Position numbers and translations under genes: made by a program
DNA from: Nitrospira japonica
GTDB lineage: Bacteria > Nitrospirota > Nitrospiria > Nitrospirales > Nitrospiraceae
Assembly: GCF_900169565.1 (NCBI RefSeq)
Contig: NZ_LT828648.1
Location: 3,942,501 to 4,006,500 of the forward strand
Direction of reading: 5' to 3'
DNA: 64,000 bases
The notes under the pieces: generated by a model
The model's input: only the letters and a program-made list of their open reading frames with translations
What the model was told of the DNA's origin: nothing
Databases searched by the model: none
Shown: positions 1 through 64,000 of the stretch, in pieces
Numbering within the stretch: the first letter of the stretch is position 1
How the letters are laid out: each line of letters starts with the position of its first letter

Positions 1-1736
1 AAGCACCGGTATGCATCTTCCGGCGTGCATACGATCGGCTCACCTCGTACATTGAATGAGGTATTGACCAGCACCGCGTACCCCGTGAGGGCTTCAAACG
101 ATTTCAACAGATTGTAGTATTGCGGGTTGGTCTCCTGATGAATCGTTTGTACCCTTGCCGAGTAGTCGAGGTGGGTAACCGCGGGAATGTCCGATCTCGG
201 CACATTGAGCAAATCAATGCCCCAGAGATCTTTCTGTGAAGCCGTCATCGGCCGACGCCGCTTTTCCTGAACCGGCGCCACGATCAGCATATACGGACTA
301 TCGGAGTGCAGGTCAAAATAATCTGAGACGCGTTCACGCAATACCGACGGCGCAAATGGTCTGAACGATTCACGATACTTGATTTTCAGGTTCATGATCG
401 ACTGCATCTTCGTGCTTCTTGCATCACCGAGAATGCTGCGTCCCCCCAACGCCCGGGGGCCGAATTCCATGCGACCCTGCAGCCATCCCACAACCTTCTC
501 CTGGGCAAGATCCTGTGCAACGCGCTCAAAGAGTTCCGAGTTGGATAGCCTGCTATACGGCGCGCCTTTGCTTTTCAGAAATACCTCGATCTCTTCATTC
601 GTATGAGCCGGCCCCAAGTAGGACCCGCGCATGCGGTCCTGCTTTCCGTTCGAGATTCTTGGCTGATTCTCATACTGATGCCAAACGCTCAATGCTGCGC
701 CCAAGGCCCCTCCCGCGTCGCCAGCCGCGGGCTGAATCCACAGGTCCTTGAACGGCCCCTCTCTCAGGATACGGCCGTTTCCCACACAATTAAGCGCCAC
801 ACCGCCGGCTAGGCACAAGTAGTCGAGACCCGTTTCTCGATGGAGCGAGCGCGAAATCCGCAGCATCACTTCCTCCGTCACCTCCTGAACTGAACGGGCA
901 AGATCCATCTCTCGTTGCGTCAACTTTGACTCCGGCTTTCGTGGCGGCCCTCCAAAAAGGGAGTCGAACTTGTTTCCCGTCATGGTCAAGCCGGTACAAT
1001 AGTTGAAATATTCCATGTTCATCCGAAAAGTACCGTCCGGCTTAATGTCGATAAGGTGATCATAAATGGCTTTCGCATACTTCGGTTCCCCATATGGCGC
1101 GAGCCCCATCACCTTGTACTCCCCGGAGTTCACCTTGAAGCCTGTGTAGTAGGTAAAAGCGGAGTACAACAGCCCGAGCGAGTGAGGAAATGGTATTTCC
1201 CACAGCGGCGTCAATTGGTTACCATGCCCCTTCCACGCAGACGTCGTGGCCCACTCCCCGACTCCATCCATGCAGAGTACCACCGCAGAATCATACGGGG
1301 AGGCAAAAAATGCTGAAGCTGCATGAGATTCATGGTGTTCGGAGAAGAGCAACTGCGGAAGGTCGCGCTTCTTGAGTCTTTGGTCATGCTTCAGAAATTC
1401 CTCGCACAATAGAGTCTTAAGGAGCAATTTCTCTTTCATCCAGACCGGCATCGCGGCCAGGAACGATTGCAAACCGGTAGGCGCAAAGGCCAGATAGGTC
1501 TCAAGAAGCCGCTCAAATTTCACCAACGGCTTGTCGTAGAACACCAGGCGGCTCACTTCACCCAAGCGGATTCCACCGGCCTGCAGACAGTAATCGATAG
1601 CTCGATGCGGAAAACCGGGGTCGTGTTTCTTCCTCGTGAATCGCTCTTCTTGTGCCGCAGCCACGATATCTCCGTCTCGCACAAGACAAGCGGCGCTATC
1701 ATGATAGTAAGCCGATATTCCTAGAATAGTGCTCAT
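1..1736 (-). CDS. Carbamoyltransferase, NodU/CmcH family (3' end cut by window edge)
   Basis: Predicted to transfer a carbamoyl group from carbamoyl phosphate to a sugar hydroxyl, decorating the polysaccharide. I translated the minus strand from the ATG at 1734-1736; the frame stays open for about 578 codons to the window edge, so only a short C-terminus is missing. The N-terminus reads GISAYYHDSAACL, followed by an HHESHAA metal-binding motif, the GGVALNCVGNG segment, and GPRALGGRSIL and NTSFNVRGEPIV in the C-terminal YrdC-like domain. These are hallmark blocks of the NodU family. It is the last visible gene of the EPS gene run, 36 bases downstream of a GT2 gene. The exact acceptor sugar cannot be told. 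Confidence 0.93.
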   Translation of the reverse strand, partial: MSTILGISAYYHDSAACLVRDGDIVAAAQEERFTRKKHDPGFPHRAIDYCLQAGGIRLGEVSRLVFYDKPLVKFERLLETYLAFAPTGLQSFLAAMPVWMKEKLLLKTLLCEEFLKHDQRLKKRDLPQLLFSEHHESHAASAFFASPYDSAVVLCMDGVGEWATTSAWKGHGNQLTPLWEIPFPHSLGLLYSAFTYYTGFKVNSGEYKVMGLAPYGEPKYAKAIYDHLIDIKPDGTFRMNMEYFNYCTGLTMTGNKFDSLFGGPPRKPESKLTQREMDLARSVQEVTEEVMLRISRSLHRETGLDYLCLAGGVALNCVGNGRILREGPFKDLWIQPAAGDAGGALGAALSVWHQYENQPRISNGKQDRMRGSYLGPAHTNEEIEVFLKSKGAPYSRLSNSELFERVAQDLAQEKVVGWLQGRMEFGPRALGGRSILGDARSTKMQSIMNLKIKYRESFRPFAPSVLRERVSDYFDLHSDSPYMLIVAPVQEKRRRPMTASQKDLWGIDLLNVPRSDIPAVTHLDYSARVQTIHQETNPQYYNLLKSFEALTGYAVLVNTSFNVRGEPIVCTPEDAYRC

Positions 1737-1772
1737 CTAATTATTCCCTCATTCTTCAAAAGTCAGTCGGTG

Positions 1773-2810
1773 CTAATCACCCCGTAACTGCTTCAATCTG
1801 CGAATTGCACCGCCTCCTAAAAAAGTCATAAATAGTCCCTTCCAGGACAGCCAATAATTAGCTTCTTTCAAGCTCAGCAAATAATGTTGCCGGGCCGCCT
1901 TCATTTCTTCCGCCATCTGGTGACAGTATCCGAGCGCAAAAAACTGCATCGCCAGTTTCTTACGGACATTCCTGCGCGTTGACGATGGAAGCGGACGATC
2001 CAATTGTTTCTGCATAACTTGTATGGAATGGGGGACCAATTTTGCATCGCCGAGCCCCGTTATCCCATCCGGCCTGACCCGATAACGATGACCGATCATA
2101 TCGATAAATCCGATGTCATAGGCATAGGCAATTCTCAGCCACAGATCATAATCCTCGGGACCTCTCAACCGTAGGTCAAATGGACCGACATCAGCTAAGA
2201 CCGCCTTCGGTGCCACGACTCCGGACGTGCCGATATAATTCTCGACAATCAGGGCATCATAGGCCGCCGCAGCTTGAATGACGTATTGTGACTCTCCGAC
2301 GAGCCGCTTGGGCGCGCTCTTGAAGTATTCGTAGGTGTCCAAAAACGCGCCGGCATGCTGGCCAGTGCTTTCGTCAAACTTTACAAAATTGGCAAAGACG
2401 AGGCCGAGATGAGGTTCACGATCCAGAAGATCCACGGCACGCTGAATCTTGCCTGGGAGCATAATGTCGTCCGAATCAAGAAATGCGACATACTTGCCTC
2501 GAGCCTGCTGAACCCCCGTATTCCTGGGACCAGAAGGACCACCGCTGTTCTGTTGATACACGTACCGCACGCGATCGGACTTGACGCTTGCTACCACCTC
2601 TTTTGTGTGATCGGTCGATCCATCGTCGACAACGAGAACTTCGAGCTTCGGATAATCCTGCTGGATGACCGACTCCAAAGTCTCCGCGATGTAGTTCCCG
2701 CAGTTGTACGCGGGAATTACCACAGAGACCAGAGCAGGTTCGCACGATTTCAAGTATGGCGCCGAATCTTGCGGCTTGTGGGCTGATATTGTGACTGTTG
2801 ACGGTTCCAT
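1773..2810 (-). CDS. Glycosyltransferase family 2
   Basis: Cytoplasmic GT-A fold glycosyltransferase of 345 residues, expected to add one sugar from a nucleotide donor to the growing EPS repeat. The catalytic domain starts near residue 27 with VSVVIPAYN, has the nucleotide-binding VVDDGSTD and the metal-binding FLDSDD (DxD-type), then a GPEDYDLWLRI block typical of the acceptor side. The ATG at 2808-2810 follows an AAGGGA ribosome site. About 110 C-terminal residues are helical and of unknown role. It resembles the two GT2 genes just upstream (2899-3903 and 3900-4904) in domain layout. Donor and linkage are not predictable from sequence. Confidence 0.9.
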   Translation of the reverse strand: MEPSTVTISAHKPQDSAPYLKSCEPALVSVVIPAYNCGNYIAETLESVIQQDYPKLEVLVVDDGSTDHTKEVVASVKSDRVRYVYQQNSGGPSGPRNTGVQQARGKYVAFLDSDDIMLPGKIQRAVDLLDREPHLGLVFANFVKFDESTGQHAGAFLDTYEYFKSAPKRLVGESQYVIQAAAAYDALIVENYIGTSGVVAPKAVLADVGPFDLRLRGPEDYDLWLRIAYAYDIGFIDMIGHRYRVRPDGITGLGDAKLVPHSIQVMQKQLDRPLPSSTRRNVRKKLAMQFFALGYCHQMAEEMKAARQHYLLSLKEANYWLSWKGLFMTFLGGGAIRRLKQLRGD

Positions 2811-2898
2811 GGTTCCCTTGGCTTCACCTTATTGACATACGAGGATCTTCGGAAATCTTCTCGGTCGTGTTTTTAACAGCTTCGCCAATCGTTGCTAC

Positions 2899-3903
2899 CT
2901 AAGCTCTGCCAGCATTTCGTAAGGCTCGTATGGTCTCAATCACACGGCATGGCAGAAATGAACAGCACCAGTAGAGCCATACCTTTGGGACAAACGGCTT
3001 CGATTGCATCGCAATATAGAAATGCCGACGGGCATCCTGAAGCTGGTTACGCCCAAAATAGTTCCAGCCTGCCTCCCAGGCGCGTTCACCTAAAATGTCC
3101 GTCAAAAGTCCCGCATGCTGGGGAGGTACCCATCGCATTCGTTGGTGTTTCTTACGGACCGCCATATGCGCTTCAAGCCAGCGTAGCGTCCGCACATCGT
3201 CTCCGCCTGATAGTCCCTCGGCGTGAACACGATACTTCGTGAGCACGCGATCTATAAAGATCATTGGATACTGTCTCGCAATTCGCAACCATAGATCGTA
3301 ATCTTCTCCAACTTTGAAATTCTCATCAAATCCTCCCTGTAAATCCAGCACTGACCGCCGAACCACCACGGCGGAGGTATTCATGCAGTCTCGCACTAGG
3401 AGTTGAGGGTATAGTGGGCCATAGTAACATCCGGCGAGATCTGGCCCATGGGATTGGCACCAGTCTTTGAGCATATGTTGATTCATCGATGGCTGAATGA
3501 CCGTGGTGTCTCTGAACATCATCGTGTCCGTGAATACGAGCGAAGCCTCGGGATATTTCTCGAGCGCTTGAAGTTGAAGGCGGAGTTTTCCAGGCAGCCA
3601 CTCATCATCCGCATCTTGAAAGGCAATAAATTCACCGCGCGCCTGCTGAATGCCAAGATTTCTCGCCGCTGAGACTCCACGAGGCTCTTGTGAATATCGC
3701 CGAACTCGTGCGTCCGCCATGGCGGGAACATCCCCGCGTGACGTTTTTGTCGAACTGTCAATCACGATGACTTCTATAGGAGGGCCGTCCTGATCGAGCA
3801 CGCTCCTGAGCGCCTGATCAAGATAGTCGACACAATTGTGAACAGGCACGATGACACTGACCAACGGTCTCGGCATCGTCGCATCGCCTCCAACACTACT
3901 CAT
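2899..3903 (-). CDS. Glycosyltransferase family 2 (tandem paralogue A)
   Basis: A 334-residue GT2 enzyme: LVSVIVPVHN at the start of the domain, FQDADDEW as the DxD motif, GEDYDLWLRIARQYP near the acceptor site. It is a clear paralogue of the next gene upstream (3900-4904): both have 334 residues and share EPxGVSAARN, FQDADD and a YRVH.xGLSG block. The usual VDDGSTD is VIDSSTKTS here, so the second Asp is replaced by Ser. Its ATG overlaps the upstream TGA (ATGA at 3900-3903), indicating translational coupling. Probably adds an EPS sugar; specificity unknown. Confidence 0.9.
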   Translation of the reverse strand: MSSVGGDATMPRPLVSVIVPVHNCVDYLDQALRSVLDQDGPPIEVIVIDSSTKTSRGDVPAMADARVRRYSQEPRGVSAARNLGIQQARGEFIAFQDADDEWLPGKLRLQLQALEKYPEASLVFTDTMMFRDTTVIQPSMNQHMLKDWCQSHGPDLAGCYYGPLYPQLLVRDCMNTSAVVVRRSVLDLQGGFDENFKVGEDYDLWLRIARQYPMIFIDRVLTKYRVHAEGLSGGDDVRTLRWLEAHMAVRKKHQRMRWVPPQHAGLLTDILGERAWEAGWNYFGRNQLQDARRHFYIAMQSKPFVPKVWLYWCCSFLPCRVIETIRALRNAGRA

Positions 3904-4904
3904 TTCAGCTTTTCAGAACTCCAAGCCGGACCTTGGTGGATCCCCCGTTTCATACGCTTACCGATAGCAATGAATGAATTGGGAAGAAGGCTGAACCCGA
4001 TATACAGCCACGTCAGGATATCGAAGGGGCGATATCGGAGGCCCATGCTGAAGAGAGTTCTGGCCAATGGTCGGTCGCCGCGGTCCAGACACGCAATCCC
4101 CAACTCCCAGCAATCCTTCCCCTGCAATCGTTCTACACGAGAACGCAAGTCTTGAGGAACCAAGTCCGCTCGAAGATGTTTCTCTCGAACTCGCGCCCGA
4201 TCAAGTGCCCAGGTCATGTCTCTGGTATCTTGCGCCCCCGATAGTCCAGAGGAGTGCACTCGATACTCCGCGAGAACCTTGTCGATATACAGAAAAGAGT
4301 GTTTCGTAGATACCCGAAGCCACAAGTCCAGGTCCTCGCAGGTCTTGAAGGTCTCATCAAATCCACCGAATTCCTCAAGCACGTCTTTCGCGGCCAACAC
4401 GGCACAGGTGCCGATGCAGTTACCCAACATCAGCTCCCAGTACAACTGACCATAGGCAAGGTCACCTTCAGTTACTCTGTGTTCTTCAAGCCAGATCTTA
4501 AAATGCGGCCAGCAGGCAGAAGGCAGGATTACTCCGGAGTGGTCGAACATGGCGTAGTCAGAAAATACCAGTGCAGCATCGGGAAAATGTCGCAGCGCGA
4601 GAATCTGAGCCTCGATCCTTCCGGGGAGCCAGCGGTCATCTGCATCCTGAAATGCGACAAGAGACCCACGGGCCTGCCTTAGGCCGAAGTTCCTAGCCGC
4701 TGAAACGCCTTTCGGTTCTTGATAGAAATAGCGGACTTTCTCACCGTACCGCTCAAGTGCTTGCTTGGTATCATCAGTTGAACTATCGACAATGATAATT
4801 TCGAGGTTTGCATACGTCTGTTTCAGAACCGTATCGACCGCCTCCCGAATATAATCTTGGGAGTTATATGTGGGAATGATTACGCTGACCAATGGCTCGA
4901 ACAT
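3900..4904 (-). CDS. Glycosyltransferase family 2 (tandem paralogue B)
   Basis: A 334-residue GT2 enzyme starting MFEPLVSVIIPTYN, with IVDSSTDDT in the nucleotide-binding loop, FQDADDRW as DxD, and CEDLDLWLRV. It is the first gene of the coupled pair with 2899-3903 and about the same along its full length, which points to tandem duplication and divergence. Both copies carry Ser where most GT2 enzymes have the second Asp of the VDD motif, a shared derived trait. Presumed cytoplasmic and involved in EPS repeat-unit assembly. A gap of about 100 bases separates it from the FkbM methyltransferase gene upstream. Confidence 0.9.
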   Translation of the reverse strand: MFEPLVSVIIPTYNSQDYIREAVDTVLKQTYANLEIIIVDSSTDDTKQALERYGEKVRYFYQEPKGVSAARNFGLRQARGSLVAFQDADDRWLPGRIEAQILALRHFPDAALVFSDYAMFDHSGVILPSACWPHFKIWLEEHRVTEGDLAYGQLYWELMLGNCIGTCAVLAAKDVLEEFGGFDETFKTCEDLDLWLRVSTKHSFLYIDKVLAEYRVHSSGLSGAQDTRDMTWALDRARVREKHLRADLVPQDLRSRVERLQGKDCWELGIACLDRGDRPLARTLFSMGLRYRPFDILTWLYIGFSLLPNSFIAIGKRMKRGIHQGPAWSSEKLK

Positions 4905-5010
4905 TCAGATTCCTCTGCAACATCGTGCCAGAGTCTCAGGGAGGCCAGCGGTCATGCCCTTTCCCCTAATTCAGGTCAAAAACGGACAGACAAGGGATTC
5001 AACTCTCTGA

Positions 5011-5775
5011 TCAGAGAGAAACAGGATGAGCAATAAAGTAGTAGTTTAGGCCCTTATTAAACTGTTCGCAAAATCCATCCCGCGATAGCGGCTGTCGACC
5101 AACCAGCCAGCCATCCAGAAGCGAAATACCAAGACCGCATTCATCACAAAGAAGATCGTATATCTGCTCGGGCCTCGTCCCGTAGCAATCCGCTGCACCA
5201 ATTCCGTGCTCGAACACAATAATCGGCTTGCACCTGTTGATCGTACGGGCGCCTCCTCGGAGCACCTGAAACTCAGCACCTTCAACATCTATTTTAATGA
5301 AATCGACGCAATCATGCTCGCCGATTATCGAATCCAGGCGGTCGGTGGGTACGGTAATCGTGCAATCCGTTTCGTTGGGGCGATCGTATCTTCGCTTGAG
5401 CAAACCGCTGTACGCAGGATTCGAAACGACATAGTTAAATGACACGACATCTGCACGATCACTCAAGGCAAGATTAAACACTCTTACGGGAGGAAACGTA
5501 AATGAATCCGAAAGTCTCTTATACAGCTCCGGCAAGGGTTCGAACGCAAAAAATGTTCCCTTCGGAGCCATCTCCATCATCCACCGAAGAAACGAGCCTG
5601 CATGGCATCCAACATCCACGCAAACGGATCGCTCCTTCAGGCACTTCTTCATTACCTCATAGGACAGAACGTCGTAGAATTGATTCTTGTCGATCATGCC
5701 GAGCAATAGGCGAACTTTCGGAGCGAACGCAGGCCCGGCAATCCGTTTCAGTAATTGTCTTGTACGGAGAATCAC
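5011..5775 (-). CDS. FkbM family SAM-dependent methyltransferase
   Basis: Predicted O-methyltransferase of 254 residues that likely caps or decorates a sugar hydroxyl of the EPS. The Rossmann SAM-binding motif is VCVDVGCHAGSFLRW (about residues 51-65), followed by FFAFEPLPE at the motif II acid and FIKIDVEGAEFQVLRGG, the conserved FkbM block. The start is a GTG at 5773-5775. It lies between GT2 genes on the same strand. Substrate is unknown; methylation at chain ends often sets chain length in ABC-exported polysaccharides, but that role here is only an inference. Confidence 0.88.
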   Translation of the reverse strand: MILRTRQLLKRIAGPAFAPKVRLLLGMIDKNQFYDVLSYEVMKKCLKERSVCVDVGCHAGSFLRWMMEMAPKGTFFAFEPLPELYKRLSDSFTFPPVRVFNLALSDRADVVSFNYVVSNPAYSGLLKRRYDRPNETDCTITVPTDRLDSIIGEHDCVDFIKIDVEGAEFQVLRGGARTINRCKPIIVFEHGIGAADCYGTRPEQIYDLLCDECGLGISLLDGWLVGRQPLSRDGFCEQFNKGLNYYFIAHPVSL

Positions 5776-5820
5776 GGCTAATTGTGCCCCTCATGATCGG
5801 ACTATATAGAAGTGTCCAGA

Positions 5821-6684
5821 TTACCACCATGGGGTCACATCTTTCCATCGAGCGGCAGGCTTTATGAATAGCCGGACAAGCGGCAGGACCGCTTTCACGA
5901 CCGGGTGATTTATGATCATGTTGTAATTCGCCTCGTAATAGGAGAACTGGGTCGCCATCTCGTCCAGCCGTTTCCGAACATACTTTTCTCCTCCCGCCCT
6001 GATCACCACCACCGCCGTATCGATAACCATATGATGCCTAAACGCGGTTGTCTTCGCGGTTCCATGTGAGAGGGAAGTAGATAAGAGAGCTTCAACGGCT
6101 TGGAACTGTACGCCGCATTTAGCCATCCGTAGCCAATAATCCACATCAAATGCAATATGTGTGTGTTCGTCAAGCGGGCCGACAAGTTCCCATGCCGATC
6201 GCCGGAAAAAGCAAGATGGCTGCAGAAAATCCCCGCCATCCAACCACTGACAAAACCGCTCGAATGTGAGTTCCCCTGCTTTTCTAAAATATATCTCCCG
6301 CCCGGTGGTATCTACGATTCTCCCGTGACCCACAAAGGCGCCAATCTTGGGGTATCGGCGGACATGGTCGGCGATCAGGTGCAGAGAGCCCGGCTCCACG
6401 CAATCATCAGAGTTAAGCCATGTCATCACCTCTCCAGTCGAGTGGTGAAATCCCTTGTTGATAGCATGACTTTGCCCTCGGTCTTTCTCGCTTATCCAGT
6501 AAGCCAGATGTTTCTGATATTTCTCAATGACTTGGACGCTATTATCGGTACTTCCACCGTCCATCACGATATATTCGAGATTGGGATAGTTTTGATCGAG
6601 GATGGACGTGATGGTCTGCTCGATAAATCGACCATGATTATAGCAGGGAGTTACGACGGTAATTTTAGGGTACGATTCCATCAT
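5821..6684 (-). CDS. Glycosyltransferase family 2
   Basis: A 287-residue GT2 enzyme with ITVVTPCYNHGRFIEQTI at the N-terminus, VMDGGSTDNS in the nucleotide loop, WLNSDD as the DxD-type motif and FDVDYWLRMAKCG near the acceptor site. The ISEKDRGQSHAINKG segment is typical of the WcaA-like GT2 group. It ends 45 bases before the FkbM gene and begins 23 bases after the LCM-type methyltransferase gene, so all three are probably co-transcribed. It is expected to build the EPS repeat unit in the cytoplasm; specificity not predictable. Confidence 0.9.
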   Translation of the reverse strand: MMESYPKITVVTPCYNHGRFIEQTITSILDQNYPNLEYIVMDGGSTDNSVQVIEKYQKHLAYWISEKDRGQSHAINKGFHHSTGEVMTWLNSDDCVEPGSLHLIADHVRRYPKIGAFVGHGRIVDTTGREIYFRKAGELTFERFCQWLDGGDFLQPSCFFRRSAWELVGPLDEHTHIAFDVDYWLRMAKCGVQFQAVEALLSTSLSHGTAKTTAFRHHMVIDTAVVVIRAGGEKYVRKRLDEMATQFSYYEANYNMIINHPVVKAVLPLVRLFIKPAARWKDVTPWW

Positions 6685-6707
6685 CCATCCATCTGTTCAG
6701 ATTGCTT

Positions 6708-7544
6708 TCAGTCCATCACTTCAAGCTGAAGAAGGGCATCCTCCTCGAACAATGCGGCTCCCATTTGTTTGATTCCCGCGAGGAGACGGACCGATAACTC
6801 CGAGCCCAACTCCATGTGCTCAAGCCGATAGCCAAACTTTTTATGGTAATCAGAAATTGTTTCTCGCGCAGCCGGAAGTCTGAATGGATGCTGGGTTCGA
6901 CCGGTGCGGCCGAAATCGTCCTTGACTCCATTGAGCTTGAAATCATACGCCACTCGACTTCCCGGAAGCAGTTCCTTGGCAAGTAGAGACAAGAATCTGT
7001 CGAATGTATCGGTATTGACATAGGGACTCACACCTTCCATAAACACAAACCCTTTGCCCGTCCGATTCCGACTCAGCCATGATTCCAATTCTGGCCATGC
7101 CGCATCATTCAAGTTCACGGACATGTAAGCCACATGATCGAAGACTCCCTGCCTCCGAGACATCTCCTCTTTTTGCGCAATGGCCACAGGTTGATCACAC
7201 TCTAATACCTTGATTCCTTTTTTCTCCAATGCATCGTTGAACCGGTACGGACGCGTATCGGTTCCGCACCCCACATTGATGATGAATCGCACATTATCTT
7301 CAATCGCATTGAGGAACAGCCTGTCGTAGTATTCTGTCCTTGCAACGAGATAATAGTAAAAAGGATCGGATCTCAGGTCGGCAAGTTTTCGAGAACTCAA
7401 CAACGCGCATTGCCATCGCCTGAAGGTGGGGATGAATCTCCGAACCCATGTATCCGGATTCTTGAATTCTCTGGCCTCACGAACGGACTGAATATAACGC
7501 AATTCTGCGACAACCATTGAATTACTAAAGCCGGTTCCCGCCAT
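6708..7544 (-). CDS. Class I SAM methyltransferase, LCM/PPM1-like family
   Basis: A 278-residue methyltransferase resembling the leucine carboxyl methyltransferase family (Pfam LCM). Seen in the sequence: an N-terminal LLSSRKLADLRSDPFYYYLVARTEYYD region, the SAM motif FIINVGCGTDTRPYRF (about residues 87-102), LECDQPVAIAQKEE for the ribose-binding acid, and FVFMEGVSPYV. Family members methylate carboxyl or hydroxyl groups of proteins and small molecules; within this locus a sugar or sugar-acid substrate is the natural guess but unproven. The ATG at 7542-7544 follows a GGGAG ribosome site. LCM-type enzymes are uncommon in EPS loci. Confidence 0.78.
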   Translation of the reverse strand: MAGTGFSNSMVVAELRYIQSVREAREFKNPDTWVRRFIPTFRRWQCALLSSRKLADLRSDPFYYYLVARTEYYDRLFLNAIEDNVRFIINVGCGTDTRPYRFNDALEKKGIKVLECDQPVAIAQKEEMSRRQGVFDHVAYMSVNLNDAAWPELESWLSRNRTGKGFVFMEGVSPYVNTDTFDRFLSLLAKELLPGSRVAYDFKLNGVKDDFGRTGRTQHPFRLPAARETISDYHKKFGYRLEHMELGSELSVRLLAGIKQMGAALFEEDALLQLEVMD

Positions 7545-7606
7545 ATTAACTCTCCCTTGTCCCTCAATCGATATTACGAAACACTAGGCACACGTGCCTC
7601 AGATAT

Positions 7607-9115
7607 CTACTTATTCCCTGCTCGATCTTCGATAGAAACCAGATGCAGAACTGCATCCCCCGGATAAGGAACAGTAAATAGATTGCCGCCCACCCTGGCT
7701 ACAAGATTCCCGCTCATTCTCTCACCTGTTTCGGGATTAAACCAGTTCATGTGGAATTCTCTCGCAGGAAGGTCCACGGTAATGGTCCGGCTCGATTGAG
7801 TGGTTGACGACGCTTCGGACGGAGGTGGCACGTAGATGAGGTATTCGCGATTTTGCTGCGCTAAACAGTAGGTCGTCGAGGAAACTTCCGGTCTGGGTTC
7901 CATCAGAGCAAGGTTGATCTGGCCTGCGAATATCAACGTATCTCCCATGGCTCGTCGAGCGGACTCGTCGGCTTTTGGCTGGTCCTGCCTTCCATAGGGA
8001 TCCATATAGATGGGATTGAGGCCGCGCATGAAACTCTTCCATACCCATACCCGATCTCCCCCAACTCCCCATAGATGATCGGTATCAGTAATAATCACTT
8101 TCGCATGACTGGCGACAGGAGGATCTTCACGATAGGACATCGTCAGTGGATCGCCTGGCGCCTCTCTGGTTCCCGGTGATATCCAGTCCGCAGGACTGTC
8201 CCATAATGAGTAATTGTGTGGCGCAGCGCCGCCCTGCATCCCCTGAAAAGTCATGCCAACGGGGTGCTGCTTTGGTTTCACGGCTTCATAGGCCTTCACA
8301 TATCGGACAATGTGATACTGCCATTCTGTAGAGGCTTCGACTATTTCGTTTCCAACTTCGTAGAGCACATTATCCAGATCATTGACCGTATCAATGACTT
8401 TGCTGACATAAGCCTCTTGCCTCTTTAAGCGAGTCACTTGGCGTGGATCCGATCCGAGCGTGTGTACTTCGTCCCCCTGATCATTGCCGTTGATGTCGCC
8501 ATCCACACCGTTCACATTGTTGTCGCGATGAAATGGATGACCGAGCCAAGGATTTCCTGGAAGTCCCAAATCCTCAAACGGCATGACTCCCCATCCATTG
8601 AATAACATGATTGACACGTAGATCCCTCGCGCCCCTGCCGCGACGACACGATCGCGGAGACGGTCGAAATATGCTGGGTTGAACTGATCCAAATCGAATT
8701 TCGGTTTCCCGTCTCGAGCCATCCCTGGTCCAATCCTGTTGTAAGGCATTGGAGAAAGATAGTAGTCGCTGTGAAGGTCAGCAGAAGGAAACCACCGTGC
8801 CTGTTCTTTGACCCAAAGTCGTATGAAGTTATGATTATGTCGCTCCATGAAACTCAGATACTCGGAGTAGTCGAAGAGAGGGGGAGGATCTGATTTTCCG
8901 CCATCCTGAAAACTGAACCAATGATGAGATCCGGTCAAATAAACCGGATGCCCTGCTGGATCAATGAAATAGCGTGGGTTGGACTTCAGCAGGCGAAGAG
9001 GACCCATTATTGTGGGGTTGCCGTGATCAGCGGGGACAGACGTGCACCCCGCCGCCCCAACCCAAGACACAGCCGCGCACAACACAGAGGGGATTAGACG
9101 AGAGGTTATCTTCAT
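7607..9115 (-). CDS. Glycosidase-like lipoprotein (apiosidase/cellulase-like barrel)
   Basis: Predicted secreted lipoprotein of 502 residues with a TIM-barrel glycoside hydrolase look. I chose the ATG at 9113-9115 (MKITSRLIPSVL) because it overlaps the upstream stop by one base (TGATG) and begins a signal peptide ending at GAAGC, a weak lipobox. The body begins NPRYFIDPAGHPVYLTGSHHW, followed by HNHNFIRLWVKEQARW and VLYEVGNEIVEAS, where NE is the likely catalytic acid position of clan A hydrolases, as in DUF4038/apiosidase-like proteins. It could trim or cleave the exported EPS. Family assignment is by motif resemblance only. Confidence 0.7.
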   Translation of the reverse strand: MKITSRLIPSVLCAAVSWVGAAGCTSVPADHGNPTIMGPLRLLKSNPRYFIDPAGHPVYLTGSHHWFSFQDGGKSDPPPLFDYSEYLSFMERHNHNFIRLWVKEQARWFPSADLHSDYYLSPMPYNRIGPGMARDGKPKFDLDQFNPAYFDRLRDRVVAAGARGIYVSIMLFNGWGVMPFEDLGLPGNPWLGHPFHRDNNVNGVDGDINGNDQGDEVHTLGSDPRQVTRLKRQEAYVSKVIDTVNDLDNVLYEVGNEIVEASTEWQYHIVRYVKAYEAVKPKQHPVGMTFQGMQGGAAPHNYSLWDSPADWISPGTREAPGDPLTMSYREDPPVASHAKVIITDTDHLWGVGGDRVWVWKSFMRGLNPIYMDPYGRQDQPKADESARRAMGDTLIFAGQINLALMEPRPEVSSTTYCLAQQNREYLIYVPPPSEASSTTQSSRTITVDLPAREFHMNWFNPETGERMSGNLVARVGGNLFTVPYPGDAVLHLVSIEDRAGNK

Positions 9116-10260
9116 CAATGACTCGTGCTCGGCGCCGACGATGCTGGGGGCCGCTGGAACAGTTTTGGAAAGAGGGTACGTAAATGATCGCTGATCAATA
9201 AACCAGCCAACCGGTGTCCCTCGACACTCCAATGGCCCATATCTATGTGAAACACATCTTCTCCGCGCTCATATGCTGCGCGGACTTCTCCGGCAATGTC
9301 TGGGAAAAATACAATGTCCGATTGATCGGAAATCATTTTGAACGCAGTGTCATATGGTTCGGCTTTCCAGCAAGAGAACGCCACGATTGGAACATCGCCG
9401 ACGCGCAATCTCGTCTTACGCACCAGCTCTCCAGTTACGCGCATGGCATGTTGAAATCCTTTGTGGGAAAGCCCCTCCTTGGCAATATCATCCTCTACGG
9501 TCTTTCCGGGATGCATAGCCAACAATCTATCCCAGCGGGAGAAAGTCCAGTGAAAGAACCGCGAATATCGCTGCGCCCACATGCGCAAGGACCCAGTCCA
9601 CGTTTTGGGGAGCAGATATTCGATGCGCCCGTCGACCCAATAAGGCCTTCTCCATCCGTTGTTGTTCATTGAACTGGCCATTTCCAACGCCGGGTCATTG
9701 TTGATGAAGTCATTGAGACAGAATTGCCACAAGATCAGTGAGGGATGGATCATGTCCACATAGCGATCAAGAATCATATATTCCTGAAGCGTCCCAAACC
9801 CGCCGGCACCATAAGCAAAAATCTCAGCGTTAAGTTCGCGCTTGATAATCGCAAAATACGTATCGCCATCGGACACTTGGCTCGCTTGAGTAAATGAATC
9901 ACCGATGACCAAAATGGTGGGCTTGCCCGATCGGAGATCACCAAACATCCTAAATCCATAATCATGCTGTGAACGCGTGACGGGATATCGCTTTCCATGC
10001 GACGTAGTCTCTGTAACTTCGTCATAGTACCCCGCCCTTGCACGCCAACCGAGCGTATCGTCCAAAACAAGCGACCAGGCAGGATTCCAATCCTCTTGTT
10101 CCAAGGATGCTCGAATCGGAATTCCATAGTCCCACCGCTGATACAGCCGAAAGACCACTTCCGCCGCAGCCAGGACAAACACGACAGAGAGAATGGGCAG
10201 CATCACGATGACAACTGTCTTCAGACTCGGGCTCAGTCTACGCAGAACTTTGCCTATCAC
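9115..10260 (-). CDS. SGNH/GDSL hydrolase-fold protein with N-terminal membrane anchor
   Basis: A 381-residue protein with one N-terminal transmembrane helix (about residues 14-34, VVIVMLPILSVVFVLAAAEV), then an SGNH fold: ILVIGDSFTQASQVSDGDTY contains block I (GDS), LWQFCLNDFINND carries the block III N, and HIDMGHWSVEGHRLAG carries the catalytic D-x-x-H near the C-terminus. Such proteins, like AlgX/AlgJ and WcaF-type partners, acylate or deacylate polysaccharides in the periplasm. The GTG at 10258-10260 is the longest start; MLPILSVV at residue 20 is an alternative. It is translationally coupled to the glycosidase-like lipoprotein downstream. No MBOAT acyltransferase is visible in the window. 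Confidence 0.75.
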   Translation of the reverse strand: MIGKVLRRLSPSLKTVVIVMLPILSVVFVLAAAEVVFRLYQRWDYGIPIRASLEQEDWNPAWSLVLDDTLGWRARAGYYDEVTETTSHGKRYPVTRSQHDYGFRMFGDLRSGKPTILVIGDSFTQASQVSDGDTYFAIIKRELNAEIFAYGAGGFGTLQEYMILDRYVDMIHPSLILWQFCLNDFINNDPALEMASSMNNNGWRRPYWVDGRIEYLLPKTWTGSLRMWAQRYSRFFHWTFSRWDRLLAMHPGKTVEDDIAKEGLSHKGFQHAMRVTGELVRKTRLRVGDVPIVAFSCWKAEPYDTAFKMISDQSDIVFFPDIAGEVRAAYERGEDVFHIDMGHWSVEGHRLAGLLISDHLRTLFPKLFQRPPASSAPSTSH

Positions 10261-10571
10261 TGGAGTTCTCGCGGACGCTCATCAAACGCTTGCTGCCGAT
10301 GTGGTTGAACGCGGGCCTCCGGATTACGCAGAAGGTTGTTATCAAACCTGTAGGACGGCACCGGCGGCCAGACAAAACCGCTCGCGATTCTATATTCGCG
10401 GCAGACGGCCTGACCAATGGTCATGTTCGTCGGATGTACGGAGGTAATGGACTCGACCTCGCGACTCACACGTTAAGGATCAGGCGCTTCGCCCTGTGGT
10501 CGCTTCAATTTGGAATGGTTATCGATGCTGGAGATAGGTTGCACCTAGACACGCACTGCGATACCCCTGAT
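10261..10571. other. Intergenic gap inside the EPS locus
   Basis: A 311-base stretch between the SGNH gene and the DUF5672 gene. On the minus strand it contains a 70-codon GTG-started reading frame (10257-10469) whose stop overlaps the SGNH start as GTGA, but the protein has no recognisable motif and an unconvincing composition. An imperfect hairpin lies at 10481-10496 without a following T-run. It may be a leader or a decayed gene; I see no firm feature. Confidence 0.4.
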
Positions 10572-11417
10572 TTATTTCAAAAGATAAGGCTCCCAAAACG
10601 CCCGGTCATATCGCGGCCAAGCATGGCATCCGAAGGGAAGTTGGTAGTTGTTCATTTGATAACAGAGTCTGGGCGCTACTTCGAATGCAAACCGAAGACC
10701 TACCTTGAAGGGAGCGACGTTAAACGGCGGATAGTATCGAGTCGCTTCATCGGCCCAGAAATAGTCCTCATTACCTTTTCCATCCGTCCGAAATGGCCAC
10801 TGCGCAAGCTCGTGCTTTACATTGTTAAAATACACGAGACGTTTGAGAAACTTACGGGGAAGATTTAACAATTGAGTAGGAAGTGGATGAGCCCGACAAA
10901 ACCCCTCCCAGTATTCATCCGGATCCACCCAGTGCCGATCCGAGTCAAATACTCTCAAAAAACTCTTGATCTTCCGCAACGATAATCCTCCGTTTCCGAC
11001 TCGCGACACTTCCACCCAAGGGGTCGCATCACACTTGATCCATGGGGGACCGATATAGTCAAATCCCTCTTCACACCACTTTAGCAACTGATCGGAAAAC
11101 ACAAGCGCGTCAAGATGATGGATGAGGATGTATTCATAGTCCGAAAACGAGTCGTAGAACATTGCGGAGAGCATCAATTTCGTATGCGCAACGATGCTTC
11201 CGAAATACCGATCGTCAAACCGTCGGATGCGTGACTCAGGAAAGTCGATGTCCAGGCTCTTAGGAGTCACAAAATATCGATCATACTTTCCGAGGAAGTG
11301 CACAAGTTGCTTGTAAGAAATTTCTTCGTCTACCGTGAATGTCGATCGATTCGACAGAGGAATGACCACAGCTACTTTCCTCTTCTCTTGATCTCCAAAA
11401 GGCTGGCCGAAATGCAT
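10572..11417 (-). CDS. DUF5672 family protein, putative glycosyltransferase
   Basis: A 281-residue protein matching the look of the DUF5672 family found in polysaccharide and LPS loci. Seen: KVAVVIPLSNR at the N-terminus, FGSIVAHTKLMLSAMFYDSF, YEYILIHHLDALVFSD (a D-x-x-V/F type donor-binding segment), FDYIGPPWIK, and VGNGGLSLRK, which parallels the acceptor region of GT-A enzymes. No signal peptide is present, so it should act in the cytoplasm. Family members are predicted glycosyltransferases but few have been tested. It lies 36 bases downstream of a GT2 gene on the same strand. Confidence 0.75.
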   Translation of the reverse strand: MHFGQPFGDQEKRKVAVVIPLSNRSTFTVDEEISYKQLVHFLGKYDRYFVTPKSLDIDFPESRIRRFDDRYFGSIVAHTKLMLSAMFYDSFSDYEYILIHHLDALVFSDQLLKWCEEGFDYIGPPWIKCDATPWVEVSRVGNGGLSLRKIKSFLRVFDSDRHWVDPDEYWEGFCRAHPLPTQLLNLPRKFLKRLVYFNNVKHELAQWPFRTDGKGNEDYFWADEATRYYPPFNVAPFKVGLRFAFEVAPRLCYQMNNYQLPFGCHAWPRYDRAFWEPYLLK

Positions 11418-11453
11418 TGGATGCCTACCGCAAGGAAAGAATGAGCGTCATCG

Positions 11454-12347
11454 TCATACGCCGGGGCGAAAAGGAAGCGGAAGCGGTGAAGTGTGAAACT
11501 TGAGGCTTCCGTGGAACACTCCAACCTGCCAACCGAAGTACCACATCCATCTATTCCAAGCCAGCTTGGTACGGACTTTCGGAAGCAACTCAAGTAACCG
11601 GATCCAGTTCTTCACATATTCTTTCCAGGCAACCACGCCCTTTCTTGTATCCACACTGTGGCGTTTCGAGAGCAAGACATTATAGAGAGCCCATTCGCGT
11701 ATCTGGTGAAATCTGGCTGTTGAACCAGGTCGACATCGGACGTGAATAACCGCTTCCGATACCCAGAATAACTGATAACCCGCCAACTGCACTCTAAAGC
11801 AATAGTCAGTATCTTGTAGAGCCGGAAAAGCCTCGTCAAATCCACCGATTTGATTATGAATCGCACGTTTGATACCCAAGGTCCCACCCCCGGCATGCTG
11901 AAGATAAGGCGGATACCAAGCTTTCTGAAGCCCATGGTGTTGCTCGTGATAGGCATGCTGCGTGGCCAGCGACGGTTCATTCAACTTGGTGAAATCCACA
12001 CGACATGCGACACAATCCATGCTCTCTAGGGCAGTTCCTATTGCCTTCAACCATCCCGCTCCCACCATATCATCAGCATCACAAAAGGCTATGGCATCGC
12101 CTTTTGCGGCGGCGACGCCGGTATTGCGAGCGTAGGATTTACCTCGTCGTTCATAGGCTTTGACGACTCGAAGACCCGGCACTTTTCCCAGGTATTGTTC
12201 GACAACTTCAACCGACTTGTCATCCGAGCGATTGTCAACGACGATGACCTCCCATGGCTCTGCCCAAGTCTCTCCAGCCAAGGCCTTGAGCAAATCGCCG
12301 ATGGTCGATGCCGCGTTGTAACAGGGAATGATGACGCTCAGTTTCAT
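11454..12347 (-). CDS. Glycosyltransferase family 2
   Basis: A 297-residue GT2 enzyme starting MKLSVIIPCYNAASTI at the ATG 12345-12347, chosen over an upstream start because it has a GAGGA ribosome site about seven bases ahead and begins exactly at the fold. VVDNRSDDKSVEVV and AFCDADD are the nucleotide and metal-binding motifs; FPALQDTDYCFRVQLAGY is the acceptor region and contains an ED-like pair. The organisation is that of cellular polysaccharide GT2 enzymes with a C-terminal extension of about 70 residues. Specificity unknown. Confidence 0.9.
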   Translation of the reverse strand: MKLSVIIPCYNAASTIGDLLKALAGETWAEPWEVIVVDNRSDDKSVEVVEQYLGKVPGLRVVKAYERRGKSYARNTGVAAAKGDAIAFCDADDMVGAGWLKAIGTALESMDCVACRVDFTKLNEPSLATQHAYHEQHHGLQKAWYPPYLQHAGGGTLGIKRAIHNQIGGFDEAFPALQDTDYCFRVQLAGYQLFWVSEAVIHVRCRPGSTARFHQIREWALYNVLLSKRHSVDTRKGVVAWKEYVKNWIRLLELLPKVRTKLAWNRWMWYFGWQVGVFHGSLKFHTSPLPLPFRPGV

Positions 12348-12459
12348 GACATCCTCAATTAGGGAAGAGCACATCCAAGACTCGTGGCATCGGCGGGATC
12401 ATCGTCCCTACTTTGTTTGGATGGAAATACAACCGTGGCAATTCCGGAGACATACAGTA

Positions 12460-13965
12460 TTATGTTGGGCGTTGTTTCCATAGGGATTGCACAACCGTGT
12501 TTGAACGACTTGCAGACTGTCGTTGAACATTCAACCGCTTGCCGACAATTTCCGCGACCACCTCATGGCCTCGCTCATTCCAATGATCATCATCTCGAAA
12601 ATACAATAGCTCATTTTCCGCATAAGAACGTAGTGCTTCCGACAAATTCACCACCCGAAAAGAGACCGCTCCCGCCTCTTCCGACACGGCCTCCAAAAAA
12701 TGAGCTCGATCAGAGGCTTGCGGGAAATCATCGAAGTAACTTCCGTAGAGTCTTGCATCACTCGGTGCTAGTAACATGACGACCTCAAATCCATGTTTCT
12801 TAGATAAGGCAGCCATGTCTTGAATCGTCCGATGTAGTGCTGACCGGTTCGGATGGCTAGCCACATATTCTCGAGTCGACTTCGCACGTTCAATCTGAAG
12901 CGGCGAAAACAGCTTGTATCCGAATCGGGGAGAACGGTAGAGGGGTGTGGCCAATTGTATCCCGTCGACCCAATACGCTCCTCCGCTTCGACCAGCACCC
13001 GACATCAAAAACGTTGCGCGCCCGGACCGAAAAATATCGACGACTGATTGATGCTTGATCACACGTGGAATCTTCCAGAGTCCAGAGAGAAGCGTGTTAT
13101 CCAAGACTTGAGTCATGGTGGACTCAGAAGTCGGACGAACGGTATCGTACGAGTCCTCCAAGTCGTTCCCTTCGAAAATTAGCCATAACAGGAGGCCATG
13201 ATCCAGACGGAGCTTTCCCTGGTCCAGTAAATGCTCCAACAATAAGTACTCCTGCCTTGGTGAGGAATCATGAATGCCAAGATTGTAAATAGTTTCTCCT
13301 AATGATCGTTCAAGATGTCCCACCCATGTTGCTTCCTCATTGACTCCCCACCCGAACGTAAATGAATCACCCAAGGCTACAATTCTCGCATTTCTCGCAT
13401 TATCAAACGCCTTTCCTCCTCGAAACCCATCCTCATTGATCGCAATTTTGACGTATTTTCTGGAAAGCACCGATTCCATCAGCGTCTTAGACTTAAGCAT
13501 GCTCGGTGTGTACATATCACCGAAGTGGAACCCTTCTACAACGCGACTGGGCTTATGAAGCCGATAGTTCTCATGATCTGGATAAAATAAATCAGGATAC
13601 AATTCGCCAACCCAGGAGTTACGATCGGATACCCGCGAGATTTCTCGGTCCCATCTTAATGGTTGTTGAGAACTAAGGTAGCCGCTGTAGGCCGTATCGA
13701 GGGCAAGCATTGCTCCGAGAATCGCGATCGCTCCACCACCAATCGCATAGGCCTCACGAGAGGAAAGAACCTGAGACTTCAACGTCCATTGACCAAGCGC
13801 CAAAATTAAACATACCCCCACAGCTGCTATCACTACGACGTCGCGGAGTCCAACGGATACGCCAACGATCGTTTCGTCTAGGATACTGACGAAAAGCCCA
13901 TAAGACCAAAGGAGTCCGACTGCGCATCCGATGGTCAAGAGCGGAAACACTTGCTTCTTGGGCAC
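12460..13965 (-). CDS. SGNH/GDSL hydrolase-fold protein with N-terminal membrane helices
   Basis: A 501-residue membrane protein with about three hydrophobic helices in the first 120 residues, then a periplasmic SGNH domain: ARIVALGDSFTFGWGVNEE (GDS block), NLGIHDSSPRQE (G/N blocks), LIFEGNDLEDSYDT (GND block) and YFRDDDHWNERGHEVVA, giving the D-x-x-H pair. All four catalytic blocks are intact, unlike many decayed copies. Likely adds or removes acyl groups on the EPS. Starts at a GTG (13963-13965) with an AGAGGGGA ribosome site. It is the second SGNH enzyme of the locus and is not closely similar to the one at 9115-10260. Confidence 0.8.
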   Translation of the reverse strand: MPKKQVFPLLTIGCAVGLLWSYGLFVSILDETIVGVSVGLRDVVVIAAVGVCLILALGQWTLKSQVLSSREAYAIGGGAIAILGAMLALDTAYSGYLSSQQPLRWDREISRVSDRNSWVGELYPDLFYPDHENYRLHKPSRVVEGFHFGDMYTPSMLKSKTLMESVLSRKYVKIAINEDGFRGGKAFDNARNARIVALGDSFTFGWGVNEEATWVGHLERSLGETIYNLGIHDSSPRQEYLLLEHLLDQGKLRLDHGLLLWLIFEGNDLEDSYDTVRPTSESTMTQVLDNTLLSGLWKIPRVIKHQSVVDIFRSGRATFLMSGAGRSGGAYWVDGIQLATPLYRSPRFGYKLFSPLQIERAKSTREYVASHPNRSALHRTIQDMAALSKKHGFEVVMLLAPSDARLYGSYFDDFPQASDRAHFLEAVSEEAGAVSFRVVNLSEALRSYAENELLYFRDDDHWNERGHEVVAEIVGKRLNVQRQSASRSNTVVQSLWKQRPT

Positions 13966-14011
13966 AAAATCCCCTCTGAAACGAAATTTCCAGGGAACAA
14001 TTTAACTATGG

Positions 14012-14740
14012 TCAGTAGACGAACTTCTTGAACCAAAATGTCCGGTATGGGCTCCCACGACGTAGCAGTTCTGGCACGGTGACAAAGTGATACCTACCAC
14101 TGAGCCGCTTGAGCGCCTCATCCAAGGCTTTCAGCATAAACTTACGATCGGCATGGGATTGTCGTTCGTGTTTTCGTTCACTAGCCGGCTTAGATTGATC
14201 GAACAGTGCATCGTGTAACAATACGACGCTTCCTGGCTGAAGCCATTCAACTAAACGATTAGCCATTAAAGACGCGTCTAGTTCATACCAATCTCCGACA
14301 TCAAAGCTCCAACCGACCACCTCATATCCCAGCCTAAACGCATCAAGACGCGCGGCCAAACTCTGCTCCCCGTAAGGCGGTCTGACTAGTGGTGATCCAT
14401 AGGGCGCTAGGGCCTCCTGACACGCAAGCATTTGGCGACGACGCTCAGAGCCAGTAAGACGACGAAATGAAGAGTGATCCCAGGAATGGCCGCCAATGGC
14501 ATGGCCGGCCTCCCCCACTCTTCTTACCAAGTCAGGATATTGCTTGGCGGCCTGTCCGACCATGAAAAAAGTAGCCTGCGCCCGATGACGATCCAGAACA
14601 TCCAAGACTTGGGGCGTAAATTCAGGATGTGGTCCGTCATCGAAGGTCAGTGCGGCTACTCGATCCTTCGTAACAACACTAGTGAGGCTACCGAGTATTT
14701 TTTTTATTTCAGCTTTTACTTGCGTGATCACAGGACGCAT
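14012..14740 (-). CDS. Polysaccharide deacetylase (NodB domain, CE4)
   Basis: A 242-residue CE4 deacetylase. All NodB motifs are visible: TFDDGPHPEFT (motif 1, metal-binding Asp), GGHSWDHSSF (motif 2, HxxxH-type His pair), RPPYGEQS (motif 3), VGWSFDVGDW (motif 4) and VVLLHDA (motif 5). It has no signal peptide or membrane helix, so it could act in the cytoplasm on a lipid-linked or nucleotide-linked N-acetyl sugar, as PIG-L-like or PgaB-like enzymes do at other sites. It differs from the second deacetylase at 27670-28560, which has the XrtA-associated pattern. Confidence 0.9.
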   Translation of the reverse strand: MRPVITQVKAEIKKILGSLTSVVTKDRVAALTFDDGPHPEFTPQVLDVLDRHRAQATFFMVGQAAKQYPDLVRRVGEAGHAIGGHSWDHSSFRRLTGSERRRQMLACQEALAPYGSPLVRPPYGEQSLAARLDAFRLGYEVVGWSFDVGDWYELDASLMANRLVEWLQPGSVVLLHDALFDQSKPASERKHERQSHADRKFMLKALDEALKRLSGRYHFVTVPELLRRGSPYRTFWFKKFVY

Positions 14741-14777
14741 ATCTCACCGGTCGACCGATACTTGGCCTTCGCCCTTC

Positions 14778-15791
14778 TCAGCGAAGATGCCGCAATATTC
14801 TCGTTGTCAGGGGACGCACAATTGTCGCCACTGACTCCGGACACCAGAGTCGGGCAAGTGACAACCAAACATACTCTACGCCCGGAGAGGTGGGATTATT
14901 GGTCACCAGCCCCCACAAGAAGCGTGACGCCCATATCTTTTGTCCTCGATCTCCCTCTTCTCGAGTACGCTCAGAAGCTATTCGCAGTTTATTTCTAATC
15001 TGCTGTTTCAGAAACGGCTTCACCTCTTCCGAACAAACCAAGAGGTGCCGCTTGCGCGCCGCAAGGCCGGATTGCACAAATCGAAAGAATTGCATTTGCA
15101 ACGGGCCGGAGATACTGGAGGTGTGACACCGATAACGTACTAGCGGCTTCTTGACAAGCACCGCTTTGAATTTTTCAGTGAGTCGAACATAGAAGTCATA
15201 GTCATCGGAGCGACACAGCGAAAACGGACCAACTACGCTTATCGCACTCGCTGGAATCATGACTTGCGAAGGAGTATCAATCATACAACCCCGCAATGTT
15301 CGGCGATAGATATCGGCTTCTAGAGCCTCCCCCTCTTCCATGGCTCCGCATAGGGAATCACCTTGGTCGTGAAACAGCGACGTGCCGAGAATTCTCCCAT
15401 TCTCATGATTAAATGAAACCCCGTCGACCGCGATAAGCCCCGCATGAGGAAAGCGCCGTGCGGTCTCGACTTGCACGGCAATCTTCTCGGGCTCCCACAG
15501 ATCGTCACCATCCAAGAATGCCAGGTACTCCCCCCTAGCGATGCGAATCCCCGTATTCCTTGCTGGACCTCCCTCGGCGTTATTCGCCAACCCTTGGTTG
15601 GTCTCATGTCGGATATAGGTGATTTGGTCTAGAAAGGGCTTGACGCGATCCGATGTGTCATCCGTCGATGCGTCGTCTACTACGATGATCTCGATATTTC
15701 GATAGGTTTGTGCCAAGACAGCGCGAATCGTATCCTGGATACACCATCCCAGATTGTAGGCGGAGACAATAACACTGACCAACGGTTCCAT
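14778..15791 (-). CDS. Glycosyltransferase family 2
   Basis: A 337-residue GT2 enzyme: LVSVIVSAYNLGWCIQDTI at the start, VVDDASTDDTSD for nucleotide binding, FLDGDDLWEPEK as the DxD motif, and CRSDDYDFYVRLTEKF near the acceptor. It follows the Gfo/Idh/MocA oxidoreductase gene by about 90 bases and precedes the cytoplasmic deacetylase gene. It is the most upstream of the GT2 genes in transcription order. Donor sugar unknown. Confidence 0.9.
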   Translation of the reverse strand: MEPLVSVIVSAYNLGWCIQDTIRAVLAQTYRNIEIIVVDDASTDDTSDRVKPFLDQITYIRHETNQGLANNAEGGPARNTGIRIARGEYLAFLDGDDLWEPEKIAVQVETARRFPHAGLIAVDGVSFNHENGRILGTSLFHDQGDSLCGAMEEGEALEADIYRRTLRGCMIDTPSQVMIPASAISVVGPFSLCRSDDYDFYVRLTEKFKAVLVKKPLVRYRCHTSSISGPLQMQFFRFVQSGLAARKRHLLVCSEEVKPFLKQQIRNKLRIASERTREEGDRGQKIWASRFLWGLVTNNPTSPGVEYVWLSLARLWCPESVATIVRPLTTRILRHLR

Positions 15792-15882
15792 TACTGTTAA
15801 TTCCTGGGTTACCTCTCGCCATCCATGTTCTACTGCTTTCCAAGCTGTGAACTGGCAGAAGTTCCATCCGACTCATTTTGAC

Positions 15883-16980
15883 TTAGTGATATCTCCTAAT
15901 CCGTACCCATGTCATGTCCGCCATGGCTTCTTCCACGGCTGCCACTCCCTCTTGGGCTGCGAGTCCTTCATAGAAGGAGGCGTCAACCTCGCCATCAAGC
16001 TTCCCGCGAAGACAGGCATCTACGAAGCTCCGCATCATTGCGCCCAAACAGTGCGGAGACTCATCGTCCGTTTTGTCTGGAAGGCATAACTCGTCCCACG
16101 TAGGTTTGCTTGGGGTGGATACTTTTAGCACATCCACCCCCCCCCTGCTCAATGAGGCCCGCAAAGCTCCTTCGTCTCCAATCACTTCAACAAAACTTCT
16201 TTCTGCCAGCGGGGGGGTCACTCGACTTCCAAACCACTGCCCTCGCACTCCGCTTTCGTGGACAAACCAAGCCGAGGCGAAATCATCCGTTTCGACCTCC
16301 TCTTGTATAAGAGGCCCGACATTCCTACGATGACGCGGGATCATCTTCGAGAACCCCGTAACGGACTCAATCGGACCGAGCACAAAGGACACAAGGTCGA
16401 ACAGGTGAGGTCCAACATCGTAGAGAACACCCCCCCCCGCCAGATCTAGTTTGTCACGAAAGCCCGCACTGAACGACGGGTGTAAGCCGTCCCAGCAGTC
16501 ATAGTGCGCGCGCACATAGTGCGGCACTCCAATGTCTCCCTGATATATTCTCCGCCGAAGCTCGCGAATCCCGTGGAGGTACCGATATGTAAATGCAACC
16601 TGATGGACCTTTCCGCTCGCTTCGGCAACTCGGACCATTTCGCAGGCATCTGATAGATTTGTGGCCAACGGCTTTTCACAGAACACATGCTTTCCGGAAG
16701 CCAATGCGAGACAAGCTTGCTCGGCATGAAAGCTATTCGGCGTCACGATGGTCACGGCATCGATGTCGGAACGACTGAGCAATTCTCGATAGTCCGTTGA
16801 AATGATAGGAATACTGAACCGGTCGGCTAGGTATTGAGCACGGTCTTTTCGCCTGCCACAAATCGCACGGACTTCTGCTTGTGGATGGGATTGGAGACCA
16901 GGCACATGACAAGTTTCGGCGAATGCCCCAGTCCCTAAAACTGCAACCCGTAATCTGCTCCCAGTATGTTGATGCGACAT
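15883..16980 (-). CDS. Gfo/Idh/MocA family oxidoreductase
   Basis: A 365-residue NAD(P)-dependent sugar oxidoreductase. VAVLGTGAFAETCHVPGL gives the GxGxxA Rossmann loop, and KHVFCEKPLATNL contains the signature EKP; the C-terminal half is the GFO/IDH beta-sheet domain with YDVGPHLFDLVSF (catalytic His region). Members oxidise or reduce nucleotide sugars, for example WlbA in UDP-GlcNAc uronic acid modification. It may make the uronic acid or keto sugar used by the neighbouring TupA-like ligase. The gene carries two nine-G tracts in its coding strand (16137-16145 and 16430-16438); slippage there would break the frame. Confidence 0.9.
   Translation of the reverse strand: MSHQHTGSRLRVAVLGTGAFAETCHVPGLQSHPQAEVRAICGRRKDRAQYLADRFSIPIISTDYRELLSRSDIDAVTIVTPNSFHAEQACLALASGKHVFCEKPLATNLSDACEMVRVAEASGKVHQVAFTYRYLHGIRELRRRIYQGDIGVPHYVRAHYDCWDGLHPSFSAGFRDKLDLAGGGVLYDVGPHLFDLVSFVLGPIESVTGFSKMIPRHRRNVGPLIQEEVETDDFASAWFVHESGVRGQWFGSRVTPPLAERSFVEVIGDEGALRASLSRGGVDVLKVSTPSKPTWDELCLPDKTDDESPHCLGAMMRSFVDACLRGKLDGEVDASFYEGLAAQEGVAAVEEAMADMTWVRIRRYH
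16137..16145 (-). repeat. Nine-base G tract (C9 on plus strand) in oxidoreductase gene
   Basis: C9 on the plus strand, G9 in the coding strand, encoding the Arg-Gly-Gly-Val part of the oxidoreductase. Homopolymers of this length are prone to slipped-strand mispairing. The tract is read in frame in this sequence. Confidence 0.9.
16430..16438 (-). repeat. Second nine-base G tract in oxidoreductase gene
   Basis: Another C9 (plus strand) tract 285 bases from the first, in the same gene, at the Ala-Gly-Gly-Gly-Val segment. A one-base change in either tract would shift the frame. Confidence 0.9.
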
Positions 16981-16999
16981 GAGAGTCTAACCACTCGGC

Positions 17000-17932
17000 T
17001 TAAGCACCAGGTTCGGAGGGATTGAACACCAGTTCCCCTTCTATCCCGCTGCCGTCATCATACAATGCGATCAGGCTGTCGGGAATATGCGAGAAATCAG
17101 TCCCTCGCAAGTAGTCTCTCATGGTCGTTCCCGTACATTCTTCGTCGACGGATGGAGCACCTTGCTTTTTCCTGACATCGTCTTCGTGCACGATCCTAAA
17201 ATCTATACTAAATCTCGTCTTTCCGGATGTATTTGGAACGCTCGAATGCATTTGCGCACCGGAAAACATGATTATCCCGCCCGCGGGCACAATGAGACGG
17301 ATCTGAGGATCCAGATCCAACGCTTCAGTTGATTTGGGCAATGGCCGTGGGTCTTCTTTTAGGAATCTTGCGACATGGGCTCCGCGATTCTGCTGGTTCC
17401 AGAGGTAGTAGTTATATCCCTTGGAACTGTTCTTAACCGGTCGGTTCCAATATCGAGGATGAAATGCCATGGCGTTGTCTGCTTGAATGCCATAAATCGG
17501 AATCCACCAGTTGATCTGGCAAGACGGCGCGGAATACCACGTGTCGCGGTGAGGATGCCACGCATAGGCAATGCCGGTGGTCAGATAGTTGTCGCTGGTT
17601 GAACTGCGCATCTTCGGAACATCAAAATAGGTTTTCTCCAGGTCACATCCCATCTCTCTGAACAAATTATGAATGAGTCGTTTTGACTCGGGATGATGAA
17701 TAAAACCCGGCTTCAACTTAATCAATACCTCGGCGTATTGCTCAACGGACATTTCATACTGGGCCAGTTCGGGATTTAGCGGAGCAAATGCCTCCTCAAT
17801 CAGTTTCCTGGCAAAATTGACAAATGCCAAGGAGCTTGGACGAGGAGAATAGACAAACAGCTGGCCTTCGAAGAGAAGCTCTCGGCGCCGGTCATCTGAA
17901 AACATCGGATCATAATAGACGGTGTTATTCAT
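17000..17932 (-). CDS. Phytanoyl-CoA dioxygenase-like 2OG-Fe(II) oxygenase
   Basis: A 310-residue protein with a plausible 2-oxoglutarate oxygenase triad: HPHRDTWYS supplies the HxD pair (about residue 126), QMHSSVPN the distal His (about residue 232), and TRFSIDFRIV the 2OG-binding Arg. The jelly-roll-like strand pattern between them fits the phytanoyl-CoA hydroxylase-like group. Likely hydroxylates a small-molecule, perhaps sugar-linked, substrate for the EPS. Located between the oxidoreductase and the ATP-grasp gene with gaps of 19 and 36 bases, so it is probably in their operon. Substrate is not predictable. Confidence 0.72.
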   Translation of the reverse strand: MNNTVYYDPMFSDDRRRELLFEGQLFVYSPRPSSLAFVNFARKLIEEAFAPLNPELAQYEMSVEQYAEVLIKLKPGFIHHPESKRLIHNLFREMGCDLEKTYFDVPKMRSSTSDNYLTTGIAYAWHPHRDTWYSAPSCQINWWIPIYGIQADNAMAFHPRYWNRPVKNSSKGYNYYLWNQQNRGAHVARFLKEDPRPLPKSTEALDLDPQIRLIVPAGGIIMFSGAQMHSSVPNTSGKTRFSIDFRIVHEDDVRKKQGAPSVDEECTGTTMRDYLRGTDFSHIPDSLIALYDDGSGIEGELVFNPSEPGA

Positions 17933-17968
17933 GATCGCCTCTTGCCCCCTTTTCAGCCCTAATAGCGG

Positions 17969-18997
17969 CTATGAACTCCGCGGACTGCCCAACAGTTTGC
18001 GTGCGCCGTGCCATTTTGACCAGATTCTGCTTGCGAGAGATGCGTTAACGGGTCGAGGAAGTACGAGTGTCTTCCCTATCTCCAAATCATATTTCTCTGG
18101 ATTGAACAGTCCCATGCCACCCTCCGGATACCATGTCATTTCTCCGAAAACGACTCGTTCTCGCATCGAATAGAAGTCGACTCTGACGAATGGGAATCCC
18201 TCCGATAACGCTCTTGCCAGACCCACCATGGTTTCAAGGTGGTAAGGTTTGGCTATCTGGATAGCACTTGTCGGATACGAATATTGAAATGGAAGCAATT
18301 TCCATTCGAGATCGAACAGATCACGACGGTGGTCGGTAAATCGGTCAGTGTCCACCTGAACGAATCGTGGCTCCCCCTTGAAACAGAACAGCTTATAATC
18401 AGACGGGATATGTCCTTGGTCATCTGTCAAGAATTTCTCGCAGATAACTCTTGGTTTAATATTCTTATAGGCCCATTCTCTTCCAATCCAGTACTCGTTC
18501 TCCTGCATCCACTTCTTAAGTTGAGATCTCGCCTCTGCAATGTTCAAGAGTGCCTTATCTTTACAGAGAATATTTTGCCCGGATCCCGACGTTACCTTAA
18601 GCACAAACGAATCAGGAAGTTCCTCAAAATTTACGTCATCCGGATCTTCCCAGACGCCATACAGATCATTAAGCGGCCACTCGCCAACCCGTGCCGCTAC
18701 ATGCTGACGAACTCCATACTTATCCGCGAGTTGAGTCATTTCTGGAATTCTATAATGCAACATTAGCCAGTGGATTTTTTCATTGAACGTCGCAGGCGTT
18801 TCAAAGTTTGGGTCCCTCCCAAACTTTTCCCTAAACTGCGAGGCCTGTATGTAGCGATCGGGGAAAAGGTCGGAAAGTCGTTGCTTGAATTCACTGCGAC
18901 ATTCAGCGAGCAGTTGCCGCTTCCTGAACAGTGCCATTCGCCACGAAGACGGAAAGATAGCACGTACCAGTAACCTCAGCTGCCCATCCTCGCTCAT
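17969..18997 (-). CDS. TupA-like ATP-grasp protein
   Basis: A 342-residue protein resembling the ATPgrasp_TupA family. The N-terminus contains NFETPATFNEKIHWLMLHYR, a hallmark of the family, followed by LADKYGVRQHV, DSFVLKVTSGSGQNILCKDK in the ATP lid, and VFGEMTWYPEGGMGLF near the C-terminal metal site. TupA in Bacillus adds polypeptide to teichuronic acid by an ATP-grasp amide ligation; here it may attach an amino acid or amine to a uronic acid in the EPS. It is the first gene of a run of decorating genes and overlaps none. Role inferred from family. Confidence 0.82.
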   Translation of the reverse strand: MSEDGQLRLLVRAIFPSSWRMALFRKRQLLAECRSEFKQRLSDLFPDRYIQASQFREKFGRDPNFETPATFNEKIHWLMLHYRIPEMTQLADKYGVRQHVAARVGEWPLNDLYGVWEDPDDVNFEELPDSFVLKVTSGSGQNILCKDKALLNIAEARSQLKKWMQENEYWIGREWAYKNIKPRVICEKFLTDDQGHIPSDYKLFCFKGEPRFVQVDTDRFTDHRRDLFDLEWKLLPFQYSYPTSAIQIAKPYHLETMVGLARALSEGFPFVRVDFYSMRERVVFGEMTWYPEGGMGLFNPEKYDLEIGKTLVLPRPVNASLASRIWSKWHGARKLLGSPRSS

Positions 18998-19045
18998 CGT
19001 CTCTTGTTCCTGATTCTTGATAAAAACTATCTGCCATAAATGAGA

Positions 19046-20359
19046 CTATTGTGCTGGACTGAGCAAGGCATGCTCCATCAGCTTTTCTGCGGCCGCAGCT
19101 AAGACCTCAAACCTTATATCGGCCCGCTCGGCGATCTCCAACAGGGAATGGCTGCCGTCTGAAAGGTTAAGGACCCACAGCAGCGCCATTTCCATTGATT
19201 TCTCACCGGCCTGGCCTCCGATGCCACGATATAGGCCACGCTTCCCCAACTGAGGTTCGCAATGAGGATTTCTATTTAGATACACTCTGTTTCTTTCGAG
19301 AGTCTCCACGGCTGTCCGACACTGCTCCAATGATTCTTCGAGTGATTCTGCCTTCACAAATTCCACACTATCTCCAGATGTATGATACTCAGGATATTGA
19401 CTATGCGGAGTACGGCTAAAGCAGCCAACAGGCAAATTGAATCCAGGCGAGCAATACTGGCGCTCATCATAGCCATAGGGAATGAACTCAACAATGTTAT
19501 GCGGACTACCCGAATGACGGAGAAGATTAGCCATTATTCGATCAATTTCCGAATCGCCTCGACGACTCCTCTTATACGTAAAGGGTCCTGGGTCTCCCAC
19601 CCCTGTTAAGACCAATCCGTGCTTAATGTGCGAAGTCTGCCCTCTGTTTTGACTCAACCAGGTAATCGACCCGATTGTTCCCGGAACAAAAAGAAACCGA
19701 TAGGAATATCTTCGTGGTTTAGATAACACCCATTCCGCCAGGAACGTCGTCACCACAATTCCAGACAAATTATCGTTGCACAAAGAAGGGTGGCAAACAT
19801 GGGTAGAGAACAGCACCTCATCTCTAACTTGTCCTGGCACAAAAAACTCTCCGTATGAAAGGGACCCTTTTGATAGAGATGCATCGATGCGTACATCGTA
19901 TTCAGCGTCCTTGAGGTTCTGCAATTCATTATGACTGAGGCAAAATCCCCAGCTGTCTTTATAGTATGAGGTGCGGTAAGGAATCCAAGTGGGATGCTCG
20001 GGGAGAGAATGTAGATGGTTCTTGAGCTCATCCAAACTAATTCGGCGGTTGATCGGATGACTATAATTGACCACGTGCAGATTCGACTTCTGAAAATCTA
20101 TGATGCGATGTCCATTGAGATCCTTAATGTAGGCATCATGAATATTCCACTCCAATGGGACAGTCCAATCAAATACCTGCGTTCCGCTAGGCACTTCCTG
20201 AATGGTAAGAGGAATGCGCTTCTGAAGGGCTCGCAGTGTCGCACGAACCCCGTCACCAGTGATGCTTCGGCATATTGGGAATAGGTCCAAGAGCACATCA
20301 TGCATTGCTCTTCCCACTCCAATATGTTCCCCGCTATCGCGGATATGGCGCATCGTCAC
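19046..20359 (-). CDS. DUF4910 domain protein, aminopeptidase-like
   Basis: A 437-residue protein of the DUF4910 family (with the DUF2172-like zinc peptidase fold). Visible motifs: MHDVLLDLFPICRSITGDGV at the N-terminus, VLFSTHVCHPSLCNDNLSGI, which has His and Asp placed like the zinc site of M28 aminopeptidases, and SQYPEYHTSGDS. The C-terminus has a small helical domain. GTG 20357-20359 has a ribosome site (AAAGG) at better spacing than the ATG at 20353. Members recur beside CDP-sugar genes in polysaccharide loci; the reaction is untested and may be amide cleavage or a sugar modification. Confidence 0.78.
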   Translation of the reverse strand: MTMRHIRDSGEHIGVGRAMHDVLLDLFPICRSITGDGVRATLRALQKRIPLTIQEVPSGTQVFDWTVPLEWNIHDAYIKDLNGHRIIDFQKSNLHVVNYSHPINRRISLDELKNHLHSLPEHPTWIPYRTSYYKDSWGFCLSHNELQNLKDAEYDVRIDASLSKGSLSYGEFFVPGQVRDEVLFSTHVCHPSLCNDNLSGIVVTTFLAEWVLSKPRRYSYRFLFVPGTIGSITWLSQNRGQTSHIKHGLVLTGVGDPGPFTYKRSRRGDSEIDRIMANLLRHSGSPHNIVEFIPYGYDERQYCSPGFNLPVGCFSRTPHSQYPEYHTSGDSVEFVKAESLEESLEQCRTAVETLERNRVYLNRNPHCEPQLGKRGLYRGIGGQAGEKSMEMALLWVLNLSDGSHSLLEIAERADIRFEVLAAAAEKLMEHALLSPAQ

Positions 20360-20378
20360 CGTCTGCCTTTGGGCTCAA

Positions 20379-20909
20379 CTAGGGAGTGAATAATGGGTAC
20401 TGTCTATCTCGAGGTAAGATAATACGGTCGGCATCAGGCCACGGAATATCGAAGCATGGATCGTCCCACCGCACCCCTCGGGCACTCTCCGGATGAAATG
20501 TTTCAGATATCTGATAGAACACCTCAGAATCGTCCTCGAGAGTTTGATAGCCGTGCGCCACCCCCTCAGGGATATAGAGCAAGAGCCCATTGGCTTCCGT
20601 GAGCACGACACTGGTATGTCTCGTATAAGTGCTGGAACCAGGCCGCAGATCAATGACGACGTCAAAGATCGCACCACGGGTGCACCGTACCAACTTCACC
20701 TCCTCGTGAGGTGGAACTTGATAGTGCATCCCTCTCAAGGTCCCTTTCCTGCTGTTATACGAGACACTGCATTGAGAAATTTTTGGGTTCAATCCATGCT
20801 TAGAATACTCTTCCGTAGACCATGTTCTGGCGAAGAAACCTCGCTCATCCTCTTTTCTTTCGGGCTCGACAATAAAAGCGCCCTTAAGAATGGTCTCGTG
20901 GAAAATCAC
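20379..20909 (-). CDS. dTDP-4-dehydrorhamnose 3,5-epimerase-like protein (RmlC fold)
   Basis: A 176-residue cupin of the RmlC family. LRGMHYQVPPHEE contains the conserved catalytic His, and YIPEGVAHGYQTLEDDSEVFYQISE includes the Tyr position and the acidic ligand; the typical length is 180-190. It probably isomerises a 4-keto nucleotide sugar, here likely CDP-linked as judged from rfbF nearby. It starts with GTG (20907-20909) overlapping the methyltransferase stop by four bases (GTGA), so it is coupled to that gene. It need not make rhamnose; rfbB and rfbD homologues are absent from the window. Confidence 0.85.
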   Translation of the reverse strand: MIFHETILKGAFIVEPERKEDERGFFARTWSTEEYSKHGLNPKISQCSVSYNSRKGTLRGMHYQVPPHEEVKLVRCTRGAIFDVVIDLRPGSSTYTRHTSVVLTEANGLLLYIPEGVAHGYQTLEDDSEVFYQISETFHPESARGVRWDDPCFDIPWPDADRIILPRDRQYPLFTP

Positions 20910-22141
20910 GAATAAACCTTTACCTCTGGGATAGGCACGACAAACTTACCACCCCATTCACGAACAAATGCCATCTGCTCCATGATCTCATCCCGAAGAT
21001 TCCACGGCAGAATGAGGACATAATTAGGCCGCGTGAGTTTTATTTGATCTGGCGAATAAATGGGAATGCGTACCCCGGGAAGATAGTGACCTTGTTTGTG
21101 GGGACTACGGTCTACAGTGTATGCAACAAGGTCGGTACGTACACCGCAATAATTCAGAAGGGTGTTTCCTTTGGCCGGGGCCCCATAGCCGGCAATGGTT
21201 TTTCCCTCCTGCCGAGCCTCGATGAGAAACGAGAGCAATTTTCTCTTGGTCGCTTCAACCTGGGGTCCAAATGTTAGATAGTGACTGAGGCGATTGAATC
21301 CTCCGGCCACTTCTCGCGCTTTCAATTCCCTTGCCCTATCCGTTGTGGGCTTTGAGCCATCTTCGCTATGCCGTCCGTAGATCCTTAATGACCCACCATG
21401 TGTTGGCAATTCCTCTACATCAAAAAGAGCTAAGTCATGACGCGCAAATACCTGCTCAACCGCCAGGAATGAAAAGTAAGAAAAATGTTCATGATAGATG
21501 GTATCGAACTGATTCTGATCCATCAATCGGAGGAGATGAGGAAACTCCATCGTCACCGCACCAGTTGGCTTCAAGAGAATCTTCAATCCCTTCACAAAAT
21601 CGTTGAGATCCGGCACGTGCGCAAGAACGTTGTTGCCGATGATAAGATCGGCCGTCCAACCTTCGGACTTGAGATCGAGCGCGGTCTTCTCTCCAAAGAA
21701 GGCCACTTTCGTATTAATGCCTTTCCCCTTTGCCACTTCTGCCACGTTTCCTGCGGGCTCCACGCCTAGAACGGGGATCTTACGTGCCACAAAATTCTGC
21801 AAAAGATATCCATCATTGCTGGCGATTTCGACCACCTTCGAGCATGAATTGAGATTGAACCGAGCAGCAATCATTTCCACATAGGCCTTCGCATGCGCCA
21901 GCCACGAATCCGAGAAAGATGAGAAATAGGCATAGTCTGAAAAGATGTCGTGCGGACTCGTAAACTGCTCCAGTTGAACCAACCAGCATTTCGCACAGAC
22001 ATATACGTGCAACGGATAGAACGGCTCCATGCGATTTCGTTGTTCCGGCTTGACATAGGAATTCGCGAGTGGTGACATACCCAAATCAACGAAAGTATGT
22101 TCAATCGCTGCGCCGCACGATCGACAGAGTGATTGTTTCAT
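20906..22141 (-). CDS. Class I SAM methyltransferase, NDP-hexose C-methyltransferase-like
   Basis: A 411-residue three-domain methyltransferase of the TylCIII/CloU-like type. It opens with a zinc-binding-looking CRSCGAAIEHTFVDLGMSP domain and YVCAKCWLVQ (four Cys), then the SAM domain with VVEIASNDGYLLQNF, then a C-terminal Rossmann-like part with IAGYGAPAKGNTLLNYCG. These enzymes add a C-methyl branch to a 3-keto nucleotide sugar. I chose ATG 22139-22141 because it has an AGAGG site and starts at the Cys-rich domain; a longer GTG-started form would overlap the upstream gene. The product would be a branched-chain sugar. Confidence 0.85.
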   Translation of the reverse strand: MKQSLCRSCGAAIEHTFVDLGMSPLANSYVKPEQRNRMEPFYPLHVYVCAKCWLVQLEQFTSPHDIFSDYAYFSSFSDSWLAHAKAYVEMIAARFNLNSCSKVVEIASNDGYLLQNFVARKIPVLGVEPAGNVAEVAKGKGINTKVAFFGEKTALDLKSEGWTADLIIGNNVLAHVPDLNDFVKGLKILLKPTGAVTMEFPHLLRLMDQNQFDTIYHEHFSYFSFLAVEQVFARHDLALFDVEELPTHGGSLRIYGRHSEDGSKPTTDRARELKAREVAGGFNRLSHYLTFGPQVEATKRKLLSFLIEARQEGKTIAGYGAPAKGNTLLNYCGVRTDLVAYTVDRSPHKQGHYLPGVRIPIYSPDQIKLTRPNYVLILPWNLRDEIMEQMAFVREWGGKFVVPIPEVKVYS

Positions 22142-22196
22142 GCCTGCCTCTTCTTTCTCTATCGCGACTGACTGTTTCCCTGCCTTGACACGCCCC

Positions 22197-23255
22197 TCAA
22201 GCCCGACCACGTTCTTTCCAAAGGAGATCTTCAGTCACCTGTCCGCCTTCTCGTAATTTTCGCAGCGTTACCAAGCGGACGAACTCGCCCGTCCGAAAAT
22301 CCTGATCCTGGAATTTCATTGCTGCGAGACCGTTCCGAATGTCGACCACGGCGCCGGGAAGATCAACGCTCGGAAGATATCCCTGCGCAAGCTTGGAAAA
22401 TTTGGCGAAGCTTACACGATAGGATCGCTTATCCGGTTGCGCGTCCTTATTGATCAAGACTTCTACATTCTCCACCACATTGGCCACTGCAGCTGCCAAC
22501 TCCTTAACCTGATAGTTCCATCCGTCGCTTCCGACATTAACCGTCAAAAACGTTCCACCGTCGCGATAGTCCCGCTGCACAGCCCAATCGATTGCCCGAG
22601 CCATATCCTTCACATGGATGAGAGGACGCCACGGAGTTCCATCGCTTAGAATGTTGATCCGTTTTGAGACGAGTGCTCCGGCGACAAAATCATTCAAAAC
22701 CAGGTCGAGCCGGAGACGATCACTCATGCCGCATGCCGTCGCAAACCGAAGACATGTAACACTAAAACCGTCAGACGCCAATCCGGAAAGATCCCGTTCC
22801 GTGAACACTTTTGATTTGGCATACGCCGTTAATGGATTCAGCGCGTCTTCCTCTTGTCTAGGTCCCCCTTCCGCAAAGCCATACACGCTGCAACTGGAGG
22901 CAAACACGAATGACTTCACACCCGCGCGCTTGGCCTTTTCGGCAAGCTTCACGCTGGCTCGATGATTGATGTCAAGCGTGACGCCCTCAAAGAGTGCTCC
23001 CATTGGATCATTGGATATGGCACAGAGATGAACCACTGCATTCACGCCACGCACAACGTCATCGGAGATATTACGAATGTCGCCGAAGTACTGCAGATCC
23101 ACCAGACTCTCGGGAAATCTCTTGGCACCGGTCAAGCATTGAGCGAAGTAGCCCGCGTCGTACCCGATGAGTTCTGCACCAGGATGGGCTTCCCGCAATC
23201 GGCGTACCACCAATGGTCCAACGTAACCCATATTACCTGTCACGAGAATCCTCAT
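22197..23255 (-). CDS. NAD-dependent epimerase/dehydratase (extended SDR)
   Basis: A 352-residue extended SDR: MRILVTGNMGYVGPLVV supplies the TGxxGYxG loop, SSCSVYG the Ser, and YAKSK the YxxxK catalytic pair. A C-terminal sugar-binding half contains NVGSDGWNYQVKELA. It is a candidate for the CDP-hexose 4,6-dehydratase or a 3-/4-epimerase or reductase step needed between rfbF and the methyltransferase. The ATG at 23253-23255 has an AAGGGAG ribosome site. Substrate is not given by the motifs. No separate rfbG or rfbH homologue appears in the window. Confidence 0.87.
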   Translation of the reverse strand: MRILVTGNMGYVGPLVVRRLREAHPGAELIGYDAGYFAQCLTGAKRFPESLVDLQYFGDIRNISDDVVRGVNAVVHLCAISNDPMGALFEGVTLDINHRASVKLAEKAKRAGVKSFVFASSCSVYGFAEGGPRQEEDALNPLTAYAKSKVFTERDLSGLASDGFSVTCLRFATACGMSDRLRLDLVLNDFVAGALVSKRINILSDGTPWRPLIHVKDMARAIDWAVQRDYRDGGTFLTVNVGSDGWNYQVKELAAAVANVVENVEVLINKDAQPDKRSYRVSFAKFSKLAQGYLPSVDLPGAVVDIRNGLAAMKFQDQDFRTGEFVRLVTLRKLREGGQVTEDLLWKERGRA

Positions 23256-23265
23256 ACTGCTCCCT

Positions 23266-24462
23266 TCAATTCAGGACCGTCCGAATGTGTTCACACACAT
23301 GCTCAGAAAACGGAATACTACAGGTGAATGCTGGAGAAACGGCGTTCAAGACGTGCATGGAGGATCGGTCACCTTCCAAAACAAAATCCATTTCCAGTTT
23401 CCGTTTCTCAATATCCACCAACTGGGCTCGAATGCCGGGCTTTCCCCACTGCTGATAGTGGTCCGGCTTTACTCCTTCCGCCAGAAGGCTTGCCAGTGCA
23501 ATCATCTTCGACTTGGAATACTTTGCCAACTCTCTTACTGCAAGAGACTTGAAGTCAAAATTTGAGTTGACCAACAAACCGAGCCCTCTGACAGCTACCT
23601 CGAGAAACTCATTCAAGTGAAAATTCTCCGTCCATCCATACTGTTCCCGCCAGAATCCAGGAATCGCCGTTGGACCAATCTTGGCCTTTCCTCCTGCGCC
23701 CACGGTAAAATGTACACCCAGGAATGGATTCTTGAGGTCAGGAACTGGATAGATGTTTGTGCGAATGGATCCTGGAGGTTCACTGGAATAGAGATACAGC
23801 CCCTTGAATGGAAGGATTCGATATCTGGAAGAGAATCCGTAATCGCGTGCAATGCGGTCAGCATAGAGACCGGCCGCATTTACGACATATCCGGCCTCCC
23901 TCGTACCTTGGGTGGTCTTCACTTTCCCACGTTCACGTCCGAGATAGCGGACGCCACACCAAATCTGCACTCCTTCCTCGGTCGCGTCCTTCTTCATGGC
24001 CTGCATGACTTCGGTAGGGTCAACTGTGGCCGTGGCAGGTGAAAACAACGCACGTCCACATGTCTTCACACGGGGCTCAATAGACTTCGCTTCCTTCTCG
24101 GATATTTCCTCCAGCGGAATCCCATTCGCTCGGCCCCTCCGCAACAGTTCATCAAGCCCCGCATGATCTTCAACATTGCGAGCAACAACCAATTTCCCAC
24201 ATTTGTTGAGCGGAATATTTTTCCTCTCGCAATACTCGGTCAACTGACGATTGCCTCTCCATGTCAGTCGCGCCTTCAGACTTTCTGGAGAGTAGTAGAA
24301 TCCCGCGTGGAGGACTCCGCTGTTTCTACCACTGGCATGCAACCCACATGCGGCCTCTTTTTCGAGGAGGTGGACCGACGAATCAGGATAGAACTTTCGC
24401 AGGCCACGCGCGATGTTTAGGCCTATCACTCCCCCCCCGATGACTAGGAAGTCCGAATGCAC
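23266..24462 (-). CDS. L-2-hydroxyglutarate oxidase-like flavoprotein (LhgO, DAO family)
   Basis: A 398-residue FAD oxidoreductase. FLVIGGGVIGLNIARGL is the GxGxxG dinucleotide loop, LEKEAACGLHASGRNSGVLHAG the signature of the LhgO/DAO group, and AGGKAKIGPTAIPG the C-terminal flavin-binding region. Known LhgO proteins oxidise L-2-hydroxyglutarate to 2-oxoglutarate. Its place between a CDP-glucose gene and an SDR is unusual and hints at a sugar or hydroxy-acid substrate. It starts at GTG 24460-24462 three bases after the rfbF stop. An eight-C tract (24431-24438, plus strand) encodes part of the GGG motif. Confidence 0.85.
   Translation of the reverse strand: MHSDFLVIGGGVIGLNIARGLRKFYPDSSVHLLEKEAACGLHASGRNSGVLHAGFYYSPESLKARLTWRGNRQLTEYCERKNIPLNKCGKLVVARNVEDHAGLDELLRRGRANGIPLEEISEKEAKSIEPRVKTCGRALFSPATATVDPTEVMQAMKKDATEEGVQIWCGVRYLGRERGKVKTTQGTREAGYVVNAAGLYADRIARDYGFSSRYRILPFKGLYLYSSEPPGSIRTNIYPVPDLKNPFLGVHFTVGAGGKAKIGPTAIPGFWREQYGWTENFHLNEFLEVAVRGLGLLVNSNFDFKSLAVRELAKYSKSKMIALASLLAEGVKPDHYQQWGKPGIRAQLVDIEKRKLEMDFVLEGDRSSMHVLNAVSPAFTCSIPFSEHVCEHIRTVLN
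24431..24438 (-). repeat. Eight-base G tract in the LhgO-like gene
   Basis: C8 on the plus strand, encoding the Gly-Gly-Gly of the FAD-binding loop about ten codons from the start. A slip here would truncate the protein near its N-terminus, so it could act as an on/off switch, though the run may only reflect Gly codons. Confidence 0.85.
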
Positions 24463-24465
24463 TGA

Positions 24466-25239
24466 TTACCATGCCTTCCAGGGCGCTTTGCCGGATTGCC
24501 ACTGATCTTCAAGCACACTCTTGTCACGTAAGGTATCCATATTCTGCCAGTATCCGTGGTGCTTGTAAGCTGAGAGCATTCCCTCATCAGCAAGCTGTCT
24601 CATGGGTTCTTCCTCCCAAACAGTTGAGTCTCCACGGATATAGTCCAAGACATCGGGTTGCAGCACAAAGAACCCGCCGTTAATCCAAGCACCATCTCCC
24701 TTCAGTTTTTCTCGAAAGTTGTGAATTTTGGTTTCTTTGTCCGGGAGTGAAAAGGCACCAAATCGTCCAGGCGGCTGGACTGCAGTCAGCGTCGCAAATG
24801 TTCGCTGTGCCTTGTGAAAGGAGATGAGTCTGCCGAGATTGACATTGGAAACACCGTCACCATAAGTTAAGCAAAACGTCTCGTTTCCGATGTATTCCCT
24901 CACACGCTTAATCCGCCCACCTGTCATCGTATGATCACCGGTGTCAACTAGTGTTACTTTCCATGGCTCAGCAGAGCTGCGATGAAATTCCATCTTGTTG
25001 GACTGGACGTCAAAAGTTACATCGGAGGTATGAAGAAAATAGTTCGCAAAGAACTCCTTGATAATATAGCCCTTGTAACCACAGCAAATGACAAACTCCG
25101 TGATATTGTGAGCCGAGTAGATCTTCATAATATGCCAAAGGATCGGCTTGCCACCGATCTCCACCATTGGCTTCGGCCGTACAATCGTCTCTTCAGATAA
25201 TCGAGTACCCAAACCGCCTGCAAGAATCACTGCTTTCAT
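24466..25239 (-). CDS. rfbF: Glucose-1-phosphate cytidylyltransferase
   Basis: Makes CDP-glucose from glucose-1-phosphate and CTP, the first step to CDP-linked deoxy and branched sugars. A 257-residue Rfb[19 protein letters not shown] (nucleotide-binding loop), [19 protein letters not shown] (the Pro-Lys-Pro-Met signature), [16 protein letters not shown], and [12 protein letters not shown] (metal-binding Asp). Length and motifs match characterised enzymes. It begins the CDP-sugar cassette and is followed at once by the LhgO-like gene. A 153-base gap separates it from the wzt gene upstream. Confidence 0.96.
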
Positions 25240-25392
25240 TAAAACCCTCCAAATATTTCGCGGAGTGAGTCATGAGCCGAACAGCTCGAATATTCTAGGC
25301 AGGACGCACCAAGTCTCACTACGTCTGCTGGACAACCCAATATTTACGACACCCTCCAGCTCCACCAATCGAGTGCTTTATCACGAAATGAG

Positions 25393-26682
25393 TCAGGACT
25401 CCCCATTGTCTGCAGGATTGTGATAAGTGGTCCACTTAAGCAGTGGGCGGATGACGCCAAGTATATCTCCAGCATAGTCTCCCCTTGCTGAAGTCCCTAC
25501 TCCGCTTTCATGCACATGAAAGGCAACGGCATCTAGAACATGACAATGATCATGAAATGGAACTTCGGTAATAACGGCGCAATTGACGATCAGAGTCCCT
25601 TCAGTAAGTAGATGCCCAGGAATCCATGCGGTACTGACATAACGACCAATCGGCCGAGGACGGCGTATCCATGCCGGATCACGATCATATGTTTCGAAGA
25701 CGACGACTCCTTCTTCGGTATGCAGTAGAAAGCACGGAACCAAGACCTGGCCGGGTTGAAGGACATCAAATTCCAGCGCGATGCCAATCGACTCACCAAT
25801 GTCGACCGAATCCTTTACGAACTCATTCTCTGTCCGAACACGAAGTGAGCGAAACCGTATCGTGTCGTTTCCTGGCGCAGATTCTGGGTCTACCCACTCT
25901 TTCGAAGGGGTGATGCTGCCAGCCGAATACAGATACTCCCCAACAACTTGGTGCGCAGGGCCTTCGTTAATCAGGCGTCCTTTTTCAAGTAGTATTGCCT
26001 TCTTACACAACCGTGCAACAGCCGACATGTCATGCGACACGAAAAGCACTGTTCGCCCGGACTTTCCTGCTTCAGCCATTTTATCGAAACACTTCTGTTG
26101 GAACCGACCGTCGCCGACAGCCATGACTTCATCAACTATCAGAATCTCCGGATCCATATGTGCGATCACAGAGAAGCCTAGGCGGACATGCATACCGCTC
26201 GAATAGTGCTTGACCGGCGTGTCTATGAAGCGCTCAACCTCAGAAAAAGCGACAATTTCGTCAAATTTTCGATCGATCTCACGCTTCTTCATTCCCAGGA
26301 TCGCGCCGCTCAAGTAAATATTGTCCCGGCCCGTTAGCTCAGGATGAAATCCGGTTCCTACTTCCAGAAGGCTGCAAAATCTCCCCTCCATTGCCGCACG
26401 ACCGCTTGATGGTTCTGTGATTCGTGAAAGTATCTTCAAAAGTGTGCTCTTGCCGGATCCATTACGCCCAATGATACCGACAGAATCACCCTTGTTGATT
26501 TCAAACGTGACGTCCTTCAGAGCCCAGATCAAATTGTCGTCAGGCTGGGAACTGGCACCGATTCCCAAAAGGTTACTAGCCCGATAGGCCAGTGCATCAA
26601 TCAGACGATCGTGCCGGCGGCGCGTAGACCCGATCCGATACTGCTTCGAAAGACCTTCCGCTCGTATGGCTGCATTCCCCAT
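25393..26682 (-). CDS. wzt: Polysaccharide ABC exporter ATPase with C-terminal extension (Wzt type)
   Basis: ATPase subunit of a two-gene polysaccharide exporter; 429 residues. VGIIGRNGSGKSTLLKIL is Walker A, HYSSGMHVRLGFSV the ABC signature, and EILIVDEVMAVGD Walker B. A C-terminal extension of about 180 residues after residue 250 fits the Wzt carbohydrate-binding domain, which in some systems recognises chain ends. I chose the ATG at 26680-26682, which overlaps the wzm stop by one base (TAATG), over a longer ORF start with no support. Works with the adjoining permease in the inner membrane. Confidence 0.93.
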   Translation of the reverse strand: MGNAAIRAEGLSKQYRIGSTRRRHDRLIDALAYRASNLLGIGASSQPDDNLIWALKDVTFEINKGDSVGIIGRNGSGKSTLLKILSRITEPSSGRAAMEGRFCSLLEVGTGFHPELTGRDNIYLSGAILGMKKREIDRKFDEIVAFSEVERFIDTPVKHYSSGMHVRLGFSVIAHMDPEILIVDEVMAVGDGRFQQKCFDKMAEAGKSGRTVLFVSHDMSAVARLCKKAILLEKGRLINEGPAHQVVGEYLYSAGSITPSKEWVDPESAPGNDTIRFRSLRVRTENEFVKDSVDIGESIGIALEFDVLQPGQVLVPCFLLHTEEGVVVFETYDRDPAWIRRPRPIGRYVSTAWIPGHLLTEGTLIVNCAVITEVPFHDHCHVLDAVAFHVHESGVGTSARGDYAGDILGVIRPLLKWTTYHNPADNGES

Positions 26683-27560
26683 TAGATTACGTCCGCGAAC
26701 GTCCGCTCCATCCATTTGAAATATAAAAGACCACCCAAGAGAAGCATGATCACTACTCCTGTACTCACGCCAATCGCAAGAAAATCGGGACTTACCTTTC
26801 CAAGTAAAGCCCAACGAAATCCTTCAATCACTCCAACCATCGGATTGAGACTGTAGAGCGGCCGCCACTTTTCCGGCACCATGTTCACCGAATACACGAC
26901 TGGAGAAGCATACATCCACAACTGAATGATTAGAGGAAGTACGGCTCCAATGTCTCGATATTTGACATGGATGGCCGACAGCCACAGTGACACGGCCAGT
27001 GAAGAGGCAAGTGCGAGTAGGAGTAGAAAGGGAAGTGCCAAAACCCCGTATGTTGGAACAACGCCATACCAGATCATCATTCCGATCAACAGCACCAACC
27101 CCACGAAGAAATCCACTAGTCCAACCAGTGTGGCAGAGATTGGAATGATTACTCGAGGGAAATACACCTTTTTGATTAATCCGGCTTCCGCGACCAAGCT
27201 TCCGGCACTCTTATCAAGACTTCGCGAGAAGTACAGCCAGGGAAGTAATGCCGCAAAGGCGAAGAGAGGATATGGAAGCCCGTCTGACGGGAGTTTCGCC
27301 CAGTAGCTAAAGATAACCGTGAAAATCGCCATGGAAAGTAATGGCTGCACGAGTGCCCAGCCAATCCCCATTGCCGTTTGTGCATAGCGAGCTTTCACAT
27401 CGCGCCATGCAAGGAATAGCAGTAACTCCCGATGCATCCAGATGGCGCCAAAGTCTAAGTGAAAAAGGCTGCTTGTTGGTTCAATGAGAATACGGTGGCC
27501 GCCTGCAACGTCCACTTGCAGAGTAGGTGTCGGAGCAAAGATGTCTTTAGCTGCGGTCAT
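26682..27560 (-). CDS. wzm: Polysaccharide ABC exporter permease (Wzm type)
   Basis: Inner-membrane permease of 292 residues, six transmembrane helices by hydrophobicity: ARYAQTAMGIGWALVQPLLSM and helices at about 35-55, 65-85, 115-135, 145-170, 180-200 and 230-255. It has the ABC2 permease look (LWMYASPVVYSVNMVPEKWRP and LNPMVGVIEGFRWALLG are hallmark segments). Together with the coupled ATPase it would export the completed glycan from the cytoplasm. Its ATG is separated from the deacetylase gene by 109 bases. Confidence 0.94.
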   Translation of the reverse strand: MTAAKDIFAPTPTLQVDVAGGHRILIEPTSSLFHLDFGAIWMHRELLLFLAWRDVKARYAQTAMGIGWALVQPLLSMAIFTVIFSYWAKLPSDGLPYPLFAFAALLPWLYFSRSLDKSAGSLVAEAGLIKKVYFPRVIIPISATLVGLVDFFVGLVLLIGMMIWYGVVPTYGVLALPFLLLLALASSLAVSLWLSAIHVKYRDIGAVLPLIIQLWMYASPVVYSVNMVPEKWRPLYSLNPMVGVIEGFRWALLGKVSPDFLAIGVSTGVVIMLLLGGLLYFKWMERTFADVI

Positions 27561-27669
27561 TGAAGTTTCCTATCTGAGTCTAGCATAGGGATAGGCCGAG
27601 TAAAGAAAGCACATGGAGTATTGGTCTCAAATTTGCGAGACGGGATGGACAGCGCGCGAGGAAAAGATT

Positions 27670-28560
27670 TTAGCCACAAACCGCGCTTTGGAGTGATTCT
27701 CGATGAGAATGCTCCATACCTTCAATAAGCCTCTGAATCGGGCCAAAACGGAACTCGCTTAGCAGGGACACAAGCCTCGGTTCTGTCTTATGAAGATTGT
27801 TGTAGTGGCGAAATCTCGACAGCAAAGAACCTTCCATGCGAGGTTGGGCTGGGTCAAGCTCCCAGGGATGAAGGTACATAACCAGCGGCTGTCTCGCACG
27901 CTCGATTCTTTTGAGAAAGCGGCGCAGAATTATGTACGGTATCAGACGGAAGTAGCCGCCACCAGCAACCGGCCATCGGAGACCGAATACTTCAATCGTG
28001 GAAGGGGGAACTTCCCACAGAAAACCGGCTTTTGTCGCTAACCGGTGGCAATGTGGTTCTGCGCCAGGCATCCCGTATCTATCGTGAACGATCGGGAAGA
28101 CACTAGAGTCATATACATAGCCCTCTTCCACAAGAATTTCCAAGGCCCATCGCGTTTCATTTGTAATTGAAAAACTCGGGGCTCGGTAGCCTAATATAGG
28201 CTTTCCAATAGCATTCTCCAGTATCTGCTTCGCCTTCCGAATATCGGCCCTGAAGCTTTCAGGCGTTTGCGTAGTCACCAATTCATGTGAGTAGCCATGA
28301 GAAGCGATCTCATGACCTTCCAGAGAAAGTGATCTGATCAATTCCGGATGGCGCTCCGCCACCCAACCAAGCACAAAGAATGTCGCCTTCATATCATGAG
28401 CTGCCAATATATCGGCGATCCTGCGCGTATTGTTTTCAACACGACTCTCAAGAGAATCCCATTGTTGCCTTCTGTTCTCAGACCAAAATGCGGATACCTG
28501 GAAATGCTCTTCCACGTCGAACGACAGACCGTGATGGAGTGCGGATTTTGCGGAATTCAT
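27670..28560 (-). CDS. XrtA-associated polysaccharide deacetylase (NodB with DUF3473-like tail)
   Basis: A 296-residue polysaccharide deacetylase of the kind found in exosortase-A EPS loci. GLSFDVEEHFQVSAFWSEN is motif 1, EIASHGYSHELV motif 2 (HxxxH), LGYRAPSFSI motif 3, and a C-terminal DUF3473-like region contains PVAGGGYFRLIPY and MYLHPWELDPAQPRM. It lacks a signal peptide. Its ATG overlaps the sugar transferase stop by four bases (ATGA, 28557-28560), coupling the two. It probably removes N-acetyl groups from the EPS or its precursor. No exosortase gene is in this window. Confidence 0.9.
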   Translation of the reverse strand: MNSAKSALHHGLSFDVEEHFQVSAFWSENRRQQWDSLESRVENNTRRIADILAAHDMKATFFVLGWVAERHPELIRSLSLEGHEIASHGYSHELVTTQTPESFRADIRKAKQILENAIGKPILGYRAPSFSITNETRWALEILVEEGYVYDSSVFPIVHDRYGMPGAEPHCHRLATKAGFLWEVPPSTIEVFGLRWPVAGGGYFRLIPYIILRRFLKRIERARQPLVMYLHPWELDPAQPRMEGSLLSRFRHYNNLHKTEPRLVSLLSEFRFGPIQRLIEGMEHSHRESLQSAVCG

Positions 28561-29630
28561 CGAGCCCCTTCACCCAAACTAATCACTCGGACGGTTTCGA
28601 TCAAGATACGAAAATCCAATCGGAGTGACAGGTGCTTCACATAGTACAAATCATATTGGAGTTTGACATGGGAATCTTCAACAGAGGCGCCATAGCGGAA
28701 CTGGGTCTGAGCCCACCCCGTAATTCCAGGCCTTACGGCGTGACGAATATCATAATAAGGAATGACCGACCGGAGTTCCTGAACAAACACCGGACGTTCC
28801 GGACGAGGACCAACAAGACTCATTTCCCCTTTGAGCACATTGATGAGCTGCGGAATCTCATCAAGCCTCCATTTCCTCAAGTATCGACCCACTCTTGACA
28901 CACGCGGATCCTTTTCAGTTGTCCAACGTGCGCCACCCTTTTCGGCATCGATAAACATCGAGCGAAACTTCCAGATCATATATGGTTGAGCGCGAAGACC
29001 AACTCTCACCTGGCGATAAAATACCGGACCAGGCGAATCTAGCCGAATGATGATTCCAACCAGAACCATTACCGGCAGGAGGGCCGCGAGCCCTACAAAT
29101 GATAGACACACATCGATAAACCGCTTGAGCGTTTTCACGATAAAGCCAGCGCGAAAACCTGTGGAAAAAATGATAGCACTAGGCTTAAGCTCGTCTATCG
29201 GAATCCGGCCCGACTCTTCTTCATACAAATGATGTCCGTCAAATACATCAATTCCCATCCCCTTCAAATCGAGCAACTCTTTGAGGGGAAGTATTGCCCG
29301 TCGATCTTCTAGACAAACGGCAATCGTATCCACCCGGTGACGCTCGACGACATCGACGAGCTGATCCATTACACCGATTACCGTTTGTTCTCTCGAGCCT
29401 TCGAGCATTTGCGCATCATCTTTCGCCAGCATTCCCACCACGTCTGTGAACATCCTTCTTCGAGAAAGCAGGATCTGCGAAAGGTCGCGGGCAAGTGGCC
29501 CGGTTCCAAGAATGAGTATTCTTCGCTTGGCGCCGGGTACGCGAAAAATCGCCTTCGGTGCACGCTCGTCGACGAAGGGCCGAACCCTCTGCGATCCTGA
29601 TCTATCTGAGCTGCTTACGATTAGACTCAT
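28557..29630 (-). CDS. Priming sugar transferase without N-terminal membrane bundle
   Basis: A 357-residue phosphoglycosyl transferase that would attach the first sugar-phosphate to undecaprenyl phosphate. The N-terminal part is a CoA-binding-like Rossmann domain ([15 protein letters not shown]), then one transmembrane/reentrant helix ([19 protein letters not shown]) and the catalytic domain: [62 protein letters not shown]. Typical family members are about 460 residues and begin with four or five helices; these are missing here. Start chosen at ATG 29628-29630 (29 bases inside the Wzc gene), with TAGGG ahead of it. Confidence 0.88.
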
Positions 29631-31881
29631 AAACCCTACTGCTGTAGTTGTAATAGGAGTACGGTGCATCCTGCGCTTCAACTCCATTCAAGATGACCGC
29701 AACCGCTCTTTCCTGCCCAATCATCTTGATTGCGCTACTCACCACGTCGCGGGAAGTGGCTCGAGCCCTAACGACATGGGCCACCACATCCGCGGACCTA
29801 ACTATGAGCATGGCCTCTGCGACGGGGAGTAAGGGCGGAGAATCCACAACGACATAGTCGAATCGCTCTCTCAAACTGGCAATGAGTTCGGAGAGTCGGT
29901 CAGCATGAGTCAGAGCAGCAGTTCCAGACTGCTCGATTCCGGCCGGCAGAATCCAAACCCCCAATTGCTCATGGTATTCTAAGCACTCCTCCAATGTCTT
30001 GTGTCCAAGTAGCACTTCAGCTACTCCCGCTGCCAACTCTAAGCCTGCATAGGCATGCACCATTGGTCTTTTCAGGTCACAGTCCAGAAGTACTGTCTTC
30101 CTATTCAAGTCTCTTGAAAGAACATGAGCCAGATTCAGTGCCGTAGAGGTTTTCCCTTCCCCCATCAAAGCACTCGATATACACACCACCGTGCTTTTTT
30201 GTTTATCGACCATTAGACCAAGTCTGGTAGCAGCCACGCGATATTGCTCGGCAACAGCCGACCTCGGATACCACATAGCCACAAGCTCCGGTCCAACGGC
30301 GACCTGCATAGCACCGGACGTTGTTGAATCCTCCCGATTGAGGCCCGGCAAGGACAGCAGCCGTGGTTTTCGCGCGACCGGTTCCACCGATCCCTTGGCG
30401 GATCCGGGCCAAGCCGACTCAAACTGAGAAATAGCCGCAAGAACCGGAAGCCCGAGAGTCAGTTCCACCTCTTCCGCAGACACAAAGCCTCGCCGCAACA
30501 GTTCTATCCCAAAGGCTGAGCCAAAACCTACCGCACATCCAAAACCGAAACCTCCAAACAGGATGAAGTAGATATTCGGTTTCTCAGGCAGATTGGGCAA
30601 ACCGGCTTGCTGAACGATGCGCAGCTTGGTCCCCTGACTCTTCTGCTCCAAATCACTAGCCATACCGATCGTCATTTTCTTTTCGAGAATCGATTGGTAG
30701 TTTTTCTGCAAATTTTCATAGTCACGCTGTATCGACATCAATTCTTGCTGGTTTACTGTCGTACCCTCAATCCTAGCCTCATATTTTCGGATCTCAGCCT
30801 TGATACGAGATTGTCGAAGCCGAACCAGTTCCAACTCCCTCAGGATGTCTTCGCGCTGCTTCGTCAATTCCGTCTTATACGGATCAATGGCCTTGCGTTT
30901 GCGCTTGACGCCGGTGTCACTATCAATGGCAGGCTCTTGATCTATATAGAGCTCAATGTAATCTTCGGTGCTCATCGCCTGCAATTTTTTGATCTCATTG
31001 CGGACGCTCGCAACATCAGGATATGACTCTTTATATGTGGATTGCAGTGCGGCTAGATTTCGTTCCAACTGCTTGATCCGCGACAGACGCGGGTCTTTCG
31101 TGGCGCGCTGAGGCCCTACATCGCTGGCAGGATCCTCATACTCTCTAATTGCCTTGTCCACAGAATCCAGACGCAAGCTGACCGTTTTCTCCACCTCCTG
31201 CTGCGCAGCCAATTCAGTTTCCAGGCGATCAATCGCGTGCATATTAGAATTGAGCTGTTCGGGAAGCTGTCCCAGGTGGGATTGTTTGAATTCGGCGAGC
31301 GCCTTCTCCTTCACCTCTAATTTTTTTTTCAGGACATCTAACTCGTGCTGCAAGAACTCCGATGAACTTTCCGCAATGACGGCACGACTTTCACTGTGTT
31401 CTTTCACGAAAAGGCCCGACAGTCTGGCTATTACGTCCCTTGCCATCTCCGGACTAGAGTCGGCGAAGGACACCCGTACAAAAGGAGCTTCTTTCACGTC
31501 AAACTTGACTTCCTTACGCATCCTTGAGGCGATATAGTCATCGTATTCTCGAGTCGACCCTTCCTTTTCATAGCCGTAGAGGTGGAATTCTTGAGCCACC
31601 TGCATTAACAATTCTTGCTTATACAGCCATTCACTCATCGCACCGACTCGATTGGCCATGACAAACTCAGGCTTGTCTCCTGCGGGTTCATCGACACTTT
31701 GAACATAGCGTACTTTTTGTTCTTCGAATTGGACTAAGACACTGGACCGATAACTCTTTGGCAACCATTCATAGAGTCCCCAGGAGAGCCCCGTGGACAC
31801 CACGACGGCCACGATGATCATCCATTTATGATTATTTACGACTCTGAGATAGTCCTCAGGAGTATTGAGACCTGTGTACAC
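29602..31881 (-). CDS. wzc: Polysaccharide co-polymerase / tyrosine autokinase (Wzc-type)
   Basis: A 759-residue inner-membrane co-polymerase joined to a BY-kinase, controlling EPS chain length and assembly. Helix 1 is near residues 17-35; a long coiled-coil periplasmic part follows (residues 160-420); helix 2 near 440-460; then the kinase with VCISSALMGEGKTSTALNLAHV (Walker A), VVLLDCDLKRP (A') and FDYVVVDSPPLL (Walker B). The end is a tyrosine cluster, [12 protein letters not shown], the expected autophosphorylation site. The GTG at 31879-31881 is the apparent start. A nine-base A tract lies at 31321-31329. Confidence 0.95.
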   Translation of the reverse strand: MYTGLNTPEDYLRVVNNHKWMIIVAVVVSTGLSWGLYEWLPKSYRSSVLVQFEEQKVRYVQSVDEPAGDKPEFVMANRVGAMSEWLYKQELLMQVAQEFHLYGYEKEGSTREYDDYIASRMRKEVKFDVKEAPFVRVSFADSSPEMARDVIARLSGLFVKEHSESRAVIAESSSEFLQHELDVLKKKLEVKEKALAEFKQSHLGQLPEQLNSNMHAIDRLETELAAQQEVEKTVSLRLDSVDKAIREYEDPASDVGPQRATKDPRLSRIKQLERNLAALQSTYKESYPDVASVRNEIKKLQAMSTEDYIELYIDQEPAIDSDTGVKRKRKAIDPYKTELTKQREDILRELELVRLRQSRIKAEIRKYEARIEGTTVNQQELMSIQRDYENLQKNYQSILEKKMTIGMASDLEQKSQGTKLRIVQQAGLPNLPEKPNIYFILFGGFGFGCAVGFGSAFGIELLRRGFVSAEEVELTLGLPVLAAISQFESAWPGSAKGSVEPVARKPRLLSLPGLNREDSTTSGAMQVAVGPELVAMWYPRSAVAEQYRVAATRLGLMVDKQKSTVVCISSALMGEGKTSTALNLAHVLSRDLNRKTVLLDCDLKRPMVHAYAGLELAAGVAEVLLGHKTLEECLEYHEQLGVWILPAGIEQSGTAALTHADRLSELIASLRERFDYVVVDSPPLLPVAEAMLIVRSADVVAHVVRARATSRDVVSSAIKMIGQERAVAVILNGVEAQDAPYSYYNYSSRVYESNRKQLR
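31321..31329 (-). repeat. Nine-base A tract in wzc (T9 on plus strand)
   Basis: T9 on the plus strand encoding the Lys-Lys-Lys of the coiled-coil region. A slippery homopolymer of this size in a long kinase gene may allow transcriptional slippage or on/off switching; read in frame here. Confidence 0.85.
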
Positions 31882-31905
31882 GTCTTCGCGATGCTCCTTA
31901 TTCTG

Positions 31906-33462
31906 TTACTTTCCAGGCCCCAGTAGGGTCCCACCACCGGACGGAATCGCCCCAGGTCCTGCATCTGAAGGAGTCCCACCTTCAGCGGGAGCGGCCGTTC
32001 CAGAGGTTCCGAATGACCCCAGCCCCCCCATGCGGAAGAAAGATTGATTGGTAAACGCGTAGGAAAGCGTTAACATCACCATCTTCTTTGAAAATGCATA
32101 TTGATCTTCAATTCCAGTTGGCTGTTCATTCATATTAGAAAAATACATCCATCTGTAGGTCAAATTGGCAAGCACTGGACCGATTAAGTAACTGGCCCCA
32201 ACACTCGCATTTACTGAATCGAATGTTGATTGGGGATCACTGGTTGAACCATGCGAATAGTTAAGGCCTAGCTGACCCGAAAGTTTGGAAGTAATTCCAC
32301 CGGTGATATTTGCCCCAGCAATGTGTGTTTTCATTGGGCCAGATCCAATAACGAAACTGGGATAGACGTTGTAGTTGTAACTCAGCCTGGTTCCGAACTG
32401 ACCGGGTGGCATGATCCCACCAGGCATCAATGTCCCTTCCAAAGCAGGCAAGCCATCGAACGGCGCAGGGGCGGCTGCACCAGCAGCTCTAAGTCCCTCA
32501 GAAAATGTTACGTAGTTTAAATTAGCAGTGATGGCAGGAGCTACTTGCAATGGAACCCTTTGCCCAGCACCCGTCGAATCGATAGGCATAGTCATGACAC
32601 CACCACCCATCAGCGTCGTGCTCAGCGTTGGGGTCCATTTTCGATCCCAATTCAACGTTCCATTGAAGGTAGTGAAGGAGCTCGACCCCCCGGTATTGCC
32701 TTGTTGATCGAAATGGGACATCCGCGCAGTGGTTCCCACTGTATCCCGGAGCGACAATTGGTTCGCAATGGTCATTGTGGCCTGATGGCCGTCTGTATCG
32801 AAAAGCTGATTCTCAACTCCTCCGGACTGGCCACTGAAGTGGATCTTGGAATAGTTATAGCTGCCACTTACAGTTGTGGTACGCGTCAGCAAGTATCCGG
32901 CATTTACTCCAAAATTCAGGTTGTGTGTGTACACGCGGTTCGTGACTTGTCCGACGTTCAGCGGAGAGGTTATCGTCGTCGCTCCTGCTCCGGCGCCGAT
33001 ACCTCCTCCCGTCGCTCCAAAGGAGGTCACGGACGGGGTGAATTGATATGTTCCAAAAAGGCCGAAGGAGACGATGCGTTGGGAAATTCTGTCTGCGTAG
33101 TTCTTGAGGTCAAGACGTCCAGTAGCATTGAGTCCCGTATAATTGAGATTGCTGTTGTGCGCGTACATCGAAACGATGCCTCCGACCGCAAAACTACTTC
33201 GCACACGCGATCCTAATTGCGCCACGTTGATCTGAGGCGTAATCTGCGTGATGAAATCTTCAGGTTGAGTGCCTGGCTGCAATAGCGACTTGGGGGTATA
33301 AAAGACATTTGAATCATAAGTCTCAGTGACCGACACGGTTGGAATAATACGTGTCTGTGCAAACGCACTCATGTTCATGAACCAGCCGAGGGTTGCAAGC
33401 ATGATGAAGGTGAAGAGAGCCCATTGTCCAGTTAGGCCGGAATCACGGTACAACAATGACAT
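31906..33462 (-). CDS. Outer-membrane beta-barrel protein of the EPS export locus
   Basis: A 518-residue outer-membrane protein. The signal peptide ends near MSAFAQ and is followed by RIIPTVSVTETYDSNVFY, which resembles PEP-CTERM-associated outer-membrane barrels. The body is rich in alternating hydrophobic strands, ending with MVMLTLSYAF, where a barrel would normally stop. About 40 Gly/Pro/Ala-rich residues follow, an unusual tail. ATG 33460-33462 has AAGG six bases ahead and lies inside the wza gene by about 20 bases. Short Wza proteins without their own outer-membrane helix may use this barrel as the pore. Confidence 0.82.
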   Translation of the reverse strand: MSLLYRDSGLTGQWALFTFIMLATLGWFMNMSAFAQTRIIPTVSVTETYDSNVFYTPKSLLQPGTQPEDFITQITPQINVAQLGSRVRSSFAVGGIVSMYAHNSNLNYTGLNATGRLDLKNYADRISQRIVSFGLFGTYQFTPSVTSFGATGGGIGAGAGATTITSPLNVGQVTNRVYTHNLNFGVNAGYLLTRTTTVSGSYNYSKIHFSGQSGGVENQLFDTDGHQATMTIANQLSLRDTVGTTARMSHFDQQGNTGGSSSFTTFNGTLNWDRKWTPTLSTTLMGGGVMTMPIDSTGAGQRVPLQVAPAITANLNYVTFSEGLRAAGAAAPAPFDGLPALEGTLMPGGIMPPGQFGTRLSYNYNVYPSFVIGSGPMKTHIAGANITGGITSKLSGQLGLNYSHGSTSDPQSTFDSVNASVGASYLIGPVLANLTYRWMYFSNMNEQPTGIEDQYAFSKKMVMLTLSYAFTNQSFFRMGGLGSFGTSGTAAPAEGGTPSDAGPGAIPSGGGTLLGPGK

Positions 33463-34084
33463 CACCAGCCTTCAGGACGATATTTGCCTCCAGGTTTCTG
33501 CCTTGGACAATATCTTGATAAGGAACCGGAATCATGACCTGCTTCGTTTCCCCCTGTCCGTTCTTGACCATTCTGAGAACATGCACATTATTTCTGGATG
33601 CGAAGGTCGTGAACCCTCCGGCGTATGAGATTCCTTGAAGCACACTCGCAAAAGACTTCAGTACGTACTTGCCAGGCTTAGCGACTTCACCGACAACGAA
33701 CACATGGTAACTATTGATTTCTTTAACCTGCACTGACACGGTCGGCGTCGACATGTATTCCGCGAGCTTGTCCGCGACCTGCTTTGACAAATCCTGTGCG
33801 GTAAGACCGGCCGCTGTTATATCGCCGATGAGAGGAAGAGAAATTTTCCCATCGGGCCTGACAATAACCTCTTTGGAGAGGTCCTGATTCCTCCAAACAG
33901 TGACGACCAATACATCTTCCGGGCCAATAAGAAATTCGGTGGGAGGCACAGAGGAGCCGCGATATTGCATATCTTGCGACTGACAACCCACCATCGAATA
34001 TTGCAGCAACAGTACGAGAAGCCCTGCAATAAGACGCCCTTTGCCGTTACGTTTACCACTGAAAATGCTTTTCACTACGCCCAT
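33443..34084 (-). CDS. wza: Polysaccharide export lipoprotein, Wza/OPX type (copy 1)
   Basis: A 213-residue export protein. The signal ends at SMVGC, a lipobox, giving an outer-membrane lipoprotein. Then come FLIGPEDVLVVTVWRNQDLSKE (Poly_export domain), KISLPLIGDITAAGLT and a SLBB domain, HVFVVGEVAKPGKY and LQGISYAGGFTT. Length is half that of E. coli Wza (about 380), and the second SLBB repeat and outer-membrane helix are missing. It is a near-duplicate of 34149-34829, 64 bases upstream. Probably forms the periplasmic part of the export conduit. Confidence 0.92.
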   Translation of the reverse strand: MGVVKSIFSGKRNGKGRLIAGLLVLLLQYSMVGCQSQDMQYRGSSVPPTEFLIGPEDVLVVTVWRNQDLSKEVIVRPDGKISLPLIGDITAAGLTAQDLSKQVADKLAEYMSTPTVSVQVKEINSYHVFVVGEVAKPGKYVLKSFASVLQGISYAGGFTTFASRNNVHVLRMVKNGQGETKQVMIPVPYQDIVQGRNLEANIVLKAGDVIVVP

Positions 34085-34148
34085 GTTGGCTCCATGAGAC
34101 CAGAATTTCTATATGTACAGCGCTCGTCGCGCGATCTTAGTTCAGCTT

Positions 34149-34829
34149 CTACCGACTCGGCAGCACCACCATGGTCTCGGATGGGACGACGATCTGATCA
34201 CCTGGCTTCAATTCGATGTTTTGACTGGACCCATCTCGTACAACAATGTCGTCGTAGCTCGCCTTGAGCTTGGTCTGCCCTTCGCCGTCCTTCGTAAACC
34301 GGAACACCACAATCTTGTTTCGGGCCGCCATGGGCGTGAACCCGCCAGCAACAGTAATGCCTTGCAGTAAGGTGGTCTTGCTCTTCAGGGGAAACTTTCC
34401 TGGCTTGTTAACTTCGCCCAAAACGTAAATGTTATAGCTCTGTACATCCTTTATCATGATGGAAATCGTGGGATTTTCCATGTAGGCCCTGAGTCCTGTC
34501 GAAATCTCCTCGGTCAATTGAGTGGGTGTCTTTGCGACTGCGGAGATATCTCCCAAGAGAGGAAGCGAAATTCTTCCATCTGGCCTCACCTGGACTTGCT
34601 TTGACAGATCTGCGTTCTTCCAGACGGTAATCTCCAAAACGTCTTCAGGACCTATAATATATTCCGGCGTGACTATTAGGAGTGATTTTTCGGCAGCGCC
34701 AGGTGCCGCTGCTTTAGTGGAAGCCGCACCATGCTTCTTGGGATCAACCTCTTGTGCTGAAACGACTGACATACCAGTCAGTAGTGTTAGTAGCACCGCG
34801 TACACTCCAAGTACATTTGTCTTCCGCAT
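34149..34829 (-). CDS. wza: Polysaccharide export protein, Wza/OPX type (copy 2, signal peptide but no lipobox)
   Basis: A 226-residue export protein closely resembling copy 1: EYIIGPEDVLEITVWKNADLSKQ, GRISLPLLGDISAVAKT and IYVLGEVNKPGKFPLKSK match almost block by block. The signal peptide ends near SVVSAQ, with no Cys, so it is periplasmic rather than lipidated. It is the first export gene after the RfaH-like gene, with ATG 34827-34829 behind a GAGG site. The 113-base gap before it holds the ops-like element. Tandem copies with one lipidated and one soluble form suggest a two-component ring. Confidence 0.9.
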   Translation of the reverse strand: MRKTNVLGVYAVLLTLLTGMSVVSAQEVDPKKHGAASTKAAAPGAAEKSLLIVTPEYIIGPEDVLEITVWKNADLSKQVQVRPDGRISLPLLGDISAVAKTPTQLTEEISTGLRAYMENPTISIMIKDVQSYNIYVLGEVNKPGKFPLKSKTTLLQGITVAGGFTPMAARNKIVVFRFTKDGEGQTKLKASYDDIVVRDGSSQNIELKPGDQIVVPSETMVVLPSR

Positions 34830-34867
34830 GTTTATGACCTCATAAGAACATAATTGTCGGCATCAAG

Positions 34868-34880
34868 GCAGGCTACCGCC
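34868..34880 (-). promoter_or_regulatory. ops-like element upstream of wza
   Basis: Read on the minus strand, 34880-34868 is GGCGGTAGCCTGC. The E. coli operon polarity suppressor begins GGCGGTAGCGTGC, so 12 of 13 bases match, including the whole GGCGGTAG core. It sits about 40 bases upstream of the wza start and 60 bases downstream of the RfaH-like gene stop, inside a short inverted repeat (TCAAGG...CCTTGA, 34863-34885). The known role of ops is to pause RNA polymerase and load RfaH. Match is seen; function is inferred. Confidence 0.65.
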
Positions 34881-34942
34881 CTTGAGGATACACCTCTCTC
34901 ACTTGAAACCAACTCAAATAACAGACCCGTCTCTCACTATAC

Positions 34943-43015: not shown

Positions 43016-43366
43016 TCATGGTCTCGATCGATCTTGAGTGGCTTCCGGGTACAATTGATAGACGGTTTCTCCCTTGCGCACATACCCGAGTTGCTCGCGG
43101 GCCAGTTGCTCGATCTTCAGCGGGTCATGCTCAAGACGATCGATATCACTGCGCAACCCCGCAACTCCCCGTTGGAGATCGAGAATCTCCGTCTCCAGCT
43201 GCTGGGCATGGTTCTTCATGGAAAAATAACGCGGCAACCCCATCTCTCCAAAACACAAAGCCAGCAGAAGCAGCAGGCATGCCCCCAGACCGGCATACTG
43301 TGCGCCAGTGATAAGCCGTCGCTGCCAGTCGAGCCACTGTTTGCCTCTGTTCTGCTTAATGAGCAT
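43016..43366 (-). CDS. ftsB: FtsB/DivIC-type septum formation initiator
   Basis: A 116-residue bitopic membrane protein. One N-terminal helix (about residues 23-40, AGLGACLLLLLALCFGEMG) and a coiled coil (NHAQQLETEILDLQRGVAGL, then DRLEHDPLKIEQLAREQLG) ending in the FtsB-like RKGETVYQL. It would join FtsL and FtsQ in the divisome. It lies ten bases after enolase and four before era, a common arrangement in this kind of genome. Confidence 0.87.
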   Translation of the reverse strand: MLIKQNRGKQWLDWQRRLITGAQYAGLGACLLLLLALCFGEMGLPRYFSMKNHAQQLETEILDLQRGVAGLRSDIDRLEHDPLKIEQLAREQLGYVRKGETVYQLYPEATQDRSRP

Positions 43367-43375
43367 GTACGATCG

Positions 43376-44683
<1,308 letters not shown>

Positions 44684-44704
44684 TCATGGTTCACGTCGCT
44701 CATG

Positions 44705-46141
44705 TCACCGAGAATCGCCTATTTTGCTTTTGAGTAGCTCGTTCACCTTTCCGGGATTTGCCTTCCCGCCGCTGGCTTTCATCACTTGGCCGACCAGGAA
44801 CCCCAGCACTTGATGTTTGCCTTCCTTGAACTGGGCCACCTGCCCTGGATTCTTCGCCAGCACCTCCGTGACAAGCGATTCCAGAACCCCCTCGTCGGAC
44901 ACCTGCGTCAGCCCTTTGTCGCGGACGATGTCCTCCGCGGATTTTCCGCTCTGGTACAACTCGGGGAAGATCTCCCGGGCGACTTTCAAACTGACCGTCC
45001 CCCGGTCGACCATTGCCAGCAGACCGACGAGTCGCTCCGGAGAGACCGCCGACGAGTCGACATCCACGCCCGCGGTGTTCAATTCCCTGGTAAGCTCACC
45101 CATCACCCAATTGCTGACCGTCTTCGGATGAGGAAAGAGGCCCACGCACGCCTCGAAATAATCAGCCATGGCCTTGGAAGCAGTAAGAAGGCCCGCGTCA
45201 TACTCGGGCAGACCATACTGGTTGACGAAACGGCCTGCACGGGCCGCCGGCAGTTCCGGTACGCTGTCGCGAAAATCTTCAATCCATTGAGGGTCCAGCT
45301 TCAGCGGCACCAGGTCCGGATCGGGGAAATATCGATAGTCATGCGCTTCTTCTTTGCTCCGCATGACCGCGGTCTCCCCGCGATCCAAATTCCACAAGCG
45401 CGTCTCCTGCCGGATGGCACCGCCGTCCTGCAAAACTTTGGCCTGCCGCTTTACCTCGTATTCGATCGCGTCTTTGACATACTTGAACGAATTGATGTTC
45501 TTCAATTCGACTTTCGTGCCGAACTCCTGTTGTCCGAGGGGACGGATCGATAGATTGGGCTCGCAACGGAAACTGCCTTCCTCCATGTTCCCGTCGCAGA
45601 TTTCGAGATACATCAAAATATCCCGAAGCCCCTTCAAATAGGCGACGACTTCTTCCGACGATCGCATGTCCGGCTCCGTGACGATTTCGAGCAGCGGAGT
45701 CCCGGCCCGGTTCAAATCCACCCGGCTGCCGGCTGAAGCCGATTCATGCACGCTCTTTCCGGCATCCTCTTCGAGATGAGCTCTCCGGATACGGATCCGT
45801 TTCCGGCCGTCGCCCGTGGCGATGTCGATCCATCCCTGTTCACAGATCGGCGCCTCATATTGGGATATCTGGTAACCTTTCGGCAGATCCGGGTAGAAAT
45901 AATTCTTCCGGGCGAACCGGTTTGCGCGGGCGACGGTGCAATTCAGCGCCAATCCGGCGCGCACGGCCATTTCAACCGCGGCCTTGTTGATCACCGGCAA
46001 GGAACCAGGCAGCCCCAAGCAGACGGGGCAGGTCTGACTGTTCGGCGACAGACCGAAGGTCGTCCCGCACCCGCAGAACATCTTGGATTTGGTCCGCAGC
46101 TGGGCGTGAACTTCGACGCCGATGACGACTTCGTAGGTCAC
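44705..46141 (-). CDS. gatB: Asp/Glu-tRNA(Asn/Gln) amidotransferase subunit B
   Basis: A 478-residue GatB, the kinase/tRNA-binding subunit that turns mischarged Glu-tRNA(Gln) or Asp-tRNA(Asn) into the correct amide. Hallmarks: [35 protein letters not shown] (zinc-binding Cys), [15 protein letters not shown], and the helical C-terminal YqeY-like domain ending with [17 protein letters not shown] start at 46139-46141. It is separated from gatA by two small membrane proteins, so the three gat genes are not contiguous. Confidence 0.97.
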
Positions 46142-46148
46142 GCGTGCG

Positions 46149-46460
46149 TCATCCTTCTCCCCGAACCCGATCGCGCTCGCGCTTCACCGCTTCCCGTCCC
46201 GCTTCGAACGCCTCCCGCAACACGGATTTCTTGGATTCGACGAATTCCTTCCCCTGATCGATCGCGCCCTCAAGCGTTTCACCGGCCTGACCGGCAAGAT
46301 CACGCAAGCTGTCCTCCGCCTGTCTGGCATAGCCGCGTAATAATTCCCGTGAATCACGACCAGATCGAGGCGCCAGCAGCAACCCCGCCACCGCTCCCAA
46401 CGCCGCCCCGCTGAGAAACGCCAACACCACGCCAGCCGCCGATCCGTGATTATCCGCCAT
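46149..46460 (-). CDS. YtxH domain protein
   Basis: A 103-residue protein with one N-terminal helix ([21 protein letters not shown]) immediately followed by [14 protein letters not shown], the YtxH signature, and then an amphipathic helical, charge-rich tail. Such proteins are gram-positive/negative membrane-associated stress or structural proteins. It overlaps the DUF948 gene by 11 bases. No enzymatic role expected. Confidence 0.85.
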
Positions 46461-46857
46461 TGTGTGGTTCTCCTTCCCTCCGGTATCGCTCCCGCACGAC
46501 CTGCGTCGCGGCCTTCAATCCCGCCACCACGCTTGCCACATTGGTCAGGAGCCCGCCGCTCGATCCTCGAACGACGTTGTGAACTTGTTGAACCGATTCT
46601 CCGACTTCACCGACCGCGTGCAAGAGTACCGCGGCATGCTCCACCCCACCGCGCGCCTGCTCGGCAAGATCGTTGAGGTTCTGGCTCATCGCCCGCAATT
46701 CCGATACGAGTGCCGGCATATCCGTGTTCATTTTGGAGAGCAATTGCTCCGACTCGGCGACCGTCTTGCGTATTTGTATCAACAGCGGCACCAGGTATCC
46801 GACCAGAACGGCAAAGGCGACGGCGATCAGGATCGCGGCAATTTCGACGGCATTCAT
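46450..46857 (-). CDS. DUF948-type membrane protein
   Basis: A 135-residue bitopic protein: helix at about residues 4-26 (EIAAILIAVAFAVLVGYLVPL), then a long coiled-coil-like part (KTVAESEQLLSKMNTDMPALV). This fits the DUF948 family, often paired with YtxH proteins as here. The pair overlaps by 11 bases. Role is membrane-associated and uncharacterised. Confidence 0.78.
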   Translation of the reverse strand: MNAVEIAAILIAVAFAVLVGYLVPLLIQIRKTVAESEQLLSKMNTDMPALVSELRAMSQNLNDLAEQARGGVEHAAVLLHAVGEVGESVQQVHNVVRGSSGGLLTNVASVVAGLKAATQVVRERYRREGEPHNGG

Positions 46858-46881
46858 GCTCTGAGCCTCCGGCTCTTGGAT

Positions 46882-48348
46882 CTAGCGAACGACGGGCTTC
46901 CTCTCGTGCCATTGAGTCGACTGCTCATAGGCGTGGGCCGCTCGAAGCATCGTCTCTTCTTCAAAGGCACGCCCGATGATTTGCAGGCCGATCGGCAGAC
47001 GAGTCTTGCTGAATCCACAGGGCAAAGCGATGGCCGGCAAGCCGGCCAGGTTGACCGATATGGTGAAAATGTCGGACAGGTACATCTGCAGCGGATCTTC
47101 GGCTTTTGCCCCGAGCTTGAACGCCGGAGTGGGGGTCACGGGCGTGACGATCAAGTCCACCTCCTTGAATGCCTCGGAAAAATCCTGGCGAATCAGCGTC
47201 TGCACCGCCTGAGCTTTTCCGTAATACGCCTCGTAGTACCCGGAACTCAGAGCATAGGTACCCAGCATGATCCGTCGTTTCACCTCCGGTCCGAAGCCTT
47301 CCTGTCGCGTTTTCATATATAGATCAAGAAGATCCTTGGTCTCCTTGGCTCTCAAGCCGAACTTGACGCCGTCGAATCTTGCCAGATTGGAACTGGCTTC
47401 CGCCGTCGCGATCACGTAGTACACTGCGACCGCCGCGTCGGTCCGCGGAAGTTGAATCTCCTTGATGTCGGCCCCCAGATTCTTGAGTTCGTCGATGGCG
47501 GCTCTGACGGCCTGCTCGACTTCCGGATCGAGTCCCTCCCCGAAGAACTCTACGGGCACGCCCACCTTGAGCTTTTTGAGATCCCTTTTCCTCAATGCCT
47601 TCATGTAATCCGGCACCGGAAGGTCGGCGGAAGTGGAATCCATCGGATCATGCCCGGCAATGGCACCGAGAAGATACGCGGCGTCGGCGACGGTTTTCGT
47701 GATCGGACCGATCTGGTCCAGAGAGGACGCGAAGGCGACAAGCCCGTAGCGCGAGACCCTCCCGTAGGTGGGCTTCATGCCAACCACTCCGCAGAACGCC
47801 GCAGGCTGTCGGATCGATCCGCCGGTATCCGATCCCAGCGCAGCCACGCACTCATCGGCGGCGACGGCGGCGGCCGATCCACCGCTCGACCCGCCCGGCA
47901 CGCACTGCAGGTCCCACGGGTTTCGACTGGGCCCGAAGGCCGAATTCTCGGTCGAGGATCCCATCGCGAATTCATCAAGATTGGTCTTTCCCAGCAACAG
48001 ATATTCTTGATCTTGAAGCTTCGCGGCCACCGTCGCGTCGTAGGGCGGAACGAACTCCTTGAGCATGCGCGAGGAGCAGGTCGTCGGAACGCCGGACGTG
48101 CAGATGTTGTCCTTGATCGCCAGAGGCATGCCCATCATCGGCTTGGTATGGCGCCAGGTCTTGAGCTTCTCGTCCAATGCCGCCGCCCGCGCCAACGCTG
48201 ACTCGGTGGTCCTCGTCACATAGGCTTTGACCTTCTGTTCCACCTGGCTGATCCGTAATGAATAGGCGCGCACGATTTCGACGGCGGTCACTTCCCCCGC
48301 CGTGAACTTCTTTTGCAAATCACACAGTGACAGCTTATGAATCGACAT
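46882..48348 (-). CDS. gatA: Asp/Glu-tRNA(Asn/Gln) amidotransferase subunit A
   Basis: A 488-residue amidase-signature glutaminase. [14 protein letters not shown] holds the catalytic Lys, [23 protein letters not shown] the Ser-rich region, and [16 protein letters not shown] the nucleophilic Ser. Releases ammonia for GatB. I used the ATG at 48346-48348, which has GGGGA at good spacing. Its C-terminus has [21 protein letters not shown]. Followed by DUF948 and YtxH before gatB. Confidence 0.97.
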
Positions 48349-48423
48349 CACTTATCCCCGGGAATACTCGCGACACTCCACGTGTTTCTGCCCGCTCGCC
48401 CCGCGCGGGCACATCCGGCGGCG

Positions 48424-48780
48424 TCATCCTTTGCTCACTATCCGGTTTTTGTCATTGACACGCACGATGATCGGCGCGTGCTTCTTGATCTCTTCTTCGG
48501 CATAGTATTCGTAACAAAAGATGATGATCTGATCGCCGACCGCCGCCTTGCGTGCGGTCGGACCGTTGAGCACGATGTCTCCGCTGCCCCGCTTGCCGGC
48601 AATCGCGTACGTCATGAAGCGCTCGCCGTTATTCATATTCGAGCAGATGATCGCCTCATACGGAAGAATGGCCGCGGCTTCCATCAGATCCTGATCGATC
48701 GTCAGGCTGCCTTCGTACTCCAGATGCGTGCCGGTAACCGTCACACGATGGATTTTCGACCGTAGCATTTGTCGGAACAT
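48424..48780 (-). CDS. panD: Aspartate 1-decarboxylase
   Basis: Makes beta-alanine for pantothenate and CoA. A 118-residue PanD with RSKIHRVTVTGTHLEYEGSLTID in two pieces here: MLRSKIHRVTVT then YEGSLTID, where Gly-Ser is the self-cleavage site that generates the pyruvoyl group. TYAIAGKRGSGDIVLNGPTA (20 residues) is the family's conserved Tyr58/His region. Length is normal. It lies between gatA and gatC, an unusual insertion of a vitamin gene into a gat operon. Confidence 0.97.
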   Translation of the reverse strand: MFRQMLRSKIHRVTVTGTHLEYEGSLTIDQDLMEAAAILPYEAIICSNMNNGERFMTYAIAGKRGSGDIVLNGPTARKAAVGDQIIIFCYEYYAEEEIKKHAPIIVRVNDKNRIVSKG

Positions 48781-48813
48781 GAACGCCTCAACCTTTCGAT
48801 AAGAATCTTCGAA

Positions 48814-49101
48814 TCACTCAATGATCTTCGGCACGCGAAATCCGTCGGCTTCCCGCTCCGGCGCATTGGCCAGCGCGAGATCCGCTGGCAACGACGGACG
48901 AACGACGTCTTCTCGAAACACGTTGGCTTGTTCCAGCACCGTCGTCGTCGGCTCGACACCCGCGGTGTCGTATCGATTCAACGTCTCGACGTGGGTCAGG
49001 ATCTGACTCAATTGCCTGGCGAAGGCCTCCCGCTCGGACGGAGAGATGGCCAGGCGCGCCAACTTCGCCACCTTTTCGACTTCCTGTTTGGTAATCTCCA
49101 C
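48814..49101 (-). CDS. gatC: Asp/Glu-tRNA(Asn/Gln) amidotransferase subunit C
   Basis: A 95-residue GatC: EVEKVAKLARLAISPSERE and ETLNRYDTAGVEPTTTV, then REDVVRPSLPADLALANAPE with the family-typical Arg-Glu-Asp. It holds GatA and GatB together. Starts at GTG (49099-49101) with a GGGGAG ribosome site. Downstream of glmS by 38 bases and upstream of panD by 33, so the gat genes run gatC-panD-gatA-(two)-gatB. Confidence 0.94.
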   Translation of the reverse strand: MEITKQEVEKVAKLARLAISPSEREAFARQLSQILTHVETLNRYDTAGVEPTTTVLEQANVFREDVVRPSLPADLALANAPEREADGFRVPKIIE

Positions 49102-49121
49102 CCTTATCTCCCCGTGGCTTC

Positions 49122-49138
49122 GGGATGTTCAACATCCC
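49122..49138 (-). other. Perfect inverted repeat between glmS and gatC
   Basis: GGGATGTT-C-AACATCCC: an eight-base perfect inverted repeat with a one-base centre, just after the glmS stop. No T-run follows on the minus strand, so it is not a standard terminator. It could be a dimeric protein-binding site or an mRNA processing hairpin, as in glmS transcripts elsewhere. Confidence 0.35.
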
Positions 49139-49139
49139 A

Positions 49140-50969
49140 CTACTCGACCGTCACGCTCTTCGCAAGATTCCTCGGCTGATCCACATCCGCGCCGCGCAGG
49201 ACTGCGATGTGATAGGCCAACAACTGCAGCGGAATGGTGAACAGGATCGGCGAAATAAGCGGATGGGTCTCGGGAATCGTAAAGACCGCGTCGGCGGTCT
49301 TTCCTAATTCTCGCTCCCCCTCGGCCACAAGTGCAATAACCGGAGCGTGGCGGGCTTTGACTTCCATGAGATTGCTGACAGTCTTTTCATACAACCGATC
49401 CCGCGGAGCCAATACCACCACCGGCATGTCCCGGTCGATCAAGGCGATCGGGCCATGTTTCATCTCGCCCGCCGCATACCCCTCCGCATGAATGTAGGAA
49501 ATCTCCTTGAGCTTGAGGGAACCTTCCAATGCGATCGGATAATTGATGCCACGGCCCAGAAAGAGGAAATTGCGTTTTTTGTAATATCGTTTGGCGATCG
49601 CCACGATCTCGGCCTCACGCCGCAGGACGCTTTCCACCAGCACGGGGAGGCGCACCAACCGATCGAGCCAGGCTTTGCCGTCCGCTTCCTTCATCACGTT
49701 GCGGACGCGGGCCAGATGCAGCGCCATCAGGTAGAGCGCGGTCAATTGAGCCGTAAACGCCTTGGTCGACGCCACTCCGATTTCTGGGCCGCAATGGGTG
49801 TACAACACGCCGTCCGACTCCCGGGCCAGGGTGCTGCCGACGACGTTGACGATCGATACGACGCGCGCGCCCTTCTGTTTGGCCTCCCGTGCGGCGGCAA
49901 GAGTATCGGCGGTCTCGCCGGATTGAGAGATCGTCAGGAAGAGGTCCCGTTTGCCGACCAGCGGGTCGCGGTAACGGAACTCGCTCCCGATATCGACTTG
50001 AACCGGAGTCCGCACCATGTCCTCGAAGAGATACTTACCGACCAGACCTGCGTGCCATGAGGTTCCGCAAGCCACGATCCAAATCCGGTCCACGGCCGCA
50101 AATTCCTTGGGCGTCAATCCGATGTCCGGCAGATCGGCTTCGCCGGTTTCATACGAGTACCGTCCGCGCATCGTGTCCAGAATCGTCTGCGGTTGCTCGT
50201 GGATTTCCTTGAGCATGAAATGGGGAAATCCGCTTTTCTCCGCATCCGCCGCGTCCCAGGTGATCTTGGACGGTTTCCTGGCCATGGCATGGCCTTCCAC
50301 ATCCGTCATGCGCACATCGGAAGCGGTGACGACGGCGACGTCGCCTTCCTCGAGATAGGTGACGTCGCGCGTATGCGCCAGCATCGCCATCACGTCGGAG
50401 GCGACGAAAGACGCGTTTTTCGTTCGGCCGACGACCAGCGGGCACCCCAACCTCGCCGCGACCAAGGTCCCGGGCTCCTGCTCGGAAATCACGGCCAACG
50501 CATAACTTCCTCGCACTTCCTTCGTCGCCGCCCGGACCGCGTCAGCCAAACCCAATCCCTTCTGCATGTGCTTATCGATGAGATGGGCCACGACTTCCGT
50601 ATCGGTGTCCGAGTGAAACTTGTACCCTTCGCGCTCCAACTGCTGCTTGAGCGGCTGATAGTTCTCGATAATCCCGTTGTGCACGAGGACGCAGCTTTTC
50701 GACCGATGCGGATGCGCATTTTGTTCGGACGGTTTCCCATGCGTCGCCCACCGCGTGTGGCCGATTCCCACCGCGCCGGCGATCTCCTTCTCCTTGAGCG
50801 ATTTTTGGAGGTTCGCCAGCTTTCCCACGCTCCGCCGGACTTCGATCTTCTGGCCTTGCAACACCGCGACTCCCGCAGAATCATATCCGCGGTATTCCAG
50901 TTTCGCGAGTCCACCGATAAGGATCGGGACCGCTTCCTGATCGCCGACGTATCCGACGATTCCACACAT
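49140..50969 (-). CDS. glmS: Glutamine-fructose-6-phosphate aminotransferase (isomerising)
   Basis: Makes glucosamine-6-phosphate from fructose-6-phosphate and glutamine; 609 residues. Starts with MCGIVGYVGD, the Cys being the N-terminal nucleophile, so ATG 50967-50969 is the right start and the longer frame is not. GHTRWATHGKPSEQNAHPH follows; two SIS domains contain SQSGETADT and PIALIDRDMPVVVLAP; it ends QPRNLAKSVTVE, the usual C-terminal signature. Located directly after glmU. No glmS ribozyme is recognised. Confidence 0.98.
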   Translation of the reverse strand: MCGIVGYVGDQEAVPILIGGLAKLEYRGYDSAGVAVLQGQKIEVRRSVGKLANLQKSLKEKEIAGAVGIGHTRWATHGKPSEQNAHPHRSKSCVLVHNGIIENYQPLKQQLEREGYKFHSDTDTEVVAHLIDKHMQKGLGLADAVRAATKEVRGSYALAVISEQEPGTLVAARLGCPLVVGRTKNASFVASDVMAMLAHTRDVTYLEEGDVAVVTASDVRMTDVEGHAMARKPSKITWDAADAEKSGFPHFMLKEIHEQPQTILDTMRGRYSYETGEADLPDIGLTPKEFAAVDRIWIVACGTSWHAGLVGKYLFEDMVRTPVQVDIGSEFRYRDPLVGKRDLFLTISQSGETADTLAAAREAKQKGARVVSIVNVVGSTLARESDGVLYTHCGPEIGVASTKAFTAQLTALYLMALHLARVRNVMKEADGKAWLDRLVRLPVLVESVLRREAEIVAIAKRYYKKRNFLFLGRGINYPIALEGSLKLKEISYIHAEGYAAGEMKHGPIALIDRDMPVVVLAPRDRLYEKTVSNLMEVKARHAPVIALVAEGERELGKTADAVFTIPETHPLISPILFTIPLQLLAYHIAVLRGADVDQPRNLAKSVTVE

Positions 50970-50976
50970 AGGCGAC

Positions 50977-52527
50977 TTACCTCCGTCGCTTGGCCCGGCT
51001 CGCAGACGGCCGCGGCTTCGATGTTTTGGCCGGCGATGCTGCGCGGGCATCCTGCGGCGACGACAACAGCGCGCGACGACGCGCGGCCCAGCCCGCACGA
51101 TTGACTTGAGGCACACGGGCGATCACCAATGCGTCCGACGGCACATCGTCCGTCACGGTCGTCCCGGCCGCGATGATGGCGCCGGCCCCGACCGTGACCG
51201 GCGCGATCAGCTGCGTGTCGCTTCCGACGGCCACGTTGTCCCCGATGACCGTTTGATGCTTGTTGACTCCGTCGTAATTCACGGTGATCGTTCCCGCACC
51301 GATATTCACGCCCTTCCCGATCCGGGCGTCTCCGAGGTACGTCAGATGGTTGGCCTTTGACCCCTCGCCCAACTCCGCATGCTTCATCTCGACGAAATTC
51401 CCCACCTTGGCCTTTCTGCGAACGATCGCACCGGGACGAAGGTGCGCAAATGGTCCCAGTGTCGCATGATCGTCGACGCGCGCCTCGCGGAACACGCAAT
51501 GGCCCAGGATCTCCACGCTGTTGCCGACGGTACAATCCGTCAACCGCGTGAAAGAATGCACGATGCACTCCTCCCCGAGCACGGTCCCGCCGGCAAGCGT
51601 CACGTTCGGATGAAGCACGGTATCCTTGCCGATCGACACTCCGGCGTCGATCCAGGTGGAGGCGGGATCGATCATCGTCACCCCCGCGTCCAACCACTGT
51701 TCCCGAATCTGACGGCGCAGCACCAATTCGGCCTCCGCCAGCTGCCGGCGTGAATTCACACCCAAGCCCTCGTCTGGATCATCGAGCGCGACCGCGCATA
51801 CTCGACGCTCTTGCGCGACCGCCATTTGCAGAATGTCGGTAAGGTAATACTCCCCTTGCGCGTTGCTGGGGTCCAGCCGGTCCAGCGCCGCAAAGAGAAA
51901 GGGGCCGTCGACCACATAGGTGCCCGCATTGATTTCTCTGATCGCTTTTTCGGCCGGACCGGCATCACGATCTTCGACGATACGCGAGACGGGTCCGTCG
52001 GCGGATTGGCGGACGACACGTCCGTATCCGCTGGGATCCTCTAGGTTCGCCGTGAGAATGGTCACCGCGGCCCGCTCGCGTTGATGCACCTGCAACAGAC
52101 ACCGGACGGTCTCTTCCCGTAGCAGCGGAGTGTCGCCATTGAGGATCAAGTAACAAGCCGGCGCCGGTTGCCCCGGGACGTCGAAAACGGGTCTGGTCTG
52201 TAAAACGGCGTGGCCGGTTCCCAACTGTTCGCGCTGTTCGACGATCGCCACCGCCCGACCCTCAGGGGCCGCTACGGCGCCTTCGATGACCTGTCGCACC
52301 CGCTCGGCCTGATGGCCGACGACGACAGCCACCCGATGATCGGCCACTCGCAAGCCCACGTCGATGGAATACATCACCATCGCTCGCCCGGCCACCGCAT
52401 GGAGCACTTTCGGATGCTTGGACTTCATTCGCTTGCCGAGTCCCGCCGCCATGACCACGACGGCAAGTCCCGGAACACTGGCGTGACCGCCGGCAACCGA
52501 CGCTGTTGCTTCTGTCGAACGACTCAT
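50977..52527 (-). CDS. glmU: Bifunctional GlmU (GlcNAc-1-P uridylyltransferase / GlcN-1-P acetyltransferase)
   Basis: Makes UDP-GlcNAc. 516 residues, longer than the usual 455 because of about 20 extra N-terminal residues and a basic C-terminal tail (KTSKPRPSASRAKRRR). VVVMAAGLGKRMKSKHPKVLH is the uridylyltransferase loop, LILNGDTPLLREE the metal site, and the C-terminal left-handed beta helix has hexapeptide repeats (VNIGAGTITVNYDGVNKHQT and VAPVTVGAGAIIAAGTTV-type blocks). ATG 52525-52527 overlaps the DUF502 stop by four bases (ATGA). Supplies cell wall and EPS amino sugars. Confidence 0.97.
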   Translation of the reverse strand: MSRSTEATASVAGGHASVPGLAVVVMAAGLGKRMKSKHPKVLHAVAGRAMVMYSIDVGLRVADHRVAVVVGHQAERVRQVIEGAVAAPEGRAVAIVEQREQLGTGHAVLQTRPVFDVPGQPAPACYLILNGDTPLLREETVRCLLQVHQRERAAVTILTANLEDPSGYGRVVRQSADGPVSRIVEDRDAGPAEKAIREINAGTYVVDGPFLFAALDRLDPSNAQGEYYLTDILQMAVAQERRVCAVALDDPDEGLGVNSRRQLAEAELVLRRQIREQWLDAGVTMIDPASTWIDAGVSIGKDTVLHPNVTLAGGTVLGEECIVHSFTRLTDCTVGNSVEILGHCVFREARVDDHATLGPFAHLRPGAIVRRKAKVGNFVEMKHAELGEGSKANHLTYLGDARIGKGVNIGAGTITVNYDGVNKHQTVIGDNVAVGSDTQLIAPVTVGAGAIIAAGTTVTDDVPSDALVIARVPQVNRAGWAARRRALLSSPQDARAASPAKTSKPRPSASRAKRRR

Positions 52528-53192
52528 CCGATGGGCACTCCCGGATCCGGCTGTTTGATCGAACCCCATTTGGCCTCGGCCGAGGCGGTCGCGGCGAGCG
52601 ACGGGGTGGGTGAATACAGCCCCCCGGATATGATCAGCTTCATCGCCTCTTCCACGCTAATATCGACGGAGGTCACTTCCCGCTCGGGCACGAGCAGAAA
52701 ATATCCGGACGTCGGGTTCGGCGAGGTGGGAACGTAGACGTGAACCAATGCATCCTGTGTAATCTCTTGCATCTCCCCTTTCGTCACTCCGGTGACAAAG
52801 GCAAAACAGTAGTGGCCGTTCTTTGGAAACTGGATCAGGACGACGCGATGATACGACCCCCGTTCGGAAAACGAGAGAATATCCATCATGGATTTCAGGG
52901 TCGAATAGATCCCGCGCACGAGCGGCACGCGATTGAGCCACCCTTCCCATACCTTGACGATTTGCTTGCCCATGAAATTGGCCGCAAACAAACCAGTCGC
53001 AAACACCAATACGATGAGCGCAAGAATGCCCAGTCCCGGCACATAATGATTCGGCACCATCTCGGCCAACAGGTTGCCGAGAATGCCGTCCACCGCCACG
53101 AAAAGCGTCTTCAAAATGAGGACAGTCCCCCAGATCGGGGTAATCACCAGAAGACCCGTCAGAAAGTAGCGTTTTAGCGAGGCTTTCAGCAT
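52524..53192 (-). CDS. DUF502 membrane protein
   Basis: A 222-residue protein of the DUF502 family: KRYFLTGLLVITPIWGTVLIL is helix 1, LGILALIVLVFATGLFAANFMG helix 2, followed by RVPLVRGIYSTLKSM, VLIQFPKNGHYCFAFVTG and VYVPTSPNPTSGYFLLVP, all hallmark segments. The final 30 residues are low-complexity. Family role is unknown. It is first of the glmU-glmS gene run, behind a candidate promoter (53221-53250), and coupled to glmU. Confidence 0.92.
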   Translation of the reverse strand: MLKASLKRYFLTGLLVITPIWGTVLILKTLFVAVDGILGNLLAEMVPNHYVPGLGILALIVLVFATGLFAANFMGKQIVKVWEGWLNRVPLVRGIYSTLKSMMDILSFSERGSYHRVVLIQFPKNGHYCFAFVTGVTKGEMQEITQDALVHVYVPTSPNPTSGYFLLVPEREVTSVDISVEEAMKLIISGGLYSPTPSLAATASAEAKWGSIKQPDPGVPIG

Positions 53193-53220
53193 GAAACCGC
53201 GCCCGTAGAGGTAGCATCAC

Positions 53221-53250
53221 ATCATACAGAGTATACGGAGAGCCTCGCAA
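53221..53250 (-). promoter_or_regulatory. Candidate sigma-70 promoter for DUF502-glmU-glmS
   Basis: On the minus strand TTGCGA (53250-53245), an 18-base spacer, then TATGAT (53226-53221, five of six to the -10 consensus). It lies about 29 bases ahead of the DUF502 start. Placed in the divergent gap with tmk. Confidence 0.45.
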
Positions 53251-53258
53251 GCCTTTTC

Positions 53259-53287
53259 TTGCTATTTTCAATAACTTGGACTACGAT
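53259..53287 (+). promoter_or_regulatory. Candidate sigma-70 promoter for tmk-holB-metG
   Basis: TTGCTA (53259-53264), a 17-base spacer, then TACGAT (53282-53287). Each hexamer matches four of six consensus bases. It lies about 37 bases before the tmk ATG, and back to back with the DUF502 promoter. Confidence 0.4.
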
Positions 53288-53324
53288 TCCGCCCGTTTTT
53301 CCCCCCTGCGAGGCCCCTGATTCG

Positions 53325-54008
53325 ATGAAAGCACGGACGTGGATTCACCGAGGTCTGTTCATTACCCTTGAAGGCCCCGAAGGGAGCGGTAAAACTACGC
53401 AGATCCGATACCTCGCGACGGCCTTGCGGAAAGCCGGGTGCCGAGTCGTCACTACCAGAGAACCGGGGGGTACTCCGATCGCCGAAGCCATCCGTACTGT
53501 CCTGCTGCTTTCCAAACGGAAAGAGCCGATCAGCGTACAAGCTGAAGCGCTGTTGATCCTCGCAGCCCGCAGCCAGCACGTGACTCAGGTCATCAAGCCG
53601 GCGCTGAAGCGGGGCGCTGTGGTTTTATGCGACCGCTTTTCCGATTCAACCATGGCCTACCAAGGATTCGGCCGCGGGCTGGATCGAGAATGGCTGGCGC
53701 AAGCCAACGCGGTAGCCGCGGATGGACTCCAACCGGATCTCACAATCCTGCTGGACCTGCCCGTCGCCATCGGCTTGGCACGCAGACGCGCCGCGCGAGG
53801 GCAACAAAACCGTCTGGACCGCGAAACGACGCGATTCCACCGGCGCGTTCGCCGGGGCTTTCTCGCATTGGCCGAACAGGCACGGGGACGGATCACCGTG
53901 ATCCATGCGGACCGGTGCGTCGAGGACATTCGAGCCGAGATCGAGCCGCTTGCACTACGGTGGGCGGCGCGGTATGTAGGATACCGGCGAGGGGTGCATG
54001 CCGTTTGA
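53325..54008 (+). CDS. tmk: Thymidylate kinase
   Basis: Phosphorylates dTMP to dTDP. 227 residues from ATG 53325 (MKARTWIHRGLFITLEG); the longer frame start would add non-homologous residues. LEGPEGSGKTTQIRYLATAL is the P-loop, TTREPGGTPIAEAIR the dTMP-binding loop, CDRFSDSTMAYQGFGRGLD the DR-x-x-S/T-x-x-A-Y-Q block, and ARRRAARGQQNRLDRE the LID. It overlaps holB by 11 bases. Confidence 0.96.
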   Translation: MKARTWIHRGLFITLEGPEGSGKTTQIRYLATALRKAGCRVVTTREPGGTPIAEAIRTVLLLSKRKEPISVQAEALLILAARSQHVTQVIKPALKRGAVVLCDRFSDSTMAYQGFGRGLDREWLAQANAVAADGLQPDLTILLDLPVAIGLARRRAARGQQNRLDRETTRFHRRVRRGFLALAEQARGRITVIHADRCVEDIRAEIEPLALRWAARYVGYRRGVHAV

Positions 54009-55026
54009 TGAGGTCATCGGGCACGAGGCGACGATCGCCGCCCTGCAAACCGCCGCAAGCGGCGGGCGACTGGCCCATGCCTATCTGTTTCACGGAGACG
54101 TCGCCATCGGAAAACGGCTGACGGCGTCTCGATTCGCCCAAGCTCTCAATTGCGAACGGATGGAGACGGCGAAGCCGCCCGACGCATGCGGCCTCTGTCG
54201 TTCGTGCCTGCAGATCGAGGCCCGCACCTACCCGGATTTCTTCGTGATCGAGCCGGACCGGGAATTGGCCGTACCCCAGATCAAGATCGAAGAAATTCGC
54301 AACCTCGAGCAGCAGATGGTGTACCGTCCGTTGGTCGGCGAGCGAAAGATTTGTCTCATCGACGACGCGGACCGCATGACCATCGGCGCATCCAACGCCC
54401 TTTTGAAAACCCTGGAGGAACCGCCGGACCACAGTCTGTTTCTGCTGGTCTCAAGCCGGCCCCACGCCTTGCCGGCGACGATCCGTTCACGATGCCAGCA
54501 ACTCCGGTTCGGCGTTCCGTCATGGACACGGGTGGAAGCGGCGCTCATTCGCGATCGGGAGAAGAACCCCGCGGACGCTCGCTTGCTGGCCGTCTTCAGC
54601 GAGGGGCGTATCGGGCAGGCGTTCTCAGCCGATGCGGGACAACTCCGTACCCGACAGCGCGAAATCCTGGAACTGGTCAACCAGCAGACCCTGCAATCGA
54701 GCGCGTTATTGCTCACCGCTGCCGAATCACTCCACAAATCCGAACGTGCGCAAGACACCCTGACGTGGCTGGCCCGGTGGATCAGAGACGTCGTATTCGT
54801 CCGAGTGGGAGGGGATCCTGACCAACTCCTGTTCGCCGAGCACATTCGGGCGCTCGAAGCCTGTGCACGCCAGGCGGATACGGATTCTCTTCTCCAGCTG
54901 CTTCAGGATATTGAGCAGACGGAGCAACAGTCCGGCCGGCACGTCAATCTCCAAATCGCCCTCGAGAACATCCTCCTCCGCCTGCGTGACGCGATCTTCC
55001 CGCAGACTCCCGTCCCGTCATCCTGA
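53998..55026 (+). CDS. holB: DNA polymerase III delta' subunit
   Basis: Clamp-loader subunit of 342 residues. GHEATIAALQTAASGGRLAH is the family start, HAYLFHGDVAIGKRLTA a degenerate P-loop, CGLCRSCLQIEARTYPD the zinc-binding module, and KICLIDDADRMTIGASNALL the SRC-like segment with LLKTLEEPPDHSLFLLVSS. The C-terminal helical region completes it. It overlaps tmk by 11 bases, a common pairing. Start ATG 53998 behind GAGGGG. Confidence 0.94.
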   Translation: MPFDEVIGHEATIAALQTAASGGRLAHAYLFHGDVAIGKRLTASRFAQALNCERMETAKPPDACGLCRSCLQIEARTYPDFFVIEPDRELAVPQIKIEEIRNLEQQMVYRPLVGERKICLIDDADRMTIGASNALLKTLEEPPDHSLFLLVSSRPHALPATIRSRCQQLRFGVPSWTRVEAALIRDREKNPADARLLAVFSEGRIGQAFSADAGQLRTRQREILELVNQQTLQSSALLLTAAESLHKSERAQDTLTWLARWIRDVVFVRVGGDPDQLLFAEHIRALEACARQADTDSLLQLLQDIEQTEQQSGRHVNLQIALENILLRLRDAIFPQTPVPSS

Positions 55027-55104
55027 CGTCCAGTCGACTCGGCTCCTTCCATTGACCGCGTAGCTTTCATTCCGTGCAACCTGGTATCTTCTGGTCGATT
55101 GCCC

Positions 55105-57114
55105 ATGAGCGCAAAAAACACCTTCTACGTCACCACCCCGATCTACTACGTCAACGACGTGCCCCATATCGGTCACGCGTATACGACCATCGCCGCCGAC
55201 GTGCTGGCCCGTTACCGGCGATTGAAAGGCCGCGATGTTTTTTTTCTCACCGGTCTCGACGAGCACGGCCAAAAAGTCCAGCAAGCCGCGGCCAAGGCGG
55301 GGATCGATCCTCAGGTGCATTGCGACAAGCTTGCGCCTCAGTTCCAAGACCTCTGGACCCGCCTCAATATCTCCAACGACGCCTTCATCAGGACGACTGA
55401 TGCACCGCACAAATCAATAGTGCAACGATATCTTCAAGAGCTATTCGATAAAGACTTGATTTACAAAGGTTCGTATACGGGATGGTATTGCACGTTCGAC
55501 GAACGATTCTGGACAGAGAAGGACGTCGAAAACGGCCTCTGTCCGGATTGCAAACGCCCCGTCGAACAGATCAGCGAGCACAACTATTTTTTCAGGATGG
55601 GGCAATATCAGGATCGTCTGATCGACTACATCAGGACACACGATCGGTTCGTGCGTCCCGAGCCGCGCCGCAATGAAGTCCTGGGCTTTCTTCAGACGCA
55701 GAAGCTCGGCGATCTCTCGATCTCGCGGCCGAAGTCCCGGCTGTCATGGGGCATCGAACTGCCGTTCGACGCGCAATACGTCACGTACGTATGGTTTGAC
55801 GCGCTCGTGAATTATCTCTCCGCCCTCGAGTATAAATTGCCCTCGCCGGCCGTCGCCCGGTATTGGCCTGCGGATCTCCACCTGGTGGGCAAGGACATCT
55901 TGACCACCCACGCCGTCTATTGGTCCACGATGTTGATGGCGCTCAATTTGCCTTTGCCGCAGACGATCTTTGCGCACGGCTGGTGGACGGTCGATGGAGA
56001 AAAGATGTCCAAGAGTCGCGGCAACGTGGTTGATCCCAACAAAATGGCGGCAGTTTACGGCGTCGATCCCTTTCGATATTTCCTCCTCCGAGAGGTCCCC
56101 TTCGGTCAGGACGGGGATTTTTCAGAACAGGGTCTGGCAAGACGAATCAACAGCGATCTGGCCAACGGAATCGGCAACCTCTTGAGCCGAACATTGACGA
56201 TGATCGAACGGAATTGCGCCGGCACGATTCCGGACGTCCCTCACGACTATCTCGACGGCGAGGAGGCGCAGAAACAGTATCCGCTCCTCGTTCAGGCGAG
56301 AGAGTCCCTCCGAGCACTGGGAGACCGACTGGATGTCTTGTTCGATGGTTTTGAATTCAACACCGCCCTCCTCCTTCTCGCGAGCCGGGCGTCCGATGCG
56401 GACACATTCATCGACAAGCATGAACCCTGGAAACTTGCGAAAGACCCGGTCAAGCGTCCCGAACTGCACGCGGTGCTCTACAGCGCTGCAGAGTGCCTGC
56501 GCATATTGAGTCTCTATCTCTATCCGGTGATGCCGGCCACGGCGCAGAAGATCGCGGAGCAGTTGGGCCTGAACATTGATTTCACCGTACCATTGTTACG
56601 CAACACCATCGAGTGGGGCGGGCTCCAAGCCGGAACGAAGATTCACAAGGGGCCCGCCCTCTTTCCACGCGTTGAACCGAATCCAGAAGGAGCCAAACCC
56701 GTGAACGACTCCGCCACCCCGTCTCAATCGGCCCCCACCGCACCGACCTCGGCCACCGCCGCGCCGACACCGGCGGCTCCGGCTGCTCCCGCTCAGATCG
56801 CCATCGACGAGTTCATGAAGATCCAGCTCAAGACCGCGAAGGTCCTCGCGGCCGAGCGGGTCCCGAAATCGGAAAAACTGCTGAAGCTCCGCGTTTCGCT
56901 GGGGACGGAAGAGCGTCAAATTGTGGCCGGCATCGGCAAGAAATATGATCCCGAATCCCTGATCGGCAAGACCATCGTCATCGTTGCCAACCTGAAGCCG
57001 GCAAAACTCATGGGCATTGAATCGCAGGGCATGGTGCTCGCTGCCGGCGATGGCGAGGTGCGCGGCCTCGTCACCATCCTGGAGGAGGTCGAGCCGGGAA
57101 CCAAAGTCAAATGA
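55105..57114 (+). CDS. metG: Methionyl-tRNA synthetase
   Basis: Class I synthetase of 669 residues. YVNDVPHIGHAYTTIAADV has the HIGH motif, CTFDERFW and CPDCK the zinc knuckle, DGEKMSKSRGNVVDP the KMSKS loop. After about residue 530 there is an Ala/Pro-rich linker (APTAPTSATAAPTPAAPAAP) and then a C-terminal EMAP/Trbp-like tRNA-binding domain (DEFMKIQLKTAKVLAAERVP). ATG at 55105 is taken rather than the TTG two codons before. Ends in ATGA overlap with the next gene. Confidence 0.97.
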   Translation: MSAKNTFYVTTPIYYVNDVPHIGHAYTTIAADVLARYRRLKGRDVFFLTGLDEHGQKVQQAAAKAGIDPQVHCDKLAPQFQDLWTRLNISNDAFIRTTDAPHKSIVQRYLQELFDKDLIYKGSYTGWYCTFDERFWTEKDVENGLCPDCKRPVEQISEHNYFFRMGQYQDRLIDYIRTHDRFVRPEPRRNEVLGFLQTQKLGDLSISRPKSRLSWGIELPFDAQYVTYVWFDALVNYLSALEYKLPSPAVARYWPADLHLVGKDILTTHAVYWSTMLMALNLPLPQTIFAHGWWTVDGEKMSKSRGNVVDPNKMAAVYGVDPFRYFLLREVPFGQDGDFSEQGLARRINSDLANGIGNLLSRTLTMIERNCAGTIPDVPHDYLDGEEAQKQYPLLVQARESLRALGDRLDVLFDGFEFNTALLLLASRASDADTFIDKHEPWKLAKDPVKRPELHAVLYSAAECLRILSLYLYPVMPATAQKIAEQLGLNIDFTVPLLRNTIEWGGLQAGTKIHKGPALFPRVEPNPEGAKPVNDSATPSQSAPTAPTSATAAPTPAAPAAPAQIAIDEFMKIQLKTAKVLAAERVPKSEKLLKLRVSLGTEERQIVAGIGKKYDPESLIGKTIVIVANLKPAKLMGIESQGMVLAAGDGEVRGLVTILEEVEPGTKVK

Positions 57115-57968
57115 CCAAGCCGGCAGGCATCCTGACACTTCTTCTCATGGCCCTCCTGATTCCCAGTCAGGGTTGGTCGATCCCTGCGGAAGAAGAGCCT
57201 CCTCCCGATCCGCATCTCAACGAACCGAAAGCCACCACGATCGTGGTGCGGGTCGTCGCCCATGGCGCGATGGTCATCGGCCGCGAAGTGGGAGGCGCCC
57301 GGGTCACGATCGCGGACGCAGCGACAAAGCAGATTCTGGCGACCGGCATTCAGCAGGGAGAAGCCGGTGATCAGAATCAAATCATGCGGACGCCAAGAAC
57401 CATGGAGGAACCGATCTACAGCTCACGGCCCTCTGCGGCCTTTACGACGACGCTGGAATTGAACCGCCCTACCTTCGTGGAGATTTCAGCTGAGGGTCCG
57501 CTCGCCCATCCCGCCTCGATGCAACGGACGACCGAGACCGTCCTTTTGGTCCCGGGACAAGACCACACGAACGACGGCATCGTGCTGCACTTGTACGGGT
57601 ATCTTGTCCAGGTCGAACGTCCGAAGCCGGGCGACTCGCTCATCGCGAAGGAAGATGCGAAGCTCAGGGCATCCGTTCGCACCCTGTCCGGAACCCTGGT
57701 CCGTCCCCACGGTGATTGGGATTCGCGCAAGATCACCATTTACGGAGAAGTGTTGATCGGCAACCGCATCGTGGAGCGCCTCCAGATGTTTTACTCCGGG
57801 GAAAGCAGCAGCTTTGAAGCTCCCTTTTTCGTCCCGGCGGTAAAAGACGCCCCGGACGGCATCATGCTGCGTGTAGTGGCCACCGATCTCTCCACGGGAA
57901 ATTCCGGCATGGGCACCGCCACCTATCCAGTCATCACCGAACGATTGAACCCGGCTTTGCGTCACTGA
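57111..57968 (+). CDS. Secreted protein of unknown function
   Basis: A 285-residue protein with a signal peptide (GILTLLLMALLIPSQGWS, cleavage near residue 23) and no recognised domain. It holds beta-rich segments TTIVVRVVAHGAMVIGREV and KITIYGEVLIGNRIVERLQM with a serine-rich loop (YSGESSSFEAPFF). It starts inside the metG stop (ATGA, 57111-57114) so is translationally coupled to it. Likely periplasmic or outer-membrane facing; possibly an Ig-like or beta-sandwich fold. Function unknown. Confidence 0.8.
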   Translation: MTKPAGILTLLLMALLIPSQGWSIPAEEEPPPDPHLNEPKATTIVVRVVAHGAMVIGREVGGARVTIADAATKQILATGIQQGEAGDQNQIMRTPRTMEEPIYSSRPSAAFTTTLELNRPTFVEISAEGPLAHPASMQRTTETVLLVPGQDHTNDGIVLHLYGYLVQVERPKPGDSLIAKEDAKLRASVRTLSGTLVRPHGDWDSRKITIYGEVLIGNRIVERLQMFYSGESSSFEAPFFVPAVKDAPDGIMLRVVATDLSTGNSGMGTATYPVITERLNPALRH

Positions 57969-58025
57969 CGGATGACACGTTCGGTTTCATTCCGTTCCAC
58001 TCCTCGACATCCGATTACCCTGCCG

Positions 58026-58042
58026 ACAAATAGCTGATTTGT
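58026..58042 (+). other. Small inverted repeat before a GT2 gene
   Basis: ACAAAT-AGCTG-ATTTGT, a perfect AT-rich six-base repeat with a five-base centre. TTGACA (58043-58048) follows directly, but the -10 region 17 bases on (GATGCT) is weak. May be an operator with a -35 element; low certainty. Confidence 0.25.
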
Positions 58043-58099
58043 TTGACATTCTCCACCGACCACGAGATGCTCACCAAGGGCATCGCCGACACGCGCGTC

Positions 58100-58861
58100 A
58101 TGAAGCTATCGATCATCATTCCCGCCTTCAATGAAGCGGAGACCATCGAAGCGGTGGTCGAGCGCATCCGTGCCGTCGACCTCGGGAACATTTCAAAGGA
58201 GATCGTCGTCGTCGACGACGCTTCCGACGACGACATGCCCCGGATTCTCGACCGTCTGACCGGAATCCAGGTCATCCGTCACTCAGTCAACTCAGGCAAG
58301 GGCGCGGCTCTTTCTACCGGCATCCGAGCCGCCACGGGCGAGGTCGTCATCTTCCAAGACGCCGATCTCGAATACGCTCCCGAGGACTACCCCGCCGTCA
58401 TCGAACCGATTCTGAACGGCGTGTGCGACGTGGTGATGGGATCGCGCTTTCTCCGAGAGCGACCCGTGTTTTGGGGTCAACACAAGTCACCCTATCTGAA
58501 TCACTACATCGGAAATCTGTTGATCCAGCATGTGACGAATATCCTGTACGGCAGGCGATTCACGGACTACGAAGGGTGCTACAAGGCATTTCTGCGGTCA
58601 CATCTGCTGGACACTCCCATTGAAGCCACCGGATTCGAATTCGACAATGAGCTGATCTGCAAACTGTTGAGAAAGCACATGCGCATTCGCGAAGTGCCGA
58701 TCAGGTACAACCCGCGGACATACTCGCAGGGAAAGAAGATCACCTGGCGTCACGGCCTCATCATCCTATGGACCATCGTGAAATGGCGGTTCCATCCCTT
58801 GGAGGTCACGGGGCCGGCGCCTATCGGTACGCGGCGATATAGGTCCGACCCGTCTTCATGA
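58100..58861 (+). CDS. Glycosyltransferase family 2, polyprenyl-phosphate type (DPM1-like)
   Basis: A 253-residue GT2 enzyme resembling dolichol-phosphate mannosyltransferases. MKLSIIIPAFNEAETIEAVV is the start (ATG 58100; upstream ATG 58067 and TTG 58043 are alternatives), VVVDDASDDDM and IFQDADLEYAPEDYP the nucleotide and metal motifs, GSRFLRERP and FTDYEGCYKAF the acceptor parts. No C-terminal membrane helices. It would make a polyprenyl-phosphate sugar, matching the GT-C enzyme at 60395-61825 that could use it. Its stop overlaps the next gene's start (ATGA). Confidence 0.9.
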   Translation: MKLSIIIPAFNEAETIEAVVERIRAVDLGNISKEIVVVDDASDDDMPRILDRLTGIQVIRHSVNSGKGAALSTGIRAATGEVVIFQDADLEYAPEDYPAVIEPILNGVCDVVMGSRFLRERPVFWGQHKSPYLNHYIGNLLIQHVTNILYGRRFTDYEGCYKAFLRSHLLDTPIEATGFEFDNELICKLLRKHMRIREVPIRYNPRTYSQGKKITWRHGLIILWTIVKWRFHPLEVTGPAPIGTRRYRSDPSS

Positions 58862-60387
58862 TCGATCACGTCTGCCTTATCATTCCGCCCTCGCTGTTCC
58901 TCCTGGACGAGCGCGTCTTCATGAGCCTAGGAATTCTGAAGGTCGCCGCGGTGCTCGAGCAGGAAGGCGTCACCGTGGAACTACTGGACCTGTCCGGGGT
59001 ATCCAATTACGAGGAGGCGCTCGCGGCCCATCTCGAGATCAGCCCCGCACAATGTTTCGGTCTCACCGCGACGACCCCGCAGATGCCGGCGGCCACGAGC
59101 ATCCATCGCACCATCCGCCGGCTGCGCCCGACCGCACGGATTATCCTGGGAGGACCGCATGCGACCCTCGTCTGTGCGGCGGCAAAGCATGAACGCAAGC
59201 GGAGCGTCATCGGACGTGCGGCACGAGCGGTCAAACAATTGACCGGTATGTTCGACGTCCTCGTGGCCGGAGATGGAGAATTCGCCGTCTTGGAAGCTTT
59301 GCAGGAGGCCCCTGCCGGTATCATCGACGGTGATGATCCCAGGTCTCAGCGATTTTTGACTCATGCCGCTCTCGAGCGCCTGCCCTTTCCGGCTCGCCAT
59401 CTGGTCGACGTTTCGTCCTACCGGTTCAGCATCGACGGCACACGAGCCCTCTCCATGATCGCCCAGTTGGGGTGCCCGTTCGGCTGCGGATTTTGCGGAG
59501 GGCGAACGAGTCCGTCGCTGCGCCGGATCAGGACACGATCGCCGGAACACATCGTCAACGAGATGGTGCATCTGTACCAGGCATACGGCGTGACCGGATT
59601 CATGCTGTACGACGACGAACTCAACGTGAATCCCAAGATGGTTTCGCTCATGAGCTTGATCGCCAATACCCAGCAGCGATTGGGAATCGAGTTTCGCCTT
59701 CGCGGATTCATCAAGGCCGAGCTGTTCACGGACGAACAGGCCGGTGCGATGTACGAAGCGGGTTTCCGATGGATTCTGGTCGGCTTTGAATCCGCTCACC
59801 CACGGATCCTGGACAATATCCAGAAGCAGGCCACGCGTGAAGAAAACGCCCGGTGCATGGACATCGCCCGGCGGCATCACTTGAAGGTCAAGGCGTTGAT
59901 GTCGCTGGGCCATCCCGGCGAATCAGAGGAAACGGTCCAGGCGACGCGCGACTGGCTCGTCGAAACCGGTCCCGACGACTTCGACGCGACCGTGATCACG
60001 ACCTATCCGGGGACGCCCTACTTCGACGAAGCGGTCGAAACGTCCCCCGGCACCTGGACCTACACGTGCCGAGGATCACAAGACCGGCTACACAGTGTCG
60101 AGGTGGATTACCGTCACGTCGCCGAATACTATAAGGGAGCGCCGGGTAACTATACCGCCTTCGTCTATACCGACTATCTGACGAGCGGTCGGCTGGTCGA
60201 GCTGCGTGACGAGCTGGAAACCGACGTGCGCGCGAAACTCGCTCTTCCCTTCAACCCCGCCGATCCCGGTCTTCGCTACGAGCATTCCATGGGACAGGGA
60301 TCGCTTCCCCCGTTCATCCTGCGGGCATCGAGTCCGTCAACCATGCGGGCGGGAAACCGGACGCTCAGAATTCTGCCGTCACGGTAG
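58858..60387 (+). CDS. B12-binding radical SAM protein
   Basis: A 509-residue cobalamin-dependent radical SAM enzyme. The N-terminal part (residues about 1-110) is a B12-binding fold with CFGLTATTPQMPAATSIHRT and ARIILGGPHATLV; GCPFGCGFCGG is the CxxxCxxC cluster motif (about residues 203-213); the partial TIM barrel contains GFMLYDDELNVNPKMVSL and RWILVGFESAHPRILDNI. Members methylate unactivated carbon in lipids and antibiotics. Coupled to the GT2 gene (ATGA), so it may modify a polyprenyl-linked or lipid sugar. Substrate unknown. Confidence 0.92.
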   Translation: MIDHVCLIIPPSLFLLDERVFMSLGILKVAAVLEQEGVTVELLDLSGVSNYEEALAAHLEISPAQCFGLTATTPQMPAATSIHRTIRRLRPTARIILGGPHATLVCAAAKHERKRSVIGRAARAVKQLTGMFDVLVAGDGEFAVLEALQEAPAGIIDGDDPRSQRFLTHAALERLPFPARHLVDVSSYRFSIDGTRALSMIAQLGCPFGCGFCGGRTSPSLRRIRTRSPEHIVNEMVHLYQAYGVTGFMLYDDELNVNPKMVSLMSLIANTQQRLGIEFRLRGFIKAELFTDEQAGAMYEAGFRWILVGFESAHPRILDNIQKQATREENARCMDIARRHHLKVKALMSLGHPGESEETVQATRDWLVETGPDDFDATVITTYPGTPYFDEAVETSPGTWTYTCRGSQDRLHSVEVDYRHVAEYYKGAPGNYTAFVYTDYLTSGRLVELRDELETDVRAKLALPFNPADPGLRYEHSMGQGSLPPFILRASSPSTMRAGNRTLRILPSR

Positions 60388-60394
60388 AAGCCGA

Positions 60395-61825
60395 TTATGA
60401 GAGACGCCTCGCCGCGTGTCCGGCATCAACCGCCCGTTCCAGTGCGCCCCGAGGAATGTCGTCGCATTCACCGAGTTCGATCACGCCCCGGCACAGATAG
60501 CCTCCCGCCGCCAGCACGCATAGGATCGGCATGATCGGCATCCGAAAACGACTGTAGGCTTCCGGTCCGCTGCTCACCAGGATCACATAGACGGCGGTCA
60601 GGACCAACAACGCGATGTCTCCGTTCCTGAACCCCTTTCGCTTGAACAGCAGCACCACGCCGCCATACACAATCCCGAGAAACAGCACTCCCACGGTCCA
60701 AGACGAGAGAGCCGCCATCCAATAGCTCGGAGGGAAGCGTGCGAAGTCTCGCTGAAGGAAGGCGTCGCGGAGCGCCACATTGTCCGACCCGAGCAAGTGT
60801 GCCATGTTCGACGGTCCCAAGAGATTCGCCGCCATACCGCGCGATGTCGTCACCACTAGAAGGACCGGATGCGCGGCGATGACGGACTGCGCAAATTGTC
60901 CCTGACTTTCCAACAGGAGAGCCTGCGAGGCAGGGAAAAATTTCGGCGGCAGAGACGCTGCGTGCTCATCCGCCAATCGCTGCTGGGCTTCCTGAAGGGA
61001 GACGCCGTCGCGCATGGCAACGATGGCCGCAGCCTTTGCGATGAGGAGGTATTGGTTCTTGGCTTGGCTGAACGCCGTCGAACCGGTGGCGACATAGTTG
61101 CGGACTTGCCACCCCCCGACCAGCACAAAGAATATGATGCCCATGAGTGCGGCGGATGCGAGCGCCCGGCGCCATCCACCGGACCGCTGAATCGCCAGAA
61201 AGAGCACCATCGGCAACAGGAGTCCAAGATAGTAGCCGGTCGGACGGATATAGGTCGCCGCCGCCAGGCAGACGCCTGCCCATGACGGATATCGAGGCGA
61301 CGGAATTCTGATCGCCTGCACCATACCGAGGAGACAGAGCGTAAGGGCCGTCCCGAACAGAGTTTCTGTCAGCATGACCTGCGAGTAATACATCGAGACG
61401 GGGTCCAAGGCGAGGAAGACCGCCGTGAGAAGGCCCGCCCTGGGACCGAAGAGCAGGCAGGCGATCCGAAAACCTGCGAGCAGGGTCACCACGCTCAATG
61501 CAATTTGGACGGGGATGACGGCGTGAGGACGAATGCCCACGACCTGGTACAGCCCGGCAAGCAGCAGCGGATAGGCCGGTGTCCGTATGATTTCGGGGTC
61601 GAGTGGAGGATTCACCGACCGCGAAAAGGTCCCATACCGCGCCATATTGAGCGCGAGCTGATGATATTCGTGGGCATCGGAACTCTCGAAGATGCCGTCA
61701 GGATTGAGGCTGAAGACCAGTGCCCCCAGCATGAGCTTGCTGAGTATGCTGAACAGGACGACCACTACCAATGCCCGCCGCAGGCGGTCGCCTCCGGTCG
61801 GCAGGACTGTAGCAAGCCATGTCAC
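60395..61825 (-). CDS. GT-C glycosyltransferase (ArnT/PMT-like, GT39/GT83 type)
   Basis: A 476-residue polytopic inner-membrane glycosyltransferase with about ten to twelve helices. FESSDAHEYHQLALNMARYG has the loop-1 acidic motif, and EIIRTPAYPLLLAGLYQVVG the conserved R-T-P-x-Y-P block of lipid-sugar-dependent transferases. A periplasmic segment lies in the middle (AKNQYLLIAKAAAIVAMRDG). It would use a polyprenyl-phosphate sugar, plausibly from the GT2 at 58100-58861. It converges with the radical SAM gene seven bases away. Acceptor unknown. Confidence 0.85.
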   Translation of the reverse strand: MTWLATVLPTGGDRLRRALVVVVLFSILSKLMLGALVFSLNPDGIFESSDAHEYHQLALNMARYGTFSRSVNPPLDPEIIRTPAYPLLLAGLYQVVGIRPHAVIPVQIALSVVTLLAGFRIACLLFGPRAGLLTAVFLALDPVSMYYSQVMLTETLFGTALTLCLLGMVQAIRIPSPRYPSWAGVCLAAATYIRPTGYYLGLLLPMVLFLAIQRSGGWRRALASAALMGIIFFVLVGGWQVRNYVATGSTAFSQAKNQYLLIAKAAAIVAMRDGVSLQEAQQRLADEHAASLPPKFFPASQALLLESQGQFAQSVIAAHPVLLVVTTSRGMAANLLGPSNMAHLLGSDNVALRDAFLQRDFARFPPSYWMAALSSWTVGVLFLGIVYGGVVLLFKRKGFRNGDIALLVLTAVYVILVSSGPEAYSRFRMPIMPILCVLAAGGYLCRGVIELGECDDIPRGALERAVDAGHAARRLS

Positions 61826-61997
61826 GTTGTATGCTGGGATGCGCGTTCAGACGAAAGTCGTTTCGAAACCGCCTCTCCGGCATTCTAACAAGGGCATCCC
61901 GAGGGTCCAGGGAAATACGAATCCGAGTCGCGGAGCGGAACCGTCTTCGTTGCTGCCAGACTTGCCGCCACGCCCTGCTCATGCGACACTGAAACCG

Positions 61998-62936
61998 ATG
62001 ACGTCCCTGGCCGCCTACCACCATCTACGCTCCCGTCTGCATCTCGCCCTTGCGTTGAACGCCGTCGTCATCGTCGGTGAATTCGCCGGAGGCTGGTTGT
62101 TGAACAGCATCGCCCTCATGAGCGACGCGGGCCACAATCTGGTCGACCAGGGATCGCTGTTTCTTGCATTGTATGCGCACCTCCTCACCTCGAGACCCGC
62201 CACTGAATCCCGGACCTTCGGCTACCACCGGGCCGGGATGATCGCCGCCTTCCTGAACTCGTTCATCCTGCTGTTGACCGCCGGTGGAATTCTGATCATT
62301 GGCATCACGCGTCTGTTCGAACCGGTCGTCGTCAACGGCGCCTGGATGATGGGCATCGCGACCGTCAGTTTCGCCGCCAATCTCGGCATCGCCCTGCTGC
62401 TCCAACAAGGCGCCAAGGACGATCTCAACATCCGTAGCGCGTTCTGGCACATGCTGGCCGACGCCTGGGTCTCGCTCGGCGTCATCGTGAGCGGCGGGGC
62501 CATCCTGCTCACGGGCTGGACCGTGCTCGATCCTCTCATCAGCATCTTCGTCGTAGCCGCCATCGTTCACGGATCCTGGCCGATCTTCAAGGAATCGCTT
62601 GAGGTCCTGCTGGAATCGACACCGCCCGGCATCAACGCCTCGAACGTCACCGCGACGATCGAATCCATCCCGGGTGTGGCGAACGTCCACGACCTTCACA
62701 TTTGGGCCATCGAACCTCGGCTGATCATGCTCACGTGTCACATTCTGACCGAAGATTCCATGGACACCACGGCGCTGTTGAAGACGATCCGTGATCGGAT
62801 CACAGGAGACTTTGGGATCAAACATATGACCATTCAGTTGGAGACCAGCTGCGCCCATCCGGATACGGTGCACTGCAATCTCAACACGTTGAGGGACCAG
62901 CATTCAGCCGTCGCCTCCGCGCACGTCCACCACTAA
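61998..62936 (+). CDS. Cation diffusion facilitator (zinc/cobalt/cadmium exporter)
   Basis: A 312-residue CDF exporter with six helices. MSDAGHNLVDQGSLFLALYA is helix 2 with the His/Asp metal site and FWHMLADAWVSLGVIVSGG helix 5 with His-x3-Asp, a pattern that favours zinc. The C-terminal cytoplasmic domain holds VANVHDLHIWAIEPRLIML and ends with a His-rich tail (ASAHVHH). I start at ATG 61998 (MTSLAAYHH) since the upstream extension is not homologous. Followed ten bases later by the CobW-type gene. Confidence 0.93.
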   Translation: MTSLAAYHHLRSRLHLALALNAVVIVGEFAGGWLLNSIALMSDAGHNLVDQGSLFLALYAHLLTSRPATESRTFGYHRAGMIAAFLNSFILLLTAGGILIIGITRLFEPVVVNGAWMMGIATVSFAANLGIALLLQQGAKDDLNIRSAFWHMLADAWVSLGVIVSGGAILLTGWTVLDPLISIFVVAAIVHGSWPIFKESLEVLLESTPPGINASNVTATIESIPGVANVHDLHIWAIEPRLIMLTCHILTEDSMDTTALLKTIRDRITGDFGIKHMTIQLETSCAHPDTVHCNLNTLRDQHSAVASAHVHH

Positions 62937-62945
62937 TCCGATGCC

Positions 62946-63911
62946 ATGACCTCTTCTCCTGTGCCGTTTTATCTGCTGTGCGGGTCCCTGGGAGCGGGCA
63001 AGACCACGCTTCTGATGCGGCTGCTCGAACATTGGAAGTCGGCCGGGAAACGGGCGGGTGTCCTCATGAACGAGGCCGGCGAGGTCAGTATCGACGGTCC
63101 GCGTGCCGGCACCATCGCCGAACAGGTGATGAACCTGGCGGGTGGATGCGTCTGCTGCGATACGAAGGAAGACCTCTCGTGGGGTATTGCGCAGCTGGTT
63201 CACGATCATGCATCGGACTTGATCGTCCTGGAATGCTCCGGTTTGGCGGATCCGGTCGAAGTCGTGGACGCCGTCACCGATCTGTACACGTCGCGGCTCG
63301 CCACGCTCGAACGGGTCATCGCGCTGCTCCATCCGGTCGCCGGAGAGGAAAGCCACTCCAGCCGATTCGTCACCACCCAGGCCATCCGGTGCGCGGACGA
63401 GTTGATTCTGAACAAGCGCGACCTGTATGTCCCCGGGCATTGGGAACAGTTCAAAGAATCGATCGTCCGGAACAATCCGTTCGCCCGGCTCTGGGAAACC
63501 AGCCATGCCCGAATCGATCCGGACGCGCTCCTGGCGCCCCGCACGTCCATCAAGCCGTCCCACACCAACGTAGTCTTCGGTACAGCACGGCCGCCTGGCG
63601 AACAGGTGCGTGCGCGCTATCATCCCATCGCGACCACCGTGCGTCTTCCCGGTCCCGTCAACCGCGGGCGCCTGTTGGATTGGGCGAAGACTCTGCCCAA
63701 GGACTTGGAGCGGGCGAAAGGATTCTTCCGCTTTCTCGGAGACCACAACCTGCAGGAATTACAGTATGCGCCGCCGGCGTCCGCCACCGTCACACCGATC
63801 ATGTTGCTGGACGAACCAAATCACGCCGTCGTGATGATCGGACGCAACTACGACGTGGACCGCTGCGTCGACGGTCTCCTGGCCTGCATCGAACAGCCGG
63901 CAACGAGCTAA
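62946..63911 (+). CDS. CobW/COG0523-type G3E GTPase (metal chaperone-like)
   Basis: A 321-residue P-loop GTPase. FYLLCGSLGAGKTTLLMRLL is Walker A, MNLAGGCVCCDTKEDLSW the C-x-C-C metal-binding motif, DLIVLECSGLADPVEVVD the Walker B region, and ADELILNKRDL the NKxD base motif. The C-terminal CobW_C domain contains GFFRFLGDHNLQELQYAPP. Members deliver zinc or cobalt to client proteins or respond to metal shortage. Placed right behind the CDF exporter, so metal handling is the likely shared theme. Confidence 0.9.
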   Translation: MTSSPVPFYLLCGSLGAGKTTLLMRLLEHWKSAGKRAGVLMNEAGEVSIDGPRAGTIAEQVMNLAGGCVCCDTKEDLSWGIAQLVHDHASDLIVLECSGLADPVEVVDAVTDLYTSRLATLERVIALLHPVAGEESHSSRFVTTQAIRCADELILNKRDLYVPGHWEQFKESIVRNNPFARLWETSHARIDPDALLAPRTSIKPSHTNVVFGTARPPGEQVRARYHPIATTVRLPGPVNRGRLLDWAKTLPKDLERAKGFFRFLGDHNLQELQYAPPASATVTPIMLLDEPNHAVVMIGRNYDVDRCVDGLLACIEQPATS

Positions 63912-64000
63912 CTCACTGTTTCGCGACAACACCGACGGAGGGGGTGGAAGGAAGCGGACGGCGGCGGAATCTCGGCCATTGAAGCAGCGCCCAAGCCGTC

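Follow-up and report, generated by a model that had tools for sequence, protein, structure and literature searches.

A translocon made of a short OPX protein and an 18-stranded outer-membrane beta-barrel was established by Schwabe et al. (PMC9601211) and Saidi et al. (PMC9603273). The described cases are the EPS, BPS and MASC systems of Myxococcus xanthus (EpsY/EpsX = WzaX/WzpX, WzaS/WzpS and WzaB/WzpB) and the VPS system of Vibrio cholerae (VpsN/VpsM). All are of the class-3 (D1D2) OPX/barrel type: the OPX has a single Poly_export and a single SLBB domain but lacks an outer-membrane helix, the barrel is encoded next to it (the defining limit being five genes) and a Wzc-like co-polymerase lies nearby. 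As read here, and with no criterion stated for it, they have one OPX per barrel. The short OPX proteins of myxobacteria are, all but one, predicted lipoproteins, and the accessible part of PMC9601211 makes no mention of a soluble OPX partner. A word search turned up neither a two-OPX arrangement nor Nitrospira in the texts of PMC9601211 and PMC9603273, and a wider search of published article texts gave nothing relevant on a second or additional OPX.

What these systems leave to be explained is the route of the polymer from the co-polymerase to the class-3 OPX/barrel pore, where a single short ring leaves ~100 Å of periplasm (PMC9603273). Stacking of the OPX rings, their placement at the two ends and shuttling have each been put forward in published models, and Saidi et al. 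discuss both separate OPX pools (Model 2) and stacked OPX layers (Model 3) (PMC9603273). In the PelBC exporter of Pseudomonas aeruginosa the periplasmic lipoprotein ring PelC can sit on the exopolysaccharide export barrel PelB (PMC12141448); PelC, however, is not an OPX, and it is the single ring protein of a synthase-dependent pathway. In E. coli, Wza docks on the kinase-fused co-polymerase Wzc as an octamer, and the two form a continuous channel (PMC12881504).

A predicted export locus of Nitrospira japonica

The window analyzed here is a stretch of 64,000 nucleotides (positions 3,942,501-4,006,500) from the 4.08-Mb genome of N. japonica, which lies on a single contig. Two OPX genes and a barrel gene follow one another on its minus strand, exactly where the first-pass annotation had placed three such genes (31906-34829): OPXa (34149-34829), OPXb (33443-34084) and the barrel (31906-33462). 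A gap of 64 nt separates OPXa from OPXb, and the 3' end of OPXb overlaps the ATG region of the barrel gene by 20 nt. The two OPX proteins had been put at about 215-225 residues; they are indeed short, but their lengths are 226 and 213. Each has a Poly_export Pfam match (E ~1e-24) and one SLBB domain, which together with their size places both in class 3 (<=280 aa, Poly_export plus one SLBB). The marks of class 1, a second SLBB and a C-terminal Wza_C helix, are absent from both proteins according to domain matches and alignments, in agreement with the earlier reading. E. coli Wza shares the Poly_export domain with them but differs in carrying a second SLBB domain and in forming a helical outer-membrane pore by itself, so that it can do without a barrel. 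Among solved structures, the one closest in sequence to both copies is 9n9a, named by the fold search as the class-3 OPX WzaB of M. xanthus. The structure model of OPXa is poor (pLDDT 57), and its fold match therefore adds little to what the sequence match already shows.

OPXa is predicted to be soluble. It consists of a Sec signal peptide of the signal peptidase I type (cleavage VVSA|Q), a linker of ~30 aa, Poly_export at residues 54-126, one SLBB at 134-215 and the tail SETMVVLPSR. The tail (codons 217-226, S217 E218 T219 M220 V221 onward; 34152-34181, minus strand) is common to all aligned OPXa and absent from OPXb, and its residues E218, M220 and V221 are invariant in 34/34 aligned OPXa. 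These 10 residues are all that OPXa has past the SLBB, too short for a membrane span, and the poor model has no helix there. The sites conserved only in OPXa number 11 plus the tail in the SLBB half vs 5 in D1, too few for significance.

OPXb is a predicted lipoprotein with Poly_export at 47-121 and one SLBB at 128-176; it ends at GDVIVVP with this single SLBB and has no C-terminal outer-membrane alpha-helix. Its lipobox (SMVG|C) leads to Cys34 (codon 33983-33985, minus strand), which is invariant in 26/26 aligned OPXb, and Asp never occurs at +2 in these 26. In E. coli, lipoprotein sorting is read from residue +2, and by that rule OPXb would be expected to go to the outer membrane. The D1 motif W-[KR]-N-x-[DE]-L-S is kept in both OPXa and OPXb, indicating that the D1 tip has been lost in neither. 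The Wza D1 residues D99 and E102 touch Wzc (PMC12881504); by a hand count on the Wza sequence in the alignment, they correspond to Lys and Asp in OPXa and to Arg and Asp in OPXb.

The third protein had been described as a 518-residue beta-barrel adjoining the OPX pair, and both length and fold hold. The length is counted from the ATG, with a GTG one codon upstream. The AlphaFold model, built from 50 relatives, has exactly 18 strands (pLDDT 75.8, pTM 0.70), and the Foldseek matches listed for it are outer-membrane barrels, with PelBC (9h80) at rank 12 and 4y25, labelled polysaccharide outer-membrane secretin, at rank 27. It resembles the BBP2_2/EpsL/TIGR03016 type, although family matches are weak (PF10082 at 26.6 bits; TIGR03014 and TIGR03016 below cut-off) and cover only a stretch near the N-terminus; 48 of the 50 aligned relatives match TIGR03016. 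After the last strand the model has a low-confidence tail rich in G, S and P (residues 476-518; 31909-32037, minus strand). Similar tails are present in barrels of type I relatives, e.g. GKSGSGGVDTKK, and at ABC-type loci the last strand is in many cases also the end of the barrel protein, e.g. LTAQWK. A beta-signal away from the C-terminus is unusual.

The remaining genes of the cluster likewise lie on the minus strand. Upstream of the OPX pair lies a NusG/RfaH-like antiterminator gene (34943-35446); such a gene precedes the pair at many loci, which suggests an operon-specific antiterminator. Downstream of the barrel, domain and family matches identify a Wzc-like polysaccharide co-polymerase (PCP) fused to a BY-kinase (29602-31881, 759 aa), with a periplasmic loop of ~400 aa, an initiating sugar-phosphate transferase of the TIGR03013 family (28557-29687), an XrtA-type polysaccharide deacetylase (TIGR03006/DUF3473; 27670-28560), an ABC-2 polysaccharide exporter permease (26682-27560) and an ABC exporter ATPase with a weak Wzt_C match (25393-26814). 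Glycosyltransferases and nucleotide-sugar enzymes come after the ABC genes. The TIGR03013 match of the transferase starts only at position 118 of 443, so that the N-terminal membrane part seems to be missing; its relatives are similarly long (open frames of ~350-395 aa). Promoter and terminator scans gave counts near chance, and no tandem repeats were found.

A hydropathy scan of the open frames, a crude test, found the ABC permease to be the sole candidate inner-membrane polymer exporter in the cluster and detected no Wzx- or Wzy-like polytopic protein there. Judged from gene content, the polymer pathway is therefore likely ABC-dependent, unlike that of the Myxococcus and Vibrio translocons. 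Between 25393 and 31881 a kinase-fused Wzc-like co-polymerase and an ABC exporter share one operon with no Wzx/Wzy candidate. In ABC capsule systems the co-polymerase is usually kinase-free. XrtA/PEP-CTERM loci share the OPX (TIGR03027), PCP (TIGR03007), barrel (TIGR03016), deacetylase (TIGR03006) and transferase (TIGR03013) families. At the window locus, in contrast, PCP and kinase are fused. Both OPX proteins score under the TIGR03027 cut-off (147.1 and 153.5 vs 180 bits), and no exosortase was found near the locus, the exosortases of this genome being only at 3.310 and 3.638 Mb vs 3.94-4.01 Mb for the window. An exosortase-linked locus of the same genome, at 3.30 Mb, has one OPX.

Conservation and ancestry of the OPX pair

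A scan of genome contigs with OPXa gave 36 loci, nearly all from Nitrospira, and at every longer locus OPXa was followed by another OPX. Genome searches widened the set to 58 distinct Nitrospirales OPXa cores, of which 53 are directly followed by another OPX in tandem, four are orphans and one has no room for a partner. Recurrence at 53 distinct loci takes the arrangement far beyond chance. The partner is lipidated at 52/53 tandem loci (51 by a scripted pattern count, plus L038, whose VEGC ending the pattern missed), and OPXa has no lipobox except for two ambiguous N-termini. The earlier observation that one copy is lipidated and the other has only a signal peptide is thus real and conserved. 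The true exception is L085, where the second OPX (2535-3143, genome G028) has no lipobox Cys (LALGSSS). It lies outside the OPXb clade, as does the second OPX of the other variant pair, L008, which is lipidated. The four orphan OPXa genes (L072, L075, L109 and L153) have an intact tail, but in their surroundings neither an OPX nor a barrel nor a co-polymerase was detected; L072 sits in the window's own genome (G000:C1, 2.960 Mb).

At a stringent threshold, OPXa was found in 66/296 genomes of the phylum, 59 from the window's family and 7 from another family of the order, and in none beyond those two families in this sample. OPXa also occurs in a third family of this order (G028). Two loci assigned to other organisms, L051 (Bacteroidetes MAG SZAS-26) and L067 (Nitrosospira NOB2), closely resemble Nitrospira loci and are likely mis-binned or mislabelled contigs. 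In L092 (7564-9552, genome G048), from another family of the phylum, two adjacent OPX genes fall outside both the OPXa and OPXb clades, possibly an independent tandem pair by sequence. Of the 40 plasmid records from other phyla that were listed, five matched at two places, and in each of the four of these that were inspected the stretch shows one OPX gene.

The barrel is a near-constant companion of the pair, although not always an adjacent one. Its presence at syntenic loci had been named as one of the checks on the split-channel reading. It lies within the fetched stretch at 39 of the 46 pair loci with >=3.5 kb downstream, and is otherwise often 6-36 kb off or elsewhere: behind the deacetylase, ~6 kb off, in one family of the order (L145, L146), 17 kb from the pair in G038 and 36 kb in G228, in the same cluster in both, as a fragment at a contig end 24 kb away in G291, and elsewhere in the cluster or genome in G028, G264 and G166. 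Loci that seem barrel-less do not refute the pairing, as these six genomes hold a barrel elsewhere. The presence fails only in G032, where the profile found no barrel and the only PF10082 barrel adjoins a different OPX gene. OPXb and barrel genes overlap or abut, also at loci without OPXa.

Two sets of neighbors accompany the trio: PCP, PGT and deacetylase, or an ABC permease and ATPase beside the barrel. At the ABC-type loci there is mostly no co-polymerase near the trio. In the second pair of the window genome the nearest co-polymerase is ~50 kb off on the same strand, with largely glycan-synthesis-like genes between.

A maximum-likelihood phylogeny inferred from 69 OPX proteins, after removal of the C-terminal tail, places OPXa in one clade (bootstrap support 100/99) and OPXb in another (99/98). 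Two old clades rule out a recent tandem duplication, and on this phylogeny the pairing is ancient and order-wide in the Nitrospirales. OPXb-only loci of the same type nest at two separate points within the OPXb clade, and OPXa therefore appears to have been lost or moved away at least twice. The genomes of these loci that were checked (G125, G131, G088, G065 and G074) have OPXa at another locus, and action in trans is therefore possible. Both OPXb lineages without OPXa keep barrel and co-polymerase, which makes OPXa dispensable at the locus. Because at least two lineages have OPXb and barrel with no OPXa linked to them, the two OPX copies are not strictly required together at one locus, and OPXb would be the core partner of the barrel with OPXa an addition to it.

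Candidate arrangements of the channel

The locus very likely encodes a class-3 OPX/beta-barrel composite translocon, and the split channel of short OPX and barrel proposed in the first-pass annotation is well supported and matches the published system (PMC9601211, PMC9603273). The difference from the Myxococcus and Vibrio translocons is that the Nitrospira locus has a conserved tandem of two OPX paralogues with fixed roles, one soluble and one lipidated. On balance we favor a three-part outer-membrane polysaccharide channel, in which OPXb, anchored by its lipid to the outer membrane's inner leaflet, would form a ring on the periplasmic side of the barrel, and OPXa would form a second, soluble OPX assembly working with both. 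We infer ring formation, physical contact, the order of the parts and export by the trio from several lines of evidence: the strand number of the barrel model, which equals that reported for the Myxococcus barrels (PMC9601211, PMC9603273); the tandem order at 53/58 loci, the lipidated partner at 52/53, the two clades and the retention of the trio in both neighbor sets; and the precedents of the PelC ring on PelB (PMC12141448), to which the proposed Nitrospira ring would correspond, and of the Wza-Wzc channel (PMC12881504). The four orphan OPXa genes without OPX or barrel nearby count against it, as does the absence of OPXa from the two OPXb lineages. The ABC transporter would carry the polymer through the inner membrane, after which it would pass the co-polymerase, the OPX assembly and the barrel.

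The part played by OPXa was approached through the co-polymerase and through mirror-tree tests. The median periplasmic loop of the co-polymerase is 405 aa at two-OPX loci vs 403 at one-OPX loci, so the extra OPX does not substitute for co-polymerase length, and compensation for a shorter co-polymerase is ruled out. Partial mirror-tree correlations with PGT, DAC and BYK as controls, drawn from 19 loci that share a single operon type and also compatible with exchange of the trio as a block, were 0.66 for OPXa-barrel, 0.54 for OPXb-barrel and 0.43 for OPXa-OPXb. Those with the co-polymerase were weak (OPXa 0.13, OPXb 0.26). The value of 0.13 does not favor OPXa as the co-polymerase contact, and for an adaptor role the test, with its 19 loci and one operon type, points the other way. 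Together with the ABC-type trios that have no co-polymerase nearby, the barrel-linked signal makes OPXa, OPXb and barrel look like one outer-membrane module.

The lipidated/soluble split had been taken to suggest distinct positions in one ring; stacked rings or separate pools fit it as well. A mixed ring, with OPXa and OPXb alternating in one hetero-oligomer under the barrel, the lipidated subunits as anchors and the soluble ones tuning the pore, is a possibility to which we give clearly less weight than to the three-part channel. It would suit two proteins with the same domains and about equal D1-D2 length that both correlate more with the barrel than with the co-polymerase and both keep W-[KR]-N-x-[DE]-L-S where D1 of Wza meets Wzc (PMC12881504). 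However, OPXb occurs without linked OPXa in two lineages, and the tail and linker of OPXa, absent from OPXb, suggest a different place for it. Solved OPX rings are, to our knowledge, all homo-oligomers, which also counts against mixing. Within the favored three-part channel, OPXa is slightly more likely to form its own ring below OPXb, toward the Wzc-like co-polymerase, than to be mixed into the OPXb ring. Tentatively, soluble and lipid-anchored homo-oligomeric class-3 rings might even stack between co-polymerase and barrel and close the ~100 Å gap as a periplasm-spanning conduit.

It is rather unlikely that labor is divided without a continuous channel, in a two-gene form of Model 2 where one OPX pool is placed at the co-polymerase, a second pool at the barrel, and the polymer crosses the periplasmic gap. 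Soluble vs lipid-anchored targeting is what such a split needs, and the gap of ~100 Å was itself estimated with a single class-3 layer (Saidi et al., PMC9603273), but the mirror-tree signal of OPXa is weak with PCP and strongest with the barrel, and most ABC-type loci have no co-polymerase near the trio. Equally doubtful is a role of OPXa outside the complex, as a spare or substrate-specific alternative that replaces OPXb in some conditions. Orphan OPXa genes, single-OPXb loci and several OPX loci per genome would accord with this, but the tandem arrangement, the two clades and their signal types persist throughout the order and in different cluster types, unlike a redundant spare. That the neighborhood is coincidental and the barrel unrelated to export is very improbable: its matches to named families are weak and confined to the N-terminal region, and one family of the order does not have it directly beside the pair, but it has 18 strands as in known exporters and 48/50 TIGR03016 relatives, and where it has moved it is often still in the same cluster.

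Significance for polymer export in Nitrospira

The composite translocon itself is already known; what the literature searched does not describe is the dedicated pair of a soluble and a lipidated OPX. No work on the polymer export step in Nitrospira was found in the literature, and the locus flags a predicted surface-polymer exporter in these nitrite oxidizers. It is a case in which OPX function is split over two genes with different anchoring that have been kept together across the order. Such a two-gene version could tell the stacked scheme (Model 3) from the separate-pool scheme (Model 2), since its two OPX can be addressed one at a time, which is impossible where one OPX does all.
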